In this document: positions 1 to 64,000 of the stretch, in pieces
Layout: every line of letters begins with the position of its first letter
How positions within the stretch are numbered: position 1 is the stretch's first letter
Source of the DNA: Pseudomonadota bacterium
Lineage (GTDB): Bacteria; Desulfobacterota; Binatia; UBA1149
Assembly (NCBI GenBank): GCA_014382245.1
Contig: JACNKC010000047.1
Location: 1 to 64,000, forward strand
Direction: 5' to 3'
Length of the DNA: 64,000 bases
Made by a program: the position numbers and the translations under genes
Notes under the pieces: generated by a model
What the model saw: the letters and a program-made list of their open reading frames with translations, nothing else
Told to the model about the DNA's origin: nothing
Database searches by the model: none

Positions 1-202
1 GGACAACCTTGACGCCTGTCGCAACAACTGCTCGCTGCCCAGCTGCGGCGACGGCCTGCTTGACCCCGGCGAGGCCTGCGACGACGGCAACCTGGACAAC
101 AGCGACGCCTGTCGCAACGACTGCTCGCTGCCCAGCTGCGGCGACGGCTTGCTTGACCCCGGCGAGGCCTGCGACGACGGCAACACGGACGACAGTGATG
201 GC
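1..202 (+). repeat. 93-bp in-frame tandem repeat
   Basis: Positions 1-93 and 94-186 are nearly identical at DNA level, and a third copy starts at 187 and decays. The period equals 31 codons of the Cys-rich repeat. Near-identity at synonymous sites suggests recent duplication or homogenisation. The array probably continues left of the window. Confidence 0.85.
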
Positions 203-784
203 TGTTCGAACGCGTGCCTGACCCAGCGTATCTGCGGTGATAGCAGCAATGACAGGCGACTGACGGCTTCGGATGCGCTTATGTTATTGCGCCGGGCCGT
301 CGGGCAGAACCTGGTTTGCCCCGACTACGTTTGCGATGTAGACGGTAGTGGTGCGATCACGGCTACCGACGCGTTGAAGATTCTTCGAAGGGCCGTCGGC
401 ATTGAGGTTTCACTTAACTGCGGACCGGTGACCTCGGTTATGTTCCGCGTTGAAACGGGGGTGTCCATGGTCGAGCTGACCCTGCTGGTCGAGTTCGACG
501 CTAACGTCGGGGATTTTGTAGAAGGGGCCGGGATCCCGCTGTGCCGGGCTATCGACAGCGCGGTGTCAGTTTCTGCGACCAGGCTGTCTAGGCAGGCGCT
601 GAGCATCGAGCTCTTCTCTCCCGGCGCCGTGATGGTGAGTCCCTCTAACACTGTAAGATGTGACTTTACGGCCGCTATTTCCGACCTACGTGAATCTGAC
701 TTCGACCTGACAGTTACCAGTGCGAGTGACGCCAGCAGTATCGGTGTCGTTCCCTTGCCCGCGGTCAGGGCCATCCCCTGGTAA
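2..784 (+). CDS. Cys-rich repeat (DUF4215-like) / dockerin protein, 5' end missing
   Basis: The reading frame is open to the left edge, so this is the C-terminal 260 residues of a longer secreted protein. The first part has 31-residue Cys-rich repeats with the pattern CGDGLLDPGEACDDGN, as in the DUF4215/Myxococcus Cys-rich repeat family. A dockerin-like pair of helices follows (TASDALMLLRRAVG and TATDALKILRRAVG); only the second has a canonical Ca-binding loop (DVDGSGAITATD). The last ~110 residues look like a beta-sandwich, possibly cohesin-like, which is an inference from pattern only. Such proteins are usually surface-exposed or secreted. The ORF track start at 149 is an internal TTG inside a repeat and not the true start. 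The frame ends with TAA. Confidence 0.8.
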   Translation, partial: DNLDACRNNCSLPSCGDGLLDPGEACDDGNLDNSDACRNDCSLPSCGDGLLDPGEACDDGNTDDSDGCSNACLTQRICGDSSNDRRLTASDALMLLRRAVGQNLVCPDYVCDVDGSGAITATDALKILRRAVGIEVSLNCGPVTSVMFRVETGVSMVELTLLVEFDANVGDFVEGAGIPLCRAIDSAVSVSATRLSRQALSIELFSPGAVMVSPSNTVRCDFTAAISDLRESDFDLTVTSASDASSIGVVPLPAVRAIPW

Positions 785-1089
785 GTCGGCAGAAGATTCA
801 GATTCCATTTTCTTCTATGCCCCGACGATAACAGTAGGCGCTTTTACTGGCCCCGCGGGCTTGGGTCTGATGGGCGCAGAGAACCAGCCCGTAACTGCTT
901 GCGGCCTCCAGGTCGTGTTGCCCCGCTTGAAATCTTTCGGAAATTCCAGCGTTGCCACGGTGGGTACGCTGACATTTCGTCCCCGCCCGGTCCACGCCGC
1001 AATACTGGCGGCACGATCGAACTTGGGCATTGTGTAACTCGTGGCTTCAACGTAGGTTCCGCGGGCGAGGGGATCGCAAGGGAGTCGCA
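785..1089. other. Intergenic stretch, nothing recognised
   Basis: Roughly 300 bases between the dockerin protein and the split-barrel gene. The open frames here (720..1037 and two on the minus strand) have no recognisable family, no good ribosome binding site and overlap a better gene. I see no RNA gene or clear terminator. Confidence 0.4.
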
Positions 1090-1512
1090 ATGGGACGATT
1101 GACCGAAGAAGAAGCCGAAGACTTGCTGGCCGAACCGGAGATCGCGGTGCTGTCGGTTGTAAATGACCATGGAGCGCCGGAGGGCACGCCGGTCTGGTTT
1201 GAATACCGCGACAAGCGCATCCAGATAATGGTGGGCGCCAATTCGCACAAAGCGCGCTGCGCGAGAGTAAACCCCTTGGTTTCGGTCACCCTCGATACGC
1301 GGCAGGCGCCTTACCGGGGGATCTGCCTGCGCGGAACGGTGACCTTCGCCGAACCCGACGGCGAGCAAGCCCGGCGCATTGCGCGGCACTACCTGGGCGA
1401 AGAAATGGGAGACGCTTACATCGAGGCGACGGCCGCGACCCTCGCAGACCAGGTGCTCCTCGACATCAACATAGACAGCAGCTTCAGCTGGGATTACTCG
1501 AAGGGGTTCTGA
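1090..1512 (+). CDS. Pyridoxamine 5'-phosphate oxidase-like split-barrel protein
   Basis: A 140-residue protein of the PNPOx-like split beta-barrel fold, which binds FMN or F420. The N-terminal helix followed by a strand of the type AVLSVVNDHGAPEGTPVWFEYRD, and then SHKARCARVNPLVSVTLD, fits the family of small F420/FMN-dependent reductases annotated as TIGR03618-like. I chose ATG 1090 over the track start 1030, because AAGGGAG sits just upstream and the extra residues look non-coding. The stop codon is immediately followed by the ATG of an SDR dehydrogenase, so the two are likely co-translated. The substrate and the choice of FMN versus F420 cannot be read from sequence. Confidence 0.8.
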   Translation: MGRLTEEEAEDLLAEPEIAVLSVVNDHGAPEGTPVWFEYRDKRIQIMVGANSHKARCARVNPLVSVTLDTRQAPYRGICLRGTVTFAEPDGEQARRIARHYLGEEMGDAYIEATAATLADQVLLDINIDSSFSWDYSKGF

Positions 1513-2346
1513 ATGAAACTCGATGGACAGAGGGCTTTTATAACCGGTGCGGCTTCGGGACTGGGTGCCGAAATAGCGATTCTTTATGCGGCCAACGGTG
1601 CCAGGGTTTACGTCAGCGATATAAACGAAGACGCCGCGGCTTCCGTTGCCGCCCGTTGTTGTGAGCTGACCCAGGGTTCGGTATCGGGGCCTTGCGACGT
1701 GAGCGACTCGTCGTCGGTGAAAGAGGCCTTCGCGTCGTTGCTCACGGAACTCGGCGGCATCGATATCCTCGTTAATAACGCTGGCATTATTCACACCGAC
1801 CCTGACTACCTCGAGGCTAATGCGTCGGCGGTGCAGGCCCAGATCGAAGAGTCGATGCAGGGGCAGGGCATAAAAACCCACCTGCGCAGCATCGAATTGC
1901 TCAGCGACGAGATGTTCGATCGCATGATGCGCGTACACATGTACGGTACGTTTTACTGTTGCAGGGAGGCACTGCCGCTCATGCGCGAACAGGGCGGCGG
2001 TAGAATCATCAACATGGGATCCCTGATGGGAGCGGCGTCGCTCACCGGAGCCCCGGACTACTGTGCCGCAAAGGGGGCCATCATGGCTTTTACCCGTGCG
2101 ACGGCCAGGGAAGGGGCCAGCTACGGTGTTCGTGCCAACGCCATAGCCCCGGGCTTCATAGAAACACCGCTGTTGGACCCGGTCGATAGAACGACCCTGG
2201 ACATGATTGCCATGCAGACGCCGATGCAGCGACTCGGCACGGCTTCCGAGGTGGCGACCACAGCGTTGTTCCTGGCGAGCGATGACTCTTCGTTTTTTAC
2301 CGGGCAGGTGCTGGCACCCAATGGCGGCATCTACATGTCGCAGTAA
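1513..2346 (+). CDS. Short-chain dehydrogenase/reductase (SDR)
   Basis: A 277-residue classical SDR. It has the N-terminal cofactor motif TGAASGLG (TGxxxGxG), an acidic residue after the second strand (SDINED), which suggests NAD(H) preference, the structural motif NNAG, the catalytic Ser in GSLMGAAS and the active-site YCAAK (YxxxK). A C-terminal 'PNGG' segment is typical. It is slightly longer than the usual 250 residues because of an insertion of about 30 residues after NNAG that probably shapes the substrate pocket. The start directly follows the stop of the split-barrel protein, implying one transcript. The substrate is unknown; the neighbourhood suggests acyl-CoA or lipid metabolism, which is inference. 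Confidence 0.9.
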   Translation: MKLDGQRAFITGAASGLGAEIAILYAANGARVYVSDINEDAAASVAARCCELTQGSVSGPCDVSDSSSVKEAFASLLTELGGIDILVNNAGIIHTDPDYLEANASAVQAQIEESMQGQGIKTHLRSIELLSDEMFDRMMRVHMYGTFYCCREALPLMREQGGGRIINMGSLMGAASLTGAPDYCAAKGAIMAFTRATAREGASYGVRANAIAPGFIETPLLDPVDRTTLDMIAMQTPMQRLGTASEVATTALFLASDDSSFFTGQVLAPNGGIYMSQ

Positions 2347-2478
2347 ACTGCGCGGCGGTGAGAATCTCCCCCGCTGTTGCTGCGTGGGCCACGGCGTGCG
2401 TGATCTGCTGGTCGCTGAGGGCGCAACACTCACGCGGCTGGAAAGAGCCGAGTAACGCCGAGCCCGCTCCTTCGTTGC

Positions 2479-4476
2479 TCAGCCGCGCTTGTCGCTCACC
2501 AGTTCTACGATGTCGCTCATGATGCTGGTCAATTCGAAGTCCCGCGGGGTGTATACCCCTGCGACGCCCAGGGCCTTGAGTTGGTCGGCGTCCGCGTCGG
2601 GAATGATTCCGCCCACGACCAGGGTCACGTCTCCAAGCTCGAGCTTCTTCATCTTGTCTACGAGGTCGGGGACCAGCGTCATGTGTGATCCCGAAAGTAT
2701 ACTCAGGCCGATCGCGTCCACGTCTTCTTCCTGGGCAGTGGCCACTATTTCGTCACTGGTCAGGCGGATGCCGTGATATATGACCTCCATGCCGCAGTCG
2801 CGCGCGCGTACCGCGATCTGTTCTGCGCCGTTGCTGTGGCCGTCGAGGCCCGGTTTACCAACCAGCAGCCTCAGCGTGTGGCCGAGGCGCTCGCCGAGCG
2901 CTTTTACCTTTTCGCGTACCGCAACCACAGCCTCGTTGTCGGCCGCCGACTGGCCGCCCACGCCGGTGGGAGCGCGGTATTCACCGAAGACGTCGCGCAG
3001 TACCTGTGACCACTCCCCGGTAGTCAGCCCGGCCGAAGCGGCAGCGATCGAGCTCTCCATGATGTTGCTGCCGCTTGTTGCCGAATCGCGCAGGGCCTGC
3101 AGGGCCACCTCGACATCGTCTTTATTGCGTTTTGCCCTGAAGGCTTCAAGGCGTTCGATCTGCTCGCGCTCGGCCGATACATCGACCTTGAGTATGGCGT
3201 TGTCCATGTCCGAGGTGAGCGGCGAAGGCTCACTCTCGGCCCAGCGATTGACTCCCACGACGCACTGCTCGCCTGCCTCGATGCGGCGCAATCGCCGCGC
3301 GTTGGAATCCACCAGGCGCTGCTTCATGTATCCGGCTTCGACGGCCTCGACCGCGCCGTCCATCTCGTCAATACGCTCAAGCTCCTCGTAGGCTTCTGCG
3401 ATCAGGCTGTCCACCTTGGCCTGAACCACCGGCGATTCGTCGAGGATGTCGGCGTACTCCAGCAGGTCGGTTTCGTAAGCCATTATCTGTTGCGTTCTCA
3501 GCGCCCACTGCTGGTCCCAGGGCCGGGGCAGGCCGAGGGCCTCGTTCCAGGCCGGGAGCTGAACGGCCCTCGCGCGGGCTTTTCTGGACAGCACAACCCC
3601 GAGCATCTCCAGCGCTATTCGGATGGCGTTGTTCTCGGGTTGCTGCTCGGTGAGGCCCAGCGAATTGACCTGCACGCCGTAACGGAACCGCCTGAGCTTG
3701 GGGTCTTCCACCCCGTAGCGTTCGCGCCCGAGCTTGTCCCAGGTCTCGACAAACGCGCGCATCTTGCAAGTCTCTTCTATGAAACGGATGCTGGCGTTCA
3801 CGAAGAATGAGATACGGCCGAAGACCCGTACCATGGTCTCGCTGTCCATTCCGGGTCGTTTTTTGACCTCGTCGAGTACGGCTATGGCGTTTGCCAGCGT
3901 GAACGCGAGTTCCTCGGACGGCGTGGCCCCGGCCTCCTGCAGGTGGTAGCTGCAGATGTTGATCGGGTTCCACTTTGGAATATTGCTGATCGTGTACTCG
4001 ATGATGTCGCCGGTGAGACGCATCGACTGGGTGGGAGGAAACACGTAGGTGCCCCGCGAAAGGTATTCCTTGATGATGTCGTTCTGAATGGTCCCCTGCA
4101 GGCCACCGGGGTCAACCCCCTGGCGCTCGGCCACCGCGACGTACAGCGCCAGCAGCCAGGCGGCGGTGGCGTTGATGGTCATCGACGTGTTCATGCGGTC
4201 CAACGGTATGTCGTTGAACAAGGTTTCCATGTCGGCGATGCTGTCAACCGGCACGCCGACTTTACCTACTTCGCCGCGCGCGAGGGGATGGTCCGAGTCG
4301 TAACCGGTCTGCGTAGGCAGATCGAAAGCTACGCTCAGGCCGGTCTGGCCCTTTTCAAGGTTGCCCCTGTAGAGCGCGTTCGAGGCCTCGGCCGAGCTGT
4401 GGCCAGAGTAGGTACGAAAAATCCACGCGCGGTCCTTTTCGACCTGCTTCGTGGCGGAATTATCGGTAGATGCCAT
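2479..4476 (-). CDS. meaA: MeaA-type acyl-CoA mutase (ethylmalonyl-CoA mutase-like), B12-dependent
   Basis: A 665-residue coenzyme-B12 mutase on one chain. The N-terminal catalytic TIM-barrel starts with RAWIFRTYSGHSSAEASN and PTQTGYDSDHPLARGEVGKVGVP, a signature of the MeaA/Ecm branch rather than of classical methylmalonyl-CoA mutase large subunits. The C-terminal B12 domain carries the base-off motif DGHSNG (DxHxxG) near residue 538 and the SxLSGSH segment. In the ethylmalonyl-CoA pathway, Ecm converts ethylmalonyl-CoA to methylsuccinyl-CoA. No other gene of that pathway (croR, ccr, mch) is in this window, so a methylmalonyl- or isobutyryl-type substrate remains possible. The gene is divergent from the acyltransferase at 4581. 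Confidence 0.85.
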   Translation of the reverse strand: MASTDNSATKQVEKDRAWIFRTYSGHSSAEASNALYRGNLEKGQTGLSVAFDLPTQTGYDSDHPLARGEVGKVGVPVDSIADMETLFNDIPLDRMNTSMTINATAAWLLALYVAVAERQGVDPGGLQGTIQNDIIKEYLSRGTYVFPPTQSMRLTGDIIEYTISNIPKWNPINICSYHLQEAGATPSEELAFTLANAIAVLDEVKKRPGMDSETMVRVFGRISFFVNASIRFIEETCKMRAFVETWDKLGRERYGVEDPKLRRFRYGVQVNSLGLTEQQPENNAIRIALEMLGVVLSRKARARAVQLPAWNEALGLPRPWDQQWALRTQQIMAYETDLLEYADILDESPVVQAKVDSLIAEAYEELERIDEMDGAVEAVEAGYMKQRLVDSNARRLRRIEAGEQCVVGVNRWAESEPSPLTSDMDNAILKVDVSAEREQIERLEAFRAKRNKDDVEVALQALRDSATSGSNIMESSIAAASAGLTTGEWSQVLRDVFGEYRAPTGVGGQSAADNEAVVAVREKVKALGERLGHTLRLLVGKPGLDGHSNGAEQIAVRARDCGMEVIYHGIRLTSDEIVATAQEEDVDAIGLSILSGSHMTLVPDLVDKMKKLELGDVTLVVGGIIPDADADQLKALGVAGVYTPRDFELTSIMSDIVELVSDKRG

Positions 4477-4482
4477 CGGTCA

Positions 4483-4511
4483 GGCCTAGCAGGCTGCCGG
4501 TGTTTGCTCAA
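4483..4511 (-). promoter_or_regulatory. Possible leaderless promoter of meaA-like gene
   Basis: On the minus strand TTGAGC and TAGGCC are 17 bp apart, and TAGGCC ends 6 nt before the ATG at 4476. The -10 match is poor (only TA fits), so this rests mainly on the spacing shared with other genes in the window. Confidence 0.25.
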
Positions 4512-4544
4512 GGAGACGACAGGCTGCTGTCCCCCCGGGTGAGC

Positions 4545-4573
4545 TTGGGCGGGAGGGCGGCTGGGGTTACACT
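4545..4573 (+). promoter_or_regulatory. Putative sigma70-like promoter placed for a leaderless transcript
   Basis: TTGGGC, 17 bp, TACACT, then 7 nt to GTG 4581. Transcription would start at or next to the start codon. There is no convincing Shine-Dalgarno. Confidence 0.5.
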
Positions 4574-4580
4574 TGCGGGG

Positions 4581-5486
4581 GTGGGCAGAGTAATTGACAT
4601 GGTCGCATATGGCATGTTGCGAGCGGCCTGGGCACTGGGTGCCGCGCTGCCACTGGCGGTGACAAGGGGCGCCCTCGAGGGCCTCGGCAGCCTGGCCTCC
4701 AGGGTCGACGCCCGTCACAGGCGGGTCATCGACAGCAACCTGCGCCAGGCGTTTCCTTCCTGGGACGCCGGCCAGCGAAATCGTTGCTCCAGGGTCGTTT
4801 TTCGCAGCTGGGGACGCATGATGGCCGAACTCATGCATTCGCGTGCCTTGCTGGCCAACGGGAGTATCCGCGGCGTCGAAAAGGTTGTCGCTGCGGTATC
4901 TGAACTGGCCGGTGCTGGCAACGGGGTGTTGTTACTGACCGCTCACAGCGCCAATTTCGAATTGATGGCCCGGGCTGTCGGTAACAGTGGCGTAGCCATG
5001 AGCGCCTTTTACCGGCCAATGCGGAACAGGCTGATAAACGATTTTCTGCTGGCCCAGCGATCAGAGGCCGGCGTGAGCTCGGTGGGCAGGGGCAGTGCCC
5101 TGCGCGAAATAGTGAGCGTTCTTGCTGCCGGCGGCGTGGTGGCAGCCCCCTTGGACCAGAACCAGGGCCACGGGAGGGGGGTTTTCGTGGATTTCTTTGG
5201 TCGTCCGGCCTGTACGTCGACCATGCTGGCGAGGTTGTCGTTGGCGAGCTCGGCCCCCGTTCTGCCGGTATTTGCCAGCTGGGACAGCGACGGCCTCGTG
5301 ATTGATGTGAGGCCGGCGGTGCATCCACCTTTGTCACCGGCCGACAGGCGACAGGCGGCTACAGATCTTACTGCCAACTATACCGAGCTCGTAGAGCAGC
5401 AGGTGCGATCCCGGCCCGAGCAGTGGAACTGGGCCCACCGGCGCTGGAAGACCCGTCCGGCAGCCGAAACGGCTTCCGCTGAATAA
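4581..5486 (+). CDS. Lysophospholipid / lipid A-type acyltransferase (LpxL/HtrB family)
   Basis: A protein of about 301 residues in the LpxL/HtrB acyltransferase superfamily. These are inner-membrane enzymes that transfer an acyl chain to lipid A precursors or related glycolipids. The catalytic HX4(D/E) motif is visible as HSANFE, followed by the family-typical DQNQGHGRGVFVDFFGRPA segment and ending in EQWNWAHRRWK. The N-terminus has one hydrophobic anchor. The track start at 4470 would run into the divergent gene; GTG 4581 is preferred because a -35/-10 pair ends 7 nt before it, with ATG 4599 as the alternative. Whether the acceptor is lipid A or a phospholipid cannot be decided here. Confidence 0.8.
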   Translation: MGRVIDMVAYGMLRAAWALGAALPLAVTRGALEGLGSLASRVDARHRRVIDSNLRQAFPSWDAGQRNRCSRVVFRSWGRMMAELMHSRALLANGSIRGVEKVVAAVSELAGAGNGVLLLTAHSANFELMARAVGNSGVAMSAFYRPMRNRLINDFLLAQRSEAGVSSVGRGSALREIVSVLAAGGVVAAPLDQNQGHGRGVFVDFFGRPACTSTMLARLSLASSAPVLPVFASWDSDGLVIDVRPAVHPPLSPADRRQAATDLTANYTELVEQQVRSRPEQWNWAHRRWKTRPAAETASAE

Positions 5487-5537
5487 CCCCAGCTTCAGTT
5501 CAGAGTAACCGGGCTGAGGCGGGTTCAGATAAATTAG

Positions 5538-5553
5538 AATTACTTGTGTAATT
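5538..5553. repeat. Small palindrome AATTAC-TTGT-GTAATT upstream of korA
   Basis: A perfect 6-bp inverted repeat with a 4-nt spacer lies in an unusually AT-rich 190-bp gap before korA. It could be a repressor operator; no regulator is identified. It is too short to exclude chance. Confidence 0.35.
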
Positions 5554-5676
5554 AGGGCTTGAGTATTTGATATCGTAATCTTGCTTGTTTAGCTTGGAAG
5601 AACCGACCCTGCTGACCGTCCTGCGTGGGCAGCCAGCAGGTGCTACGGGCAAATCTGATGATAGTGAGGCAATTAA

Positions 5677-8561
<2,885 letters not shown>

Positions 8562-8627
8562 GGCGCTTGTAAGTTCATCGGGCGTGCCTTGGGATGCCCC
8601 TCGAACGGGCAACAGGAGAGAACAGAG

Positions 8628-9173
8628 ATGAAAGAGACCGAAGGAGTTGAAGAATTCATCGATGAGAGCATGGAAGAACTCAAGGGGGTAAGTGGCGATG
8701 GCGTGCTCGACGAAGACGCGCTGCGCGAGCCCGTGAGTACGCTCGAACCGCGTAAACCGGTGGTGGTCGGTCCGCAAACACCGGCACTGGAGGCCGTGGC
8801 GGTGATGCGCGAGCAGGGAATGGGCTGCGTGCTGGTCGTCCGGTCTAATCGCTTGAAGGGTATTTTCACAGAGAGGGATGTCTTGAACAACCTGGTCGGG
8901 CTGGGCCCGGAGGTGACCAAGACGCCGGTGCGTAAGTTGATGACGGGCAACCCCGAAACTCTCAGGCCCAGCGATTCAATAGCCTACGCCTTGAACAAGA
9001 TGAGCCTGGGCGGCTATCGCCACATTCCGCTGGTCGACAACTCGGATGCGCTGGTGGGAGTCATTTCGGTCAAGGACATCGTCAACTACCTGGTCAAGCT
9101 GTTTCCCAAGAGCGTGATGAATCTTCCCACCCTTCCGCGAGGTAATTACGCCCGCGAAAGAGAAGGGGCCTGA
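8628..9173 (+). CDS. CBS-pair domain protein
   Basis: A 181-residue protein with an acidic N-terminal helix of ~45 residues and two CBS motifs (about 46-100 and 112-172). The first contains MREQGMGCVLVVRSNRLKGIFTERD; the second ends in YRHIPLVDNSDALVGVISVKDIVNYL. CBS pairs bind adenine nucleotides and act as energy sensors. ATG 8628 has AGGAGAG in front and replaces the track's TTG at 8589. It sits 66 bp after korB and may tune or report on that pathway, which is inference from position only. Confidence 0.88.
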   Translation: MKETEGVEEFIDESMEELKGVSGDGVLDEDALREPVSTLEPRKPVVVGPQTPALEAVAVMREQGMGCVLVVRSNRLKGIFTERDVLNNLVGLGPEVTKTPVRKLMTGNPETLRPSDSIAYALNKMSLGGYRHIPLVDNSDALVGVISVKDIVNYLVKLFPKSVMNLPTLPRGNYAREREGA

Positions 9174-9298
9174 TCCGGGGAGGCGTGTTTCTGCCGGGTT
9201 GGTCTGGGCCATGAGCTTCGGCGCACAGGATATGGGCCCGGGGTCTTTCATACCGGGCATACTTACGATAAACAGGATGTAGCGGGAGGTGTGGCGGA

Positions 9299-10636
9299 AT
9301 GGCAGTGGATCGGGAAGGTAGTGTCAACTCGGAAGCCCTGGGCGGTGGCCTGGGTAAAGCCCTGGGTGAACTCAGCGTCGGCGACGCGCTTGAGTCGCTG
9401 AGGTTACAGGTCGACGGTCTGATCGACCAGCTCGCCAGCGCTGAAACCGAAGCGCGGGTCTCAACACGCGAACGCGAGCGCCCGGAATCACCGAGGACAG
9501 CCCGCGAAACTGAGCGTTCGCAAGAAACACCGGGTACGCGCAGGCTGCAGGGCGACCTTGGTGGTCTCGACCACGCCCACGGCCTCGAGAACGAAATCGA
9601 ATCTCTCGGTGGCAAGGTTGAATCGGCGACCGACATGCTTGCTTCGATGACCGACTTGCTGGAAGCCCAGGCGGAGCGCTTGGAAACGCTGGAACTGCAG
9701 GTCGGTGATCCGGATTTCGAACGCCCCTTGTCGCGCGAAGCCCCGGCAGCGGTTTTTCCTTCCGTTGATGCATTCGCAGCTGAAGAGCCGTTGCCCGCCG
9801 AAACCCCGTTGCGGGAAGAAGAAACCCCGTTGCGGGAAGAAGAGCCACCTGTAGAAGCTATTCAGTCACCGCCGTCAGCTGTCGCTGTTTCCGGTGCCGC
9901 GGCCTCGGCTGAGCGACTGGAGAGCATCGAACAGAAGATCGTGCGTCTGGGCAACAACGTGGCCTCGGTGCGCGCCCGAGTAGACGGCTTTGCTAAACTG
10001 TTGGGCAGCGGTAGCGCTGCTGGCCTTAGCGCTGGGGTGGACCACCGCGAGACAGCCACCGGCCGGCCCGTCGCTTCCGAAACCGAGACAGCCGAGCCAG
10101 CCCCGGCTGTCCGCCCGGATGAGCCTGCCGTACAGGCGGAGAATTTTCCTGACCTGGACCAGCGGCTCATAGCTCAGCTGGCTGACCGCGAGCTCGCGGT
10201 CATGGGAGGACGGGTACGCCAGCGCTCACGATCCCGGCGCAATGTGTTGGTGGTCGATTCGTCGCCCGACGCGCGCACCGTTCTCTCTATCTACCTTTCG
10301 CGGACCGGTTACCAGGTGGTTACGGCCTCGAGCGCAGAAGATTGCCTGTCGAAGCTCTGTTACCACGACGTCGATGCGGTGGTGCTCGAGCCTGATATGC
10401 CAGGCGCAGACGGTGGCCACGTTTGTCGCATCATCAGGAACGACCCGGCCTTCAAGGCCCACAGTCGCGTGCCGATCATTCTTTATACCTCTAACCCCCA
10501 GAAGTTTGATCGCAACACCGCCGAACGGTGGCAGGCGAGTGACTACGTGGTCAAGGGTGGAGACATGCTGCCACTGGTTTCGGCCCTGTTGCAGAGCTGC
10601 GAGGCAGTCGAGGCGGATGACGCCAATGATGCTTGA
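9299..10636 (+). CDS. Coiled-coil protein with C-terminal receiver domain lacking the phospho-acceptor Asp
   Basis: A 445-residue soluble protein. Residues 1-300 are low-complexity, Glu/Ala/Pro-rich with heptad-like stretches, including ETPLREEETPLREEE from a 21-bp duplication. From ~315 there is a CheY-like receiver: RNVLVVDSSPDARTVLSIYL, VVLEPDMPGADGG, PIILYTSNP and YVVKGGD. The phospho-acceptor, normally the D of LLDxxMPG, is Glu (VLEPDMPG), and the second acidic pocket residue is Ser (VVDSS). The Thr and Lys positions remain. Such Asp-to-Glu changes can mimic the phosphorylated state. The start has GGGAGG upstream. It overlaps the next gene, suggesting a coupled pair. No output domain is recognisable. 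Confidence 0.8.
   Translation: MAVDREGSVNSEALGGGLGKALGELSVGDALESLRLQVDGLIDQLASAETEARVSTRERERPESPRTARETERSQETPGTRRLQGDLGGLDHAHGLENEIESLGGKVESATDMLASMTDLLEAQAERLETLELQVGDPDFERPLSREAPAAVFPSVDAFAAEEPLPAETPLREEETPLREEEPPVEAIQSPPSAVAVSGAAASAERLESIEQKIVRLGNNVASVRARVDGFAKLLGSGSAAGLSAGVDHRETATGRPVASETETAEPAPAVRPDEPAVQAENFPDLDQRLIAQLADRELAVMGGRVRQRSRSRRNVLVVDSSPDARTVLSIYLSRTGYQVVTASSAEDCLSKLCYHDVDAVVLEPDMPGADGGHVCRIIRNDPAFKAHSRVPIILYTSNPQKFDRNTAERWQASDYVVKGGDMLPLVSALLQSCEAVEADDANDA
9800..9841 (+). repeat. 21-bp tandem duplication inside the receiver gene
   Basis: GAAACCCCGTTGCGGGAAGAA occurs twice without interruption, encoding ETPLREE twice in the linker. The two copies are identical, so the duplication is recent. 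Confidence 0.9.
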
Positions 10637-11381
10637 GTCGGCCGATGCCGATTCCCGGCTTAGCCCGGGCTCCCGTAGCCCGAGGGTAGGCGCGGGGGAG
10701 TGGCTGTGGGCCCTGGTACTTGTCCTGGTTTTTCCGCTCGCGGTCAGGGCCCAGGGAATGCTCGTTCTCAACCCCATGCCGCCCAGCTACGACCTGGGAG
10801 GCTTTTCGCTGAGCTCTCCCCCGGTCGACAACTGGCGAGAGACCCAGTCTTCGGCGACTTCCTTCCAGGCCGTTTATGCCGAGCGCGTTTCGGATGTGGA
10901 CATAAATCAGCGTTGCCACTTTATCGCGGAGTCTCACAAGGTGGATGACCCCGATTACCAGGGCGACTCCGCTTCGGCAGCCACCGCGGCCTGGAACCAG
11001 CACACTCAACTCAGGGGCGAGGCGCTCGTGGCATTTACCCGGGTGCAGGTCCTCGAGAAGGCGTCGGGTATTTTTACTTTTTCGCTGGTCGTGAAGGTGG
11101 GTGAAGAAAACGTACAGGAAACCTTCTTCATAATGCTGGCGCCCGATAAGTCTGAGTACTTCGTGGCCAAGCTCACCACCAAGGAGCCCCAGTTCCGCGA
11201 GGCCCCGTTTTATGCACCACTTATGCTCTCCTTATCGACCCTGCGCTGGCGCGCTGAACAGGCCGACGGCGATTCTCCGGCTGCGGAAACAACGGGAGAC
11301 GCGGTGGAGGGCGAATCGGGCGGTGACGATGCTTTGCCGGGGGACGAGTCGGGCGCTGAGGCGCCCCCTGTCCAACCTTGA
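10626..11381 (+). CDS. Exported protein of unknown function
   Basis: About 251 residues. The N-terminal ~25 residues precede a hydrophobic stretch WLWALVLVLVFPLAVRAQG that looks like an uncleaved anchor or a late signal peptide. The middle contains beta-strand-rich sequence (CHFIAESHKVDDPDY, VVKVGEENVQETFFIMLAPD), and the C-terminus is acidic and Gly/Ser/Glu-rich. I do not recognise the family. The gene overlaps the receiver-domain gene by 11 bp; ATG 10617, 10626 and 10629 are all possible starts, and GAGGCGG sits best for 10626. Coupling to the pseudo-receiver suggests a shared role at the envelope. Confidence 0.65.
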   Translation: MMLESADADSRLSPGSRSPRVGAGEWLWALVLVLVFPLAVRAQGMLVLNPMPPSYDLGGFSLSSPPVDNWRETQSSATSFQAVYAERVSDVDINQRCHFIAESHKVDDPDYQGDSASAATAAWNQHTQLRGEALVAFTRVQVLEKASGIFTFSLVVKVGEENVQETFFIMLAPDKSEYFVAKLTTKEPQFREAPFYAPLMLSLSTLRWRAEQADGDSPAAETTGDAVEGESGGDDALPGDESGAEAPPVQP

Positions 11382-11413
11382 CCAGCCGTTCACTTCAGGC
11401 AGCCGGGCTTTGT

Positions 11414-12508
11414 TCAGGTGGCCATGGCCGGGTGGATTTCTTCATCGTCGATCCAACTCAGCGCCGCTTCGCGTCCGTCGCGCATGAGCCGCTCGGGGCT
11501 GCCTGAACCAGGCAGCAGGTAGTCGAGTAGTCCCGGCCTCTCGCCGCTGTCGAAGCCGATTACACTGACCTTGATGTTTCTTTCAGAAGCAGTGTGCATT
11601 GCCTGCTCCAATTCCAGTGACCGCGAAACCGCGTCATCGACCCCGAGTAACAGCACCCTTTCTACCCGGCTTGCCAGCAGGTGCCGGATCGCACGCTCCC
11701 ATGGCCAGGCTCCGCTGTTCTGCTCGGTGAGGCTCGCCGTGGCGACTCCCATGCTGCCCGGCTGGGCGCTACCACCGGGCAGGGCCGAGTAGTGCTCGCC
11801 GCAGAACATCTGTAATTCGACCAGCGGTTGGTCGGTGTCCCCGTAGCCGAGGGCGTTCTCAACGAAGCCGACCAGCCTGCTGGTTTCCCGTCCTCGTGGC
11901 GCCAGGAGGGGGGCGTGTTCGAGCGCGGTATCAAAGAGGATGTGCTGGGCACGAAGTTTCTCCCAGCCCCTTGCAAGTTCTTCGCTGCTGCCGTTTGCGA
12001 GCATCAGCGCGTTGAGGGTGGAAGTGCCACCCGAGTAAACAACGGCAGGTGGGCCGATTTTTTCAAGTAGGACTTCGGCAAGTCCAGCCTGGTACAGGGC
12101 CCTGCTGATGTCGCCGTGCATGATCCAGGCGAGGCAGGGCTGCTTTACCGTGCTGGCAGGCGGTTCCTCGATCTCCATGGCGTCGGCGTGGTCTCCGCTG
12201 TCACTGGCTTCCATGGCTCTTGTTCGACCGGGAACGAGTTCCAGGGTCCGTGTCGTGGCCTTGCTGTCGTCCGAAGTTGGTACGGCCTCGCCGGCGAGCG
12301 ACGGCTCGGGAGGATCCGGTTCTTGCTCGCCGGCGGCGGCTTCATCCGTGGCCGAGGTCGTGGGCTCGGCGCTGCTTTCGCTGGCTCCCTGGGCAGACCG
12401 AAGCTGCTCGCTGCCAGCAGGCGTACGCGTATAATCCTCGCCCGCCTCCTGGCCCGCGGTGCGAGGCAATGCTTGCAGGGGACCAGCCTGCATCAACATC
12501 CATGGCAT
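11414..12508 (-). CDS. Patatin-fold protein with degraded catalytic motifs
   Basis: About 364 residues. The first ~130 are disordered and rich in Glu, Ser, Ala and Thr. The rest follows the patatin layout: LAWIMHGDISRALYQAGLAEVLLEKIG aligns with the oxyanion-hole segment (normally GGGxxG...YQxGVL), and VVYSGGTSTLNALMLANGSSEEL with the nucleophile elbow (normally GxSAGAxNA). The nucleophile Ser remains (GTST), but the flanking Gly residues and the glycine triad are lost, so hydrolase activity is doubtful. The start is ATG 12508, because TTGCAG-17 bp-TACCCT lies exactly 7 nt before it; the track start 12673 adds a Cys-rich stretch that looks non-coding. Convergent with the gene at 10626. Confidence 0.6.
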   Translation of the reverse strand: MPWMLMQAGPLQALPRTAGQEAGEDYTRTPAGSEQLRSAQGASESSAEPTTSATDEAAAGEQEPDPPEPSLAGEAVPTSDDSKATTRTLELVPGRTRAMEASDSGDHADAMEIEEPPASTVKQPCLAWIMHGDISRALYQAGLAEVLLEKIGPPAVVYSGGTSTLNALMLANGSSEELARGWEKLRAQHILFDTALEHAPLLAPRGRETSRLVGFVENALGYGDTDQPLVELQMFCGEHYSALPGGSAQPGSMGVATASLTEQNSGAWPWERAIRHLLASRVERVLLLGVDDAVSRSLELEQAMHTASERNIKVSVIGFDSGERPGLLDYLLPGSGSPERLMRDGREAALSWIDDEEIHPAMAT

Positions 12509-12515
12509 CAATTCG

Positions 12516-12544
12516 AGGGTAAGCCTGCCCGCGTGGAGCTGCAA
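12516..12544 (-). promoter_or_regulatory. Putative leaderless promoter of the patatin-like gene
   Basis: On the minus strand TTGCAG, 17 bp, TACCCT, then 7 nt to ATG 12508. The geometry is the same as at 4581 and 13698. Confidence 0.45.
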
Positions 12545-12696
12545 GAATTGGCTCGAGGCCTCCACCCCGAACGGGGGGGAGCACCGATTGCAGCACAGCG
12601 CAAGGCACACGCCATAAAAGAGCTTGGCGCTGGGCCCGCAATCGAGATTTCGGTAGCAGCTCAAGGCCGTCAAAGGTTAAGCTGTTTGGAGGTCGT

Positions 12697-13191
12697 GTGG
12701 TCAACGCACGGCAGGGAGAGTCGCCCTTGAACACAGGATCGCGCAACCACGAAGCCTCTTGCCCCCTGACGGATAGCGTTGTCCTCGTCGACGACGAGCC
12801 CAATATCCGCGAGACGGTAGCCTTTATATTGGAAGCCGAGGGCTTGCAGGTCGGCACGGCCTGTGACGGCCTCGAAGGGCTCGCCCTGGTTCGCGAACAG
12901 AGACCCAAGGTCGTGCTTCTCGATGTCATGATGCCCGGCATGGACGGTTACGAGCTGTGCCGCAGTATACGATCAGACGTTGATCTTCGGGACGCCTACG
13001 TGTTGATACTGACCGCTCGCGGGCAGAAGGCTGACGAGTTGCGGGCACTGGAAGCGGGCGCTGATCTGTACCTTTCCAAGCCCTTCGACGACGAGGTGGT
13101 TCTCGCTGTCATTCGTGACGTTTTCGCGGGCAGGACCAGGTCGCGTTGCCACAGCGCCCGTCTGGTCGCACCGCTGCACCACGTGGCCTGA
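12697..13191 (+). CDS. Stand-alone receiver-domain response regulator
   Basis: A 164-residue CheY-like protein with an intact site: acidic pair VDDEP, acceptor Asp in VVLLDVMMPGMDG, Thr in LILTARG and Lys in LSKPF. No DNA-binding or enzymatic output domain follows; the last ~30 residues are basic and uncharacterised. GTG 12697 has GGAGG close by; TTG 12727 (GGGAGAG upstream) would remove ten residues. No histidine kinase is in this window. It is divergent from the patatin-fold gene and may act with the pseudo-receiver protein upstream, which is inference. Confidence 0.85.
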   Translation: MVNARQGESPLNTGSRNHEASCPLTDSVVLVDDEPNIRETVAFILEAEGLQVGTACDGLEGLALVREQRPKVVLLDVMMPGMDGYELCRSIRSDVDLRDAYVLILTARGQKADELRALEAGADLYLSKPFDDEVVLAVIRDVFAGRTRSRCHSARLVAPLHHVA

Positions 13192-13239
13192 ACGGGCGCC
13201 ACGCAGGCAGCTCGCCTCTTGCCTGTCCTGACCGGGTGT

Positions 13240-13620
13240 TCAGTCGGAACTCGAATCTGAGAACAGGGTGCCCATGGCGAGAGCCAGGTCCTGGTCGCCC
13301 TCGACGACGATTTTTTCGCTGGCTACCAGGAGCCTTCCGTCGTACTTGCCGTCGGCGACCGCGACCAGGTCTTCTGCCGAGAGGGTAACGCTCACCGCCG
13401 CGCTGTCCGCGCTGCCGGCTTCGACTTTTACGCGACCGCCACTGAGCTGCAACTTGTAGTCACCGCCGCTGTCGCCGGTCAGTTTGAGTTGCACGCAGCA
13501 TTCGGGGACCCCGCTGGCAAGTTCGGTTTTGTTGAAGGACTCGAAGAGGTCGGCGAGTCTTTCGCCCGTCGAGGGCTGCTCAACGGTTTCTTCAGCATTC
13601 TTTTCAGTGGTTTCCGTCAT
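13240..13620 (-). CDS. SCP2 sterol-binding domain-like protein
   Basis: A 126-residue acidic protein. After a disordered N-terminus (residues 1-20) comes a single domain with the SCP2 pattern: helix LADLFESFNK, strands VQLKLTG...YKLQLSGGRVKV, then AAVSVTLSAEDLVAVADGK and a final helix with DLALAMGTLF. SCP2-like domains bind lipids or acyl-CoA in a hydrophobic tunnel. No partner enzyme is fused. ATG 13620 is preceded by AAAGGAC and by TCTAAA ending 7 nt upstream. It is divergent from the glycosyltransferase at 13698. Confidence 0.75.
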   Translation of the reverse strand: MTETTEKNAEETVEQPSTGERLADLFESFNKTELASGVPECCVQLKLTGDSGGDYKLQLSGGRVKVEAGSADSAAVSVTLSAEDLVAVADGKYDGRLLVASEKIVVEGDQDLALAMGTLFSDSSSD

Positions 13621-13661
13621 GCGTCCTTTTAGACCGCAACGCGCGGACGGGCAAACGGGTC

Positions 13662-13690
13662 TTGCCCGGCAACAGGGTGGGCGCTAGTAT
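13662..13690 (+). promoter_or_regulatory. Putative leaderless promoter of the GT39/83 gene
   Basis: TTGCCC, 17 bp, TAGTAT, then 7 nt to ATG 13698. There is no Shine-Dalgarno before the ATG. Confidence 0.5.
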
Positions 13691-13697
13691 CGTTCCG

Positions 13698-15380
13698 ATG
13701 GCTGGGCGGACAGCGGGAATGTTGCTGGCCGCAGCCGGGGCTTGCGCGCTGTTGTTTGCAGGGCTCGGTGATTATGCGCTGTGGGATCCCGATGAGGCCA
13801 AGCACGCGCTCATCGCCAGAGAAATTTTCGAGTCGGGACAGTGGTGGGCACCGACCGTCAACGGAGCCCCGTACCATCACAAGCCCTCATTTTTCTACCT
13901 TCTCGTCGGTCTCGCGTACGGAGCGCTTGGTGTCAACGAGTTTGCGGCCAGGTTCGTACCGGCCCTGGCCTGCCTCGGCACGGTCTTGTTTGTCTACCTG
14001 GAGGCTTCGCGGCCCGCCAGTAGCCAGGAAGACAGCCAAACCGCTAGTGGCCTGCTGGCGACGGGCCTGCTGCTCTGCGTTCCTTGCTTCCCCTTGGTGG
14101 GCCGCTTCGCCAATTTTGATTCCCTGCTGATGCTGTTTATTACCGCCACGGTTTTCAGGGTGGCTGCCTGGCTCGACGCCGAAGAGGGTAGCCCTCTTCC
14201 TTGGGACACCTGGGTTTTTGCCGCCCTGGCGACTTTGACCAAGGGACCGGTGGCTGTTTTGCTGCTATTGTTGCCGCTGTTGTTGTTCCTTATCAGCGGG
14301 CGCATCAAGTTCTCTCGGCTGAGGCCGGGCAGGGGAGTGCTGATCTTCAGCCTGGTGGTCTGCGCCTGGCTGCTTCCCACGTTCCTGCGCAACCCCGATT
14401 ACGTTCGCGAGTTTGTCCTCGTTCACAACATCGGGCGCTACACCGGCGCGGGGGGAGTTTCGTTTCACGCTCAACCACTGTGGTTCTTTATTCCTGTTGG
14501 CATTGCCTGTCTCCTGCCCTGGTCGGCGTTACTGCCGGCCGCTGTCTCAAGGGCCCTGGCCGGTCGCGACTCCAGTCGCTGGCTCGCCGTGTTCTGCTGC
14601 TGGGTACTGGTCTTCTTCTCGCTGTCTCATGGCAAGCTGGCAACTTACATCATGCCGGCCTTTCCGGCGGCGGCGGTACTGGTAGCGCGCTGGTTGGATG
14701 ATAACAGTGGACGGCGAGCCACTGGCTTCAACGGTTTGGCGCTGGCCGCTTCGGCAGCAATCATGGTCGCGCTTGGACCCGCCTCAGTCTGGTTTTACCT
14801 CGAGGAAACCGGCGCCGTATACCAGGGACCGGCGACCCTGTTGTTCTGGTTCGCCACTGCCGGGGGCTTGCTGGCCCTGTCGAGCTGGCGTCGGCTTTTC
14901 AGTGTCGGGCGCATAAGCGCGTTGCTGTGCAGCTCGATGTTTCTCGTAAGCCTGTTGTTTTCGTTGGCGCTGGGCCCTCGCGTGAGCCCGTTCACCAGCG
15001 ACGCCGATCTCGCGGCCCTGGTCTCCGCCGAGGTTCCCGCGGAGGTCCGGCTGGCTTCCTGGGGCATAAGGCCCTGGTCTTTTCGCTTTTACGCAGATCG
15101 TCCTCTTTTCAGGAAGCCGAGTGCTGTCGATTACCAAGCGTTGATCGGGGGGCCCAAGCCACTCCTGCTTCTCAGCAAGGCTTCGGGTATGCGGTCAATA
15201 GGAGGGGGTTCAGCGGGTAAGCTGCGAGCCTGGCGAAGTAATTTTCGTCACACCCTCTACGCGAATCGAGCTGCCTGGCTTCTTCTGGAGGCTGAAAAAA
15301 CCTCGCCTGTGGCGATTTCTCCCAGGCCGGGGCGTCGGAGTGTTGCCTTCGTTCGGCCGGTTGTTACCATGAAGCCATGA
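13698..15380 (+). CDS. GT39/GT83 family polyprenol-phosphate-sugar glycosyltransferase (ArnT-like)
   Basis: About 560 residues with some ten or more membrane segments and the acidic motif of this superfamily in the first periplasmic loop, LWDPDEAKHALIAREI (DxDE followed by REI). It continues with APYHHKPSFFYLLVGLAYGALG, as in ArnT and related transferases. The family moves a sugar from undecaprenyl or dolichyl phosphate to lipid A, protein or another acceptor on the periplasmic side. No arn genes accompany it, so the sugar and acceptor are unknown. ATG 13698 replaces the track's TTG 13662, which lies inside the promoter. It overlaps the next gene by ATGA. Confidence 0.82.
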   Translation: MAGRTAGMLLAAAGACALLFAGLGDYALWDPDEAKHALIAREIFESGQWWAPTVNGAPYHHKPSFFYLLVGLAYGALGVNEFAARFVPALACLGTVLFVYLEASRPASSQEDSQTASGLLATGLLLCVPCFPLVGRFANFDSLLMLFITATVFRVAAWLDAEEGSPLPWDTWVFAALATLTKGPVAVLLLLLPLLLFLISGRIKFSRLRPGRGVLIFSLVVCAWLLPTFLRNPDYVREFVLVHNIGRYTGAGGVSFHAQPLWFFIPVGIACLLPWSALLPAAVSRALAGRDSSRWLAVFCCWVLVFFSLSHGKLATYIMPAFPAAAVLVARWLDDNSGRRATGFNGLALAASAAIMVALGPASVWFYLEETGAVYQGPATLLFWFATAGGLLALSSWRRLFSVGRISALLCSSMFLVSLLFSLALGPRVSPFTSDADLAALVSAEVPAEVRLASWGIRPWSFRFYADRPLFRKPSAVDYQALIGGPKPLLLLSKASGMRSIGGGSAGKLRAWRSNFRHTLYANRAAWLLLEAEKTSPVAISPRPGRRSVAFVRPVVTMKP

Positions 15381-15889
15381 AAGTTTTCGTGCGCGCGTCC
15401 GGCTTTTTCGTGTTCCTGGCTCTCGGTCTACTCTGTGCCCTGGCTTTGCCACCCCTCGCAACGGCCGACAGCAAAAGACCAGCGGGTGCGGCTGAAGAAC
15501 AGGATTCTGCAAAGCCCGGCACGTTGGCTGCCGATGAAGCCGTCAAAGCCTACCTGCTCGCTATGCAGGAGCATCGTTTCGGTGACGCCTACGACTATGT
15601 CTCCTCCACCTTGAGGGCTGGCAAGGATCGTGACACCTGGGCAAAAGAACAGAAGTACATAGTCGAGTTAGCCGAGGTCAAAATATTTGGTTTCGAGGTC
15701 TACCCGGCTCGTGTCACCGACGACAAGGCCCGTGTGCCTAACTTACTGAAGTCCCAAGACAAATTCCTGAACCAATTGGGATTGGACGAGCACGAACTCT
15801 ACGATCTCATCAAAGAAGAGGGGGCCTGGCGGATAGATCAGCAGCTGCTTGTGCAGGGTGCTGACCGCCGCGAGTATTTCCCCGACTGA
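15377..15889 (+). CDS. Exported NTF2-like protein of unknown function
   Basis: A 170-residue protein with a signal peptide (hydrophobic FFVFLALGLLCALALPPLATA, cleavage near residue 31). The mature part has a cone-shaped NTF2-like pattern: EAVKAYLLAMQEHRFGDAYDYVSSTLR, then strands and a terminal WRIDQQLL...REYF. This resembles the exported DUF4878-type families, but the match is by pattern only. The start overlaps the glycosyltransferase stop (ATGA), so it is likely periplasmic and functionally linked to that enzyme. Confidence 0.7.
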   Translation: MKVFVRASGFFVFLALGLLCALALPPLATADSKRPAGAAEEQDSAKPGTLAADEAVKAYLLAMQEHRFGDAYDYVSSTLRAGKDRDTWAKEQKYIVELAEVKIFGFEVYPARVTDDKARVPNLLKSQDKFLNQLGLDEHELYDLIKEEGAWRIDQQLLVQGADRREYFPD

Positions 15890-16093
15890 GGGCCAGGCCT
15901 GACCGCGTCCCCGGCTTTCCTTTCCGGACATGCGTCGCCTATGGCCACTGGCGGCTACGGCTGGCAGAAAAGCCTGCTTAATCCTTGACACTGCGGCCTC
16001 AGGCCGATAAACGGGGACGTTCTCGACTATTGGTAGTCGACTCCTGAACGATACAGCTTCGAGCACCCACGCGTCTTTTGATAGGAGATTTTC

Positions 16094-17407
16094 ATGCTGA
16101 TTGATCACCCGTTTTTCCGGGCCGTCTCTGCGCAGACGGCTTCGTTCCGGGCAGCCTCTAGGGGGGCTGTTGTGTTACCGGCTCTGCGCCTGGGCCTTTT
16201 TATGGTCGCCGCGATGGTCGCGGCCGGCTGCCACGGCTCGGGGGATTTCGAGCCGCTGGGAAGCCAGAAGATCTACGTTTCTGACAAGTTCTTCGATGTG
16301 GCCGTTCTCGACGAACAAAACGTTTTTGTCGTGGGCTATGGCGGCAAGATCCTTTCGAGTTCCAACGGGGGCATGAGCTGGGACCTTGTCGACTCGGGCA
16401 CCGACAGCGGCCTGTTCAGCATAAGTTTTTCCGATGACAAGAACGGTTGGATAGTTGGCCAGGAGGGCATGATCCTTCGAACCGTGGACGGCGGTAATAG
16501 CTGGACACGGCAGACCCCGGAGGTTTTTACTACTGCTGACTGCCGCGACACGGAGTACCGCGATAGTGTCTACGACGATTGCCGGTTGGAGAAAGACGCG
16601 GCGGCCGAAATCCTGCGTAGCCTCGGTAGCAAGAATCTTGATACTATAGAGGTCGAAGAGGCACGCCTCGAGCGCGAATGCCGACAGTTCGCTTCGGAGG
16701 AGTGCCCCCAGGCCTACCTCTTTTCAGTACAGGCGCTGGACGCGGATAGTGCGGTCGCCATCGGTGACCGGTCGGTCTTCATGCGCACTGACGACGGGGG
16801 CGCGAGCTGGAGCGTTCAGACGCTCACTGCTGAGAACACCGACATCGACCCTAACTGGGCCATCGTGTTCGAGGATCCGGTTCTCTACGATGTCGAATTT
16901 GTCGACGATCAGAACGGTTTTGTCGTGGGCGAGTTTGGTAAGATCTACCACACCGCCGATGGTGGTGAGACCTGGATGGAACGGCAGAAGAGCCTGATGG
17001 ACGAAACTATTTTTGACATCATGGACTTGCCCACCTTGTTCGATGTCGAGATCGCTGCCGACGGCAAGAGCGGGGTCGTGGTCGGGCTCGACGGCCGCGT
17101 GGGAAGATCCTCGGACGGTGGTAAGACCTGGGGCTTCGAGCCCCACGGAGTCAAGGAATACGTGGATCCTTTCTATTCCGGCACCGTGCTGGGAGACGGG
17201 ACCGTCTGGGCGGTCGGTTCCTCGGGCCAGGTCGTGAAGACCGGCGACGATGGAAGGCTCTCAAGGGGAAGCTTTGGCACAGCGATCAACAGCTGGGTGC
17301 GACGGATACGCTTTATCGATAACGAAAATGGCTGGGTGGTCGGTGGATTCGGCCTCATAATGAACACGACCGATGGCGGCAAGACCTGGTACCGCCGCAT
17401 GGGCTAG
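16094..17407 (+). CDS. YCF48/BNR-repeat lipoprotein
   Basis: A 437-residue lipoprotein: hydrophobic segment then lipobox VAAGC with Cys46. The mature part is a seven-bladed-propeller type with repeats of the YCF48 pattern, for example GGKILSSSNGGMSWDLV, EGMILRTVDGGNSWTRQ, GKIYHTADGGETWME and GLIMNTTDGGKTWY. Between blades 2 and 3 there is an insertion of ~75 residues with four Cys (ADCRDTEYRDSVYDDC...ECRQFASEECPQ). ATG 16094 has AGGAGA upstream. It ends 13 bp before an RND-family gene. YCF48-like proteins often neighbour this type of RND exporter, so it is probably the periplasmic partner. Confidence 0.85.
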   Translation: MLIDHPFFRAVSAQTASFRAASRGAVVLPALRLGLFMVAAMVAAGCHGSGDFEPLGSQKIYVSDKFFDVAVLDEQNVFVVGYGGKILSSSNGGMSWDLVDSGTDSGLFSISFSDDKNGWIVGQEGMILRTVDGGNSWTRQTPEVFTTADCRDTEYRDSVYDDCRLEKDAAAEILRSLGSKNLDTIEVEEARLERECRQFASEECPQAYLFSVQALDADSAVAIGDRSVFMRTDDGGASWSVQTLTAENTDIDPNWAIVFEDPVLYDVEFVDDQNGFVVGEFGKIYHTADGGETWMERQKSLMDETIFDIMDLPTLFDVEIAADGKSGVVVGLDGRVGRSSDGGKTWGFEPHGVKEYVDPFYSGTVLGDGTVWAVGSSGQVVKTGDDGRLSRGSFGTAINSWVRRIRFIDNENGWVVGGFGLIMNTTDGGKTWYRRMG

Positions 17408-17420
17408 GGGACTGACCTGA

Positions 17421-20087
17421 ATGAGTCGCGAAAACAAGAAATCACTTTACCTGCTCGGCGAAATTCTCATACGCTCTCGTGTTCCCGTGACCATCGCGGT
17501 CGTGGTGGTGACCGCCTTCTTCGGCTGGCGTGCTACCAACCTCACGATGATCACGAGTTTCGGTGACCTGCTGCCGCAGTCGCACGAGTTCATCAAGATT
17601 CACAACCGCTACTCGAAGAACTTCGGTGGCGCCAATAACATCATGATGATGTTCGAGAAAGAAGACTCGGACATCTTCAACGTTGAGAACCTCGGCCAGA
17701 TCTACTTGATGACCGAGGAAGTGGACAAGATCTACGGGGTTAACCACAACCAGATCGACTCTATCGGCCATCGCACCACCCGTCACCTGGCGGTGGCAGC
17801 CGGCGGAACGATGCGATCGGAGCCGGTCATGATCGGCATGCCGCGCACCGCGGAAGAAGCGGCCGACATCAAGCGGATCGTCCACAACTCGGAAAACATA
17901 TACGGCATACTTGTCTCGCTGGACGACCGTGCGGCGATTGTAAGGGCTAACTTCATCGAGGGAAGGCTCGATTATCGTCGCATATTCGACGAGATGAACG
18001 AGCGCGTCATACGGCCACACAAGGAAGGCTGGGTAGGCGCGCAGCTCGTAGACGTAGACCCCGACAGGGCCGCGGCTTACCACGTGGAGCCCGGTACCGG
18101 TGTTCTCGTCAAAAAGTTTTTTCCCGGGTCAGTGGCCGAAAGCTCGGGCCTGCAACTGGGTGACGTAATTGTCTCGGTCAACGGGGACACGGCTCATCAT
18201 CGCTGGCAGATCGGAAACGCGGTTGCCGACGTTGAAGGCAAAGGCGTAGAGCTCGGTGTCCTGCGCGGAGAGGAAAAAATCTCGGTCAACCTGGTCGGAG
18301 GGGGCTCTGACGTCCAGGTGTGGGTCGCGGGTGAGCCGCGGCTGTACGGCTGGGTCTACCACTACTCAAACGAAATATTCTGGATCTTCATCGCGGCGAC
18401 ACTGCTCGTCTGGATCCTGCTCTACCTGTACTTCCATGATTGGAGGGGGGCGCTCCGGCCCACCATCACCGGTGTACTGGCTGCTATCTGGGGGCTCGGT
18501 TTCATCGACATAATCGGCTTTGCCCTCGATCCATTAGCCCTGGTGATTCCATTCTTTATTACCGCTCGAGCTGTGAGTCACAGCGTGCAGATGCACGACC
18601 GCTACTACGAAGAATACCGGACTCACAACTTCAACAAGCACGAGGCCATTGTAGCCTCGTTTGCCGAGCTTTTCGTGCCGACACTGTCGGGCATTATCAC
18701 CGACGCACTGGGCGTATTGGTCATCATCCTGGTGCCGATACTCATGCTCCAGAAACTGGCCATCACGGCATCCTTCTGGATACTGGCGATAACCATCTCC
18801 GAACTGCTGCTCAACCCGATCATCTACGACATGCTCGCCGCACCCGAAGAAAGCGTGGTCGAGAAGCGCAGCAAGGGCTCTTTCAAACGCATGATCGAGA
18901 GCTTCGCCTCGGCCGTGCTGAGCAAGCGCGGACAGGTGGTTACCCTGGTTTTCTGGGTGGCGTTGTCGATTGTCTGCGCGACGCAGTGGACCAAGCTGGT
19001 CATTGGTGATCCGAGTTCTGCTTCGCCACTGCTGCACCTGGACTCTCCCTATAACGCTTCTCACGGCAAGATACAGGGCAAGTTCGGTGGCGTGGAGCCG
19101 CTGATCGTAGTCGCGGAAGGTCGCGATAAGAACGCCATGAAGGATCCGCAGGCGTTGCATACCATGGAGAAGTTCCAGCGCTACCTCGAGCGCGACTCGG
19201 GCGTGGGCTACAGCTTTTCGCTCGCAGACATCATCCGGGCCGTTAACAGCGTTTTTCACGAACTAGAGCCCAAGTGGGGTGTGATACCCAACAGCTGGGT
19301 CGATATCGGCGGGTTGTTCTTCATCTTCTTTTCGGGTTCACCCCCGACGGAGACCGCCAAGTACGTGGAAACGGATTATTCGACCGCGCACGTGACCTTC
19401 TTCTGCAGGGATCACAAGGGCGAGAACATCACGCGTATTATCCACCGCTGCAACGAGTTCATCGAGGCCAACCCCATGAACAAGGCTGCATTCAAGCTGG
19501 CCGGTGGCTTGATCGGTGTTCTTGCGGCAGCCAACCAGGAGTTGTTGACCAACGACGTGTTGATGAACGCGCTGGGCTTCGGCACGATTTTCATCGTACT
19601 GCTGTTTACTTACCGTTCGTTCGTGTCGGGCATCATCATGTTGCTACCGCTCATAGCGTCCAACTTCGTCATAAATGCGTACATGGGCGCGATGGGTATG
19701 GGTATCAACATCAACACCCTTCCCGTCGTTACTGTGGGTGTCGGCTTCGGCATCGACTATGGCTTGTATATTGTCAGCCGTACGATCGAGTCGTATTTCG
19801 AACTGGAAGGCTCCTATTCGGAAGCGGAAAACGACCAGCGAGTGTGGGAGGCCGTGTACCTGGCCGTGACCACGGCTGGCAAGAACGTTACCTTCGTGTC
19901 GGCCACCATGGTCCTGTCTACGCTGTTCTGGACGGTTTCGAAGATCCGATTCGACGCCGAGATGGGGCTTCTACTCGCGATATGGATGACCATCAGCTGG
20001 GCGGCGTCGCTGACCCTGCTTCCGGTTGTCATGGCGGTGGTAAAGCCCAAGTTCATCCAGCGGCGCCCGGTTATCGACGCGGGCTGA
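17421..20087 (+). CDS. RND/MMPL-type exporter with a PDZ domain in the first periplasmic loop
   Basis: An 888-residue membrane protein with the RND (patched/MMPL, 'sterol-sensing') layout: TM1 at ~20-36, a periplasmic loop, a TM bundle at ~315-470, a second loop at ~530-690 and a TM bundle at ~690-880 with GVGFGIDYGLYIVSR, the place of the proton-relay acidic residue. The first loop contains a PDZ-like domain (about 220-295): GTGVLVKKFFPGSVAESSGLQLGDVIVSVNGDTA. PDZ domains bind protein C-termini, so it may dock a partner. It follows the YCF48 lipoprotein closely. Likely cargo in this family is lipid or hopanoid, which is inference. Confidence 0.88.
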   Translation: MSRENKKSLYLLGEILIRSRVPVTIAVVVVTAFFGWRATNLTMITSFGDLLPQSHEFIKIHNRYSKNFGGANNIMMMFEKEDSDIFNVENLGQIYLMTEEVDKIYGVNHNQIDSIGHRTTRHLAVAAGGTMRSEPVMIGMPRTAEEAADIKRIVHNSENIYGILVSLDDRAAIVRANFIEGRLDYRRIFDEMNERVIRPHKEGWVGAQLVDVDPDRAAAYHVEPGTGVLVKKFFPGSVAESSGLQLGDVIVSVNGDTAHHRWQIGNAVADVEGKGVELGVLRGEEKISVNLVGGGSDVQVWVAGEPRLYGWVYHYSNEIFWIFIAATLLVWILLYLYFHDWRGALRPTITGVLAAIWGLGFIDIIGFALDPLALVIPFFITARAVSHSVQMHDRYYEEYRTHNFNKHEAIVASFAELFVPTLSGIITDALGVLVIILVPILMLQKLAITASFWILAITISELLLNPIIYDMLAAPEESVVEKRSKGSFKRMIESFASAVLSKRGQVVTLVFWVALSIVCATQWTKLVIGDPSSASPLLHLDSPYNASHGKIQGKFGGVEPLIVVAEGRDKNAMKDPQALHTMEKFQRYLERDSGVGYSFSLADIIRAVNSVFHELEPKWGVIPNSWVDIGGLFFIFFSGSPPTETAKYVETDYSTAHVTFFCRDHKGENITRIIHRCNEFIEANPMNKAAFKLAGGLIGVLAAANQELLTNDVLMNALGFGTIFIVLLFTYRSFVSGIIMLLPLIASNFVINAYMGAMGMGININTLPVVTVGVGFGIDYGLYIVSRTIESYFELEGSYSEAENDQRVWEAVYLAVTTAGKNVTFVSATMVLSTLFWTVSKIRFDAEMGLLLAIWMTISWAASLTLLPVVMAVVKPKFIQRRPVIDAG

Positions 20088-20114
20088 CCGTGGCGCGTGT
20101 GGCAGGTTAACCCG

Positions 20115-20165
20115 GCTGGCGGGTCGTGCTCCAGTGCACGGCCGCCCGCCAGCTGCGTCTTTTCA
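20115..20165 (+). terminator. Rho-independent terminator after the RND gene
   Basis: A long hairpin: GCTGGCGGG and CGTGC on the left arm, a TCCAGT loop, GCACG and CCCGCCAGC on the right arm, followed by TGCGTCTTTTC. It lies 28 bp after the RND stop. Confidence 0.8.
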
Positions 20166-20187
20166 TTGGCTCGGGGTCCGCTATACT
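20160..20187 (+). promoter_or_regulatory. Possible promoter of the Gld-like ABC operon
   Basis: TTTTCA, 16 bp, TATACT. The -10 is good and the -35 weak. Transcription would start near 20194 and leave a leader of ~30 nt before GTG 20226. Confidence 0.4.
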
Positions 20188-20225
20188 GCTCTCCCGGGTA
20201 GCCGGGGAAGGTTACAACAGCTCGA

Positions 20226-21167
20226 GTGATAAACGCCGACCACCTCAGCAAGAATTACGGGCCCGTGCGGGCGGTTGATGATATTTCCTTTGATATAGTG
20301 GCGGGCGATATAGTTGGACTGCTCGGACCCAATGGTTCGGGCAAAACCACCATCATGCGCATGCTTACGGGTTTCTTTGCCCCCACCGCTGGCACTTGCA
20401 GCGTGGCGGGCGTCGACCTGGTAGAAGACTCTCTTGGGGCGCGGCGCCACATCGGCTACCTGCCTGAGAATATCGCGCTTTATCCCGATATGAACGTGCG
20501 CGGTTATCTCACTTTCGCTGCGCGTACCCGCGACTACGGTGGTAACGTCAAGCAACGCGTAGACGATGTCATGGAGGAGTGCGGCCTGGCCCACATGGCC
20601 CGGCGCACCATTGGCAAGATGTCCAAGGGCTATCGCCAGCGGGTGGGCATTGCCCAGGCTATCGTACACGAACCCAAGGTGCTCATTCTCGATGAACCCA
20701 CGGTTGGTCTCGATCCCCGCCAGATTGTCGAGATACGATCCTTGATCGGGGAGCTCGCCGGGCGATCGACCGTGCTGCTGTCCACCCACATCCTGCCCGA
20801 GGTCAGCGCGACCTGCAGGCGGGTGCTCATTCTCGACGAGGGCCGGCTGGTAGCCGAGGACACGGCAGAAGGCCTGACAAAAAAGACAGTTGGCAAACGG
20901 GAGGCGGTTCTCCGGTTGAGAGCCGACGCCGCCGAGGCTGCTCGGGTGCTGGAGGCCGTCGACGGGGTGGAGTCGGTTGAGCTCACAGGCACGGCTTCCG
21001 ATGGCACGGTTTCCTTGCTGGTGACAGCTGCGCAGGCTACCGACCTCGTGCCCGCCCTGGTACGCGAAATAAGCGAGCGGGGCTGGCCCCTGTACGAAGC
21101 CACACCACGCGTGATGAGCCTTGAGGAACTGTTCGTCAAGATACTTGAAGACGGGGAAGGCCGTTGA
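20226..21167 (+). CDS. ABC transporter ATPase, GldA-like
   Basis: A 313-residue ABC ATPase: Walker A GPNGSGKTT, Q-loop region IGYLPENIALYPDM, signature MSKGYRQRVGIAQAI (variant of LSGGQ), Walker B VLILDEPTVGLDP and H-loop STHIL. A ~90-residue C-terminal extension is typical of ABC-2 exporters of the GldA/NosF kind. It starts at GTG and overlaps the permease gene. Together with the next three genes it forms the GldA-F-G-DUF4340 set found in many Deltaproteobacteria and Bacteroidota. In Flavobacterium the set is needed for gliding; elsewhere its cargo is unknown. Confidence 0.9.
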   Translation: MINADHLSKNYGPVRAVDDISFDIVAGDIVGLLGPNGSGKTTIMRMLTGFFAPTAGTCSVAGVDLVEDSLGARRHIGYLPENIALYPDMNVRGYLTFAARTRDYGGNVKQRVDDVMEECGLAHMARRTIGKMSKGYRQRVGIAQAIVHEPKVLILDEPTVGLDPRQIVEIRSLIGELAGRSTVLLSTHILPEVSATCRRVLILDEGRLVAEDTAEGLTKKTVGKREAVLRLRADAAEAARVLEAVDGVESVELTGTASDGTVSLLVTAAQATDLVPALVREISERGWPLYEATPRVMSLEELFVKILEDGEGR

Positions 21168-21910
21168 AAAGGTTCGCGGCACTGCTTCGCCGAGAGCTGC
21201 GCGGATTCTTCGGTTCACCGCTGGTATACTTCGTAGCGGCCGTGTTTCTCGCGCTGTCCGGCTACTACTTCTACACCGACCTCAACGCCTTTATCACCTT
21301 CGGCTTCGGTGACAGCATCGTCGAGCACCTGTGGCAGCGGCTGTTCAACGACATCGTGAGGGTGGTATTGACGGTCATACCCCTGGTGACCATGCGGGTT
21401 TATGCCGAGGAGAAACACCTGGGCACGATCGAGCTGCTTTACACTTCGCCGCTGCGAGACGGAGAGATACTGGCCGCCAAGTACCTGGCGTGCATGTGCG
21501 TGTTCCTGGTTTTACTGGGCTCAACGGTGCTGTACCCGGCCATGATCTACTACATACAGCCCTTCGACCTGTCGCAGCTCAAGGCGATTTATCTCGGCTT
21601 GTTTATGCTGGTTTCTACGATGGTGCTGATAGGCATTTTCGTTTCTTCGTTGACCCGGACCCAGCTCATTGCCGCGATGTTTACTTATGGCGTGGTATTG
21701 CTGTTGTGGAATCTCAGCTGGAACGAAGCAGCGCTGCCCACCGACCTGCTCGGTGTGATTTCCCAGCTCTGCGCTTACGACCACTTTGAGCCCTTTGCCC
21801 GGGGTGTCGTAGAGCTTAAACACATGGCGTACTTTGCTGCGCTGTCGTTGCTGATGGTCTTCGGTACCCTGCGCTCGATGGAGTCGCGACAGTGGAGGGG
21901 GCGCCGCTGA
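21164..21910 (+). CDS. ABC-2 permease, GldF-like
   Basis: A 248-residue membrane protein with six predicted helices, starting RRELRGFFGSPLVYFVAAVFLALSGYYFY, with the YAEEKHLGTIELLYTSPL segment characteristic of GldF/ABC-2 permeases. It begins at TTG 21164 and overlaps the ATPase stop by 4 bp; the alternative starts lie inside TM1. It provides the membrane channel for the GldA-like ATPase. Confidence 0.9.
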   Translation: MKRFAALLRRELRGFFGSPLVYFVAAVFLALSGYYFYTDLNAFITFGFGDSIVEHLWQRLFNDIVRVVLTVIPLVTMRVYAEEKHLGTIELLYTSPLRDGEILAAKYLACMCVFLVLLGSTVLYPAMIYYIQPFDLSQLKAIYLGLFMLVSTMVLIGIFVSSLTRTQLIAAMFTYGVVLLLWNLSWNEAALPTDLLGVISQLCAYDHFEPFARGVVELKHMAYFAALSLLMVFGTLRSMESRQWRGRR

Positions 21911-23271
21911 TGGGTGATCGGCTTCTTCGTTTGATCCAGCTGTTGCTGGCTACCGGCGGCCTGGTCGCATTGTTGGCCATGCTGGTGGTGCTCAGCTACG
22001 TGCACCCGGCGCGGCTCGACCTCAGCCCGGGTAATCGTTACACCCTGTCGGACCACGGGCTGGCCGTTCTGCATGACATCGATCAGCCGCTGCACGTTAC
22101 AGGCTTCATACGTACCGAAGATCCCAGGAACCCGTTGCTCAAGGACTTGCTGTGGCAAGCGTCGCACGAGAGTGCCTTCATCAGCTACGAGCTGGTGGAT
22201 GTAAACCGTAACCCGTCGCTCGCCCAGGAAAAGTCGGTATCTTCTTACGGTGCTGTGCTCGTTGAAAGCGCCGATCGCAGCCGCACCTTCAGCAATCCGA
22301 CAGAAGACCAACTGGTATCGGCCATAGTGCAGGTAACCCGCCCGGCCAGGCGAGTGACAGTGATCAGGGGGCACGGTGAGTGCGACATCATGGACACCGA
22401 CCGGGACCACGGTTGCTCGCGCTTGAGAGATGCCGTGTCGCTGGAGTTCTACGACGTCGAAGAGCAGAGCCTGGCCGACGGAGGCGAAGTCCATCCCGAC
22501 ACGGCGGTGCTCATTATTGCCGGTCCGACGAAGGATTATATTCAGCACGAGCTCAATTCAGTGGAGCGGTTTCTTGACGCTGGCGGTAGGGCTCTCGTCC
22601 TGCTTGATCCGTTCAAGGCTCCTTCGTTGGTTGCCCTCCTGCGAAACTACGGCGTTGCCTACGGCGACGACGTGGTGGTTGATCAGCGCAACAGGCTGGC
22701 CGGGGGCGAATCCTTGTCAGCCGTGGTTGATGACCTGAGCGATCAACACCTGGTGACGGCCACCCTCGACGCGCCGGTACTGCTTTCGCGTACGCGCAGC
22801 GTCAGTGGCCGTCGCGATGATGACCGGGGCCGTTATGTTGCAGTGCTACTGAAATCGAGCCAGGCGAGTTGGGCGAGCCACGACCCCGCGGTACTCGGCG
22901 AGAGCTCGCCTTTCTTTGTGGCCGGGCGGGACCTGAACGGGCCCATGTCGGTCTCGGTTGAAGTCAGCCAGCGCGCGCTGAGCGGTGACGGTACAACTCG
23001 TATCATCGCGGTTGGTGACTCGGATTTTGTTCAGAATCGATTCCTCGATTACCTGGCGAACAAGGACCTGTTGGTCAATTCGATAAACTGGCTGGCGAGA
23101 CAGCGTGATCTGATTTCGTCGCGGCCCAAGCAGAAAGCGATGGCCAAGGAGCAGTTCTTCATCAGCCAGGCCGAACTCTCCCGTATTTTTACCTGGGCTG
23201 CTGTCGGCCAACCAATGCTTTTCTTTTTAGTGGGCATAGGCCTGGTCGCGTGGAGGCGCCTGGGGCCATGA
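21910..23271 (+). CDS. GldG-like ABC-associated substrate-binding/auxiliary membrane protein
   Basis: About 453 residues with an N-terminal TM helix, a large periplasmic region and a C-terminal TM helix (MLFFLVGIGLVAWRR). It starts the domain with LDLSPGNRYTLSDHGLAVLHDIDQPLHVTGF, the hallmark of the GldG / IFT52-like family, and has a DUF4350-like middle with GDSDFVQNRF. ATG 21910 overlaps the permease stop (TGATG), and GGAGGGG lies 7 nt upstream, so it is better than GTG 21892. It works with the two ABC genes. Confidence 0.87.
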   Translation: MGDRLLRLIQLLLATGGLVALLAMLVVLSYVHPARLDLSPGNRYTLSDHGLAVLHDIDQPLHVTGFIRTEDPRNPLLKDLLWQASHESAFISYELVDVNRNPSLAQEKSVSSYGAVLVESADRSRTFSNPTEDQLVSAIVQVTRPARRVTVIRGHGECDIMDTDRDHGCSRLRDAVSLEFYDVEEQSLADGGEVHPDTAVLIIAGPTKDYIQHELNSVERFLDAGGRALVLLDPFKAPSLVALLRNYGVAYGDDVVVDQRNRLAGGESLSAVVDDLSDQHLVTATLDAPVLLSRTRSVSGRRDDDRGRYVAVLLKSSQASWASHDPAVLGESSPFFVAGRDLNGPMSVSVEVSQRALSGDGTTRIIAVGDSDFVQNRFLDYLANKDLLVNSINWLARQRDLISSRPKQKAMAKEQFFISQAELSRIFTWAAVGQPMLFFLVGIGLVAWRRLGP

Positions 23272-23834
23272 AGTGGGGACGTATAGCCCTGTACTGGGCC
23301 CTCGCGGTTGGTATCGCTATCTACCTGCAGTGGGGAGGCGCCACTTCCCGGTCAGAACTGGAACTGCCGGCCACGACGACCTCGGCGCCCCTGCTCGAAG
23401 GCCCGGCGAACCGAATTGACCGCGTAGAAATTACAGCCGACGGGCAGCAACTGGTCTGCGAGAGGATTGAAAATCGTTGGCGATTGGTCGAGCCGAGGGG
23501 CCTGGCGATGTCTAACGACCTGCTTGACGCCACGCTCGAAACACTGACTTCGACACCACCCATAGAATCTATTTCCGACGACGACGTTAAACTCTCGGAC
23601 TTTGGTCTCGATCCGCCGGCACTGGTTTTCCGGGCCTGGTCGGGCGAGCGCGAGCTTGGCGAGCTGCTTCTTGGCGATCGCAATCCCACCCGCACGGCCG
23701 CCTACGCCGGACGCAAAGGGGAGACCAAGGTCTACGTGATCGGTCTCAGCTCGCGTTACTACACCGAGTTGCTGCTCGACGAAGTAGCGCGGCAGCGCGG
23801 TTTGACAGGGCAGAACAAGGGCTCGGGTCCTTAG
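23268..23834 (+). CDS. DUF4340 membrane-anchored protein
   Basis: A 188-residue protein with an N-terminal anchor (IALYWALAVGIAIYLQW) and a periplasmic domain of the DUF4340 type: VEITADGQQLVCERIENRWRLVEP, SDFGLDPPALVFRAW and LLLGDRNPTRTAAYA. DUF4340 proteins are usually 300-500 residues with several repeats of this unit; here only one is present. It overlaps the GldG-like gene by ATGA (start 23268, not the track's 23250) and completes the ABC set. Confidence 0.82.
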   Translation: MKWGRIALYWALAVGIAIYLQWGGATSRSELELPATTTSAPLLEGPANRIDRVEITADGQQLVCERIENRWRLVEPRGLAMSNDLLDATLETLTSTPPIESISDDDVKLSDFGLDPPALVFRAWSGERELGELLLGDRNPTRTAAYAGRKGETKVYVIGLSSRYYTELLLDEVARQRGLTGQNKGSGP

Positions 23835-23844
23835 GACGTAAACC

Positions 23845-24966
23845 TTGGATTTCGCTTTCAGCGAAGAGCAGCAGCTGCTGCGCGCTACCACCGAGTCGTT
23901 TCTCGCCGCCGAAGCTCCCATCACCTACGCGCGCGATTTTTCCGAACAGGATGTCGCCCTACTGGACGAGGCGCTGTGGCAGCGCATGGTGGCCCTGGGT
24001 TGGACTGGTCTCACGGTCTCAGAAGAAAACGGTGGCGCTGGACTGGGCGTACTTGAGGCTGTAGTACTTGCCGAAGAGATGGGCAAGGTCCTGCTGCCCG
24101 CTCCGTGGCTGTCCACCGTGGCGCTTGCGGTTCCCGTGCTGACCGCAGTCGGTGGCGAGCGGGCCGACGAGCTACTGTCCGCCATTGCCGCAGGTGACGC
24201 TCGAGTGAGCCTGGCTATGCTCGAAGAATCGGGCAGTTGGAATCCTTCCGACGTTGAGTTGGTTGCCGTTACCAGCAAAGAGGGTTTCGTGCTGGAGGGG
24301 ACGAAATATTTCGTGCCCGACGCCTGCTTCGCCACTCACCTGCTGGTCGTGGCCGGAGTCGACGATGGGCTCGGCTTATTTGTAGTCGAAACGGGCCAGG
24401 CTGGCCTGGCCATGGAAACCATGGCGACGGTCGATGCCACCCGGCCCTTGTCGCTTGTTGAACTCAAGGACGTGCAACTGCCCGGTAGCGCGTTGCTGGG
24501 TAATAAAACGCTGTCGGCTTCCGAGCTGGACGGACCGATATCTTCGGCGGTCTGCGTGCTTGCGGCCGAGATGTGCGGAGTGGCCTCTAAGGCTCTCGAT
24601 TTGACCCTCGATTATCTTGGTGTGCGAGAGCAGTTTGGCAAGCGGCTGGGTAGTTTTCAGGCTCTTCAGCATCGTTGTACCGACATGAAAGTGTCGTTGG
24701 AGAACGCCCGTTCCCTGGTTTACTACGCCGCGTGGGCGGTGGATGAGGGGAGGGACGACTCGGCGCTGGCCGTCGCCATGGCTAAAGCCTGGTGTAGCGA
24801 TGGATGTTCGGAGATAGTGGCGGCTGCCATACAACTTCACGGCGGCATAGGTTTCACCTGGGAGCACGACCTCCAGTTGCTGTTTCGGCGCGTGAAGGGT
24901 TCCGAGGCCTGCTGGGGCGACGCGACCGTTCAAAGAGAGAAGGTCGCTTCCCTTCTGCAGCTCTGA
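23845..24966 (+). CDS. Acyl-CoA dehydrogenase
   Basis: A 373-residue flavoprotein of the acyl-CoA dehydrogenase family: N-terminal domain MDFAFSEEQQLLRATTESFL, middle segment EENGGAGLGVLEAVVLAEEMGKVLLPAPWL, and C-terminal REQFGKRLGSFQALQHRCTDM and QLHGGIGFTWEHDLQL. The shape LPAPWLSTVALA together with the GFTWEHDL motif is typical of the FadE-like dehydrogenases found in steroid and cyclic-compound degradation, where active enzymes are often heteromers. It starts at TTG with TAGGAC upstream, only 11 bp after DUF4340, so it may be transcribed with the ABC genes. The substrate is unknown. Confidence 0.88.
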   Translation: MDFAFSEEQQLLRATTESFLAAEAPITYARDFSEQDVALLDEALWQRMVALGWTGLTVSEENGGAGLGVLEAVVLAEEMGKVLLPAPWLSTVALAVPVLTAVGGERADELLSAIAAGDARVSLAMLEESGSWNPSDVELVAVTSKEGFVLEGTKYFVPDACFATHLLVVAGVDDGLGLFVVETGQAGLAMETMATVDATRPLSLVELKDVQLPGSALLGNKTLSASELDGPISSAVCVLAAEMCGVASKALDLTLDYLGVREQFGKRLGSFQALQHRCTDMKVSLENARSLVYYAAWAVDEGRDDSALAVAMAKAWCSDGCSEIVAAAIQLHGGIGFTWEHDLQLLFRRVKGSEACWGDATVQREKVASLLQL

Positions 24967-24986
24967 GGCGGCCTGCTCACGCCGCC
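24967..24986. terminator. GC-rich hairpin between convergent genes
   Basis: GGCGGC, an 8-nt loop and GCCGCC fill the 22-bp gap between the acyl-CoA dehydrogenase and mlaD stops. There is no U-tract, so termination is only suggested by position. Confidence 0.3.
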
Positions 24987-24988
24987 GC

Positions 24989-25954
24989 TTAGAAAAGCGT
25001 ACCTATCGCCGTGCCGATTACCGATATCGGGGCCTGGTCCTCGATGGTCTCGGCCGTGCGGCCAAGCGCCCTGATGGCGTCCTCGGTCTCGTAGTACAGC
25101 GAGTCGTCGGTCAGCAGCTTGCCTATGGTCCCGTCGCCTGAATTGAGCATCGAGGCCATGCGATCGAGTTCGTCGGTGCTGCTTCTCAGTCGTGCCATTG
25201 TTTCGCGGGCCTCGTCGTAGAAGGCGGAGTCGTCGGTCAATAGCTCGCCCAGCGATCCTTCGCCGTCTACGAGGCGGCCGGTCAGGGTCGATATGTTGTT
25301 GGCGGCATTCTTGAGACTTGCCAGCGCGCCGGTCATCTCGGTGTAAAGCGAATCGTCGGCCGAGAGGCGACCGAGGGTTCCTTCGCCCGCAGCGATGCGC
25401 GAGGTTATAATATCCAGGCTGCCCGCAGTGGCGGTTATGGCCGCGGCGTTTTCGTCGACGATCTTGTTGAGGGTCCCCAGCAGGTCTGCCTGGTTGCTGT
25501 TGAACGATTCCACCAGCTCGCGGATACTGCTACCCACTCGTTCGAGCTCGCCAAGGGCACCGGTGATGCCGCCGCGCTCGACTCCCCTAATGCTGTCGCC
25601 GTCGCCGAGGCGTCCCGCAACCGGGTCGCCAGCAGAAATAGCGACGAAACGGTTTCCGCTCAAGGCCTGGTAGTCGAGCACTGCTTCGCTTCCGCCGTAT
25701 ACCGCCACGGCGCCGTCGAGCTCAATGCCTACGCGCACGCCCCCTTCTACCAGTCGCACGGAGCTCACACTGCCGGCCTCCACGCCCGCCACACGTACCG
25801 GTGCTCCCGCGGTCAGCCCGTGTACGTCCGAAAACTTGGCGTAGAGATGCCACGAGTTCGTGAACATCCTCGACTGCCCGGTGAGGGCGATGGCCACGAA
25901 AAACACCAGTAGTCCGCCGATGAAAAATAATCCAGCTCTCTGTTCCTTGTTCAT
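24989..25954 (-). CDS. mlaD: MCE-domain protein MlaD with three C-terminal repeats
   Basis: A 321-residue inner-membrane-anchored protein: TM helix at ~8-25, then an MCE domain (~33-115, DVHGLTAGAPVRVAGVEAGSV). MCE proteins form hexameric rings that carry phospholipid across the periplasm. The C-terminal half is mostly helical and contains three copies, 41-42 residues apart, of G(E/D)GT(L/I)G+L..DDS.(Y/F) at residues ~190, 231 and 273. These could extend the ring as a needle or tube. It lies last in the mlaE-F-D operon. Confidence 0.88.
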   Translation of the reverse strand: MNKEQRAGLFFIGGLLVFFVAIALTGQSRMFTNSWHLYAKFSDVHGLTAGAPVRVAGVEAGSVSSVRLVEGGVRVGIELDGAVAVYGGSEAVLDYQALSGNRFVAISAGDPVAGRLGDGDSIRGVERGGITGALGELERVGSSIRELVESFNSNQADLLGTLNKIVDENAAAITATAGSLDIITSRIAAGEGTLGRLSADDSLYTEMTGALASLKNAANNISTLTGRLVDGEGSLGELLTDDSAFYDEARETMARLRSSTDELDRMASMLNSGDGTIGKLLTDDSLYYETEDAIRALGRTAETIEDQAPISVIGTAIGTLF

Positions 25955-25960
25955 AACTTG

Positions 25961-26767
25961 TTATCCGTCCTTGCCTGTCTCGTCCTTGTTGTCAGCTTGA
26001 TCCCGTGACGCGAGTACGCGAGCCGCTTCGAGGAACGAGCGCGTACCCGGGTCGGTGCTCGTGAGAAACTCGCGGTAGCTTCCTTCTTCGGCGATCCGTC
26101 CGCCCTCGAGCATGGCGACCCGGTCGGCGACCAAGTCGGCTATGACCATGTCGTGGGTAACCACTACCTGTGTGATCGGTCGATCCCTGCGAACCCGCGC
26201 TATCAACAGTCCTATCTGCTCGGTGAGCACCGGGTCGAGCTCGGCGGTGGGTTCGTCGTAAAAAATGAGGTCGGGGTTGACGGCCAGTGCCCGCGCCAGG
26301 GCGACGCGCTTTTTCATTCCACCGCTCAGCTCACCGGGCAACTTGTTGTTCGAGCCGCCCATCTCCACTTCGTCGAGAACCTGCTCGCATATCGAGTGCA
26401 TGTCTTTCTCGCTGTGGGTTCCGTGCTCGCGCATACGCAGGGTGACGTTTTCTTCCACCGTCAACGATCCCAGCAGGGCCGAGTGTTGGAATACCATCGA
26501 AACGAGAAAGGGCTTCTCGTCGGGTGGAAGGGCCGCGTATTCCGGTACCATCATGCCGCCGATCTGTATTTTGCCTGATGTCGGGACTTCAAGCCCGGCC
26601 ATCAACCTCACGAGCACGCTCTTGCCGGTTCCGCTGCCGCCCAGCACGCACAGGGTCTCACCGGCGGCAATGTTCATGTTGACCCCGTCCAGTACCCGGA
26701 TGTCGCCGTACTCATGGATGACATTGTCGACCGTTACGCCGACACCCTTTCCCGGTGTGCGCTTCAC
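25961..26767 (-). CDS. mlaF: MlaF-like ABC ATPase for lipid transport
   Basis: A 268-residue ABC ATPase: Walker A GGSGTGKS, Q-loop MVFQHSALLGSLTVEENV, signature LSGGMKKRVALARA, Walker B DLIFYDEPTAELDP and H-loop VTHDM. The wording KKR after LSGGM and the VFQHSALLGSLTVEENV stretch are characteristic of MlaF/Ttg2A ATPases. It starts at GTG and overlaps the mlaE stop (GTGA). It powers MlaE-MlaD phospholipid movement between membranes. Confidence 0.92.
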   Translation of the reverse strand: MKRTPGKGVGVTVDNVIHEYGDIRVLDGVNMNIAAGETLCVLGGSGTGKSVLVRLMAGLEVPTSGKIQIGGMMVPEYAALPPDEKPFLVSMVFQHSALLGSLTVEENVTLRMREHGTHSEKDMHSICEQVLDEVEMGGSNNKLPGELSGGMKKRVALARALAVNPDLIFYDEPTAELDPVLTEQIGLLIARVRRDRPITQVVVTHDMVIADLVADRVAMLEGGRIAEEGSYREFLTSTDPGTRSFLEAARVLASRDQADNKDETGKDG

Positions 26768-27561
26768 GGAAGCAACACCGCCATTCTCACGATTATGAAA
26801 TCAAACACGATCACCAGCACGAAACTCCATACCACCGACTGGGTAGTCGATGATGCGACGCCGGCCGTACCACCACGGGTTCGCAGTCCGAAGGCACAGG
26901 AAACCGTGGCGATGGTCACACCGAACACCACGCCCTTGACCAGCCCCACCACGATGTCCTGCATGGCAATTTCGTTCACGAGATTATCCCAGAACAAGGC
27001 CAGCGAGATGTTGATGGCCGGGTCGAGTTGCACGGCCAGGCAACCGCCGAGTATGCCTACAGCGTCGGCGTAGAGAATCAGTACCGGAAGGGCCAGCGCC
27101 ATAGCCGTTATCCTGGGCGTTACCAGGTAGCGCTCGGGGTCGATGTCCATGGTGCGCAGCGCGCTCACCTCGTCGTAGACCGCCATCGAACCGATCTGGG
27201 CGGTGATCGAAGAGCCCACGCGGCCGGCAACAAGAAAAGCTATCAGTACTGGCCCGAGTTCCTTGGTCATCGACAGCCCGACTATGGATCCCAGCACTTC
27301 CTGGGAATAGTTGACCAGCTGGTCAGCGGTCTGCACCACCAGTACCATGCCGATGAAGAAGGCCACGAGTGATGCGATGGGGAGGGTCTCGCTGCCAACT
27401 ATTATCATCTGTTCGACGATGCGTGGGCGTTCGCGCCACAAAGAGCGCGGTCCCGGGATAGAACGCCCGAGCAACAGCAACACCTCGCCTGACATCGAGA
27501 GCGTGTCGAGCACGGTCCTGCCGCACCGTTGCACGATTCCTGCTGTACCAGGCTCCGTCAC
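26764..27561 (-). CDS. mlaE: MlaE-like permease
   Basis: A 265-residue membrane permease of the MlaE/YrbE family: FIGMVLVVQTADQL, LGSIVGLSMTKELGPVLIAFLVAGRVGSSITAQIGSM, and VTPRITAMALALPVLILYADAVGILGG. These match the conserved EFxPVLTxLxxAGRxGAxxxAElG region. The start is GTG 27561, overlapping the upstream stop as GTGA; the track's extra 44 residues read the neighbour's 3' end in another frame. It forms the core of the lipid transporter with MlaF and MlaD. Confidence 0.9.
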   Translation of the reverse strand: MTEPGTAGIVQRCGRTVLDTLSMSGEVLLLLGRSIPGPRSLWRERPRIVEQMIIVGSETLPIASLVAFFIGMVLVVQTADQLVNYSQEVLGSIVGLSMTKELGPVLIAFLVAGRVGSSITAQIGSMAVYDEVSALRTMDIDPERYLVTPRITAMALALPVLILYADAVGILGGCLAVQLDPAINISLALFWDNLVNEIAMQDIVVGLVKGVVFGVTIATVSCAFGLRTRGGTAGVASSTTQSVVWSFVLVIVFDFIIVRMAVLLP

Positions 27562-28940
27562 GACCCTGAGTCTCCTGTCGAAAATTCGATGGGGCCGTGC
27601 CAACGGCCTTTCCGCCTGCCGCCAATTCCCCACAGCAGCTCGAAGTCCAACGGTTGCCTGGCCTCTTCGCGCTGCCAGGCCACCAGCGTCCACAGCGGAG
27701 CGTACAGAGCTTCGACGGTGGTGTTAAACGGAAACAGGGCTTCGAGCAGGGCGGGAGAATGGCCCGAGTGTTTGCCGTGAACCGAAATGTCCTTGACCAG
27801 GCCCAGCACTGTCGTGGCCACGTGGTCGCCCAACGGATCATCGGCGTGCTGCTGGGTGACGTGTCTGCCGCCCACGAACAAGGCGCTCCACGACCGCCGG
27901 CTGCCGTTCTCGTTTTGCTCGAGCCGGTAACGCAGGAGCGGCCAGGCGTAAAAAGAACGGTGCTGTCCCGGGCGCTTTGATGATTGCCAGAAAGGGAACA
28001 CCCTCGTGGTGAGCAGTTCTCCACTGTCGAGATCACGCTGTGTCATGACCAGGGGCCAGGGTGCCGACACGGTTCGCACGCGCTCGTCGTAGTCCTCGGT
28101 TACTGAGAACAGGGGAATGCCCAGCAGGGGCAGCCAGGCCCTGTGTTTGCGAGCAGGTGAATCGATTGATGCGTACAGGGGCCAGTGGAGCCTTGAGCCC
28201 TGCGTGGTGCCGTCGCGCTCGATGGTGGTGGACTTCACCCAGGTGGGCCACAGGAAGTAACTCGAGCTTTCCTTTCCATCGATCTTCCACTTGCCGGCCA
28301 GTGGCCACAGGCGTGTGCCGGACGCGCGCGGCCCGCTTATGGTCGAGAAGAACGGGAATCCGTACCAGCGCCTGACCTCGAGGTTTCGGGTGACAGAAAG
28401 GTAGAGCGGAAAGGCGGCCACGCGGATATTGTCAAATCCCAGCAGTCCTTGGAAGTCCCCGTAGATGGGCAGTACGGAGAGGCTTCGACCCCGGTCACTG
28501 CGGTTGCGATAGAAGAGCAGTGGCCGCAACTGCAACGAATGATCGCGCACCCGCGCACGAGGGGTCTCCGCGGCAGACTGCTTACTATTGAGCTCAGGGT
28601 CTGCCACGTGCCAATAGCTGCGCAAGTCATCGATGAAAATAGACGCGAGGTTGGTACGGCTGTGGCCGGGGCCAGCTCCCCAGGAGAACATGGGGTAGAG
28701 AACATCGGCCCGGGTAACGGTGGAATGCCGGCGCATACTGATCAGGGGGCGTAGCACCCAGGCGCTGCGGTCGCCTTCGCGTTGCCAGGAGAAAAGGGGC
28801 CCGAGCAGGTCAAGACGGCTGCTTTCGGCCGTGGATTCCCAGAAGAACAGTGGCCACAGCCGGTAGCGAGACGCGTCGGCCGTCCCGCTCGATGCCGCCA
28901 CTATCATGGCGGCGAAGAGCAATGTGATCATAGATTTCAA
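27558..28940 (-). CDS. Exported aromatic-Pro repeat protein heading the mla operon, function unknown
   Basis: A 460-residue protein with a signal peptide (residues 1-23). It is built from at least 14 short units of the type (L/F)xP(L/F)(F/W/Y), for example LWPLFFW, LGPLFSW, LRPLIS, LYPMFSW, LRPLLFY, LPIYGDF, FPLYLS, FPFFST, LWPLAG, HWPLYA, FPFWQS and AWPLLRY. They alternate with polar Arg/Ser/Asp loops. The regular spacing suggests a beta-barrel or beta-solenoid at the outer membrane. I do not recognise the family. Its stop overlaps the mlaE start, so translation is coupled; an outer-membrane partner of the MCE system is the natural hypothesis. Confidence 0.75.
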   Translation of the reverse strand: MKSMITLLFAAMIVAASSGTADASRYRLWPLFFWESTAESSRLDLLGPLFSWQREGDRSAWVLRPLISMRRHSTVTRADVLYPMFSWGAGPGHSRTNLASIFIDDLRSYWHVADPELNSKQSAAETPRARVRDHSLQLRPLLFYRNRSDRGRSLSVLPIYGDFQGLLGFDNIRVAAFPLYLSVTRNLEVRRWYGFPFFSTISGPRASGTRLWPLAGKWKIDGKESSSYFLWPTWVKSTTIERDGTTQGSRLHWPLYASIDSPARKHRAWLPLLGIPLFSVTEDYDERVRTVSAPWPLVMTQRDLDSGELLTTRVFPFWQSSKRPGQHRSFYAWPLLRYRLEQNENGSRRSWSALFVGGRHVTQQHADDPLGDHVATTVLGLVKDISVHGKHSGHSPALLEALFPFNTTVEALYAPLWTLVAWQREEARQPLDFELLWGIGGRRKGRWHGPIEFSTGDSGS

Positions 28941-28949
28941 CGCTGTTGC

Positions 28950-29369
28950 TCACCGCTCAATAGTGACTCTCTTCAGGTCCCTGGCGCGCAACTGGAGAAG
29001 GCCGGCCGCGGTGGTTCCGTAAAAAGAAGTGGAGTCTCGTATCTCCAGGTCGACCTTGTCGCCTTCATTGGAAGCCAACGTCACCGTCAAGTAGGCGTCA
29101 TCGTCGTCGGCAAACTCGAGGACCGCCACCTGGGCGAAGTCCACGCGCAGGGTTCCGCGTCCAAGCTTCCCCGACAGCGCTGTTTCGCCCGCGAGGTTGA
29201 AGGCCGAAACCTTGTAGTTTCTGCCGTCAATGTCTTCGAGGGTCGCGTTGTAGTTGACCTTGGGATTGGTAAGCGACGACGGACCCGACTGGCCTCCCAT
29301 GGCGCATAGAAGCACCCACGTTGCCACGAGGCAGCAGGGCAGGGCGATTTGCTTGATGAGTTTAGGCAT
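28950..29369 (-). CDS. Small exported beta-rich protein, function unknown
   Basis: About 139 residues. A signal sequence (IKQIALPCCLVATWVLLCAMGG) is followed by a strand-rich domain: YNATLEDIDGRNYKVSAFNLAGE, LRVDFAQVAVLEFADDDDAYLTVTL and GLLQLRARDLKRVTIER. A lipobox is not clear, although Cys residues end the hydrophobic stretch. ATG 29369 has AAGGA 8 nt upstream; the track start 29510 adds an improbable leader. It begins the operon, 9 bp before the aromatic-Pro repeat gene, and presumably acts with the mla genes. Confidence 0.7.
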   Translation of the reverse strand: MPKLIKQIALPCCLVATWVLLCAMGGQSGPSSLTNPKVNYNATLEDIDGRNYKVSAFNLAGETALSGKLGRGTLRVDFAQVAVLEFADDDDAYLTVTLASNEGDKVDLEIRDSTSFYGTTAAGLLQLRARDLKRVTIER

Positions 29370-29590
29370 AGGGTTTTCCTTCAGCGGGCGAGGCACGTTC
29401 AGTGCTTCCGCGGCTCTACTCCAGCAACGAATATAGCCAGGCCTTGGCTTTTGAGGTCCATAGCCCCCCGCTTGCGCAGTCACAACCGGTTTGCGGATTG
29501 CCGTGCGCATTGCGTTTACATGGGTGTTTTCAGGCGCTAGTACTGGTCAGACGGGTCTTCGCTGGCCCGGGCCGTAAAAAAAATCAGCTA
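29370..29590. other. Intergenic region between the mla operon and acsA
   Basis: Divergent gap that must hold both promoters. It contains the palindrome GGCCCGGGCC followed by an A8 run on the plus strand. No clear -35/-10 pair was found, and I see no gene. Confidence 0.4.
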
Positions 29591-29595
29591 TCCGC

Positions 29596-29627
29596 GGGGG
29601 CGCAAACGGCACCCCCTCAGATGGGGG
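29596..29627 (+). promoter_or_regulatory. Mutually exclusive G5/C5/G5 stems over the acsA ribosome binding site
   Basis: GGGGG (29596-29600), CCCCC (29612-29616) and GGGGG (29623-29627) occur in order. The last G5 belongs to the acsA Shine-Dalgarno GGGGGAGA. The C5 can pair with either G5, hiding or freeing the binding site. This is a structural possibility seen in sequence only. Confidence 0.35.
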
Positions 29628-29631
29628 AGAC

Positions 29632-31581
29632 ATGACGGAAAAGAACATAGAATCATTGCTGCACGAGGATCGCTCCTTTGAGCCACCTGTTGAATTTGCC
29701 TCGGCTGCACGGCTAGGCAACCGCGAAGATTACGACGCGATACGCAGCAAGGCCGCCGCTGACCCCGAGGCTTTCTGGGCTTCGATTGCCGAGGAATTGC
29801 ACTGGTTTCGTAAGTGGGACGAGGTTCTCGATTGGAGTAACCCACCGTTTGCCAAGTGGTTTGTGGGCGCAGAAACCAACATCAGCCACAACTGTCTCGA
29901 TCGCAACCTCGACCGCGGTCTCGGCGATAAGACGGCCATTTTCTGGGAAGGCGAGCCGGGCGATCGCCGCGAGATAAGCTACTCGGAACTGCATGCAAGC
30001 GTGTGTGAGTTTGCCGGGGCGTTGCTGGCCAAGGGAATCAAGGCCGGCGACCGTATCGCCCTGTATATGCCGATGGTGCCCGAATTGGTGATTTCCATGC
30101 TTGCCTGTGCGCGTATCGGCGCTACTCATTCGATCGTGTTCGGTGGTTTCTCGGCTGATTCTCTGCGCGACAGGATCAACGACGCCGAAGCAGCCATGGT
30201 CATAACCGCCGACGGCGGTTGGCGGCGCGGCAAGGTGCTCGCGCTCAAGGAGATAGTTGACGACGCCGTCGTGCAGTGCCCCAGCGTGAAGAACGTGATC
30301 GTTCTCAAGCGCTGCGAAAACGAAGTGGCCTGGGACGAAGAGCGCGACACCTGGTGGCACGACTCGCTGGCTGGAGTGGTGCCGCTGGAGGCTGCCGCCG
30401 AGCTCGACGCTGAGCACCCGCTTTTTATCCTCTACACCTCTGGTACCACCGGCAAGCCGAAAGGAGTTGTTCACAGTACCGGGGGCTACATGACCCAGGC
30501 CTACATAACCACCCGCTGGATCTTCGATCTCAAGGACGATGACATTTACTGGTGCACCGCTGACATCGGTTGGGTTACCGGCCACAGCTACATTGTCTAT
30601 GGCCCGCTCATCAACGGGGCCTCTGTTGTCATGTACGAAGGCGCTCCCGATACGCCGGGCAAGGACCGGTTCTGGGATATCGTGGAGCGCTACGGCGTGA
30701 CGGTGCTCTACACCGCCCCTACCGCCATCAGGACCTTCATGAAGTGGGGCGACGAACTGCCGGCTTCGCACGATTTGTCGAGCCTGAGGCTGCTGGGAAC
30801 GGTGGGTGAGCCGATCAATCCCGAGGCATGGATATGGTACCGCAGGGTGATAGGCGGCGACCGCTGCCCGATTGTTGACACCTGGTGGCAGACCGAGACC
30901 GGCGCGATCATGATCAGCCCGGTCCCCGGAGCCGTGACCACCAAGCCAGGTTCGGCGACGCTGCCTTTTCCGGGCATAGATGCCGAGGTCGTTGATGGCG
31001 ACGGGCAGCCGGTCGCTGCCAACCAGGGCGGACTGCTCGTCATACGAAAGCCCTGGCCGGGGATGCTGAGAACGATTTATGGCGACCCCGAGCGATTCAA
31101 GGAACAGTACTGGGCTCGCATGCCGGGAATGTATTTTGCCGGTGACGGCGCCCGTCGTGACGAAGACGGTTATTTCTGGATCATGGGTCGAATCGATGAC
31201 GTGATGAACGTATCGGGACACCGGCTGGGTACGATGGAAGTCGAAAGCGCGCTGGTCGGTCACGAAGCAGTGACCGAGGCGGCGGTAGTAGGCCGTCCCG
31301 ATGACGTAAAGGGCGAGGCCGTCGCGGCTTTCGTTACCCTGGGGCCCGGTTACGAGGGCGACGACGAACTGGTGGCGGCGCTGCGGACCCACGTGGGCAA
31401 GGAGATAGGTGCCTTCGCAAAACCCGATGATATTCGCTTTACAGATGCACTGCCGAAGACGCGAAGTGGTAAGATAATGCGACGATTGCTGAGGGACATT
31501 GCCGCCGGCCGGGACGAAGTGGGCGATACCACGACGCTCGAGGACTACTCGGTGCTCGCCAGCCTGCGCGAAGACGACTAA
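29632..31581 (+). CDS. acsA: Acetyl-CoA synthetase
   Basis: A 649-residue AMP-forming acetyl-CoA synthetase. Visible motifs are the P-loop [19 protein letters not shown], the acyl-pocket [10 protein letters not shown], the hinge region with [18 protein letters not shown], and the acetylatable Lys in [11 protein letters not shown] near residue 616. The length is normal. It activates acetate (or propionate) to acyl-CoA in the cytosol. A strong GGGGGAGA site precedes ATG. cysS follows after 21 bp and may share the transcript. Confidence 0.96.
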
Positions 31582-31602
31582 CGGGAGCTGAAGGGGAAAG
31601 CG

Positions 31603-33024
31603 GTGGGCTTACAGTTTTACGACACCAGGGCGCGTTGCAAGCGCGATTTCGAACCGCTGCAGGACGGCCGAATATCGTTGTACACCTGTGGGGTCACGGT
31701 TTACGACCGTTGCCACGTGGGCCACGCGCGCTCGCTGATATTTTTTGACACGGTCGCACGTTACCTGCGTTGGCGCGGTTGGGACGTGTGCTTCGTGCGC
31801 AACATCACCGACATAGACGACAAGATCATCGCTCGCGCTGCCGAGAACGGCGAGCCCTGGCAAGACCTTACGGCCCGCTTCATCGATTCCATGCACGCTG
31901 ATCTTGATCGCCTGGGTTGCGAGCGGCCCGACGTCGAACCCCGCGCGACCGAGCACATAGAAGAGATGCTCGAGCTTGTAGCCCGGCTCGAAGAGCAGGG
32001 GCTGGCCTACGCAGTAGGAGACGGTGACGTGTATTTTTCTGTTGGTGACTGGCCTGCCTACGGCGCGCTCTCGGGGCGCAGGCTCGACGAGTTGCAGGCC
32101 GGCGCACGGGTAGAGGTGGACGATAGAAAAAAAGGACCCATGGATTTTGCGCTGTGGAAGTCGAGCAAACCGGGAGAGCCCTGCTGGCCGAGCCAGTGGG
32201 GCGAGGGTCGACCCGGCTGGCACCTGGAGTGCTCGGCCATGAGCGCGCGCTATCTCGGCCGACCCTTTGATATTCACGGTGGTGGCGAGGACCTCATCTT
32301 TCCTCACCACGAAAACGAGCTCGCCCAGTCCTGCGGCGCCGCCGAGGGCGAGGAATTCGCCCGTTACTGGATGCACCACGCCTTTGTGCGCATAGACCAC
32401 GAGAAGATGTCCAAATCCCTGGGCAATGTTTTTGCGATCGAGGATGTTCTCAAGGAAGTCGAGGCCGAGGGCCTGCGCCTTCACCTGCTCTCTACTCACT
32501 ACCGCAGCCCTCTTGATTTCAGTCCCGACGGAATCGACGAATCGACACGCGCACTGCTGAGGGTCTACGAGACGATCGCCCGCGCTGACGAAGCGGGGGC
32601 TGTGGATCCGGGCTTTGACTTCGACAGTCCCGAGACCGCCCGCCTGGTCGAGTTGATGGACGATGATTTCAATACCGCGCGAGCCATCGCGCTGGCCTTT
32701 GATGCAATGAGGGACTGCAACCGGGAACTCGATGCCGGTAACCTGCGCGCGGCCTCCACGGCCCGCGGTATCCTCGCGGCTGTGGGTGCGGGGGTGGGTT
32801 TGTTCGAGCAGGATCCGGCGACTTACCTCTCCGATTATCGCGAGCGCGCCGCTCAAAGCGGGGGCGTGGACGCCGGCCTGGTCGAAGAGCTCGTCGCGGC
32901 CCGCGTGCAGGCCCGTACCGACAAGGACTTCCAGAAAGCTGACACCCTCAGGGACCAACTGGTCGAGATGGGGGTCGTGCTCGAAGACGGCCCCGGCGGA
33001 ACCAGCTGGAAGCTCGAGCGCTGA
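31603..33024 (+). CDS. cysS: Cysteinyl-tRNA synthetase
   Basis: A 473-residue class I synthetase with Zn/cysteine-binding YTCGVTVYD, HIGH-type motif HVGH, GWHLECSAM, the HGGGEDLIFPHHENE segment typical of CysS, and KMSKS. Length and order are standard. It starts at GTG with AGGGGAAAG upstream. This essential gene marks the region as core chromosome. Confidence 0.97.
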   Translation: MGLQFYDTRARCKRDFEPLQDGRISLYTCGVTVYDRCHVGHARSLIFFDTVARYLRWRGWDVCFVRNITDIDDKIIARAAENGEPWQDLTARFIDSMHADLDRLGCERPDVEPRATEHIEEMLELVARLEEQGLAYAVGDGDVYFSVGDWPAYGALSGRRLDELQAGARVEVDDRKKGPMDFALWKSSKPGEPCWPSQWGEGRPGWHLECSAMSARYLGRPFDIHGGGEDLIFPHHENELAQSCGAAEGEEFARYWMHHAFVRIDHEKMSKSLGNVFAIEDVLKEVEAEGLRLHLLSTHYRSPLDFSPDGIDESTRALLRVYETIARADEAGAVDPGFDFDSPETARLVELMDDDFNTARAIALAFDAMRDCNRELDAGNLRAASTARGILAAVGAGVGLFEQDPATYLSDYRERAAQSGGVDAGLVEELVAARVQARTDKDFQKADTLRDQLVEMGVVLEDGPGGTSWKLER

Positions 33025-33034
33025 TCAACAGATC

Positions 33035-33433
33035 ATGCAACGCAGGCACGTACACAGCAGGGTGATTGACTACGAGGCCCGCCCCCTGGCTGGCGGAGAC
33101 CTGGCCCTCGAGGCCAAGCTCTGTGACATACGACGCGTGGCTTTCCAGGGCGTGCTGCACGACAAGGTGATTACGCCGGGCATTATCCACGACGTTGAAC
33201 TCGACCTGCGCGTCGACCAGGATCGTGTGCTCAGCGATTCGTCGTTCAAGATGTACACAGTTCCGTTTCCTGACGCAGAGCGTCACGGCGGTACTTGCTG
33301 CCAGGACATCCTGGGCGCTTTTGATGGCCTGGTAGGGGTCAGGGTCGATGAGCGCATGAATCGTAACGTGATGGCGCTCGTAGGGGGTCCTCGGGGCTGT
33401 TTTCATGGGCAGACCCTTGCCATAGGGGCATAG
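33035..33433 (+). CDS. DUF2889-like protein, short
   Basis: A 132-residue protein beginning QRRHVHSRVIDYEARPLAGGDLALEAKLCDIRRV and including ITPGIIHDVELDLRVDQDRVL and a GLVGVRVDERMNRNVMALVGGPRGCFH segment. This is the pattern of DUF2889 proteins (R.LH.R....G......LxDxK...IHDM.LRL), usually ~180 residues. The C-terminus stops right after the conserved GC-H, so it looks trimmed by ~50 residues. The next gene is a second, diverged member, which argues for tandem duplication. Function unknown; in other genomes DUF2889 genes often sit near acyl-CoA metabolism genes. Confidence 0.6.
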   Translation: MQRRHVHSRVIDYEARPLAGGDLALEAKLCDIRRVAFQGVLHDKVITPGIIHDVELDLRVDQDRVLSDSSFKMYTVPFPDAERHGGTCCQDILGAFDGLVGVRVDERMNRNVMALVGGPRGCFHGQTLAIGA

Positions 33434-33438
33434 GGGCC

Positions 33439-34008
33439 TTGCCGGTGATCAACGAGGCTCTTGACGGCGACCAGCCGAGAAGGGTGGCCAGGCACCTGCT
33501 CATCGACGGATATAACTACGGGGCCACCGGCGTGACGCTGGAGGCGAGCATGATAGACAGCGAGCTGCCCGACGACCTGTCTGCCGGCCCGATGGGCGAA
33601 GTGATAGTCGAGGCAGACTTGAGCATATCCTTCGAAGTCACTGATTTCATTTATAAAATGCCCGTAGCCACCTTGCGCTGTCCGGCTGCAGGGATTGACG
33701 GAGAAGTGCCATTGGCCGACCGGCTCGACGGCCTGCGCATGGCTCCGGGGGTTTTTGCTGACCTTAGAAGGCGCCTGCCGGGGGGACGCGAATCGGAGCT
33801 GTTGACCCAGCTTTTGAGCATGATGATCCCGGTGACGATCCAGGCTTCTATTGCCCAGCGGGCCCGTATGGGGCGGCCACCGGGTCCGGACGCAGACAAC
33901 AAGGGTAGTCTCGGGCAGGTGGACAGTTGCCACATGTGGGCCGCGGGCGGGGCCCTGGATCTCAAAGTCAGGGAAGCCCTGGCCGAGCGCGCCGCTAATG
34001 ATAAGTAA
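33439..34008 (+). CDS. DUF2889-like protein, second tandem copy
   Basis: A 189-residue protein starting at TTG. RRVARHLLIDGYNYGATGVTLEASMIDSE matches the beginning of the DUF2889 pattern and CPAAGIDGEVPLADRLDGLRMAPGVFADLRRRL its middle. The tail ITIQASIAQRARMGRPP (approximate reading of the C-terminal helix) completes the family length that the upstream copy lacks. It lies 5 bp after that copy in another frame. No catalytic motif is known for the family. Confidence 0.55.
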   Translation: MPVINEALDGDQPRRVARHLLIDGYNYGATGVTLEASMIDSELPDDLSAGPMGEVIVEADLSISFEVTDFIYKMPVATLRCPAAGIDGEVPLADRLDGLRMAPGVFADLRRRLPGGRESELLTQLLSMMIPVTIQASIAQRARMGRPPGPDADNKGSLGQVDSCHMWAAGGALDLKVREALAERAANDK

Positions 34009-34091
34009 GTGGCAGGGCTTGGGCATGGCCGCGAGGGATGATAAAAGAACCTTACCGTCTGCAACGGCGGAAAGGGGAGGAGTTTAGAGAA

Positions 34092-34241
34092 ATGGGACGT
34101 AGCGCAATTCTGGCAATGGTGGCACTGGCGATGGTGTTGTCGGTATCGGCCTGTAAGAAGACTGGAGATGAGGCTGCGCCCGACGCCGGCATGGAGACTC
34201 CCAGCGAGCCGGCACCGGCACCCGACGCGCCGGAGACCTGA
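34092..34241 (+). CDS. Small lipoprotein (49 aa)
   Basis: MGRSAILAMVALAMVLSVSACKK is a textbook lipoprotein signal with lipobox SVSAC. The mature peptide is only ~29 residues, rich in Pro, Ala and Glu. GGGGAGGAG lies ~10 nt before ATG 34092; the track start 34038 is upstream of that site. It is followed after 3 bp by the Tat-exported oxidoreductase, so it may tether or accompany it. It would be missed by annotators with a 60-residue cutoff. Confidence 0.7.
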   Translation: MGRSAILAMVALAMVLSVSACKKTGDEAAPDAGMETPSEPAPAPDAPET

Positions 34242-34244
34242 GCC

Positions 34245-35531
34245 ATGGCCGGGGACGGGCGTCAACTGGGTCGCCGTTCCTTTCTAGCGCGGGCGGGTGC
34301 CGCCGGTTCTGCGCTGGGCGTGTTGGGGGGCATCCGCTCACTGCTGCGTTACCAGACCCAGGCCTACCTGCTGCGCGAAGCTCCCGTGCAGGCCGATGAG
34401 CCACGCGCCCAGTGGCAGGGAGCTTCGGTAAAATCCTATCGACCGCTGGGTCGTACGGGCTGGCAGATGTCCGATATTTCTTTCGGCAGTGGCGGCCTCA
34501 GGGATCCCGACGTACTGCGCCTGGCGCTCGACCGGGGCATCAACTACGTAGACACGTCGCCCGACTACTCCGACTCCATGAGCGAACAGGCCGTGGGCGA
34601 GGCCGTGCAGGGGCGCCGCGACAAGGTCTTTATCGCGTCCAAGTTCTGCACTCCCGACGGGCATCTCGACGCCGACACCCCGGTGGCCGAAATCATCGAG
34701 GCGGTGGAGCAGAGCCTGGGCCGCTTGCGCACCGACTACGTGGACCTGCTGCACGTGCACGCCTGTAACTCCGTCGATCGTCTCATGGCGCCTACCTTCC
34801 ACGAGGCCTTCGATCGCCTCAAGGAGCAGGGTAAGGCTCGCTTCATGGGCGTTTCAAGTCACACGCCCAAGCTCGAAGAGGTGATGGCCCGTGCCGTGGA
34901 AAGTGATCGCTTCGACGTCATCATGCCGGCCTACAACTTTCGCCACTGGCCGACACTGCGCGCGACCATCGACCGTGCTCACGAAAAACAAGTGGGCGTG
35001 GTGGCGATGAAGACCCTCAAGGGTGCCTACCATACGGTGCTGGGCGAGTTCAAGGGCGATGAGCGGGCGAGTTTTACCCAGGCCGCGTTCAAGTGGATCA
35101 ACAATGACCCGGCCGTCTCGGGCCTGGTTGTTACCATCAAGAACGCTGCCCAGGTTGACGAGTATCTCTACGCTTCGGGCACGCGCATGGACCCCGCCGA
35201 TCTGCTGGTGCTCAAGAAGTACGAGGACGCGGTATCGGGTACGTACTGTCCGCCGGGCTGCGGCGACTGCCTTGAATCCTGCCCGTCTGACCTGCCGGTC
35301 AACGATGTATTGCGCTACTCGACCTACTACCGCAACTACGGCAACGAGCGCGAGGCGGTGGACCTGTACGCGCGACTGACCGAGGGCAGGGCCTTCGCCG
35401 AGCCGGGTGGTACGCGCTCGGTGGCCAGCGCAGCCGATTGCCTCGGCTGCTCGGCGCCCTGCGAGGCCGCTTGTCCCGAGGGCCTGCCGATTCGCAAGCT
35501 CATGGGACAAGCCCACCGAACCCTTTCCTGA
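34245..35531 (+). CDS. Tat-exported aldo/keto reductase with C-terminal [4Fe-4S] domain
   Basis: A 428-residue protein. The N-terminus GRRSFLARAGAAGSALGVLGG is a twin-arginine signal. Residues ~60-310 are an aldo/keto reductase barrel: GRTGWQMSDISFGSGGL, NYVDTSPDYSDSMSE (catalytic D/Y), IASKF (Lys), DLLHVHACN (His). The tail has CPPGCGDCLESCP and CLGCSAPCEAACP, Cys patterns for iron-sulfur clusters. AKRs with such ferredoxin tails are known in the cytosol; a Tat signal places this one outside the inner membrane. It would receive or deliver electrons in the periplasm; the substrate is unknown. Confidence 0.85.
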   Translation: MAGDGRQLGRRSFLARAGAAGSALGVLGGIRSLLRYQTQAYLLREAPVQADEPRAQWQGASVKSYRPLGRTGWQMSDISFGSGGLRDPDVLRLALDRGINYVDTSPDYSDSMSEQAVGEAVQGRRDKVFIASKFCTPDGHLDADTPVAEIIEAVEQSLGRLRTDYVDLLHVHACNSVDRLMAPTFHEAFDRLKEQGKARFMGVSSHTPKLEEVMARAVESDRFDVIMPAYNFRHWPTLRATIDRAHEKQVGVVAMKTLKGAYHTVLGEFKGDERASFTQAAFKWINNDPAVSGLVVTIKNAAQVDEYLYASGTRMDPADLLVLKKYEDAVSGTYCPPGCGDCLESCPSDLPVNDVLRYSTYYRNYGNEREAVDLYARLTEGRAFAEPGGTRSVASAADCLGCSAPCEAACPEGLPIRKLMGQAHRTLS

Positions 35532-35540
35532 GAACGGCCG

Positions 35541-36728
35541 ATGGCCGCGGCGATACTCCTCGCAGACATGGACGCGTTTTTTGCGTCGGTAGAACAGCTC
35601 GATGACTCGACCCTCGCCGGCCGCCCGGTGTTGGTGGGTGGCAGTGGACGGCGGGCCGTGGTGGCGGCGGCTAACTACGAGGCACGACGCAGCGGGGCGA
35701 GATCGGCAATGTCCATGGCCGAGGCCCGGCGACGTTGCCCTCACGCGGTGGTAGTGCCGCCACGCATGAAACGCTACGCTGAATTATCGGCGCGGGTTCG
35801 CGAGATATTCTACCGTTTCACTCCACTGGTGGAGCCCTTGTCGCTGGACGAAGCCTACCTGGATGTCAGCGATTCGCGGCGGCTGCACGGGGGGCCGTTG
35901 GAGATTGCCGAGGCGCTTCGGTCGGCGGTGCGCGACGAGCTGTCGTTGGCCGTTTCGGTGGGCGGTGGCCCCGGAAAGACCGTGGCGAAGATAGCCTCGC
36001 GCCGGGCCAAACCCGACGGCGTGTTTCTCGTGGCGGCCGACGAAGTGTTGGAGTTTCTGCAGCCGCTGCGCTTGCGCGAAGTTCCGGGTGTTGGTCCTGT
36101 CACCGAGCGCAAGCTGCACGAGATGGGCGTGGCTACACTCGGCCAGTTGGCCGAGCTCGATCCCGGTCTGCTTGAGAAGAAGCTCGGCAAGTCGGGCCCC
36201 GGGCTGTACGACCTCGCCTGGGGCCGCGACCGGCGGCGCGTAAGCAACGATCGCGAGCGCAGCAGCTACGGTTCCGAAAACACGTTTAACGATGACGTCG
36301 AGCAACGCGAGGTCATCGAGGCTGCCGTAATTGCCCACTCGGAGACGGTGGCATGGCGCTTGCGCAGGGCTGGCCGTTGCGGGGTGACGGTTACGCTCAA
36401 GTATCGCCCGTCGGGGAGTGGCGAAGGTTGGCGCCTGGTGACGCGCTCCCGGAGCCTGGCGGTTGCGACCGACGACGGCGCCGTAATTTCACGCGAGGCT
36501 ATGCGCTTGTGGGACGACGAGCCGCGGCATCCGCCCCTTCGCCTGGTGGGCGTACAGCTGGCCGGCTTCGAAGCCGAGCGGGCACCGCAGCTCGACCTGT
36601 TCGGCGAGGCCGAAGTCGCTGCCCGTGATGATGTCGCGGGCTCTGCACCCAGCCGGACGGCGCTGAATTCTGCGCTTGACGATATCAGCGCACGCTTCGG
36701 TCGCGGTGTACTCAAGCGCGGCGCGTGA
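35541..36728 (+). CDS. dinB: DNA polymerase IV (Y-family)
   Basis: A 395-residue Y-family polymerase: ILLADMDAFFASVEQ (catalytic Asp pair region), YEARRSGARSAMSMAEARRRCP, SLDEAYLDVSD (catalytic D/E), then the helix-hairpin-helix region LREVPGVGPVTERKLHEMGV and the little-finger domain. It performs error-prone translesion synthesis. The C-terminus has QLDLFGEAE rather than a clean beta-clamp QxxLxLF ending. It lies 9 bp after the aldo/keto reductase gene. Confidence 0.93.
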   Translation: MAAAILLADMDAFFASVEQLDDSTLAGRPVLVGGSGRRAVVAAANYEARRSGARSAMSMAEARRRCPHAVVVPPRMKRYAELSARVREIFYRFTPLVEPLSLDEAYLDVSDSRRLHGGPLEIAEALRSAVRDELSLAVSVGGGPGKTVAKIASRRAKPDGVFLVAADEVLEFLQPLRLREVPGVGPVTERKLHEMGVATLGQLAELDPGLLEKKLGKSGPGLYDLAWGRDRRRVSNDRERSSYGSENTFNDDVEQREVIEAAVIAHSETVAWRLRRAGRCGVTVTLKYRPSGSGEGWRLVTRSRSLAVATDDGAVISREAMRLWDDEPRHPPLRLVGVQLAGFEAERAPQLDLFGEAEVAARDDVAGSAPSRTALNSALDDISARFGRGVLKRGA

Positions 36729-36750
36729 TAAGCGACAAAGCTCCAGGCGC

Positions 36751-36781
36751 TTGAAGAAAGAGCTGGCAGCCGCAATAGTGT
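36751..36781 (+). promoter_or_regulatory. Possible promoter of tRNA-Arg
   Basis: TTGAAG at 36751 followed by AATAGT (17-bp spacer) or TAGTGT (19 bp), 9-11 nt before the mature tRNA. The matches are modest. Confidence 0.35.
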
Positions 36782-36790
36782 GCCTCTCGT

Positions 36791-36867
36791 GCGCTCGTAG
36801 CTCAGCTGGATAGAGTACCGGGCTTCGAACCCGTAGGTCGCAGGTTCGAATCCTGCCGGGCGCACCA
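36791..36867 (+). tRNA. tRNA-Arg (anticodon UCG)
   Basis: A complete cloverleaf: acceptor arms GCGCTCG / CGGGCGC with one U-G pair, D-arm with AGCTGGATA, anticodon loop CTTCGAA with TCG at 36825-36827, T-arm GCAGGTTCGAATCCTGC, and encoded CCA. It reads CGA and related Arg codons. The 3' end touches the degraded TauD reading frame. Confidence 0.96.
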
Positions 36868-36868
36868 T

Positions 36869-37297
36869 CTACCTCCCTTTAAGCCAGGGTAGCCGCGGGC
36901 GTCGCCGTACTGGGCGGGCTACTGCGTACGAGCGGCGAGGTGGAAGACCCAGGTGCTGGTTGGCAAACAGGGTATCTCCGCCACACTCGGGCACCTCGAG
37001 CGCGTAAAGGATGCTGCCGAGAGGCGGGGTAGGGGCAAAGTAAACGTCAGAGTGCCATATCTCGGTCAGCGTGTGTTTCTTGCCCAGGTTGGGGATGCAT
37101 ATTACGGGAGGGTAACCCTTGATACTGGGAACGATAGGGTGGACCTGCAGGGTGCCGAAACGTTCACCGTATGCGATCAGCTGTTTCGGGGCGGGATCGT
37201 GGCCACGGAAAACAAGGACGTGGTGTTCGAGGAAAGCCGAGTGTATCTGAGCGAAGGTCTCGTCGTCCACGCTTGAGAGATCGACGCCAGCGATCAC
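36869..37297 (-). pseudogene. TauD/TfdA-type dioxygenase remnant, truncated at both ends
   Basis: 142 codons that match the N-terminal half of Fe(II)/2-oxoglutarate dioxygenases: AGVDLSSVDDETFAQIHSAFLEHHVLVFRG, FGTLQVHP, and the Fe-binding HxD in TEIWHSDVYF, ending with GGDTLFANQ. The family is ~270-300 residues. Here the first ~20 residues are missing at the junction with the astacin gene, and everything after GGDTLFANQ (including the second His and the 2-oxoglutarate-binding Arg) is replaced by unrelated Arg-rich sequence next to tRNA-Arg. It can hardly be an active enzyme. Confidence 0.75.
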
Positions 37298-39456
37298 CGT
37301 ACCACCGCCTTGAACATATTGGACTTGTTTTTCTTGGTGTCAGCGGGCGTGAACGCGGAATTCCAGCAGGTCTGGCCCGCGTTGGCGGTCGAGACATGGA
37401 GCTGCGCGGTGACGGTGACTGCTTGCTCGAAATAACTCGCCGCGTCGAAGGCACCGGGCAGCGGCAGTAGTGGGCCCTTGGCCTTGAACTTGCTTCCGGT
37501 TTTGCCGGCGGTTCCCGTTTTCAGCAGGATCATGTTGACGCTGTCGTAGTCTCCGTACTTGTCCTTGTATAGGAATCCCCTGGGGCTGCGATCCTGCCAT
37601 AGGTAGTTGGGCGGTACGACGATATCGGCCAACATCTCGTCGCCGGAAACAGAGGAGTCGTAAACGCAAAGGTGGTAGTAGGCGTCAATTTCGGGGTCGC
37701 CGAGTTGAGCCTGGCTGAGGGCTTCGCCTTTGAGCCAGCCCCACTTCAGGAGATTCTTTGAACTGTCGACGTTTTCTTTGACCAGTAATTTCGCTTTCGC
37801 CGACGACAGGCAACCAGCAACCGGCGAGGCGGGGCAGGTGAAAAGCGGCAGTGTTGTCGTGGTGGTCGACGTCGTTGTCGTGGTGTCCAGGGTGGTCGTG
37901 GTCGTAGAAACTACGAAGCCCGAACTGAACACTATGTCGTCTATCGCTACGTCACCATCGTAACCCGTGCCTCTCTCGGCGACGAAACGCAGCCGGACGC
38001 TGCTGCCCGCACTCAGGACCACCGTCGCCAGTCGCCACAGGTCCGCGCTCACACCGTCGGAAGCCCACAGCACGGCCGGCGTGCCCGTCGAACACGGGAT
38101 CTCCTCCAGGGTGAGGGGCCGGTGGCTGCTGCCGTAGGTGTGATACCAGAAGCTGATAGTGTCACCGCCAAGAAGCGTGAGTGGCGGCGATGTAAGGTAG
38201 GCAAGGTCTCCATCGAGACGAGGGCTGGAGGCCTCGACGTGGTAGTAGCTGCCCGACGCGGTGCCCAGGGTATGATCGACGCCGGGGCCCGTCGCGCTGG
38301 AGGGGGTGGGCCCTCGGCCTATCGTCCATTCGAAGTCATCCCCCGTATCGCGGTGGTCCCACGCGCAGGAACTGGTTTCAAAGTCGCAGCTCAGCATCGT
38401 CAGGCAGTGGCCGGTGTTCGCAGGCTTGCTGGCCGGGTCGCAGCTGGATTCGCCGGCGCAGTTGCCGGCGGAGTCCATGCAGTGCACGGCCCGTGAGCGC
38501 GCCGGAAGTGAGCAGGAGCTCTCGCAGCGATTCCAGTTGCCGGCGTTCCAATAAAAACTGCTTCCGCCGGAGTCGTCGAAACAGAAATCCCTGTAGTAGT
38601 CGCCGGCTGCTTCGTCGAACGGGCTCAGCCCGGCCCTGTTGCCGATTGACATACTGCCGTAGATGGCCTGCCAGTCGCTGTACTCGGGTTCGTTGGGTTC
38701 AATGGTGGGCAGGCCGTTCACCGTGAAGGCCGTGGCGCGGTAGTGCATTATCGACCCGTAGTCGTAGACCCCGTGATCGAACGCCGAGGATGCCGAGTAC
38801 TGGGCGAAGTTACCTTCCTTGCCGGGCTCGATGTTAGCGAAATTGATAGTCACGTAAGTGTCTCGGTCCAGCCGCGATTGTTCGTGGTAGAAGCCCAGCG
38901 CATGACCGATCTCGTGTACGGCAGCCCCGAAGCCACAGGTGCCCGTGGCGGTCAGCCCGATGCTCTGGGAGCCCCCGATGCGCCCTATATAAGAATAACA
39001 TCCACCGGCCGACACGAAATTTATGTAATCGCTCTGAGTAGTACGAGGCACGAGGAATATGCCGACCGAGTCTGCCCAGTGCCTGATCGCGCGCTGTATG
39101 TCCTGGTAAGTGTCAGGTGCCGCCGATTCGGAAAGTGAGGCATCAATCGTGTAGGGGATAGTGGCCGAGGACCAGGAAGCCGGCCTCAGGCCCGCCCGGG
39201 TGTGGCTGCCGATGATCGCGTGTCCCAGCGAACCGCGTGGTTCAAAGGCCCATCCGCCGCTGACCAGCGGCCGGCAGTAGCCAACGGCGATGTCCCCTTC
39301 GAACAAGGCCAGGTCGCCGTCCAGTTCCAGGGTCGTGCAAACCACGTCGGGATCGCTCGACACCAGCGGAGCCTGCAGGGCTTGCGATGTCGTAGCGTTT
39401 GCCAGCAGGAGCAAGGTAAACAAGTGACAGAAAACGGGCAGCTTTTTTTTCAACAT
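37294..39456 (-). CDS. Secreted astacin metalloprotease with TSP1-like and MAM domains
   Basis: A 720-residue secreted protein. After a signal peptide (1-27) comes an astacin (M12A) domain with HEIGHALGFYHEQSR at 181-195 (HExxHxxGxxHE zinc site) and the Met-turn SIMHY at 235. Residues ~302-351 (FYWNAGNWNRCESSC...RSRAVHC) resemble a thrombospondin type 1 repeat. Residues ~355-512 are a MAM-like domain (CDFETSSCAWDHR...AIDDIVF). A Thr-rich linker (517-536) leads to a ~180-residue C-terminal domain seen in other secreted proteins of such lineages. It should degrade extracellular protein. It follows the GST gene with a TGATG overlap. Confidence 0.88.
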   Translation of the reverse strand: MLKKKLPVFCHLFTLLLLANATTSQALQAPLVSSDPDVVCTTLELDGDLALFEGDIAVGYCRPLVSGGWAFEPRGSLGHAIIGSHTRAGLRPASWSSATIPYTIDASLSESAAPDTYQDIQRAIRHWADSVGIFLVPRTTQSDYINFVSAGGCYSYIGRIGGSQSIGLTATGTCGFGAAVHEIGHALGFYHEQSRLDRDTYVTINFANIEPGKEGNFAQYSASSAFDHGVYDYGSIMHYRATAFTVNGLPTIEPNEPEYSDWQAIYGSMSIGNRAGLSPFDEAAGDYYRDFCFDDSGGSSFYWNAGNWNRCESSCSLPARSRAVHCMDSAGNCAGESSCDPASKPANTGHCLTMLSCDFETSSCAWDHRDTGDDFEWTIGRGPTPSSATGPGVDHTLGTASGSYYHVEASSPRLDGDLAYLTSPPLTLLGGDTISFWYHTYGSSHRPLTLEEIPCSTGTPAVLWASDGVSADLWRLATVVLSAGSSVRLRFVAERGTGYDGDVAIDDIVFSSGFVVSTTTTTLDTTTTTSTTTTTLPLFTCPASPVAGCLSSAKAKLLVKENVDSSKNLLKWGWLKGEALSQAQLGDPEIDAYYHLCVYDSSVSGDEMLADIVVPPNYLWQDRSPRGFLYKDKYGDYDSVNMILLKTGTAGKTGSKFKAKGPLLPLPGAFDAASYFEQAVTVTAQLHVSTANAGQTCWNSAFTPADTKKNKSNMFKAVVR

Positions 39457-40505
39457 CAGCGGTCCTCCAGTAACAGCGCTGCTACTCCGCAGCCAGCCAG
39501 CAGTTGATCCAACCAGGCCGAGTCGTCAGGCCCGAGTTCCGAATAGCGTTGGCGCAGAACCGCCAGGCACCTGGCCTGGTAAACGAAGGGTGGTTGGCTC
39601 CAGGTCGAGCTGCCTATAGTGACTTCCGCTTTCTTTTTACCGCCTTCCACCGCCGCCGCGTTGGCCAGCAGGAAGGGGGCATAGCAGCGCCCGAACTCAG
39701 CGAGCAGCGGTGCCAGGTTGTCGGCCGTCGTCTGCCGGTCGGCCCAGTCGCCGGGCCCGGGCTCCACGCCGCTCTTGTCGTCCATTACGTCAATCCAGGC
39801 GCAGACCCGCGGTGCGATTTCCAGGCTGATGCCGCTCGGGGTCGGGTCAAAGCCGACGAGCTGGGTGAGTTGCCCGTAAACGGCAAAGTCACCCGCTCCG
39901 GGCCGGCCGCCCGCGAGGTAGGGAGCCCGCGAAAGCGCGTGGTCCAACGCCGCCAGTGTGCGCTTGTAGCTGTCTTCAATGAGGGCGCTGTTATCAGCGT
40001 TGATGCCCACCAGGGAACGGCGCTCGATCTGCCTTTGCCCGAAGACATCTCCCATTTTCAGCATCAACCCTTCTTCGGCTTCGGGCCTGCCCCAGCGAGG
40101 AAGCACGGCGCTGGCCTTTCTGACGTCGGCTTCGAAGGACCAGCGGTAGTGGAACATGGCCTTGGTCATCCACTCGTCGGCGAAGTCTTCGACCAGCGCG
40201 TCCACCAGGGCCAGGGCCGGGTCGGGTGGCAGTACCGAGCGCTCGGCCAGGGGTGAAGCCGCGTGCTCTTCTTCGAGTCGACGGACCAGGGGCGTGGAGT
40301 CTATGGCTGCCTCGAGTTCGCCGTTGCCCTTGTCAAACAACAGCAGCGGTAAGAGGTCGACCTTGGCCGCCGGCAAACCTCTGTCTTCCTTGGAACCCCT
40401 GGTGATCCAGCGGTAGGGGATTCTCCTGTAGCGCAACAGCGCAAGCATCTTGCGGCTGTACGGAGACCCCGGCGCCCCCACTATGATGACCGTGTTATTG
40501 CTCAC
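39456..40505 (-). CDS. Glutathione S-transferase-like protein
   Basis: A 349-residue protein with an N-terminal thioredoxin-like GST domain (VIIVGAPGSPYSRKMLALLRYRRIPYRWI, with Ser in place of the Cys of CPYS) and an extended helical C-terminal domain containing YLAGGRPGAGDFAVYGQLTQL, the conserved helix of the GST C-half. It is longer than typical GSTs (200-230), the extra being C-terminal. It starts at GTG. The stop overlaps the protease start (TGATG), so the two may be cotranscribed, an odd pairing of a cytosolic and a secreted protein. Confidence 0.8.
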   Translation of the reverse strand: MSNNTVIIVGAPGSPYSRKMLALLRYRRIPYRWITRGSKEDRGLPAAKVDLLPLLLFDKGNGELEAAIDSTPLVRRLEEEHAASPLAERSVLPPDPALALVDALVEDFADEWMTKAMFHYRWSFEADVRKASAVLPRWGRPEAEEGLMLKMGDVFGQRQIERRSLVGINADNSALIEDSYKRTLAALDHALSRAPYLAGGRPGAGDFAVYGQLTQLVGFDPTPSGISLEIAPRVCAWIDVMDDKSGVEPGPGDWADRQTTADNLAPLLAEFGRCYAPFLLANAAAVEGGKKKAEVTIGSSTWSQPPFVYQARCLAVLRQRYSELGPDDSAWLDQLLAGCGVAALLLEDR

Positions 40506-40597
40506 TTCTGCCCGTACCTGCTCGGGCGCTTTGACGAAACAGTTTTTTCACGTGAGCCGAGGTTTGCCAAGCCCGCGCGCCGGTGCGAGTAACAGCC

Positions 40598-41632
40598 ATG
40601 CCCGGGCGCCAGGATACCTCAGCGTTCGGCGCCCAACAGACCCGGTTTTTCTACGAGCTCACCCCTGAGCGCATGCTCGACGCGGTCGAGGCCCACGGCT
40701 TACGTCTGACGGGAAGAGCCATGGCGCTCAACTCGATGGAGAACAGGGTCTACCAACTCGAGATCGAGCTCGAAGATAATCGCCAGGGAAGCCCCACTTC
40801 GTTCTGCGTAGCCAAGTTCTACAGGCCGGGACGCTGGAGTCGCGAGCAGTTACTGGAGGAGCATACTTTCCTGGCCGACCTCGCCAACGAGGAAATACCT
40901 GTCGTGCCACCCCTTGCCGACGGTGATGGCGAGACCCTGCACCTTGACGAATCCACGGGCATCATGTTCGCGTTGTTTCCACGCGTCGGTGGCCGCTCTC
41001 CGGATGAGCTTGACGACAGCCAGCTGGCCCAGTTGGGGCGCCTTCTCGCTCGCCTGCACAACGTTGGAGCCACGCGCAGAGCCGAGCATCGGCTGCACAT
41101 TACGCCGCGCAGCTACGGATTGAACAACCTCGAATGGCTGGTCGACAACGACGAGCTGCCCACGGGTGTCTGTGATAATTATCGCTCCACGGTGGAAACC
41201 ATCTGCGAGTTGTCTGAGCCCTGGTTCGAAGAGGTGACGGTACAGCGTATCCACGGCGACTGTCACCTGGCCAACGTGCTCTGGGGAGGGCAGGGCCTGT
41301 TCCTGGTGGATTTTGACGACATGTTGGTGGGCCCTCCCGTGCAGGACCTGTGGCTGCTCGTGCCTGGGCGTGACGATTACGCGCGGGGGCAGCGCGAACG
41401 CCTGCTCGAGGCCTACGAGGAAATGCGTGATTTTGATCGTGGCAGCCTGCGACTGGTGGAGGTGCTGCGCGCGCTTCGTATAGTTCACTTCAGCGCCTGG
41501 ATCGCCCGGCGCTGGGAAGATCCGGCTTTTCAGAAGGTCTTCCCCGATTTCGGCAGCGACCGCTACTGGTTCGAAGAACTGGGTATTCTGCAGGAACAGC
41601 TTTCGCTGGTACGCGAACAAGCCTGGGGTTAA
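40598..41632 (+). CDS. srkA: SrkA/YihE-like serine/threonine kinase
   Basis: About 344 residues of the RdoA/SrkA (APH-fold) kinase family: FYELTPERMLDAVEAHGLRLTGRAMALNSMENRVYQLEI, VAKFYRPGRWSREQLLEEHTFLADL, and the catalytic HGDCHLANVLW...FLVDFDDMLVGPPVQDLWLL (HGDxHxxN and DxDD). SrkA protects against stress-induced death in E. coli. The start is ATG 40598; the track's GTG 40583 is the alternative. It is divergent from the GST gene. Confidence 0.9.
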   Translation: MPGRQDTSAFGAQQTRFFYELTPERMLDAVEAHGLRLTGRAMALNSMENRVYQLEIELEDNRQGSPTSFCVAKFYRPGRWSREQLLEEHTFLADLANEEIPVVPPLADGDGETLHLDESTGIMFALFPRVGGRSPDELDDSQLAQLGRLLARLHNVGATRRAEHRLHITPRSYGLNNLEWLVDNDELPTGVCDNYRSTVETICELSEPWFEEVTVQRIHGDCHLANVLWGGQGLFLVDFDDMLVGPPVQDLWLLVPGRDDYARGQRERLLEAYEEMRDFDRGSLRLVEVLRALRIVHFSAWIARRWEDPAFQKVFPDFGSDRYWFEELGILQEQLSLVREQAWG

Positions 41633-41666
41633 AACTGCCGGGGCTAGAAAGAACGCCCGATAACAG

Positions 41667-41672
41667 TATGAT
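41667..41672 (+). promoter_or_regulatory. -10 hexamer TATGAT close to the start codon
   Basis: TATGAT ends 6 nt before ATG 41679. No -35 match at 16-18 bp spacing and no Shine-Dalgarno are visible, which fits a leaderless transcript. Confidence 0.35.
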
Positions 41673-41678
41673 GGCCGG

Positions 41679-42257
41679 ATGCTTGCAAGCGTGTCGCGCC
41701 TTTTCTTGAAGTTAGCAGGGTGGAAACTCGAGGGTCCCGTAACCCCGGCCCCCCGCTGTGTTATGATCGCGGCGCCGCATACTTCGAACTGGGATTTCTA
41801 CTACATGCTGCTCATGAACTGGAGCATGGGCCTGAAAGTTTCATGGATGGGCAAGGCGCCGATGTTCAGGCCGCCGTTCGCCGGTTTGATGCGGCGAATG
41901 GGCGGTATCCCGGTTTACCGCGACGCCGGTTCGGGCATGGTCGAGCAGATGAAGGCCGCTTTCGACGAAGCCGATTTCCTCAGGTTGCTGATACCGGCCG
42001 AGGGGACGCGCTCTTACCGCTCAAGATGGCGATCGGGTTTTTACCACATCGCCAGGCACTCGGGGGTACCCATCGTGCCGACCTTTCTCGACTACGGGCG
42101 TAAGATCGGCCGTGTCGGCCCGGAGATCCAAGTTACCGGCAGCGTAGGCGAAGACATGGACCGCATACGCGAGTTTTACTCGGGGGTGACGGGCCGAGTA
42201 GCCGATAGTTTCAGTTATATTGTTCTGGCCGAAGAAGAACAGGCCGCCGTCGCCTGA
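41679..42257 (+). CDS. PlsC-like 1-acyl-glycerol-3-phosphate acyltransferase
   Basis: A 192-residue LPLAT/PlsC family enzyme with HTSNWD (HX4D), a GKAPMFRPPFAGLMRRMGGIPVYRD block and PAEGTRSYRSRWRSGFYHIA (EGTR motif). This short form, with HTSNWDF and 'MGGIPVYRD', is common in bacteria as an accessory acyltransferase. It acylates lysophospholipid or another lipid alcohol at the inner membrane. It stands between the kinase and DUF3467 genes. Confidence 0.9.
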   Translation: MLASVSRLFLKLAGWKLEGPVTPAPRCVMIAAPHTSNWDFYYMLLMNWSMGLKVSWMGKAPMFRPPFAGLMRRMGGIPVYRDAGSGMVEQMKAAFDEADFLRLLIPAEGTRSYRSRWRSGFYHIARHSGVPIVPTFLDYGRKIGRVGPEIQVTGSVGEDMDRIREFYSGVTGRVADSFSYIVLAEEEQAAVA

Positions 42258-42280
42258 ATAGACCGAGCGAGGGAAATAAC

Positions 42281-42601
42281 ATGAGCGAAGAAGGCAAGCC
42301 GGCGGGGGGCAGGGCGTCCCGTCAACTGATAGTTCAGCCTGACAAGAACGGAAGCAGCGAGGTCTACTCCAACCTCATGATGGTGAACCACCGCAAGGGC
42401 GAGTTCGTGCTCGACTGGCTGTTCGTTCAGCCACAAGCAGGGCCGGAGGGTCAGCCGGTGGCGTCGCTGAAGTCACGGGTGGTTACCTCGCCCGAGCACC
42501 TGAAGCGTGTAGTGCGCGCGCTGACCGACAACCTGTCTCGCTACGAGGCCAAGTTCGGCGTCATAGAGGAAGGCTCAGACCCGCAACACTCGTTGCACTG
42601 A
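42281..42601 (+). CDS. DUF3467 protein
   Basis: A 106-residue protein with the DUF3467 pattern VYSNLMMVNHRKGEFVLDWLFVQPQAGPEG...LKSRVVTSPEHLKRVVRALTDNLSRYEAKFG. The family is small, cytoplasmic and of unknown function. GAGGGAAATAAC precedes ATG. It is convergent with lemA. Confidence 0.85.
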   Translation: MSEEGKPAGGRASRQLIVQPDKNGSSEVYSNLMMVNHRKGEFVLDWLFVQPQAGPEGQPVASLKSRVVTSPEHLKRVVRALTDNLSRYEAKFGVIEEGSDPQHSLH

Positions 42602-42619
42602 TGGCGCCGGTGGTCGCGC

Positions 42620-43204
42620 TTAGAACTTGACTTCCGGGACTGCTTTTTCTTCTTCCGGTGTCTCAAAGTAGTCACGCCCCTCGAAGTCGAACGCGTTGGC
42701 AATGAAATTGGTCGGAAAACGCCGCCGCGTGGTGTTGTAGGCCCGCACCGACTCGTTGTAGCGCATCCGCGCCACCGACAGGCGATTTTCAGTGCCCGCC
42801 AACTCGTCCTGCAGGCGAATGAAGTTCTGGTTGGCCTTGAGGTCGGGATAGCGCTCCATGACGACCAGCAGGCGCGACAACGCCGAGCTCAATTGGTTTG
42901 ACGCCTCCATGGATTCCGACGGAGAGCCGGCGCCGGCTACCCTGCTCCTGGCTTCTGTCACCTTGAGGAGCACCTCTTTCTCGTGGGCTGCGTATCCCTT
43001 GACCGTGTTGACCAGGTTAGGGACGAGGTCGTTTCGCCGCTTGAGCTGGTTGTCTACCTCACCCCAGGCCGCAGTAACCGCTTCGTCCTGGCCCACGAGC
43101 TTGTTGTAGCCGCAACCCGACAGGGGCGCCGCCATCAGCAGGGCCAGCAGTGCCGCGGTCATTGCGCGAGCTGGGCTTGCAGGGACATTGTCTTTTACGC
43201 TCAC
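42620..43204 (-). CDS. lemA: LemA family lipoprotein
   Basis: A 194-residue LemA protein: lipobox LSGC, then GYNKLVGQDEAVTAAWGEVDNQLKRRNDLVPNLVNTVKGYAAHEKEVLLKVTEARSR, the family hallmark, and the conserved NRLSVARMRYNESVRAYNTTRRRFPTNFIA. I place the start at GTG 43204, because GGAGG lies 7 nt upstream and the lipoprotein signal then has a normal length; the track's 43306 reads through the 3' end of the TPM gene. LemA proteins commonly neighbour TPM-domain proteins, as here. Confidence 0.92.
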   Translation of the reverse strand: MSVKDNVPASPARAMTAALLALLMAAPLSGCGYNKLVGQDEAVTAAWGEVDNQLKRRNDLVPNLVNTVKGYAAHEKEVLLKVTEARSRVAGAGSPSESMEASNQLSSALSRLLVVMERYPDLKANQNFIRLQDELAGTENRLSVARMRYNESVRAYNTTRRRFPTNFIANAFDFEGRDYFETPEEEKAVPEVKF

Positions 43205-43229
43205 GTTGATTCCTCCATGCAGAAACATT

Positions 43230-44009
43230 CTACCATCCCCTGCCTGCACCGCCGCCTCCGAAGCCGCCGCCGCCACCCAGGCCGCCCAGTCCACCACCGA
43301 AGCCACCCATGCCGCTGCCTCCCCCGAAGAGGAAGGGCAGGTACATCAATCCCCTGCGCCGACGTCTCCCGAACATGCCCGGCAACATGAAGAAAATCCA
43401 CACCAGCGAAAACGGGTTGAATCCCCGCCTGCGCGAATGGCGAGCAGGCGTTGCTTCTGCCTGGCCGCTCAGGGCAACCCCCGCATCGGTGGCGATGACC
43501 TGGGCCGCGGCAAGCGCCGCGCTGTAGATACCGGCGTCCACCTTGCCGGCCCTGATGTTGGGCATGGCGTAGCGATCGAGGATTCCGCCGAGACGTCCGT
43601 CGGGCAACAGGCCCTCGAGTCCGTAACCGCTGAAAAATCTCAACTGGCGTTGCTCCACGGCCATCAGTAACAACAGGCCGTCATCCTTCTCGGCGCTACC
43701 GAGTTGCCAGGCCTCGCTTACCCGGAGGCCGTAGGCGAAAGCATCCAGCGGGGCACTCGTTGGAACAGTGAGCACCGCCAGCTCGGCGCCGGTTTTTTGC
43801 TTGAGCTCCAGCGACAGCGCGTTGAGCGCACGCTCGGCAGCCGGTGATAACTGCTCGCCGAGGTCGATGACGGCCGCAGCCCGTGAGGGAATGGGGGTTT
43901 CCAGCTGCGGCTGGGCAGATGACGCCGCGGGCAGCAGGCAGAATACGGCCAGCAACGCGGCCGCCGCCGCGCGCTTGAGCAGGGGGTCCCCTTGGCCCGG
44001 AGGCTTCAC
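43230..44009 (-). CDS. TPM-domain (TLP18.3/Psb32/MOLO-1) membrane protein
   Basis: A 259-residue protein: signal sequence, a TPM domain from ~40 to 170 (VIDLGEQLSPAAERALNALSLELKQKTGAELAVLTVPTS, EKDDGLLLLMAVEQRQLRFFSGYGLEGLLPDGRLGGILDR), a single TM helix (FSLVWIFFMLPGMFG), and a Gly-rich tail of GGFGGG repeats. The GTG start overlaps the upstream stop (GTGA). TPM proteins and LemA form a conserved pair of unknown function, possibly in membrane protein quality control. Confidence 0.9.
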   Translation of the reverse strand: MKPPGQGDPLLKRAAAAALLAVFCLLPAASSAQPQLETPIPSRAAAVIDLGEQLSPAAERALNALSLELKQKTGAELAVLTVPTSAPLDAFAYGLRVSEAWQLGSAEKDDGLLLLMAVEQRQLRFFSGYGLEGLLPDGRLGGILDRYAMPNIRAGKVDAGIYSAALAAAQVIATDAGVALSGQAEATPARHSRRRGFNPFSLVWIFFMLPGMFGRRRRRGLMYLPFLFGGGSGMGGFGGGLGGLGGGGGFGGGGAGRGW

Positions 44010-44728
44010 AGTGCGTCTATGGCCCTTACCACCGAGCGGACTTCGGCCATGGCGTTGTCGGCAAGTGCTTCGCGTTCGCTCCTTGTCAGGCGGCCGGTCG
44101 AGCGGGCCACTTCGAGAGCGCGCAGCGTGGGTAGCTGCAGTTCAAACTGTGCTTCGACGGCGGCCACGAGATCAACCGGGTTTTCGGGGCGGGGGAGGTC
44201 AAGCAGGTAGAGCATGCCGCGAAAAATTATCTCCATTTCGGCGGTCGCCGAGAAAAGCAGGTCGTTGAGGAGCCGTCCCGAACGGCCAGCCCCGAGGAAG
44301 CCCTCCCAGAGGTGCAGCATGCGGCCCCGTGATTGAGATTCGAGCTGCAACCTGAGGTGAGCGCGGTCAATGCTTATGTCGGCGAGGGGGTCGTTCTGCC
44401 CCCACACGAGCTGGTGCTCGTCGGCCAGCTCGAGAAACTCCACGGGAAACACGTCGAGCGAACTCTCGATGTAGGCCCGGTCCATGACCAGTGGCACGCT
44501 GACACGGCGCCTGCGCCATCGCGAAACCAGGGGCCTCAGCGTTTTCAGCACAGCGGGTGTAACTTCGGTGAGCAGGATGAGCAGGGCCAGCGGTGTACGG
44601 CGACGGTTGTAGTTGGGCCGACATATATCGCCGTAGAGGCAGACCGACTCGACTTGCTCGGGAAGCGCTATATGAAGCTGCTCGAGCAATTTTTCCAGGG
44701 TGCGACGGTCTCGGGCTTGAAGATCCAT
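44006..44728 (-). CDS. Nucleotidyltransferase-fold-like protein, function unknown
   Basis: A 240-residue cytoplasmic protein. ESVCLYGDICRPNYNRRRTPLALLILL resembles the beta-strand/G[SD] entry of a minimal nucleotidyltransferase fold, and FPVEFLELADEHQLVWGQNDPLADISI the later acidic strand. The catalytic GSxxxG and DxD are not intact. The C-terminal half is helical (HLRLQLESQSRGRMLHLWEGFLGAG). It is the first gene of a trio with TPM and lemA, coupled by GTGA overlap. TATCAT ends 6 nt before the ATG, so the trio may have its own promoter behind the pst operon. Confidence 0.65.
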   Translation of the reverse strand: MDLQARDRRTLEKLLEQLHIALPEQVESVCLYGDICRPNYNRRRTPLALLILLTEVTPAVLKTLRPLVSRWRRRRVSVPLVMDRAYIESSLDVFPVEFLELADEHQLVWGQNDPLADISIDRAHLRLQLESQSRGRMLHLWEGFLGAGRSGRLLNDLLFSATAEMEIIFRGMLYLLDLPRPENPVDLVAAVEAQFELQLPTLRALEVARSTGRLTRSEREALADNAMAEVRSVVRAIDAL

Positions 44729-44734
44729 GCGTTG

Positions 44735-44740
44735 ATGATA
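44735..44740 (-). promoter_or_regulatory. -10 hexamer TATCAT before the NTase-like gene
   Basis: On the minus strand TATCAT ends 6 nt before ATG 44728. No -35 match is visible at 17 bp. The placement fits a leaderless start. Confidence 0.35.
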
Positions 44741-44797
44741 ACCCGCGGAGCGCGGGATTCCGATTGCAGCTGTTCGCGGGAGAGCTACGCCCCGCGG

Positions 44798-45565
44798 TCA
44801 GCCGAAGCGTCCTTCAATGTAGTCGGCAGTGCGCTGGTCTCGAGGGGAAACAAAAAGGTCCTCGGTTCGGCGCATTTCAACCAGTTCGCCCAGCAACATG
44901 AAGGCACATTCATCACTCACGCGACGGGCCTGGGCCATGTTGTGGGTAACTATGACCAGGGAATAGTCGCCTGCGAGGTCGCGCAGGAGTTCCTCTACCT
45001 TGGCGGTAGCGTCGGGGTCCAGGGCCGAGCAGGGCTCGTCCATGAGTATTACCTCGGGTTTGAGCGGTAGCAGGCGCGCGATGCAGAGCTTCTGCTGTTT
45101 TTCCAGCGACAGGGTGGTCGCCTGGTTGGACAGCGAATCCTTCAAGTCGTCCCAGAGGTGAACCGCACGCAGCGAGGTCTCCAGCGCTTCGTCGAGGATA
45201 GAAGCGTTTCGATGTTTTCGACTGAAGTGGAGGCGAAGCCCGTAGAGTATGTTATCGCGTATCGACAGCGGCAGCGGATTGGGTCGTTGGAAAACCATGC
45301 CGACCTTCTTTCTCAGTTCTACCAGGTCGGTGTCGGCGGAGTATATGTTACTCTCTTGTACGACCACTTCTCCCTCGGTGCGCACACCCTCGTAGCGCTC
45401 GTTGATTCGGTTGAAGCAGCGTAGCAAGGTTGTCTTCCCACAACCCGACGGGCCGATGAGCGCGCTGATTCTGCCCGAGAGAAAGCGCATGTCGAGTCCC
45501 TTGAGCGCTTCGAACTCCCCGTAGAAGAGTTTCAATCCGCGGGTCTTGATGCAGTACTCGCCCAC
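44798..45565 (-). CDS. pstB: PstB-like phosphate ABC ATPase with degenerate signature motif (PstB1)
   Basis: A 255-residue PstB homologue. Its ATP-binding half is intact: Walker A GPSGCGKTT (38-46), Q-loop MVFQRPNPLP (Gln93), Walker B VILMDEPCSALDP (Glu177) and H-loop IVTHN (His208). The ABC signature, which acts on the ATP of the partner subunit, is LSLEKQQK instead of LSGGQQQR. It is last in the pst operon and begins 1 bp after the pstB2 stop. Its defect is complementary to that of PstB2, suggesting an obligate heterodimer. Confidence 0.9.
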   Translation of the reverse strand: MGEYCIKTRGLKLFYGEFEALKGLDMRFLSGRISALIGPSGCGKTTLLRCFNRINERYEGVRTEGEVVVQESNIYSADTDLVELRKKVGMVFQRPNPLPLSIRDNILYGLRLHFSRKHRNASILDEALETSLRAVHLWDDLKDSLSNQATTLSLEKQQKLCIARLLPLKPEVILMDEPCSALDPDATAKVEELLRDLAGDYSLVIVTHNMAQARRVSDECAFMLLGELVEMRRTEDLFVSPRDQRTADYIEGRFG

Positions 45566-45566
45566 G

Positions 45567-46331
45567 TCAGCCGAACAATCCCTGCACGTACTGAAAGGTG
45601 CGCGCGTCAGCGGCCTGCCTGGAGAATATGACCTCGTTGTCGCCCACTTCCACCAGCTTGCCGTTGAGTAGCAGGGCCGTCCGGTCTGCCATGCGCTTGG
45701 CCTGAAGCACGAGGTTGGTGACCATCACGATGGTCATGTCCTTGTTGAGTTCCTTGAGGACTTCTTCGATCTTCATCGTCGTCACCGGATCAACAGCGAT
45801 AGAAAATTCGTCGAGGCAAAGAATCTCGGGGTTCAACGAAAGCGCGCGCGCTATGGTGAGGCGCTGCTGTTGACCGCCAGACAGGCGCGTGCCGAGGTCA
45901 TCGAGCCTGTCCTTGACTTCGTCCCACAGCGCCGACTGCTTGAGACAGCGCTCTACGCTTTCATCCAGCACCGTGCGGTCTCTCTCGCCCGCCATGCGGG
46001 GCGCAAACGCCACGTTTTCGTACACGGTCATGGGCAGGCCCACGGGGAGAGGAAACACCATGCCTATCCTGCGGCGCAGCATGGAGGGGTCGCGGTACTC
46101 GGCCACGTCGTGTCCGTCCACCTTCACGGTTCCGCTGACCGATGCAGCAGGAATGGTTTCGATCATGCGGTTGATGCAGTTGAGCAACGTGGTCTTACCC
46201 GAGTTGGCAGGCCCGATGACAGCCAGGATTTCATTGCGACGCACGTCGAGGGTGACCTGGTCGAGCGCCGGCTTGCCCGCGTAGCTTACGCTGAGCTCTT
46301 CTACCTCTATCATCGGTGACGCGTTTACCAC
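45567..46331 (-). CDS. pstB: PstB-like phosphate ABC ATPase with altered Q- and H-loops (PstB2)
   Basis: A 254-residue ABC ATPase starting at GTG 46331 with AGGAG upstream; the track start 46490 lies in pstA. Walker A is GPANSGKTT and the signature LSGGQQQRLTIARAL is perfect. But the Q-loop Gln is Pro (MVFPLPVGLP), the H-loop His is Asn (MVTNLV), and the D-loop is atypical (DEFSIAVDP). Its own ATP site is therefore likely inactive, while its signature can complete the site of PstB1. It overlaps the pstA stop. Confidence 0.88.
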   Translation of the reverse strand: MVNASPMIEVEELSVSYAGKPALDQVTLDVRRNEILAVIGPANSGKTTLLNCINRMIETIPAASVSGTVKVDGHDVAEYRDPSMLRRRIGMVFPLPVGLPMTVYENVAFAPRMAGERDRTVLDESVERCLKQSALWDEVKDRLDDLGTRLSGGQQQRLTIARALSLNPEILCLDEFSIAVDPVTTMKIEEVLKELNKDMTIVMVTNLVLQAKRMADRTALLLNGKLVEVGDNEVIFSRQAADARTFQYVQGLFG

Positions 46332-47206
46332 TTTCGGTTTCTCCTGAGGTAAGTCCGAAAGGCGATCGCTAACAGGTTTACCAGTAGCACCACGCTGAGC
46401 AGTACGAGAGCGGTCGCGTAGGGTATGGCCTCGGGCACGTTGGGCACCTGCGTGGAGACCGTGAAAAGATGCATCGAAAGCGCCATGCACTGGTCCTGGA
46501 CCGACTGGGGCAGAAAGGGGAGGTAGAAGGCCGCGCCGGTAAACATGATGGGGGCAGTTTCACCGGCAGCGCGCGAAACCTGGAGTATCACGCCGGTGAG
46601 TATGCCCGAGATCGAGTTGGGCAGTACCACGTGCCGTATGGTCTGCCAGCGGGTAGCGCCCAGTGTCCAGCAGGCCTCGCGAAAGGCCATGGGCACCGCC
46701 GCCAGCGCTTCCTTGGTGCTGGCGATTATGACCGGCAGGGTCATGATGGCCAGGGTCAGCGATGCCGAGAGTATGCTGGTGCCAAGGCCGAGAAAGAGCA
46801 CGAACACGCCCACACCAAACAGGGCGTGCACTATGCTCGGGACACCGGCCAGGTTTACAATGGCGAGGTTGACCATGCGCGTGATCCAGTTCGCCCTGGC
46901 GTACTCGTTCAAGTAAATGCCCGCCATTATTCCTACTGGCGCCGACACCGCGAGTGAGACGCCTACCAGCCAGAGCGTACCCACTATGGCCGGGAACACG
47001 CCACCGGCCGTCATGCCTGCCGCCGGCGCCTCCAGGAGGAACTCCAAGCTCAGTGCGGGGGCGCCGCGTATGACCAGCAGGCCGAGGATGGCAGTCAGAG
47101 GCAGGATAAGCAGCGCCGTGACTCCCGCCAGCACCGTCTTGCCTACGCTTTCAACGCGGCGGTTGGTCGCGGTGCGGGCGCTGGTGGCAAAGGATGAGGC
47201 GTTCAT
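46325..47206 (-). CDS. pstA: Phosphate ABC permease PstA
   Basis: A 293-residue permease with six helices and the PstA-type EAA loop FREACWTLGATRWQTIRHVVLPNSISGILTGVILQVSRAAGETAPIMF. LNEYARANWITRMVNLAIVNLAGVPSIVHALFGVGVFV is also diagnostic. It overlaps pstC by ATGA. It pairs with PstC to form the membrane channel. Confidence 0.95.
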   Translation of the reverse strand: MNASSFATSARTATNRRVESVGKTVLAGVTALLILPLTAILGLLVIRGAPALSLEFLLEAPAAGMTAGGVFPAIVGTLWLVGVSLAVSAPVGIMAGIYLNEYARANWITRMVNLAIVNLAGVPSIVHALFGVGVFVLFLGLGTSILSASLTLAIMTLPVIIASTKEALAAVPMAFREACWTLGATRWQTIRHVVLPNSISGILTGVILQVSRAAGETAPIMFTGAAFYLPFLPQSVQDQCMALSMHLFTVSTQVPNVPEAIPYATALVLLSVVLLVNLLAIAFRTYLRRNRKW

Positions 47207-48147
47207 CTGGACGACCGTCCCCTGACGATGAGGTCAGCCGCCAGGTTGACACCGAAGGTCAGCAGGAAGAGCAGGACTCCCACCGCGAACAGGGCCTGGT
47301 AGTGATCGCTGCCAGCCGCCGTCTCGCCCAGCTCAGCGGCGATGGTCGCGGTCAGTGTGCGAACAGAATCCAGTGGGCTGCCTGGAATCTGTACCGCGTG
47401 ACCGGTGGCCATGAGCACAGCCATGGTCTCGCCGATGGCGCGGCCGACACCGAGCAGCACGGCGGCCAGCAGGCCGCTGCGCGCGGCCGGAAAGAGCACC
47501 TGGCGCGCTGTCTGCCAGCGCGTGGCGCCCAGGGCCAGCGATGCCTCCCGGTAAGAGTCGGGCACGGCCTTGAGCGCGTCTTCGCCTATGCTCACGATTA
47601 TGGGCACGCTCATCAAGCCCAGTATAATTCCGCCGTTGAGCACGTTCAGGCCGATGGGAGCGTCAAATACTTCGATAATCAGTGGGTTCATCACGGCCAG
47701 GCCGATGAATCCCCAGACCACCGAGGGAATTGCGGCCAGCAGCTCGATGACAATTTTCAAGCCTTCTTTCATCGAGCCACTGGTAAACTCGGATATGAAG
47801 AGAGCCGAGCCCAGGCCAAGCGGAACAGCGATGAGCATGGCCAGTCCAGTGACGCTCACGGTACCCGCGAGCAGGGCAAGGGTGCCGTAGCGCTTGTTGG
47901 ACAGCGAAGTCGGATACCACTCGGGGCTGGTCAGGAACTCCACGAAGTCCAACTTTTCGAAGATGAACTCCGACGCGGTGGAGAAGACGAAGAAGAATAT
48001 GGCGAAGACAAAAAGGATCGCGCTGAAGCCGCTCGCCTTGATCGCGAGTTCAATGACGCGTTCGAGCGGGCTTCCAGCCCGCGCCTTGCGTTCGTCGTCA
48101 GGGGGTGACGTAGCCTGTTGTGGGTTCACGTCCTGTTTTGCTGTCAC
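47203..48147 (-). CDS. pstC: Phosphate ABC permease PstC
   Basis: A 314-residue permease starting at GTG. PstC features: FLTSPEWYPTS region, VPLGLGSALFISEF, ELLAAIPSVVWGFIGLAVMNPL, and EAA loop YREASLALGATRWQTARQVLFPAARSGLLAAVLLGVGRAIGETMAVLMATG. It lies 23 bp after pstS. Confidence 0.95.
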   Translation of the reverse strand: MTAKQDVNPQQATSPPDDERKARAGSPLERVIELAIKASGFSAILFVFAIFFFVFSTASEFIFEKLDFVEFLTSPEWYPTSLSNKRYGTLALLAGTVSVTGLAMLIAVPLGLGSALFISEFTSGSMKEGLKIVIELLAAIPSVVWGFIGLAVMNPLIIEVFDAPIGLNVLNGGIILGLMSVPIIVSIGEDALKAVPDSYREASLALGATRWQTARQVLFPAARSGLLAAVLLGVGRAIGETMAVLMATGHAVQIPGSPLDSVRTLTATIAAELGETAAGSDHYQALFAVGVLLFLLTFGVNLAADLIVRGRSSR

Positions 48148-48170
48148 GTCTGCGACGGTCTAAAGAGCCG

Positions 48171-49043
48171 TCAGTTGACCGGGACGAAGCCGCTTTGCGT
48201 GACAATAGCCTGGCCCGCTGGCGACAAGATCCAATCGAGATAATCCTTAGCTGCACCCTCGGCCTCTCCGATGGTGTACATGTACAGGCCCCGTGCGATG
48301 GGATAAGCGCCCGACGCCGCTGTCTCGGCGTTGGGAGATACGCAGGCCTCGCCGTCGTTGGCAGATACACAGACGGATTTTAGTTTCTCGTTCGCGTAAC
48401 CCATGCCGCTGTATCCGATGGCACAGGGTGTGTGGGTCACCAGGTCAACGACGTCCTTGCTGCCCTGCATGTCTCGCGAGCCGAGCTTGAAGTCGCCGGT
48501 TTCACCAAGCACGGTTTCCCTGAAGAAAACGTAGGTGCCGGAGTTGGACTGCCTGCTGATACGGATGATTTCCTGCTTTGCGCAACCGGGTACCTCGATG
48601 CCGAGGTCGGTCCAGGTGGAGCAACTGCCACCCTCACCGTAAACACAGGCCAGCTGTTGAACGGATAGCTGCGAGACCGGGTTGTCCTCGTGAACGAAGA
48701 CTACGATGGCGTCGCGGGCTACGGTGTGTTGCACAGCGGCCTTCAAGCCGTTTTGCCTCATCGATTCGTGCTCTTCGAATTTCATTTTGCGGCTGGCGTT
48801 GGCGATGTCGACCTTGCCGTTTATGAGGGCGGCGATGCCCGTTCCTGAACCTCCGCCGCTGACCACTACTGCCACGTCGGACTTGACGCGGCTGTAGTTC
48901 TCCGCCCAGGCCTGGGCCACGTTGACGAGGGTATCAGACCCCTTGTTCTGCAGCACCGTGCGGTCGCTGTTCGAGCTGCTGCAGGCGGCCAGGGCGATGA
49001 GCCCCGCACAGAGCAGGTAGGCGGTTCTGTCAGTTTGTACCAT
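48171..49043 (-). CDS. pstS: Phosphate-binding lipoprotein PstS
   Basis: About 290 residues. Lipobox LAAC gives a membrane-anchored form. The phosphate-binding fold is visible: NKGSDTLVNVAQAWAENY, VVVSGGGSGTGIAALINGKVDIANASRKMK, and SRQSNSGTYVFFRETVL. The SGGGSGTG loop and the RQSNSGT loop contact phosphate in the family. ATG 49043 (AAGGAG 12 nt upstream) is preferred to GTG 49073; both lie inside the 3' end of the phoU fusion, so the genes overlap. Confidence 0.92.
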   Translation of the reverse strand: MVQTDRTAYLLCAGLIALAACSSSNSDRTVLQNKGSDTLVNVAQAWAENYSRVKSDVAVVVSGGGSGTGIAALINGKVDIANASRKMKFEEHESMRQNGLKAAVQHTVARDAIVVFVHEDNPVSQLSVQQLACVYGEGGSCSTWTDLGIEVPGCAKQEIIRISRQSNSGTYVFFRETVLGETGDFKLGSRDMQGSKDVVDLVTHTPCAIGYSGMGYANEKLKSVCVSANDGEACVSPNAETAASGAYPIARGLYMYTIGEAEGAAKDYLDWILSPAGQAIVTQSGFVPVN

Positions 49044-50148
49044 CAGCTGTTGTTGCTCCTTCCAGTGATGCACTGGTCGTACCGTGCAGGCTGTGAATAA
49101 GGTTGGTTACGCGTTCCACGAGGACATGAAAAACTTCTTCGTAGCTGGTTCCCAGGTCGGTGGCCGGGTTGGCCACGTCCCATTCGAGCGCGATCGTCCG
49201 GTATCCGAGGCGAGGCAGGGCGTCAGCCGCTTCTGCGCCAAGCGCGACAACGGCCTTGAACTTCTTGATGTTGTCCAGGGAGCCGAGGTCGGTGGGCTTG
49301 TGGCTCGAAACATCGATGCTCATCGCGGTCAGGAACTTGACTGCCTCGGGGTCGGGGGCTTCGGCGTCGACGCCGGCCGAGGAGAACTCCATGTGGTCAC
49401 CGCCTATGGTGCGGCCGATGGCCTCGGCCATGAGGCTCCTGCAGGAGTTCGAAGAGGAGACGAAAAGTATGCCGATGTCCTTACTCAAGCGGTGCCGCAC
49501 GTTTTTGCCGCTTACGATGTAGGCCACCTCGTCGCAGATGTTGCCGGCCTGATCGGCCACGCGCTCAAAGCGGTTGGCGACCGACAGCAGGGAGAACAAC
49601 AGCGACATGTCTGATTTTGTTTCTGGTTGCGAAGCTACAAGGTCAGCATAGATATCCTGGTGTATGCGGCTGGCTTTTGCGTCGAGCCGCTTGGTCTCTT
49701 CAGCGAGCTCGAGGTCCTCGTCGAGAAAAGATCGCAGCGCCTGCCTGAGCATTTCGATTGCGACGGCCGCGAGCTTTTCGAACTTTTTAAAATCCGGGCG
49801 ATCCGTGGCGTCGCTGATCTCGATGGCCTGTCGGCTGATGCTCTCGGAGTAATCACCGACCCGCTCCAGCTCACTGACGATCTTGGCCACCGAGTGGGCA
49901 AACCTTAGCTGGGCAGCCACGGGGATATGCCTGACCATGAAATCCACGGTCATGGAGTCAACCCGGCTTTCGAGGTCGTCTATGCGCGAGTCGCGCAGGA
50001 TGCACGAATAGGCCAGCGCGGTGTCCGCCGCTACGAGGGCCTTGACCGAGTCTTCGAGGGCCCGCAACGCCAGGTCGCCCATCTCGCGCACCTTGTCGCG
50101 GATGGCCGAAATGTCATGTTTGAGTAATTCTTCGAGGTGGGTAGTCAC
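49030..50148 (-). CDS. phoU: PhoU fused to a low-molecular-weight phosphatase domain without its catalytic Cys
   Basis: A 372-residue fusion. Residues 1-215 are a PhoU double three-helix bundle (metal-binding type motifs ELERVGDYSESI and NRFERVADQAGNICDE). Residues 225-358 follow the LMW-PTP/ArsC fold: ILFVSSSNSCRSLMAEAI matches the P-loop VCxGNxCRS, but the nucleophilic Cys is Ser231; the Arg (237) is kept. The general-acid region reads WDVANPA, with Asn where Asp is usual. The domain thus probably binds phosphate without hydrolysis. It starts at GTG and leads the pst operon, the reverse of the common order, where phoU is last. Confidence 0.88.
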   Translation of the reverse strand: MTTHLEELLKHDISAIRDKVREMGDLALRALEDSVKALVAADTALAYSCILRDSRIDDLESRVDSMTVDFMVRHIPVAAQLRFAHSVAKIVSELERVGDYSESISRQAIEISDATDRPDFKKFEKLAAVAIEMLRQALRSFLDEDLELAEETKRLDAKASRIHQDIYADLVASQPETKSDMSLLFSLLSVANRFERVADQAGNICDEVAYIVSGKNVRHRLSKDIGILFVSSSNSCRSLMAEAIGRTIGGDHMEFSSAGVDAEAPDPEAVKFLTAMSIDVSSHKPTDLGSLDNIKKFKAVVALGAEAADALPRLGYRTIALEWDVANPATDLGTSYEEVFHVLVERVTNLIHSLHGTTSASLEGATTADGTN

Positions 50149-50320
50149 TGGATCCCCGCTGCAGCTGCCACGGTCATAGGCCGAAGCACGTTACATGGTA
50201 TGAGTGGGCTGATTCAGCAGCGTTTAGCAGCAGGTTAGGAGATTGCAAATACGACTGGGCGTAACTGGGGGCATACCCGGGCAAAGGTGGAGACAGGGGA
50301 TGCCAGCGGGGGGCTGATCT
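50149..50320. other. Divergent regulatory gap between the pst operon and the dsbD-like gene
   Basis: About 170 bases that must contain the pst promoter. I looked for a Pho box (CTGTCAT-type direct repeats) and found no convincing one on either strand. No gene is visible. Confidence 0.4.
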
Positions 50321-50329
50321 TGGTATAAT
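50321..50329 (+). promoter_or_regulatory. Extended -10 promoter TGGTATAAT before the DsbD-like gene
   Basis: A perfect TATAAT with the extended TGn motif ends 5 nt before ATG 50335 and 8 nt before ATG 50338. No -35 is needed with an extended -10. The transcript would begin at the start codon. Confidence 0.55.
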
Positions 50330-50334
50330 CAGGG

Positions 50335-52533
50335 ATGATGTTGAGGGCCGTTGCTACCATTCTCCTGCTGCTGCTGTCGGGCTATGCGCCAGCCGACGTG
50401 GTTGAGGCGCCGAACCTGCGCCTCGAGCTGGCAGCGGGGGTGGACACCTTGCAGCCCGGTAGCTCGTTTGACGTGGCTCTCAAGTTGACCCCGGCCGAGG
50501 GCTGGCACGTTTACTGGAAGAACCCCGGCGAGGTGGGTTTGCCTACTACCCTGGACTGGCAATTACCAGAAGGCTTGCAGGGTGGAGAGCTTGAGTTTCC
50601 TGCCCCGACTCGTTTTGTGGACGGTTCATTCGTGAGCTACGGCTACGACGCGCCGGTATTGTTGCTCTCCACTCTTACCGCCTCGGGCGAATTGGAGCCG
50701 GGTGGTCAGTTGCGGGCCGACGCGCGGGCCGCCTGGACTATTTGCAGAGAAGATCGTTGCATCCCGGGCAAGGCCGATTTGTACCTGGAGCTGCCGGTGC
50801 TGGCGATGCAGGCGATTAGCAACGCGACGTGGTCAGGGCAGATAGACACTGCGCGCAGGTCTTTTCCGAGTGCGGGCGACAAGGACTGGTCGGCCACGGC
50901 AGAGGTCTACGATGACTTCGTGCAGGTATCCCTGCGCCCGCCTGAATCCCTGGGCACGAGCTTGTCCGAACTGCAGGTTTATCCGCTGGCCAGCGGCTTG
51001 GTAGACGACGATGTGTCCGCGCGGAGCCGACCCGGCGGAGCAGGCCTGCTCGTCTCCCTGGCGCGGCAAAGGGACAGCGAGGTTCCCGAATCCACACGAT
51101 TGCTCTTCAAGTGGCCGTCGGTCGACAAGCAGCCGCGTAACGGGCAGATCGGCTACGATGCCGTGGAGCTGGACGTCGAGCTGAAGACCGTCAGCGGTCG
51201 CTTGTCTTCGCTGTTGGCACCGCAGGCGGCTGCCGCGGCTGATTCGCAAGGGGGCCTGGATACAGCGCTCAGCGAGGCGCCGCCGGTTTCTGACATGACC
51301 TTTATGCTGGCCCTTTTACTGGCTCTCGCCGGTGGCCTGGTGCTCAATCTCATGCCCTGCGTATTCCCCGTGCTGTCGCTCAAGATACTGAGTTTCGTGG
51401 CGATGGCCGGCGATGAACCAGCGGCCGTACGCCGCCACGGCCTGGTTTTCGGTGCCGGTGTCGTGCTGTCTTTCCAGGCGCTGGCCGGCGTGATGATTAT
51501 GCTCAAGGCCGGTGGCCAGGAACTGGGCTGGGGTTTTCAACTGCAATCGCCCGCGTTCGTGGCAGCCATGGCCTTACTCTTGTTTGCCCTGGCGCTGCAA
51601 CTCGTGGGGACTTTTGACATTGGTTACTCGCTCACGGCGTCGGCCGGTCAGCTGGAGGGCGGGACGAGCGGTTACAAGGGGTCTTTTCTGAGCGGGGTGC
51701 TCGCGACCGTACTTGCCACTCCCTGCACGGCGCCCTTCATGGGAGCGGCGCTGGGTTTTGCTGTTCAGCGCCCACCGCTTGAAGCCATGTCTGTTTTTAC
51801 CGCCCTCGGGGTGGGCATGGCCTCGCCCTACGTTCTACTCTCGTTCAGCCCGGCGCTGCTTCGCTTTCTACCCAGGCCTGGCGCCTGGATGGAGACCTTC
51901 AAGGAAGCGATGGCTTTTCCGCTGTTCCTGGCCTCGGCCTGGCTGGTTTGGGTGTTCGCGGGGCAGGTGGGCAACGGCGGTCTTATTTACTTACTCGCGG
52001 CATTCGTTGTTGGTGGTGCTGCGGCCTGGCTGCGGGGGCACGGGCAGTCTCGTCCTCGCGCGCTGGCGGCGCTGGGCGTGGCCGTCCTGGCCCTGCTACT
52101 GGCCCTGCAGGGAGCCGCACAACCCTTTTCAGTGTCGGCCGGCGCGGGCTCGCTGGTGGGTGGCCAGCACGCCGAGGGGGCTATCCCATGGCGCGAATGG
52201 AGGCAGGACGAGGTCGACCGTTTGCGAGCCGAAGGCAGGCCGGTATTCATCGATTTTACGGCTGACTGGTGCTTGAGCTGCAAGGCCAACGAGGCAGTAG
52301 CTTTTTCTTCGCAGCGTGTCGCCGAGCGTTTTCGCGAGCTGGGGGTAGTTGCCATGAAAGCCGACTGGACGCGCGGAGACCCGCTCATCACCCGGGCCCT
52401 GGGCCGTTACGGTCGCGACGGTGTTCCCCTGTACGTGTTGTACGATGGCAGGGGCGACTCCGAACCGCAGTTGTTGCCGCAGTTGCTCACGCCCGACATC
52501 GTGCTCGAAGCGCTGGCGCGGTTAGCCGCCTGA
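50335..52533 (+). CDS. DsbD/ScsB-like transmembrane thiol:disulfide interchange protein
   Basis: A 732-residue protein: signal peptide, N-terminal periplasmic immunoglobulin-like domain (to ~300) with CREDRC near residue 137, then eight TM helices starting LLLALAGGLVLNLMPCVFPVLSLKILSF with Cys residues in the LMPCVFPV and ATPCTAPFMG turns, and a C-terminal thioredoxin domain with FIDFTADWCLSCKANE. The layout is that of ScsB-type DsbD proteins. It moves electrons from cytosolic thioredoxin to periplasmic substrates. It faces the VKOR-DsbA-TlpA fusion gene across a sulfatase gene, suggesting one redox circuit. Confidence 0.93.
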   Translation: MMLRAVATILLLLLSGYAPADVVEAPNLRLELAAGVDTLQPGSSFDVALKLTPAEGWHVYWKNPGEVGLPTTLDWQLPEGLQGGELEFPAPTRFVDGSFVSYGYDAPVLLLSTLTASGELEPGGQLRADARAAWTICREDRCIPGKADLYLELPVLAMQAISNATWSGQIDTARRSFPSAGDKDWSATAEVYDDFVQVSLRPPESLGTSLSELQVYPLASGLVDDDVSARSRPGGAGLLVSLARQRDSEVPESTRLLFKWPSVDKQPRNGQIGYDAVELDVELKTVSGRLSSLLAPQAAAAADSQGGLDTALSEAPPVSDMTFMLALLLALAGGLVLNLMPCVFPVLSLKILSFVAMAGDEPAAVRRHGLVFGAGVVLSFQALAGVMIMLKAGGQELGWGFQLQSPAFVAAMALLLFALALQLVGTFDIGYSLTASAGQLEGGTSGYKGSFLSGVLATVLATPCTAPFMGAALGFAVQRPPLEAMSVFTALGVGMASPYVLLSFSPALLRFLPRPGAWMETFKEAMAFPLFLASAWLVWVFAGQVGNGGLIYLLAAFVVGGAAAWLRGHGQSRPRALAALGVAVLALLLALQGAAQPFSVSAGAGSLVGGQHAEGAIPWREWRQDEVDRLRAEGRPVFIDFTADWCLSCKANEAVAFSSQRVAERFRELGVVAMKADWTRGDPLITRALGRYGRDGVPLYVLYDGRGDSEPQLLPQLLTPDIVLEALARLAA

Positions 52534-52558
52534 CCCCTGGCCAGTCCGATCCCGCGGC

Positions 52559-52587
52559 TTGCCTGTTGTAGGCGGCGGCGCTAGTTC
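52559..52587 (+). promoter_or_regulatory. Putative leaderless promoter of the sulfatase-family gene
   Basis: TTGCCT, 17 bp, TAGTTC, then 8 nt to ATG 52596. No Shine-Dalgarno is present. Confidence 0.4.
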
Positions 52588-52595
52588 TCGCCGGG

Positions 52596-53942
52596 ATGCC
52601 GCGGCCGACCTTTCACCTACTGACCTGCCTGCTGATCCTGGGCCTGTTGATTTCGGCGGCCGGTTGTCGCCTTGAACAAGCGGCGGTCTGCGAGGGCTGC
52701 AACGTTCTGCTGGTGTCTATGGACACGCTGCGCGCCGACCACACGGGTGCTTACGGTTACGGCTTACCGACCACCCCGAAGCTGGATCTGTTTGCGCAGG
52801 AGGCGGTGCTTTTCGAGGACGCCGTGTCGCAGTCCGCCTGGACCCGGCCTGCCCATACCTCGATGTTCACAGGCCTTTACCCCGCGGAACACGGTGTGAT
52901 TTCAATGGAGGGGAACGCAAAAGTGCCAGGCGACCTGCCCACCCTGGCTGAGCGTATGCGCGAGGGCGGCTACGCCACTGCCGCGTTTACCGGTGGCGCT
53001 AACATGTCGGCGCGTTTCGGCTTCGACCGTGGTTTCGACCTCTACAAGAGCCCGGGCAAGCGGATGGGCGAAGGCGTGAAGCCAGCCCTGGACTGGGTGG
53101 ACTCACTGACCGCGGGCAAGCCGTTCTTTCTCTTCGTGCACGGTTTTGAGCCCCACCGACCCTATCGCTCCGAACCCCAGGACCGGCTCGCCCTTGGCCT
53201 CGACTCTCCCCGGCGCAAGGGCTGGGCCTCGGTCTGTGAGAGCGGCAAGAAGCCCGCTGACCTTGACAGGTGGATACTCGAATACGACGCGGCCATTCAC
53301 CGCGGCGACCGGGCCTTCGGACGCCTGCTCAAGGGGCTCTCGGAGCGTGGCCTGGCCGATAATACCGTAGTCATGTTCACCTCGGATCACGGTGAAGAGT
53401 TCTTTGAGCACGGGCATTGCTTTCACCTCTATCGCCTGGATCGCGAGATTGTGCGCGTGCCATTGCTGGTCAGGGTGCCCGGCGTTGAGCCGTCCCGCGT
53501 CGCCGGGGTAGTGCCGGCGTCTGTGGCTGTCGCCTCTACGTTGCTTGACCTCGTCGGGTTGGGCGGGACGGGGTTCGCCGGGGAGTCGCTGGCGCGGCTG
53601 GTCACCGGCGTCGAGAAACCGGCGTTTGAATATGTCGTGAGCGAAACGGGTTCTTCTCGTGTTTCCGGATCATCCGGTAGAAAGGGAGGAGACGTTCGTG
53701 CCATCAGCGGCGACCGCGACAAGCTCGTACACTGGATGGACCAACGGCGACGCGAATACTATGACCTGTCATCAGACCCGGGTGAGCAGGACGATCTCGG
53801 CCGGTCGGCCGAAGCAGATCGCTTGTTTGAGCGATTGCAGCGCTGGACAGGCGAGCATCCACGGCGAGGAACGCAAGAAGCTATCGAGGAGCTTGACCCC
53901 CGGTTGAAACAGGAATTGAGGCAGCTGGGTTACCTGGAGTAG
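52596..53942 (+). CDS. Sulfatase/alkaline phosphatase superfamily lipoprotein with Thr at the nucleophile position
   Basis: A 448-residue lipoprotein (SAAGC lipobox at ~24). Metal-binding VLLVSMDTLRADHTGAYGY and FTSDHGEEFFEHGH mark the alkaline-phosphatase superfamily. The nucleophile segment reads SAWTRPAHTSMFTGLYP. Classical sulfatases have CxPxR with Cys or Ser converted to formylglycine; here the position is Thr (WTRPAH), as in phosphoethanolamine-transferase-like relatives, so formylglycine formation is not expected. It may be a phosphohydrolase or phosphotransferase. It is convergent with the fusion gene at 53961, with only 18 bp between stops. Confidence 0.85.
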   Translation: MPRPTFHLLTCLLILGLLISAAGCRLEQAAVCEGCNVLLVSMDTLRADHTGAYGYGLPTTPKLDLFAQEAVLFEDAVSQSAWTRPAHTSMFTGLYPAEHGVISMEGNAKVPGDLPTLAERMREGGYATAAFTGGANMSARFGFDRGFDLYKSPGKRMGEGVKPALDWVDSLTAGKPFFLFVHGFEPHRPYRSEPQDRLALGLDSPRRKGWASVCESGKKPADLDRWILEYDAAIHRGDRAFGRLLKGLSERGLADNTVVMFTSDHGEEFFEHGHCFHLYRLDREIVRVPLLVRVPGVEPSRVAGVVPASVAVASTLLDLVGLGGTGFAGESLARLVTGVEKPAFEYVVSETGSSRVSGSSGRKGGDVRAISGDRDKLVHWMDQRRREYYDLSSDPGEQDDLGRSAEADRLFERLQRWTGEHPRRGTQEAIEELDPRLKQELRQLGYLE

Positions 53943-53960
53943 TGGTGTTGCTTGGCCGGT

Positions 53961-56507
53961 TTATCGCCCTTGTGCGACGCTGGGCTCCTTGAGCAGCGCT
54001 TCTATAGCGGCCCTGAGCCTGTGCTCGTCGACGCCTGGATCGAAGCCGGTGCTCTGGTAACGGATCATCCCGTCGCCATCGACCAGGAAGGTCGCGGGCA
54101 TCGAGTGCACCAGGTACTTGCCCTTGAGGACAGCCTGGGGGTCGGTTATCACCGGAAAATTGGTTTCGTAGCTTTCCGCGAACTCGATCGACCTGCTGGC
54201 CAGGCTGTCAACACCGACACCTATGACCTGGAAGCCGCGCGGGCCGAATTCCTTGGTGTAGTCGGCCAGGAAGGGGAATTCCTTTTTACATGGCCCACAC
54301 CAGGAAGCAAAAAAGTTGAGCAGCGTGAGTTTTCCCTTGTAGGCGCTCTCGCTCACCGCGTTGCCCTCGGCGTCGGTAGTCGAGAATATCGGCGCCCTGG
54401 TATCGAGCAGGTCGGTAACGTTAGCGCTCAGCATGGAAGCGTCGACGGGTTGCGTGGTTACGTTCTCGTCTGCGCAACAGCGGAAGCCGGTGGTCTTGTT
54501 GCGACTGCCGGGGCCTACCGTCGATGTGCGTCGATTGCAGGCGGCACCCGACTTACTCGAGGCGTAGCCGCCAAGCAGCGTGCGTCGCCCGCGCCCGCTA
54601 TCGGCCCATTCGCCTATGTTGCCAGCGAGGTCGAAAAGGCCCGAGGCGGTGCGGCAGCCCGACCGGCTACCGGTGTTCGAGGGCTCACCGGTCTTTTTAT
54701 CGGCCGAGTCGTTGCAGACACCTTCTTCGTAGTACGGGCCGTAGGGGTACATGCTGCCTTCTATGGCATCGTCGGCAAACAGGCCGTTGGAGTTGTTGTC
54801 TTCTGCTGTTTTGCCGGTGCACGCGCTAACCCATTCGAGTTCGCTGCAAAGGCGCTTACCGGCTGCCCCGCAGGCTTCTTCGGCGCCAAAAAAATCAATG
54901 CGGGCAGGCTCAAGTCCCGGTTGGCTCACCGCTCGACCGTCGCGGGTGATCGCAGCCTCGTAAGGGTCGATCCAGTACGAACCATCGCCGACCGACACCA
55001 TCGAACTGCCGTCGCCAGCGGGCGCTGTCGCGGCCTCGACCTCGGCAGAATCGGCGGCTTCGAGGGCCTTTTCTATGTAGTACTCCAGGATGGAGGCCGA
55101 AGCCGAACCGGTGACCAGCCTGTCGTTGATATAGGTGCGAGGCGTGCCGTATATGCCCGCCCTGAAGGCAGTCTCTACGTCACCGGCGATAGCCGCCTGG
55201 GTGGACTCCGCCTCGAGACAGGAGCGAAAACGATCCATGTCGGCGCCAGCCCCGGCGGCGTAGTCGTCTACCGTCTGCACGTTGAGCGAGGGTTGGTTAT
55301 CGTACATGAGGTCGTGCATTTTCCAGAAGAGTCCCTGTTCGCCCGCACAGTGAGCAGCCCAGGCGGTCTCGCAGGCGACCGGGTGCTTGTCGAAGCCTTT
55401 CATCGAGCGGTTGCACTTTACGTTCATCGGAAAGTGGCGCATGACCAGCCTTACGCGGTCGCCGTACTTGGCCATAACCGTTTTAAACGAATTGGAGAGC
55501 ATCCGGCAGTAAGCGCACTGGAAGTCGGCGTACTTTACGATGGTGACATCGGCATCGGGGTTGCCGAGCCAGAACTCGTTTTCCTTGATGGGGGTTTCGA
55601 ACATGCTCCAGCCTTCGGAAGTCTTTTTTCCGTGGCCCCTCCCAGCGACGATTGGCGGAGCAACTTTTGACGCTTTCGAGGCCGGGGCTGGCTGCTTGTC
55701 GGCCGAGCTCTCAACAGCTGACTCGGAAGTAGCTGACTCGGAAGTAGCTGACCCGGTAGAAGCTGAATCGACCGCGGCAAACTGGGCGTCTATGGCCCCG
55801 CGATAGGCAGCCTCCATCGAGCTGCCGGCGGTGTAGTAAGCCCCGAGCGCGACGCCCGCACTGACACCCACGACCAGCAATGCCTGCGGTATGGGCGCGG
55901 CAAAAGATGCCAGTGCTCGCAGGGGCGCCTTGGCGACCTCGGGCAGGGGAGAGCCCGATGCCTTCCAGGCGAGCAGGAAGGCGGCGAGGTTTACCGTGTA
56001 CAGGCCTATGCAGTACAGGCAGTAGGCGCGTAGCCAGACGGTGGAAACCCAGGCCAGGAAGAGCGAGTAGACCACCGCGATGAGTGCCAGCAGGGCCGTC
56101 GACTGAAGGACGAGACGGGCTTGCTGCAGCGAAACGCTGGTCGCCGTCTTGATGGCCGACAGCGCCTGCACTGCCAGGAAGGCCATCAGGGCGTAAATCG
56201 GAGCGGCGTAAAGGGCGATGGGCAGGCCGAGGAACTCGGAGTAACTCGAAGCGTTAACCTTGTCGCAGTTGAGGGCGCCGCCCAGGTTACAGGAAGAAAC
56301 ATAGCTCGGGTCCAGGCCGAGTTTGAGCTTGTGGCGCACCAGGAAGACAGCCACCGCGAAGCCGACCGCGCATACAGCGACCAGGGCAGTCACCAGTGCC
56401 GGCGCGTACTCGGAAACCCCAGCCTCGGCTTGCTCGTCCGCAGCCGTTTCCAGGGGCGTCGTGTTCCGGGAGGGGCGTTCTTGCTTGGACTTGTTTTTCT
56501 TTGACAT
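53961..56507 (-). CDS. VKOR - DsbA - FGE-like - TlpA four-domain disulfide protein
   Basis: An 848-residue fusion. Residues ~35-185: VKOR-type membrane domain with loop cysteines C73/C81 (SSCNLGGALNCDKVN) and CLYC at 163-166. A low-complexity SATSESA linker follows. Residues ~300-485: DsbA-like thioredoxin with CAYC at 331-334 and cis-Pro GTP (~455). Residues ~500-680: formylglycine-generating-enzyme/SUMF1-like fold (WIDPYEA, GKRLCSELEWVSAC, DLAGNIGEWADS, GFRCC); the usual catalytic Cys pair is not intact. Residues ~700-840: TlpA-like redoxin with WCGPC at 736-740. All domains after the VKOR should be periplasmic. VKOR-DsbA fusions are known; this four-part order I do not recognise. Confidence 0.9.
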   Translation of the reverse strand: MSKKNKSKQERPSRNTTPLETAADEQAEAGVSEYAPALVTALVAVCAVGFAVAVFLVRHKLKLGLDPSYVSSCNLGGALNCDKVNASSYSEFLGLPIALYAAPIYALMAFLAVQALSAIKTATSVSLQQARLVLQSTALLALIAVVYSLFLAWVSTVWLRAYCLYCIGLYTVNLAAFLLAWKASGSPLPEVAKAPLRALASFAAPIPQALLVVGVSAGVALGAYYTAGSSMEAAYRGAIDAQFAAVDSASTGSATSESATSESAVESSADKQPAPASKASKVAPPIVAGRGHGKKTSEGWSMFETPIKENEFWLGNPDADVTIVKYADFQCAYCRMLSNSFKTVMAKYGDRVRLVMRHFPMNVKCNRSMKGFDKHPVACETAWAAHCAGEQGLFWKMHDLMYDNQPSLNVQTVDDYAAGAGADMDRFRSCLEAESTQAAIAGDVETAFRAGIYGTPRTYINDRLVTGSASASILEYYIEKALEAADSAEVEAATAPAGDGSSMVSVGDGSYWIDPYEAAITRDGRAVSQPGLEPARIDFFGAEEACGAAGKRLCSELEWVSACTGKTAEDNNSNGLFADDAIEGSMYPYGPYYEEGVCNDSADKKTGEPSNTGSRSGCRTASGLFDLAGNIGEWADSGRGRRTLLGGYASSKSGAACNRRTSTVGPGSRNKTTGFRCCADENVTTQPVDASMLSANVTDLLDTRAPIFSTTDAEGNAVSESAYKGKLTLLNFFASWCGPCKKEFPFLADYTKEFGPRGFQVIGVGVDSLASRSIEFAESYETNFPVITDPQAVLKGKYLVHSMPATFLVDGDGMIRYQSTGFDPGVDEHRLRAAIEALLKEPSVAQGR
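55716..55760 (-). repeat. 15-bp tandem repeat encoding the Ser/Thr-rich linker
   Basis: AGCTGACTCGGAAGT occurs twice perfectly and once diverged (AGCTGACCCGGTAGA), encoding (S/T)xESAT units between the VKOR and DsbA domains. Such a repeat can change linker length by slippage. Confidence 0.85.
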
Positions 56508-56711
56508 ATTCTCGTGAAACTGCTCTCGTTATGATGCCACATTGGACGCGGTTCGCGCAGCTTTTTAGACTGCGTTTGAACACAGCACAGGCCTTGTTCT
56601 CTACTGCTTCCCCGTTGGAAAACTGCGCCGGAAAGTGGGACAAGGTCGTGGTTTTGCCGGTTGCGGCAGGACCGGGCAGGGCGGCACAGAGCTTCTGCCT
56701 CAGGAACAGCA

Positions 56712-57149
56712 ATGAAAACGGTCGGTAGACATCTTCTCATTGAGTTTTACGATTGCGACAGGCCCCTGCTCGATGATCTTGACAGCTTACGTAAAATCAT
56801 GACCGGGGCGGCCGAAACCGTCGGAGCCACCGTAGTAGGCGAAACCTTTCACCGATTCGCGCCCCAGGGGGTGAGCGGTACGGTGGTCATCGCCGAGTCT
56901 CACTTGTCGCTTCATACCTGGCCTGAGAACGGTTACGCGGCGATTGATATCTACACCTGCGGTGGTCTCGTACCGGGCGACGCGTTTGGTTATCTCGCAT
57001 CCAGTCTGCACGCCGGTAGCGCACGCCAACGCGAAATAATTCGCGGCTTGCCCGAGCAGGTCGAGGATGACCGTGTTTTTGAATCGGCTGACGTAGAGGT
57101 CCTGAGCCGGGAGTGCGAGCTGGTCGAGCTGCGCAGGGCCGAGGGCTGA
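56712..57149 (+). CDS. speH: S-adenosylmethionine decarboxylase proenzyme
   Basis: A 145-residue SpeH-type proenzyme. ESHLSLHTWPENGYAAIDIYTCGG contains the autocleavage Ser (H-L-S) that becomes the pyruvoyl cofactor, plus the catalytic His and Cys. GRHLLIEFYDCD is the usual N-terminus. AGGAACAGCA precedes ATG 56712; the track start 56661 is upstream non-coding sequence. It makes decarboxylated SAM for the spermidine synthase encoded next. Confidence 0.95.
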   Translation: MKTVGRHLLIEFYDCDRPLLDDLDSLRKIMTGAAETVGATVVGETFHRFAPQGVSGTVVIAESHLSLHTWPENGYAAIDIYTCGGLVPGDAFGYLASSLHAGSARQREIIRGLPEQVEDDRVFESADVEVLSRECELVELRRAEG

Positions 57150-57220
57150 CAAGCAGCGTGGGATTGCCGGACAAACCTGGGAGCATCGACCAGGCAGCGG
57201 CCCTGCTCGACGGGGGGCTC

Positions 57221-58141
57221 ATGCCGGCGACGCGCGGTGGCTTCGATGGTGAGTGGTTCACCGAGGAGGCAAACGGGTCTGCGCGCTTCGCGGTCAGAAT
57301 GGAGGCGCTGCTCCACGAAGAGCGGTCTCCCTGGCAGAAGATTTCGGTCTACGACAGCAGTTTCTTCGGCAGGGTGCTCACCCTCGACGATGTATTCATG
57401 CTCAGTGAGCGCGACGAGTTTGTCTACCACGAGATGCTCGTTCATGTTCCCCTGCTCGCCATGCCCGACCCCGCCAGCGTTCTTATAATCGGGGGGGGCG
57501 ACGGCGGTTGCCTGCGCGAGGTGTTGCGACATGACTGCGTGCAGAGAGTCGTACTCTGCGAGCTCGATGAGCGGGTAAGCCGGGTCTGCGAGCAGTATTT
57601 TACCTGGCCGGCATCGGCTTTTGCCGACGCCCGGACCGAGTGCGTGTTCGAGGACGGTATTGGCTTCGTCAAGGAGCATCCTGCCGCTTTCGACCTCGTC
57701 ATAGTAGACAGTACCGATCCGGTCGGTGCCGCGATAGGCTTGTTCAGGCGGGAGTTCTACGAGTCTGTGCGCGCTAGTTTGCGTAGTGGTGGAGTGATGA
57801 CCGCTCAGACGGAGTCGCCCCACTGGAACGCCGACATGCTTGGCGCCATAAACCGGGAAATCGGCTCGGCCTTCGCCCAGGTTGATTCCTATCTCGCGAT
57901 GATTCCCACCTACCCCGGTGGTTGCTGGTCCTTGGCCTGGGCCTCGTCTACTCGCCGCCCCGGGGATTTCTTCGACCAGCAACGCGCGAAGGAAATTGCC
58001 GCCTCCTGTTCTTACTACCAGCCCGGTCTCCAGTCGGCTGCCTTCGCGTTGCCGGTGTTTGCCGAGCGCGCTTGCAGTGGCCAGAACCTGTTCGAGCGTT
58101 TTGACAGCAGGGTCTACAAGAACCTTAATCCCGATGACTGA
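57221..58141 (+). CDS. speE: Spermidine synthase
   Basis: A ~306-residue aminopropyltransferase: FTEEANGSARFAVRMEALLHEERSPWQKISVYDSSFFGRVLTLDDVFMLSERDEFVYHEMLVH, SAM-type motif IIGGGDGGCLREVLRH, and DSTDPVGAAIGLFRREFYE (catalytic Asp region). ATG 57221 is preferred; GTG 57158 would add 21 residues. It transfers the aminopropyl group from decarboxylated SAM to putrescine, releasing methylthioadenosine. The 3' end overlaps the next gene by 8 bp. Confidence 0.95.
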   Translation: MPATRGGFDGEWFTEEANGSARFAVRMEALLHEERSPWQKISVYDSSFFGRVLTLDDVFMLSERDEFVYHEMLVHVPLLAMPDPASVLIIGGGDGGCLREVLRHDCVQRVVLCELDERVSRVCEQYFTWPASAFADARTECVFEDGIGFVKEHPAAFDLVIVDSTDPVGAAIGLFRREFYESVRASLRSGGVMTAQTESPHWNADMLGAINREIGSAFAQVDSYLAMIPTYPGGCWSLAWASSTRRPGDFFDQQRAKEIAASCSYYQPGLQSAAFALPVFAERACSGQNLFERFDSRVYKNLNPDD

Positions 58142-58979
58142 TAGCCGCCAGACAGTAGCGGTGATCATTCCGGTGCGCGACCGTATGCAGCTGCTCGGCC
58201 GGGCGCTCGACTCGGTGCTGGCCCAGCTGCGGCCACCCGACGAGATAGTGGTAGTGGATGACGGATCGGTCGACGGCAGTGCTGAGCTGGTGAAGCAACG
58301 CTACCCCGGCGTCAAGCTGCTGGTGCAGGCGCCAGCAGGCGTGAGCGCGGCTCGCAATCGAGGAATCGCCGGTAGCAACTCGGACTGGCTGGCCTTTCTC
58401 GATTCAGACGACGCCTGGCACCCCGATAAGTTGCAGCGACAGTTGACGGCCCTTTCTCAGCGGCCATCGATGAAAATATGCCACTGTGACGAGATCTGGT
58501 TGCGCAACGGCCGGCGCGTGAACCCGATGCGCAAGCACGCGCGTTACGGTGGCTGGGTATTCGAGCGTTGCCTGCCCCTGTGCTGCATATCGCCTTCGAC
58601 TGCCCTGGTCCACCGGGATGTTTTTGCCTCGGTCGGGGTATTCGACGAAACCCTGCCTGCCTGCGAAGACTACGATCTCTGGTTGAGAGTCAGCGCTCGT
58701 TTCCCGGTGCTCTATCTTGACGAAAAACTTGCTACGCGTTGGGGTGGGCACGCCGACCAATTATCTGCGCGCTACCCCGCCATGGACCGATTCAGGGTGA
58801 AAGCACTGGAGAAGGTGCTGCTCCCGGGAACCCTGCAACCCCGCTGGCGCCGCGCGGCGGCGGCCGAGGCGCGGCGCCGACTCGACATTCTCGCCGGTGG
58901 GTCTGAGCGCAGGGGGAGGATGCAGGAGGCGTGTGCGTTCCGTACACGTGCGGCCGAACTAGGCAGGTACCAGCGGTGA
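58134..58979 (+). CDS. Family 2 glycosyltransferase
   Basis: A ~281-residue GT-A fold enzyme: VAVIIPVRDRMQLLGRALDSVLAQLRPPDEIVVVDDGSVDGS, SAARNRGIAGSNSDWLAFLDSDDAWHPDKL (DxD), and CEDYDLWLRVS (catalytic region). It has no TM segment. It would add a sugar from an NDP-donor; acceptor unknown. The start overlaps speE by 8 bp, and the stop overlaps the nucleosidase gene (GTGA), so it belongs to this operon although polyamine synthesis offers no obvious role. Confidence 0.9.
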   Translation: MTDSRQTVAVIIPVRDRMQLLGRALDSVLAQLRPPDEIVVVDDGSVDGSAELVKQRYPGVKLLVQAPAGVSAARNRGIAGSNSDWLAFLDSDDAWHPDKLQRQLTALSQRPSMKICHCDEIWLRNGRRVNPMRKHARYGGWVFERCLPLCCISPSTALVHRDVFASVGVFDETLPACEDYDLWLRVSARFPVLYLDEKLATRWGGHADQLSARYPAMDRFRVKALEKVLLPGTLQPRWRRAAAAEARRRLDILAGGSERRGRMQEACAFRTRAAELGRYQR

Positions 58980-59827
58980 GCGTGGCGACCGTTAACCTGG
59001 TCGTAGCCATGGGCTGTGAAGCCGCGCCCCTGCTGCGTGCCCTTGCTTTGAGGTCGCTGCCGGTCGAAGGCGGCTTCAGGGCCTGGTGTGATGACGCGCA
59101 CGAAACTTTCCTTCTGCAGGCCGGCATCGGCAGGGTCCATGCAGCCGCGGGGGTCGCAACGTTGCAGGAGTTGTCGGGACACCCGGCCTGTTCGGCCTGG
59201 CTCAACGTCGGTATTGCCGGGCACCCAGAGGAGGAGATCGGTCGCGTACTGGTGGCCGAATCTGTTCACGAAGAGGCGGGCGGCAGGGTGCACTACCCGG
59301 CGTTACCCGCGGGCCTGGCCCTGGGAACGGCCCCGCTTCTGACCGTTGACAGACCGAGCAAGGAGTATCGCCCCGGGTTTCTTCACGACATGGAAGGGTC
59401 GGCCTTCATGGCGACGGCCCTGCGCTACTCGAGCACTGAACTCGTGCACTGCCTGAAGGTCGTGTCCGACAACCGGGCCCAGCCCCTGTCAACGGCTGGC
59501 TTGAGCAAGAGCAGGGTCGAGTCCCTGCTCGAACTAGCGGTTGAGGATGTGGTTTCAATGGTGGCTGAGTTGAGGGTCCCAGCCGAGCAGAGGGCAAGCC
59601 GACTCGCGCCGCCGGCCCAGTGGCAGAAGCTGTCCGAAGACTATGCCTGCTCGGTGACCCAGGCCGCCTTGCTCCGACGCTTGCTGCAGCGATGGAATGC
59701 CTTGTTTCCGGGACGAGAGCTTCCGGAGGTGAAGCAGACCGATTCGGCCCGCGGCAGCGCGGCTGGCGAGCTGCTGCGGCAGCTCGAAGCGGGACTCGAT
59801 GAGATGTGGCAGCGGGACGGCCAGTGA
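58976..59827 (+). CDS. MTA/SAH-type nucleosidase / nucleoside phosphorylase-like protein
   Basis: A 283-residue protein of the purine nucleoside phosphorylase/MTAN superfamily: NLVVAMGCEAAPLLRAL, LLQAGIGRVHAAAGVATL, AWLNVGIAGH, HDMEGSAFMATAL (ribose-binding Met-Glu) and KVVSDN (catalytic Asp). It starts at GTG and overlaps the glycosyltransferase. In this setting it could salvage methylthioadenosine from SpeE or 5'-deoxyadenosine from the radical SAM protein that follows. The C-terminal ~70 residues are an extension not typical of MTAN. Confidence 0.8.
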   Translation: MSVATVNLVVAMGCEAAPLLRALALRSLPVEGGFRAWCDDAHETFLLQAGIGRVHAAAGVATLQELSGHPACSAWLNVGIAGHPEEEIGRVLVAESVHEEAGGRVHYPALPAGLALGTAPLLTVDRPSKEYRPGFLHDMEGSAFMATALRYSSTELVHCLKVVSDNRAQPLSTAGLSKSRVESLLELAVEDVVSMVAELRVPAEQRASRLAPPAQWQKLSEDYACSVTQAALLRRLLQRWNALFPGRELPEVKQTDSARGSAAGELLRQLEAGLDEMWQRDGQ

Positions 59828-60861
59828 TCGAGACCATTTATATTGAGAGCGAGCTGCTCGAGCATCCCCGGGCCCGGGCCGTCATGAAGCGTCTGCCCCG
59901 CGCCCGGGTCGTCAGCTGCGATCACTACGGCGAGGTTTTCAATCCCCACGCCCAGGATTTTCGCCTGCAGAAGGAGAACCCTGCCCTGCTGATAGCTCGC
60001 AAGCGCGGCCGCATGGTCCTGCCGGTGCCGCCGGGGTCGGGTATCGGGGCAGAACAGGACTTCTATTTTTCCCACTTGCTCAACTGCCCCTACGACTGCC
60101 GCTATTGTTTTCTGCAGGGCAGTTACAACTCGGCTGGCCTCGTACTCTTCGTTAACTACGAAGACTTCATGACGGCGGTGGACGAACGCATCGGCGAACT
60201 CGGCGATGGTGAACGGGCGTGCTTTTTTTCGGGATACGACGGTGATTCGCTGGCTCTCGATGCGGTCACCGGTTTCGCGGGAGAGTTTCTCAGTTTCTTT
60301 GAGCAGCGCCCGCGCGCGTGGCTCGAGCTGCGCACCCGCTCGGTTAATACGGCTGCACTGCTGGCGCGGGAGCCGATTGATAATTGCATAGTGGCTTTCA
60401 GCCTTTCGCCTCCCGCGGTTGCCGATCGCCTCGATATCGGCGCTCCTCCGGTTCGCTCACGCCTGAAAGCAATGGCGGGGCTCGCGCGGGCCGGTTGGAA
60501 ACTTGGCGCGCGGCTCGACCCGCTGTTGTTTCACGATGGCTGGGAGCAGGGCTACACGCAGCTGATCGCTGATCTTTTTGCCTGCGTGCCGACTTCGTCG
60601 CTGCACTCCCTGTCGTTGGGGCCGCTGCGCTTTCCGCCCAAAGTACTGGAGAAAATGAGGCGGCTTCATCCCACGGACCCCTTGCTCGCCGCTCCTACCG
60701 AGGAATGGCTGGGCGCTCGGGTTACTCCGCGAGATATTCACGAACAGATGCAACGGCTCTGCCTGGAGGCTCTGCCTGCCTCGCTGGATAAGTCCCGGGT
60801 GTTCTGCTGGCCGGCCAATGAGGGGGTCACGAGCGAGGAGCAGCCGCGACTCGCTGTGTGA
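59824..60861 (+). CDS. Spore photoproduct lyase-like radical SAM protein
   Basis: A 345-residue radical SAM protein: IETIYIESELLEHPRARAVMKRLPRARVVSCDHYGEVFN at the N-terminus, then CPYDCRYCFLQGSY (Cx3Cx2C cluster motif near residue 92), and CFFSGYDGDSLALD. This is the SplB family. The organism shows no sign of sporulation here; non-spore-former SPL homologues exist, with unknown or repair roles. It starts at GTG 59824, overlapping the nucleosidase stop (GTGA). Confidence 0.87.
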   Translation: MIETIYIESELLEHPRARAVMKRLPRARVVSCDHYGEVFNPHAQDFRLQKENPALLIARKRGRMVLPVPPGSGIGAEQDFYFSHLLNCPYDCRYCFLQGSYNSAGLVLFVNYEDFMTAVDERIGELGDGERACFFSGYDGDSLALDAVTGFAGEFLSFFEQRPRAWLELRTRSVNTAALLAREPIDNCIVAFSLSPPAVADRLDIGAPPVRSRLKAMAGLARAGWKLGARLDPLLFHDGWEQGYTQLIADLFACVPTSSLHSLSLGPLRFPPKVLEKMRRLHPTDPLLAAPTEEWLGARVTPRDIHEQMQRLCLEALPASLDKSRVFCWPANEGVTSEEQPRLAV

Positions 60862-60958
60862 ATTGCTCGACGAGACTTGCGGTAGCCGGTGTTCTGCGGG
60901 TAGAACACGTTTCACTCGTGCGGGCGACCGCTGCCGAGCCGCCCGACGGATAAACTCG

Positions 60959-61426
60959 ATGAGCAGAAAGGCTGAAACAGACGCGACCAAGGGCATTCTG
61001 ACCGCACCCTACGTCCTTGAGTACAGCTATACGCGCAGCACCGGTCCCGTGCTGGGTCGTTTTTTCAGCGGTTTACGCGACAAGAAGATCGAAGGAATAC
61101 GGGTCGCGGACGGACGCGTCCTGGTTCCGCCCGTTGAAACCGACCCTGTCACCGGCGATGAACTCGATGAGTTCGTGCAGGTGGGTGAGATTGGAACAGT
61201 CACGGCTTGCAGCTGGCTTGCCGAGCCGCGGGCCGAACATCCCCTCGACAAGCCCTTCGCGTGGGCACTGGTACAGCTGGACGGAGCCGACACCGGGCTC
61301 CTGCACGCCGTTGACTGCGGCAGCGCAGAAAATCTTGAGGTCGGAAGCCGGGTGGAGGTGTCCTGGCGTGACGAGAGGCACGGTTTCATCACCGACATTG
61401 AGTGTTTCAGGTTGCTGGGAGACTGA
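60959..61426 (+). CDS. DUF35 OB-fold protein (first copy)
   Basis: A 155-residue protein: LEYSYTRSTGPVLGRFFSGLRDKKIEGIRVADGRVLVPPVETDPVTG then the OB-fold VGEIGTVTACSW...PFAWALVQLDGADTGLLHAVDCG and VEVSWRDERHGFITDIECF. DUF35 proteins usually have an N-terminal Cys4 zinc ribbon; here the Cys residues are absent. They act as partners of thiolase-like enzymes (for example in archaeal HMG-CoA formation and in steroid side-chain aldolases). It starts the four-gene cluster. Confidence 0.85.
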   Translation: MSRKAETDATKGILTAPYVLEYSYTRSTGPVLGRFFSGLRDKKIEGIRVADGRVLVPPVETDPVTGDELDEFVQVGEIGTVTACSWLAEPRAEHPLDKPFAWALVQLDGADTGLLHAVDCGSAENLEVGSRVEVSWRDERHGFITDIECFRLLGD

Positions 61427-61917
61427 TGGCTGAAGATCCCATAACGGGCATCGTGTGCCCCATACGGCTCGACTACACGATCACGCCGGGTAGGGCGCAG
61501 ACCCGTTTTCTCAGGGGCCTCGAAAGCGGCAAGCTGCTGGGCCAGCGCTGTCCGGCCACCGGCAAGGTCTACATGCCGCCACGAGGTTCATCGCCCACGC
61601 ATGGTCTACCTACCACCGAGGAGGTCGAGGTAGCCGACAGGGGAACAGTCACTACATTCTGCGTAGTGAACCTCCAGTTTGCTTCGACCGTCCGCGAGAT
61701 TCCCTACGTGTGCGCGCAGATACTACTCGACGGCGCCGACATTCCGTTTTTCTTCGTCGTTCAGGAAGTCGACGTAAACGAAATACGCATGGGCATGCGC
61801 GTTGAGGCTGTCTGGAAAGATCCCTCCGAGTGGGGCCCGACGCTTGAGAACATCTTGTTTTTCAAGCCGACCGGCGAAGCCGATGCTTCCCGGGAATCTT
61901 ACAAGGAGCACGTCTGA
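61426..61917 (+). CDS. DUF35 OB-fold protein (second copy)
   Basis: A 163-residue paralogue: TPGRAQTRFLRGLESGKLLGQRCPATGKVYMPPRGSSPTHG, where the zinc ribbon is reduced to a single Cys (family: RCxxCG...CPxC), and the OB-fold RGTVTTFCVVN...VCAQILLDGADIPFFFVV...VEAVWKDPSEWGPT. The start overlaps the previous stop (TGATG). It is likely the acyl-CoA-channelling partner of one of the thiolases that follow. Confidence 0.87.
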   Translation: MAEDPITGIVCPIRLDYTITPGRAQTRFLRGLESGKLLGQRCPATGKVYMPPRGSSPTHGLPTTEEVEVADRGTVTTFCVVNLQFASTVREIPYVCAQILLDGADIPFFFVVQEVDVNEIRMGMRVEAVWKDPSEWGPTLENILFFKPTGEADASRESYKEHV

Positions 61918-62978
61918 TGCGCGACGTAGCCGTGGTTTCGTTCGCCCAGGCGCCCAACCTGCGGTCAGACCGTGAGCGCAACGAAGTCGAGATTGTCATG
62001 CCGGTGGTGCGCGAGGCTCTGGACAGCGTTGGCCTTGAACAGAGCGACATCGGTTTCACCGTTTCGGGCAGCTGCGATTACCTCACCGGGGTGCCGTTTT
62101 CTTTCGTCATGGCCCTCGACGCGGTCGGCGCCTGGCCGCCGATTGAAGAGAGCCACGTAGAGATGGACGGAGCCTGGGCCTTGTACGAGGCCTGGGTCAG
62201 GCTTCAGCATGGAGATATCGACGCTGCCTTGATTTACAGCTTTGGCAAGACCTCGCTCACGGATCTCGACAAGGTAATGAGCTGCCAGCTCGACCCATAC
62301 ACGCTCATGCCGCTTTGGCCTGGTGCTATCAGCCTGGCTGGCCTGCAGGCCAGCGCCATGCTCGCCGCGGGTACGGTCAGCGAAGCCGATATGGCCGCCG
62401 TGGCTTCGCACAGCCGCGAAGCGGCCCAGGGCACCCCGGAGATTCCCGAAGCGGAAGGTCCCGCCGACGTTGACGATCTGCTGTCGCGACCACGCGTGGC
62501 GCATCCTCTGCGTGAGCACGACATAGCGCCTGCCACCGATGGCGCAGCCGCGATCGTGCTCGTGGCTGGCGACCGCGCCGCAGAGGTCTGTGACAAGCCG
62601 GCGTGGATAAGCGGTATTGACCACAGGGTGGATACCCACGCGCCAGGCAACCGCGACCTGACCACCTGCCCGTCGGCGCGAATGGCCGGCGAGCGCGCGG
62701 ATGTCGGCAGGAGCCACATCGAAGTCGCAGAGGTCTACGCGCCGTTTTCTCACCAGGAGCTGCTCCTGGCGAGCGAGCTTGGTCTTGGCGACGGGGTGGA
62801 TGTTAACCCCTCGGGTGGCGCGCTGGCGGGCCACACTTTCATGGTGGCGGGGCTCGCGCGCATAGGCGAAGCTGCCCGTCGCATTCACGACGGCACCGCC
62901 ACGAGGGTGCTGGGGCACGCGACGGCTGGGCCCTGCCTGCAGCAGAACCTGGTCTGCGTTATGGAGGCGGCCCGATGA
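61917..62978 (+). CDS. Thiolase-like protein (lipid-transfer/Ltp type)
   Basis: A 353-residue thiolase-superfamily protein: DVAVVSFAQAPN at the start, DVNPSGGALAGHTFMVAGLARIGEAARRI near the C-terminus and LQQNLVCVMEA. The N-terminal catalytic-Cys region reads HVEMDGAWALYEAWVRL, lacking the CGSG-type nucleophile. Such nondecarboxylating members include the SCPx/Ltp retro-aldolases that pair with DUF35. It overlaps genes on both sides by TGATG and ATGA. Confidence 0.87.
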   Translation: MRDVAVVSFAQAPNLRSDRERNEVEIVMPVVREALDSVGLEQSDIGFTVSGSCDYLTGVPFSFVMALDAVGAWPPIEESHVEMDGAWALYEAWVRLQHGDIDAALIYSFGKTSLTDLDKVMSCQLDPYTLMPLWPGAISLAGLQASAMLAAGTVSEADMAAVASHSREAAQGTPEIPEAEGPADVDDLLSRPRVAHPLREHDIAPATDGAAAIVLVAGDRAAEVCDKPAWISGIDHRVDTHAPGNRDLTTCPSARMAGERADVGRSHIEVAEVYAPFSHQELLLASELGLGDGVDVNPSGGALAGHTFMVAGLARIGEAARRIHDGTATRVLGHATAGPCLQQNLVCVMEAAR

Positions 62979-64000
62979 GCGAGCTCTGCGCTGTTACGGG
63001 CGTCGGCCAGACCCACCACGACGCTGAACGCAGCGACCTGTCCATGCACGGACTGGTGCGCGAAGCCGCGGTGCGAGCCCTGGCTGACGCCGGCCTCGAA
63101 TGGAAAGACATAGACGCGGTGGTGGTAGGCAAGGCGCCTGACCAGTTCGAAGGCGTAATGATGCCCGAGCTGATGATGGCCGACGCTCTGGGTGCGGTCG
63201 GTAAGCCACTGCTGAGGGTGCACACCGCCGGCAGCGTGGGCGGCTCGACCGGCCTGGTGGCGGCCAAACTGGTGCAGGGAGGCGTACACAAACGCGTGCT
63301 GGTGGTGGCCTGGGAGAAGCAATCCGAGGCCGACGCATCCTGGGTACTGATGATGAAAATTCCCTTTGCGGCTCCGCTGGTAGCGGGAGCGGGCGGTTAC
63401 TTTGCGCCCTATATCCGCGCTTACATGGAGCGTTCGGGGGCACCGAAAGATACGGGCATAAAGGTGGCCGTCAAGGATCGGCTTAACGCTCTCAAGAACC
63501 CTTACGCCCACCTCAAGATGCCCGATATCACCGAGGAGATGGTGGCTGACTCGCTGATGCTCTGGGACCCCATACGCTACCTTGAGACCTGCCCGTCTTC
63601 GGACGGGGCCTGCGCGCTGGTGTTGACCGCCGAGGACGCTCTTGGAAGCTGCGAAAAACCGGCCTGGGTGGTGTCGACCGCCATGCGCAGCGAACCCACG
63701 ATGTTCGCGGGCCGCGACGGCGTGAATCCCCAGGCCGGGATAGATTGCGCGGCTGAACTCTACCGAAAGGGGGGCATCACCGACCCGCGGCGGGATATAG
63801 ACGTGGCTGAAATATACGTTCCCTTCAGCTGGTTTGAGCCGATGTGGATGGAGAACCTGGGTTTTGCCGAGCAGGGCGAGGGCTGGAAGATGACAATGTC
63901 GGGTGCAACCGCGCTCGATGGCGATATGCCCATAAATGCGTCGGGCGGTGTGCTTTCCTCCAATCCCATAGGCGCGTCAGGTCTGCTGCGCTTTGCCGAG
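62975..64000 (+). CDS. Thiolase-like protein, second copy, 3' end beyond the window
   Basis: 342 codons without a stop up to the window edge; the ORF track omits it. It starts SELCAVTGVGQTHH, has LLRVHTAGSVGGSTGLVAAKLVQGG (nucleophile region with Ala/Gly/Ser, no Cys), VAEIYVPFSWFEPMWMENLGF (catalytic His region altered) and INASGGVLSSNPIGASGLLRFAE. It is probably missing about 30-40 residues. It pairs with the preceding thiolase-like gene (ATGA overlap), so the two may form a heteromeric enzyme with the two DUF35 proteins. Confidence 0.87.
   Translation, partial: MSELCAVTGVGQTHHDAERSDLSMHGLVREAAVRALADAGLEWKDIDAVVVGKAPDQFEGVMMPELMMADALGAVGKPLLRVHTAGSVGGSTGLVAAKLVQGGVHKRVLVVAWEKQSEADASWVLMMKIPFAAPLVAGAGGYFAPYIRAYMERSGAPKDTGIKVAVKDRLNALKNPYAHLKMPDITEEMVADSLMLWDPIRYLETCPSSDGACALVLTAEDALGSCEKPAWVVSTAMRSEPTMFAGRDGVNPQAGIDCAAELYRKGGITDPRRDIDVAEIYVPFSWFEPMWMENLGFAEQGEGWKMTMSGATALDGDMPINASGGVLSSNPIGASGLLRFAE

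Follow-up and report, generated by a model that had tools for sequence, protein, structure and literature searches.

A nucleosidase-like gene (NUC) and a gene for a radical SAM protein resembling spore photoproduct lyase (SPL-like), the fourth and fifth of a run of five genes in a 2.9-Mb Binatota genome (UBP10), are found together in several bacterial phyla and form a conserved enzyme pair, which looks like a chemical module that has not been described. We consider it reasonably probable (roughly 60%) that the two proteins form one functional unit, in which a radical SAM enzyme would be accompanied by its own MTAN-type adenosine hydrolase. Literature searches on SPL together with nucleosidase, ParB, Fusobacterium or SDR found no account of such a pair. 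The other genes of the run are speH, speE and a GT2 glycosyltransferase gene; the two polyamine genes appear to be neighbours at the level of the genus, while the GT2 gene accompanies SPL-like genes throughout Binatia.

Organization of the five-gene run

The run occupies positions 56712-60861 of the window (the whole stretch of 64,000 nucleotides that was analysed), with all genes on the + strand. The first gene, speH/speD (56712..57149), encodes an S-adenosylmethionine decarboxylase of 145 aa (TIGR03330, 132.9 bits against a cut-off of 75.65), and the second, speE (57221..58141), a spermidine synthase of 306 aa counted from the ATG at 57221, which is the preferred start and is conserved in the genus (TIGR00417, 283.3 bits against 249.55; PRK00811, 328.6 against 260); SpeH and SpeE both lie above the equivalog cut-offs of TIGR03330 and TIGR00417. 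They are followed by a GT2 glycosyltransferase of 281 aa (58134..58979; PF00535, 98.5 bits against 23.3), by NUC (58976..59827), which has 283 aa and consists of an MTAN-like nucleosidase, assigned by profile comparison with E. coli MTAN, plus a C-terminal helical segment, and by the SPL-like radical SAM protein of 345 aa (59824..60861; PF20903, 65.2 bits against 27). A gap of 71 bp separates speH from speE, and the remaining junctions are overlaps of 8 bp (speE/GT2), 4 bp (GT2/NUC, GTGA) and 4 bp (NUC/SPL-like, GTGA). Re-analysis of the window thus confirmed the gene identities, coordinates and junction overlaps reported in a preliminary description of this DNA, together with the position of speH just upstream.

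The two further genomes of the genus have identical start contexts and overlaps, and the dN/dS values obtained in the genus comparison (0.07-0.26 across all five genes) indicate purifying selection. In the nearest named record, UBP10_UBA1149, the SPL-like protein is 95% identical, and a scan of a genome contig collection returned a genus relative as its sole match. Overlaps of this kind are possible in 15 of the 36 tandem pairs of the window and, being so frequent there, say more about dense gene packing than about function. Inside speH, a promoter-like site did not exceed chance expectation.

NUC resembles MTA/SAH nucleosidases

Alone, NUC scores below every family cut-off (PF01048, 19.2 bits versus 25.1; TIGR03664, 26.1 versus 124.7; PRK05584, 21 versus 169); its relative in genome G208 reaches 32.1 bits with PF01048. 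A profile of NUC relatives aligns with E. coli MTAN with a probability of 96.8 (E 2e-10), and the matches of a PDB profile search with NUC are MTA/SAH nucleosidases, the best at 1.6e-8. The active-site residues of MTAN can be located in this alignment and are invariant in 7 NUC proteins: Glu15 (codon at 59018..59020, + strand), equivalent to Glu12 of E. coli MTAN; Asp138-Met139-Glu140 (59387..59395, + strand), of which Met139-Glu140 correspond to the ribose-binding Met173-Glu174; and Asp165 (59468..59470, + strand), equivalent to Asp197, the residue of N7 protonation. Because of the profile match and these invariant residues, NUC is probably a nucleosidase of the hydrolase type, predicted to be adenosine-directed, and its original assignment to the MTA/SAH-nucleosidase type is supported by both profile searches.

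NUC nevertheless differs from MTAN (Pfs/MtnN) in several respects. Its scores are under the MTAN cut-offs, its middle region is shortened, it is joined to an SPL-like protein or encoded next to one, and it carries an extra C-terminal helical segment (about residues 205-283; 59588..59824, + strand). This segment follows the nucleosidase domain in all NUC proteins compared, and is kept even in a truncated NUC described below. Comparison of the segment with the ParB-type protein of related loci by hhalign found no homology (probability 0.3-1.5). AlphaFold models of NUC and SPL, computed from two near-identical sequences, had pLDDT values of 38 and 46 and were unusable.

The SPL-like protein lies outside the spore photoproduct lyases

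The SPL-like protein shares with SplB (TIGR04070, PF20903; PDB 4FHC, 4K9R) the radical SAM domain, overall homology and the CX3CX2C [4Fe-4S]/SAM motif, formed by Cys88-Cys92-Cys95 (60085..60108, + strand) in the alignment columns of the SplB motif. The cysteine that serves SplB as H-atom donor (PMC8326336), however, is replaced in the alignment by Tyr138 (codon at 60235..60237, + strand). The same column has Tyr in 9/10 and Phe in 1/10 of the SPL-like proteins associated with NUC (NUC-type), Glu or Asp in those associated with a ParB-like protein (ParB-type), and Cys in SplB. Scores against the equivalog TIGR04070 (67.2 bits, cut-off 400) and against TIGR03886 (73.6 bits, cut-off 437.55) are far under the cut-offs. 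In a maximum-likelihood tree the ten NUC-type SPLs, the window protein included, form one clade (support 100/99), nested in a larger SPL-like group (100/99) that contains neither SplB nor the TIGR03886 proteins. The latter are also SPL-like radical SAM proteins from outside the spore formers, but no nucleosidase is present in the three TIGR03886 neighbourhoods that were read; the partner of SplB, in turn, is SplA and not a nucleosidase. Sequence membership places the window protein outside the spore photoproduct lyases, and the earlier suspicion to this effect agrees with both the change of the catalytic Cys to Tyr and the separate clade.

We find it improbable that the enzyme is a lyase for spore photoproduct or some other DNA photoproduct beside which the neighbouring genes are incidental. 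Such a role would fit the Pfam SPL match, the retained CX3CX2C motif, a PDB profile search that returned SPL structures only (E 2e-21), and the partnership of the sister SPL subtype with a ParB-like protein, which belongs to a DNA-binding family. Against it, the HAT cysteine has become Tyr or Phe in all NUC-type members, which makes repair of spore photoproduct unlikely; the NUC-type proteins fall outside the SplB clade and, in the case of the window protein, far short of the TIGR04070 cut-off; and the linkage is to a nucleosidase and not to sporulation genes. NUC-type SPLs pass the Pfam 'Spore photoproduct lyase' model and are likely annotated accordingly, yet they are without the catalytic cysteine.

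The pair recurs across genomes, adjacent or fused

The deep search covered the window's phylum (297 genomes), and sequences from other phyla came from collections of plasmids and phages, in which some entries appear to be misfiled chromosomal DNA; class and phylum boundaries are those of the search tool. SPL matches in the phylum form two groups: six score 287-505 bits, and none of the others exceeds 175. The six NUC-type SPLs (>285 bits) are encoded in G000, G002, G297, G208, G085 and G232, and a full-length NUC match (>100 bits) is found in exactly these genomes (6/6, among the 297 surveyed). In five of the six, NUC and SPL overlap or almost touch; in G232 the two genes are on separate contigs, both of which carry a VapC-like gene, so that they are near each other but interrupted.

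The same association was seen beyond the phylum. A single ORF of 623 aa in Fusobacterium vincentii (L066:7098-8969) comprises NUC, the helical segment and SPL, and in a contig from human faeces that is classified as phage (L069) separate NUC and SPL genes overlap and are followed by an SDR gene. Contig L070 has an intact SPL beside a truncated NUC (L070:5505-5987) that is devoid of the catalytic N-terminal half. Wherever the NUC-type subtype was found, then, NUC was adjacent or fused to it, with the exception of the one split locus. Genomic context, namely the Fusobacterium fusion and the co-occurrence in the phylum, therefore supports the earlier supposition that nucleosidase and radical SAM enzyme belong together. 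Searches of IMG/VR with the SPL and fusion queries, and of plasmids with the NUC protein, returned no relative.

In the class survey (148 genomes) the NUC-type SPL occurs only in the window's genus, a restriction which suggests that the genus acquired the NUC-SPL pair horizontally.

The polyamine genes are local neighbours

In 28 loci from other genera of the class, the roughly 8-10 kb around the SPL-like gene contain neither speH nor speE, and neither gene is near the SPL-like gene in Fusobacterium or in two faecal contigs; their adjacency is found only in the window's genus. Of the gene order proposed at the outset to be meaningful, the NUC-SPL pair and the GT2-SPL link are thus conserved in relatives and the position of speH/speE is not. 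Elsewhere in the genome there are a canonical MTA phosphorylase (MTAP; TIGR01694, 321.2 bits against a cut-off of 274.85), followed by a PfkB-type kinase gene, and an SAH hydrolase (AhcY), so that the MTA released by SpeE needs no further enzyme. Given these two enzymes and a survey without linkage, we treat speH/speE as an operon neighbour at the genus level, which is not part of the conserved unit and creates no biochemical need for NUC.

The suggestion that NUC clears the methylthioadenosine of SpeE, which would make the five-gene run a polyamine operon, consequently did not survive the comparison. In its favour are the single strand and the overlaps kept in three genomes of the genus, the MTAN-like nature of NUC, and the presence in G208 of genes for an AdoMet decarboxylase and an arginase-family protein 2-4 kb from the NUC-SPL pair, on the opposite strand. 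However, all other lineages seen link NUC to SPL and not to speE, and this evidence, added to MTAP, AhcY and the 28 Binatia loci, leaves the proposal very little probability; we rejected it on these grounds. Equally, with MTAP and SAH hydrolase present, the cell does not need NUC to dispose of SAH or MTA.

Neofunctionalisation of SpeH to ornithine decarboxylase has been described (PMC10407285). We considered and rejected this for the window SpeH: the genome contains a single AdoMet_dc gene (speD) and a single speE, which makes an ordinary AdoMet decarboxylase likelier.

GT2 and SDR genes accompany the radical SAM gene

The link drawn earlier between GT2 and the SPL-like gene held across the class, since a GT2 gene lies upstream of the SPL-like gene in 28/28 Binatia loci. 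The usual Binatia arrangement has a protein of 160-190 aa between the two; elsewhere in the phylum, a ParB N-terminal domain is recognized in this protein (PF02195, 44 bits). Each of the ten Binatia genomes tested has one clear orthologue of the window GT2, and this gene is always SPL-adjacent (196-260 bits, next match <=94); the non-Binatia genomes with NUC-type SPL have none (<=93 bits), from which it follows that the window's genus combines a Binatia GT2 with the NUC-SPL of another clade. The window therefore resembles the GT2-ParB-like-SPL cassette of the phylum in having an orthologous GT2 beside an SPL-like protein, but the middle gene of the cassette encodes the ParB-type protein or its C-terminal part where the window has a nucleosidase, and Glu/Asp occupies the HAT column of the cassette SPL. 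No NUC is linked to the ParB-type SPLs in the phylum, except for a fusion with GT2 in G011, a genome of the same order, in which a different nucleosidase domain (PF01048, 34.9 bits) is joined to GT2 and followed by the ParB-type protein and SPL. The recurrence of GT2, nucleosidase and SPL-like proteins in different arrangements argues for a shared pathway.

Five loci outside the genus (L066, L069, L070, L091 and L109) carry an SDR gene directly beside SPL or the truncated NUC. Four of the SDRs were compared (L066, L069, L070 and L091) and are orthologous, with 37-50% identity. A WbsX-type glycosyltransferase follows the SDR in G085 (Pfam match) and in G232 (similar ORF).

Proposed chemistry of the pair

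In the proposed unit, the SPL-like enzyme would cleave SAM to generate a 5'-deoxyadenosyl radical and would act on something other than spore photoproduct, and NUC would hydrolyse the N-glycosidic bond of the resulting adenine nucleoside. The likelier NUC substrate is plain 5'-deoxyadenosine, whose removal on the spot would relieve product inhibition; E. coli biotin synthase requires MTAN for the removal of 5'-deoxyadenosine (PMC6302742). The L070 locus, in which SPL is intact and NUC truncated, slightly favours this reaction, as a housekeeping enzyme could take over the work of NUC; the same locus indicates that nucleosidase activity may be dispensable. Against the proposed unit stand, besides this locus, the ParB-type SPLs, which apart from the G011 fusion lack a linked NUC; the scores of NUC alone, which fall under every family cut-off; and the fact that a true SPL regenerates SAM and leaves no 5'-deoxyadenosine. 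In Binatia, GT2 probably acts in the same pathway, perhaps glycosylating the product.

Alternatively, the NUC substrate may be a 5'-adenosylated product, as in the synthesis of menaquinone and hopanoids. There, a radical SAM enzyme carries out adenosylation and a dedicated nucleosidase or phosphorylase then removes adenine (MqnE/MqnB and HpnH/HpnG, respectively). Accordingly arranged, the SPL-like enzyme would add 5'-deoxyadenosyl to an acceptor, NUC would remove adenine, and the SDR elsewhere or GT2 here would finish the product, a scheme we regard as possible but doubtful. Several observations speak for it: the nucleosidase is dedicated, and fused in Fusobacterium; the window genome has NUC on top of the housekeeping MTAP and AhcY; an orthologous SDR adjoins in several lineages; GT2 in Binatia, and the WbsX-type protein after the SDR in two genomes, supply glycosyltransferases; and the nearest NCBIfam model to NUC is futalosine hydrolase (TIGR03664), though the match is very weak. 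All of these points, however, also fit by-product removal. In addition, NUC is truncated in L070 where SPL is intact, and the TIGR03664 score places NUC outside the MqnB family. The likeness to MqnE/MqnB and HpnH/HpnG resides in the pairing itself; the radical SAM enzyme is of another family, and the window locus has no quinone or hopanoid genes alongside.

Removal of 5'-deoxyadenosine thus remains our preferred reaction. Only tentatively would we extend the adenosylation scheme to an undescribed radical SAM pathway common to Binatota, its phylum-level relatives, Fusobacteriota and probably Bacillota, in which an SPL-fold enzyme with Tyr for Cys would add or use 5'-deoxyadenosyl on an acceptor, the fused nucleosidase would strip adenine, and an SDR or glycosyltransferase would complete the product. 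The fused nucleosidase offers a direct handle on this chemistry, through which a free by-product could be told from a new product of this radical SAM branch. Either the NUC-SPL protein that occurs as a natural fusion or the adjacent pair of a non-pathogenic relative provides a compact target for expression.

Variant arrangements and the records that carry them

In a genome of the same order as the window genus (G011, contig C245, locus L041, 3320-6269), the GT2 glycosyltransferase carries a fused nucleosidase domain at its N-terminus and is followed by a ParB-type protein and then by an SPL-like gene. In locus L037 (G052, contig C8) one uninterrupted open reading frame spans GT2 and the X protein, the C-terminal part of the ParB-type protein. 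On faecal contig L070 (5505-5987) the nucleosidase gene is truncated, its catalytic N-terminal half missing, and lies between an SDR gene and an intact SPL-like gene. This record (MT835514.1) and that of faecal contig L069 (MT835770.1) are deposited in GenBank as "Bacteriophage sp." and look like pieces of bacterial chromosome; the 2.1-Mb Fusobacterium record containing the nucleosidase-SPL fusion (L066, NZ_CP084075.1) is classed as a plasmid and appears to be a chromosome.

Polyamine-related and flanking genes

As to a putrescine source, we saw no PLP fold-III ornithine or arginine decarboxylase in the window genome (G000). The only PLP fold-III decarboxylase found there (L140, contig C97, 19526-20263) resembles LysA, and a DapF-like gene directly follows it. 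In G208, a genome outside the genus, two genes, one for an AdoMet decarboxylase and one of the arginase family (L089, 12537-13912, minus strand), lie 2-4 kb from the nucleosidase-SPL pair on the opposite strand, a proximity that is possibly coincidental.

Upstream of the polyamine run, a single 848-residue protein (53961-56507, minus strand) joins VKOR, DsbA-like thioredoxin, FGE-sulfatase-like and TlpA/AhpC-TSA domains, an unusual fusion whose gene adjoins a sulfatase gene (52596-53942). Downstream of the SPL-like gene (60959-64000, plus strand), a pair of paralogous ChsH2-type OB-fold genes is followed by two thiolase-like genes, assigned by eye; these form a separate acyl-CoA cluster.
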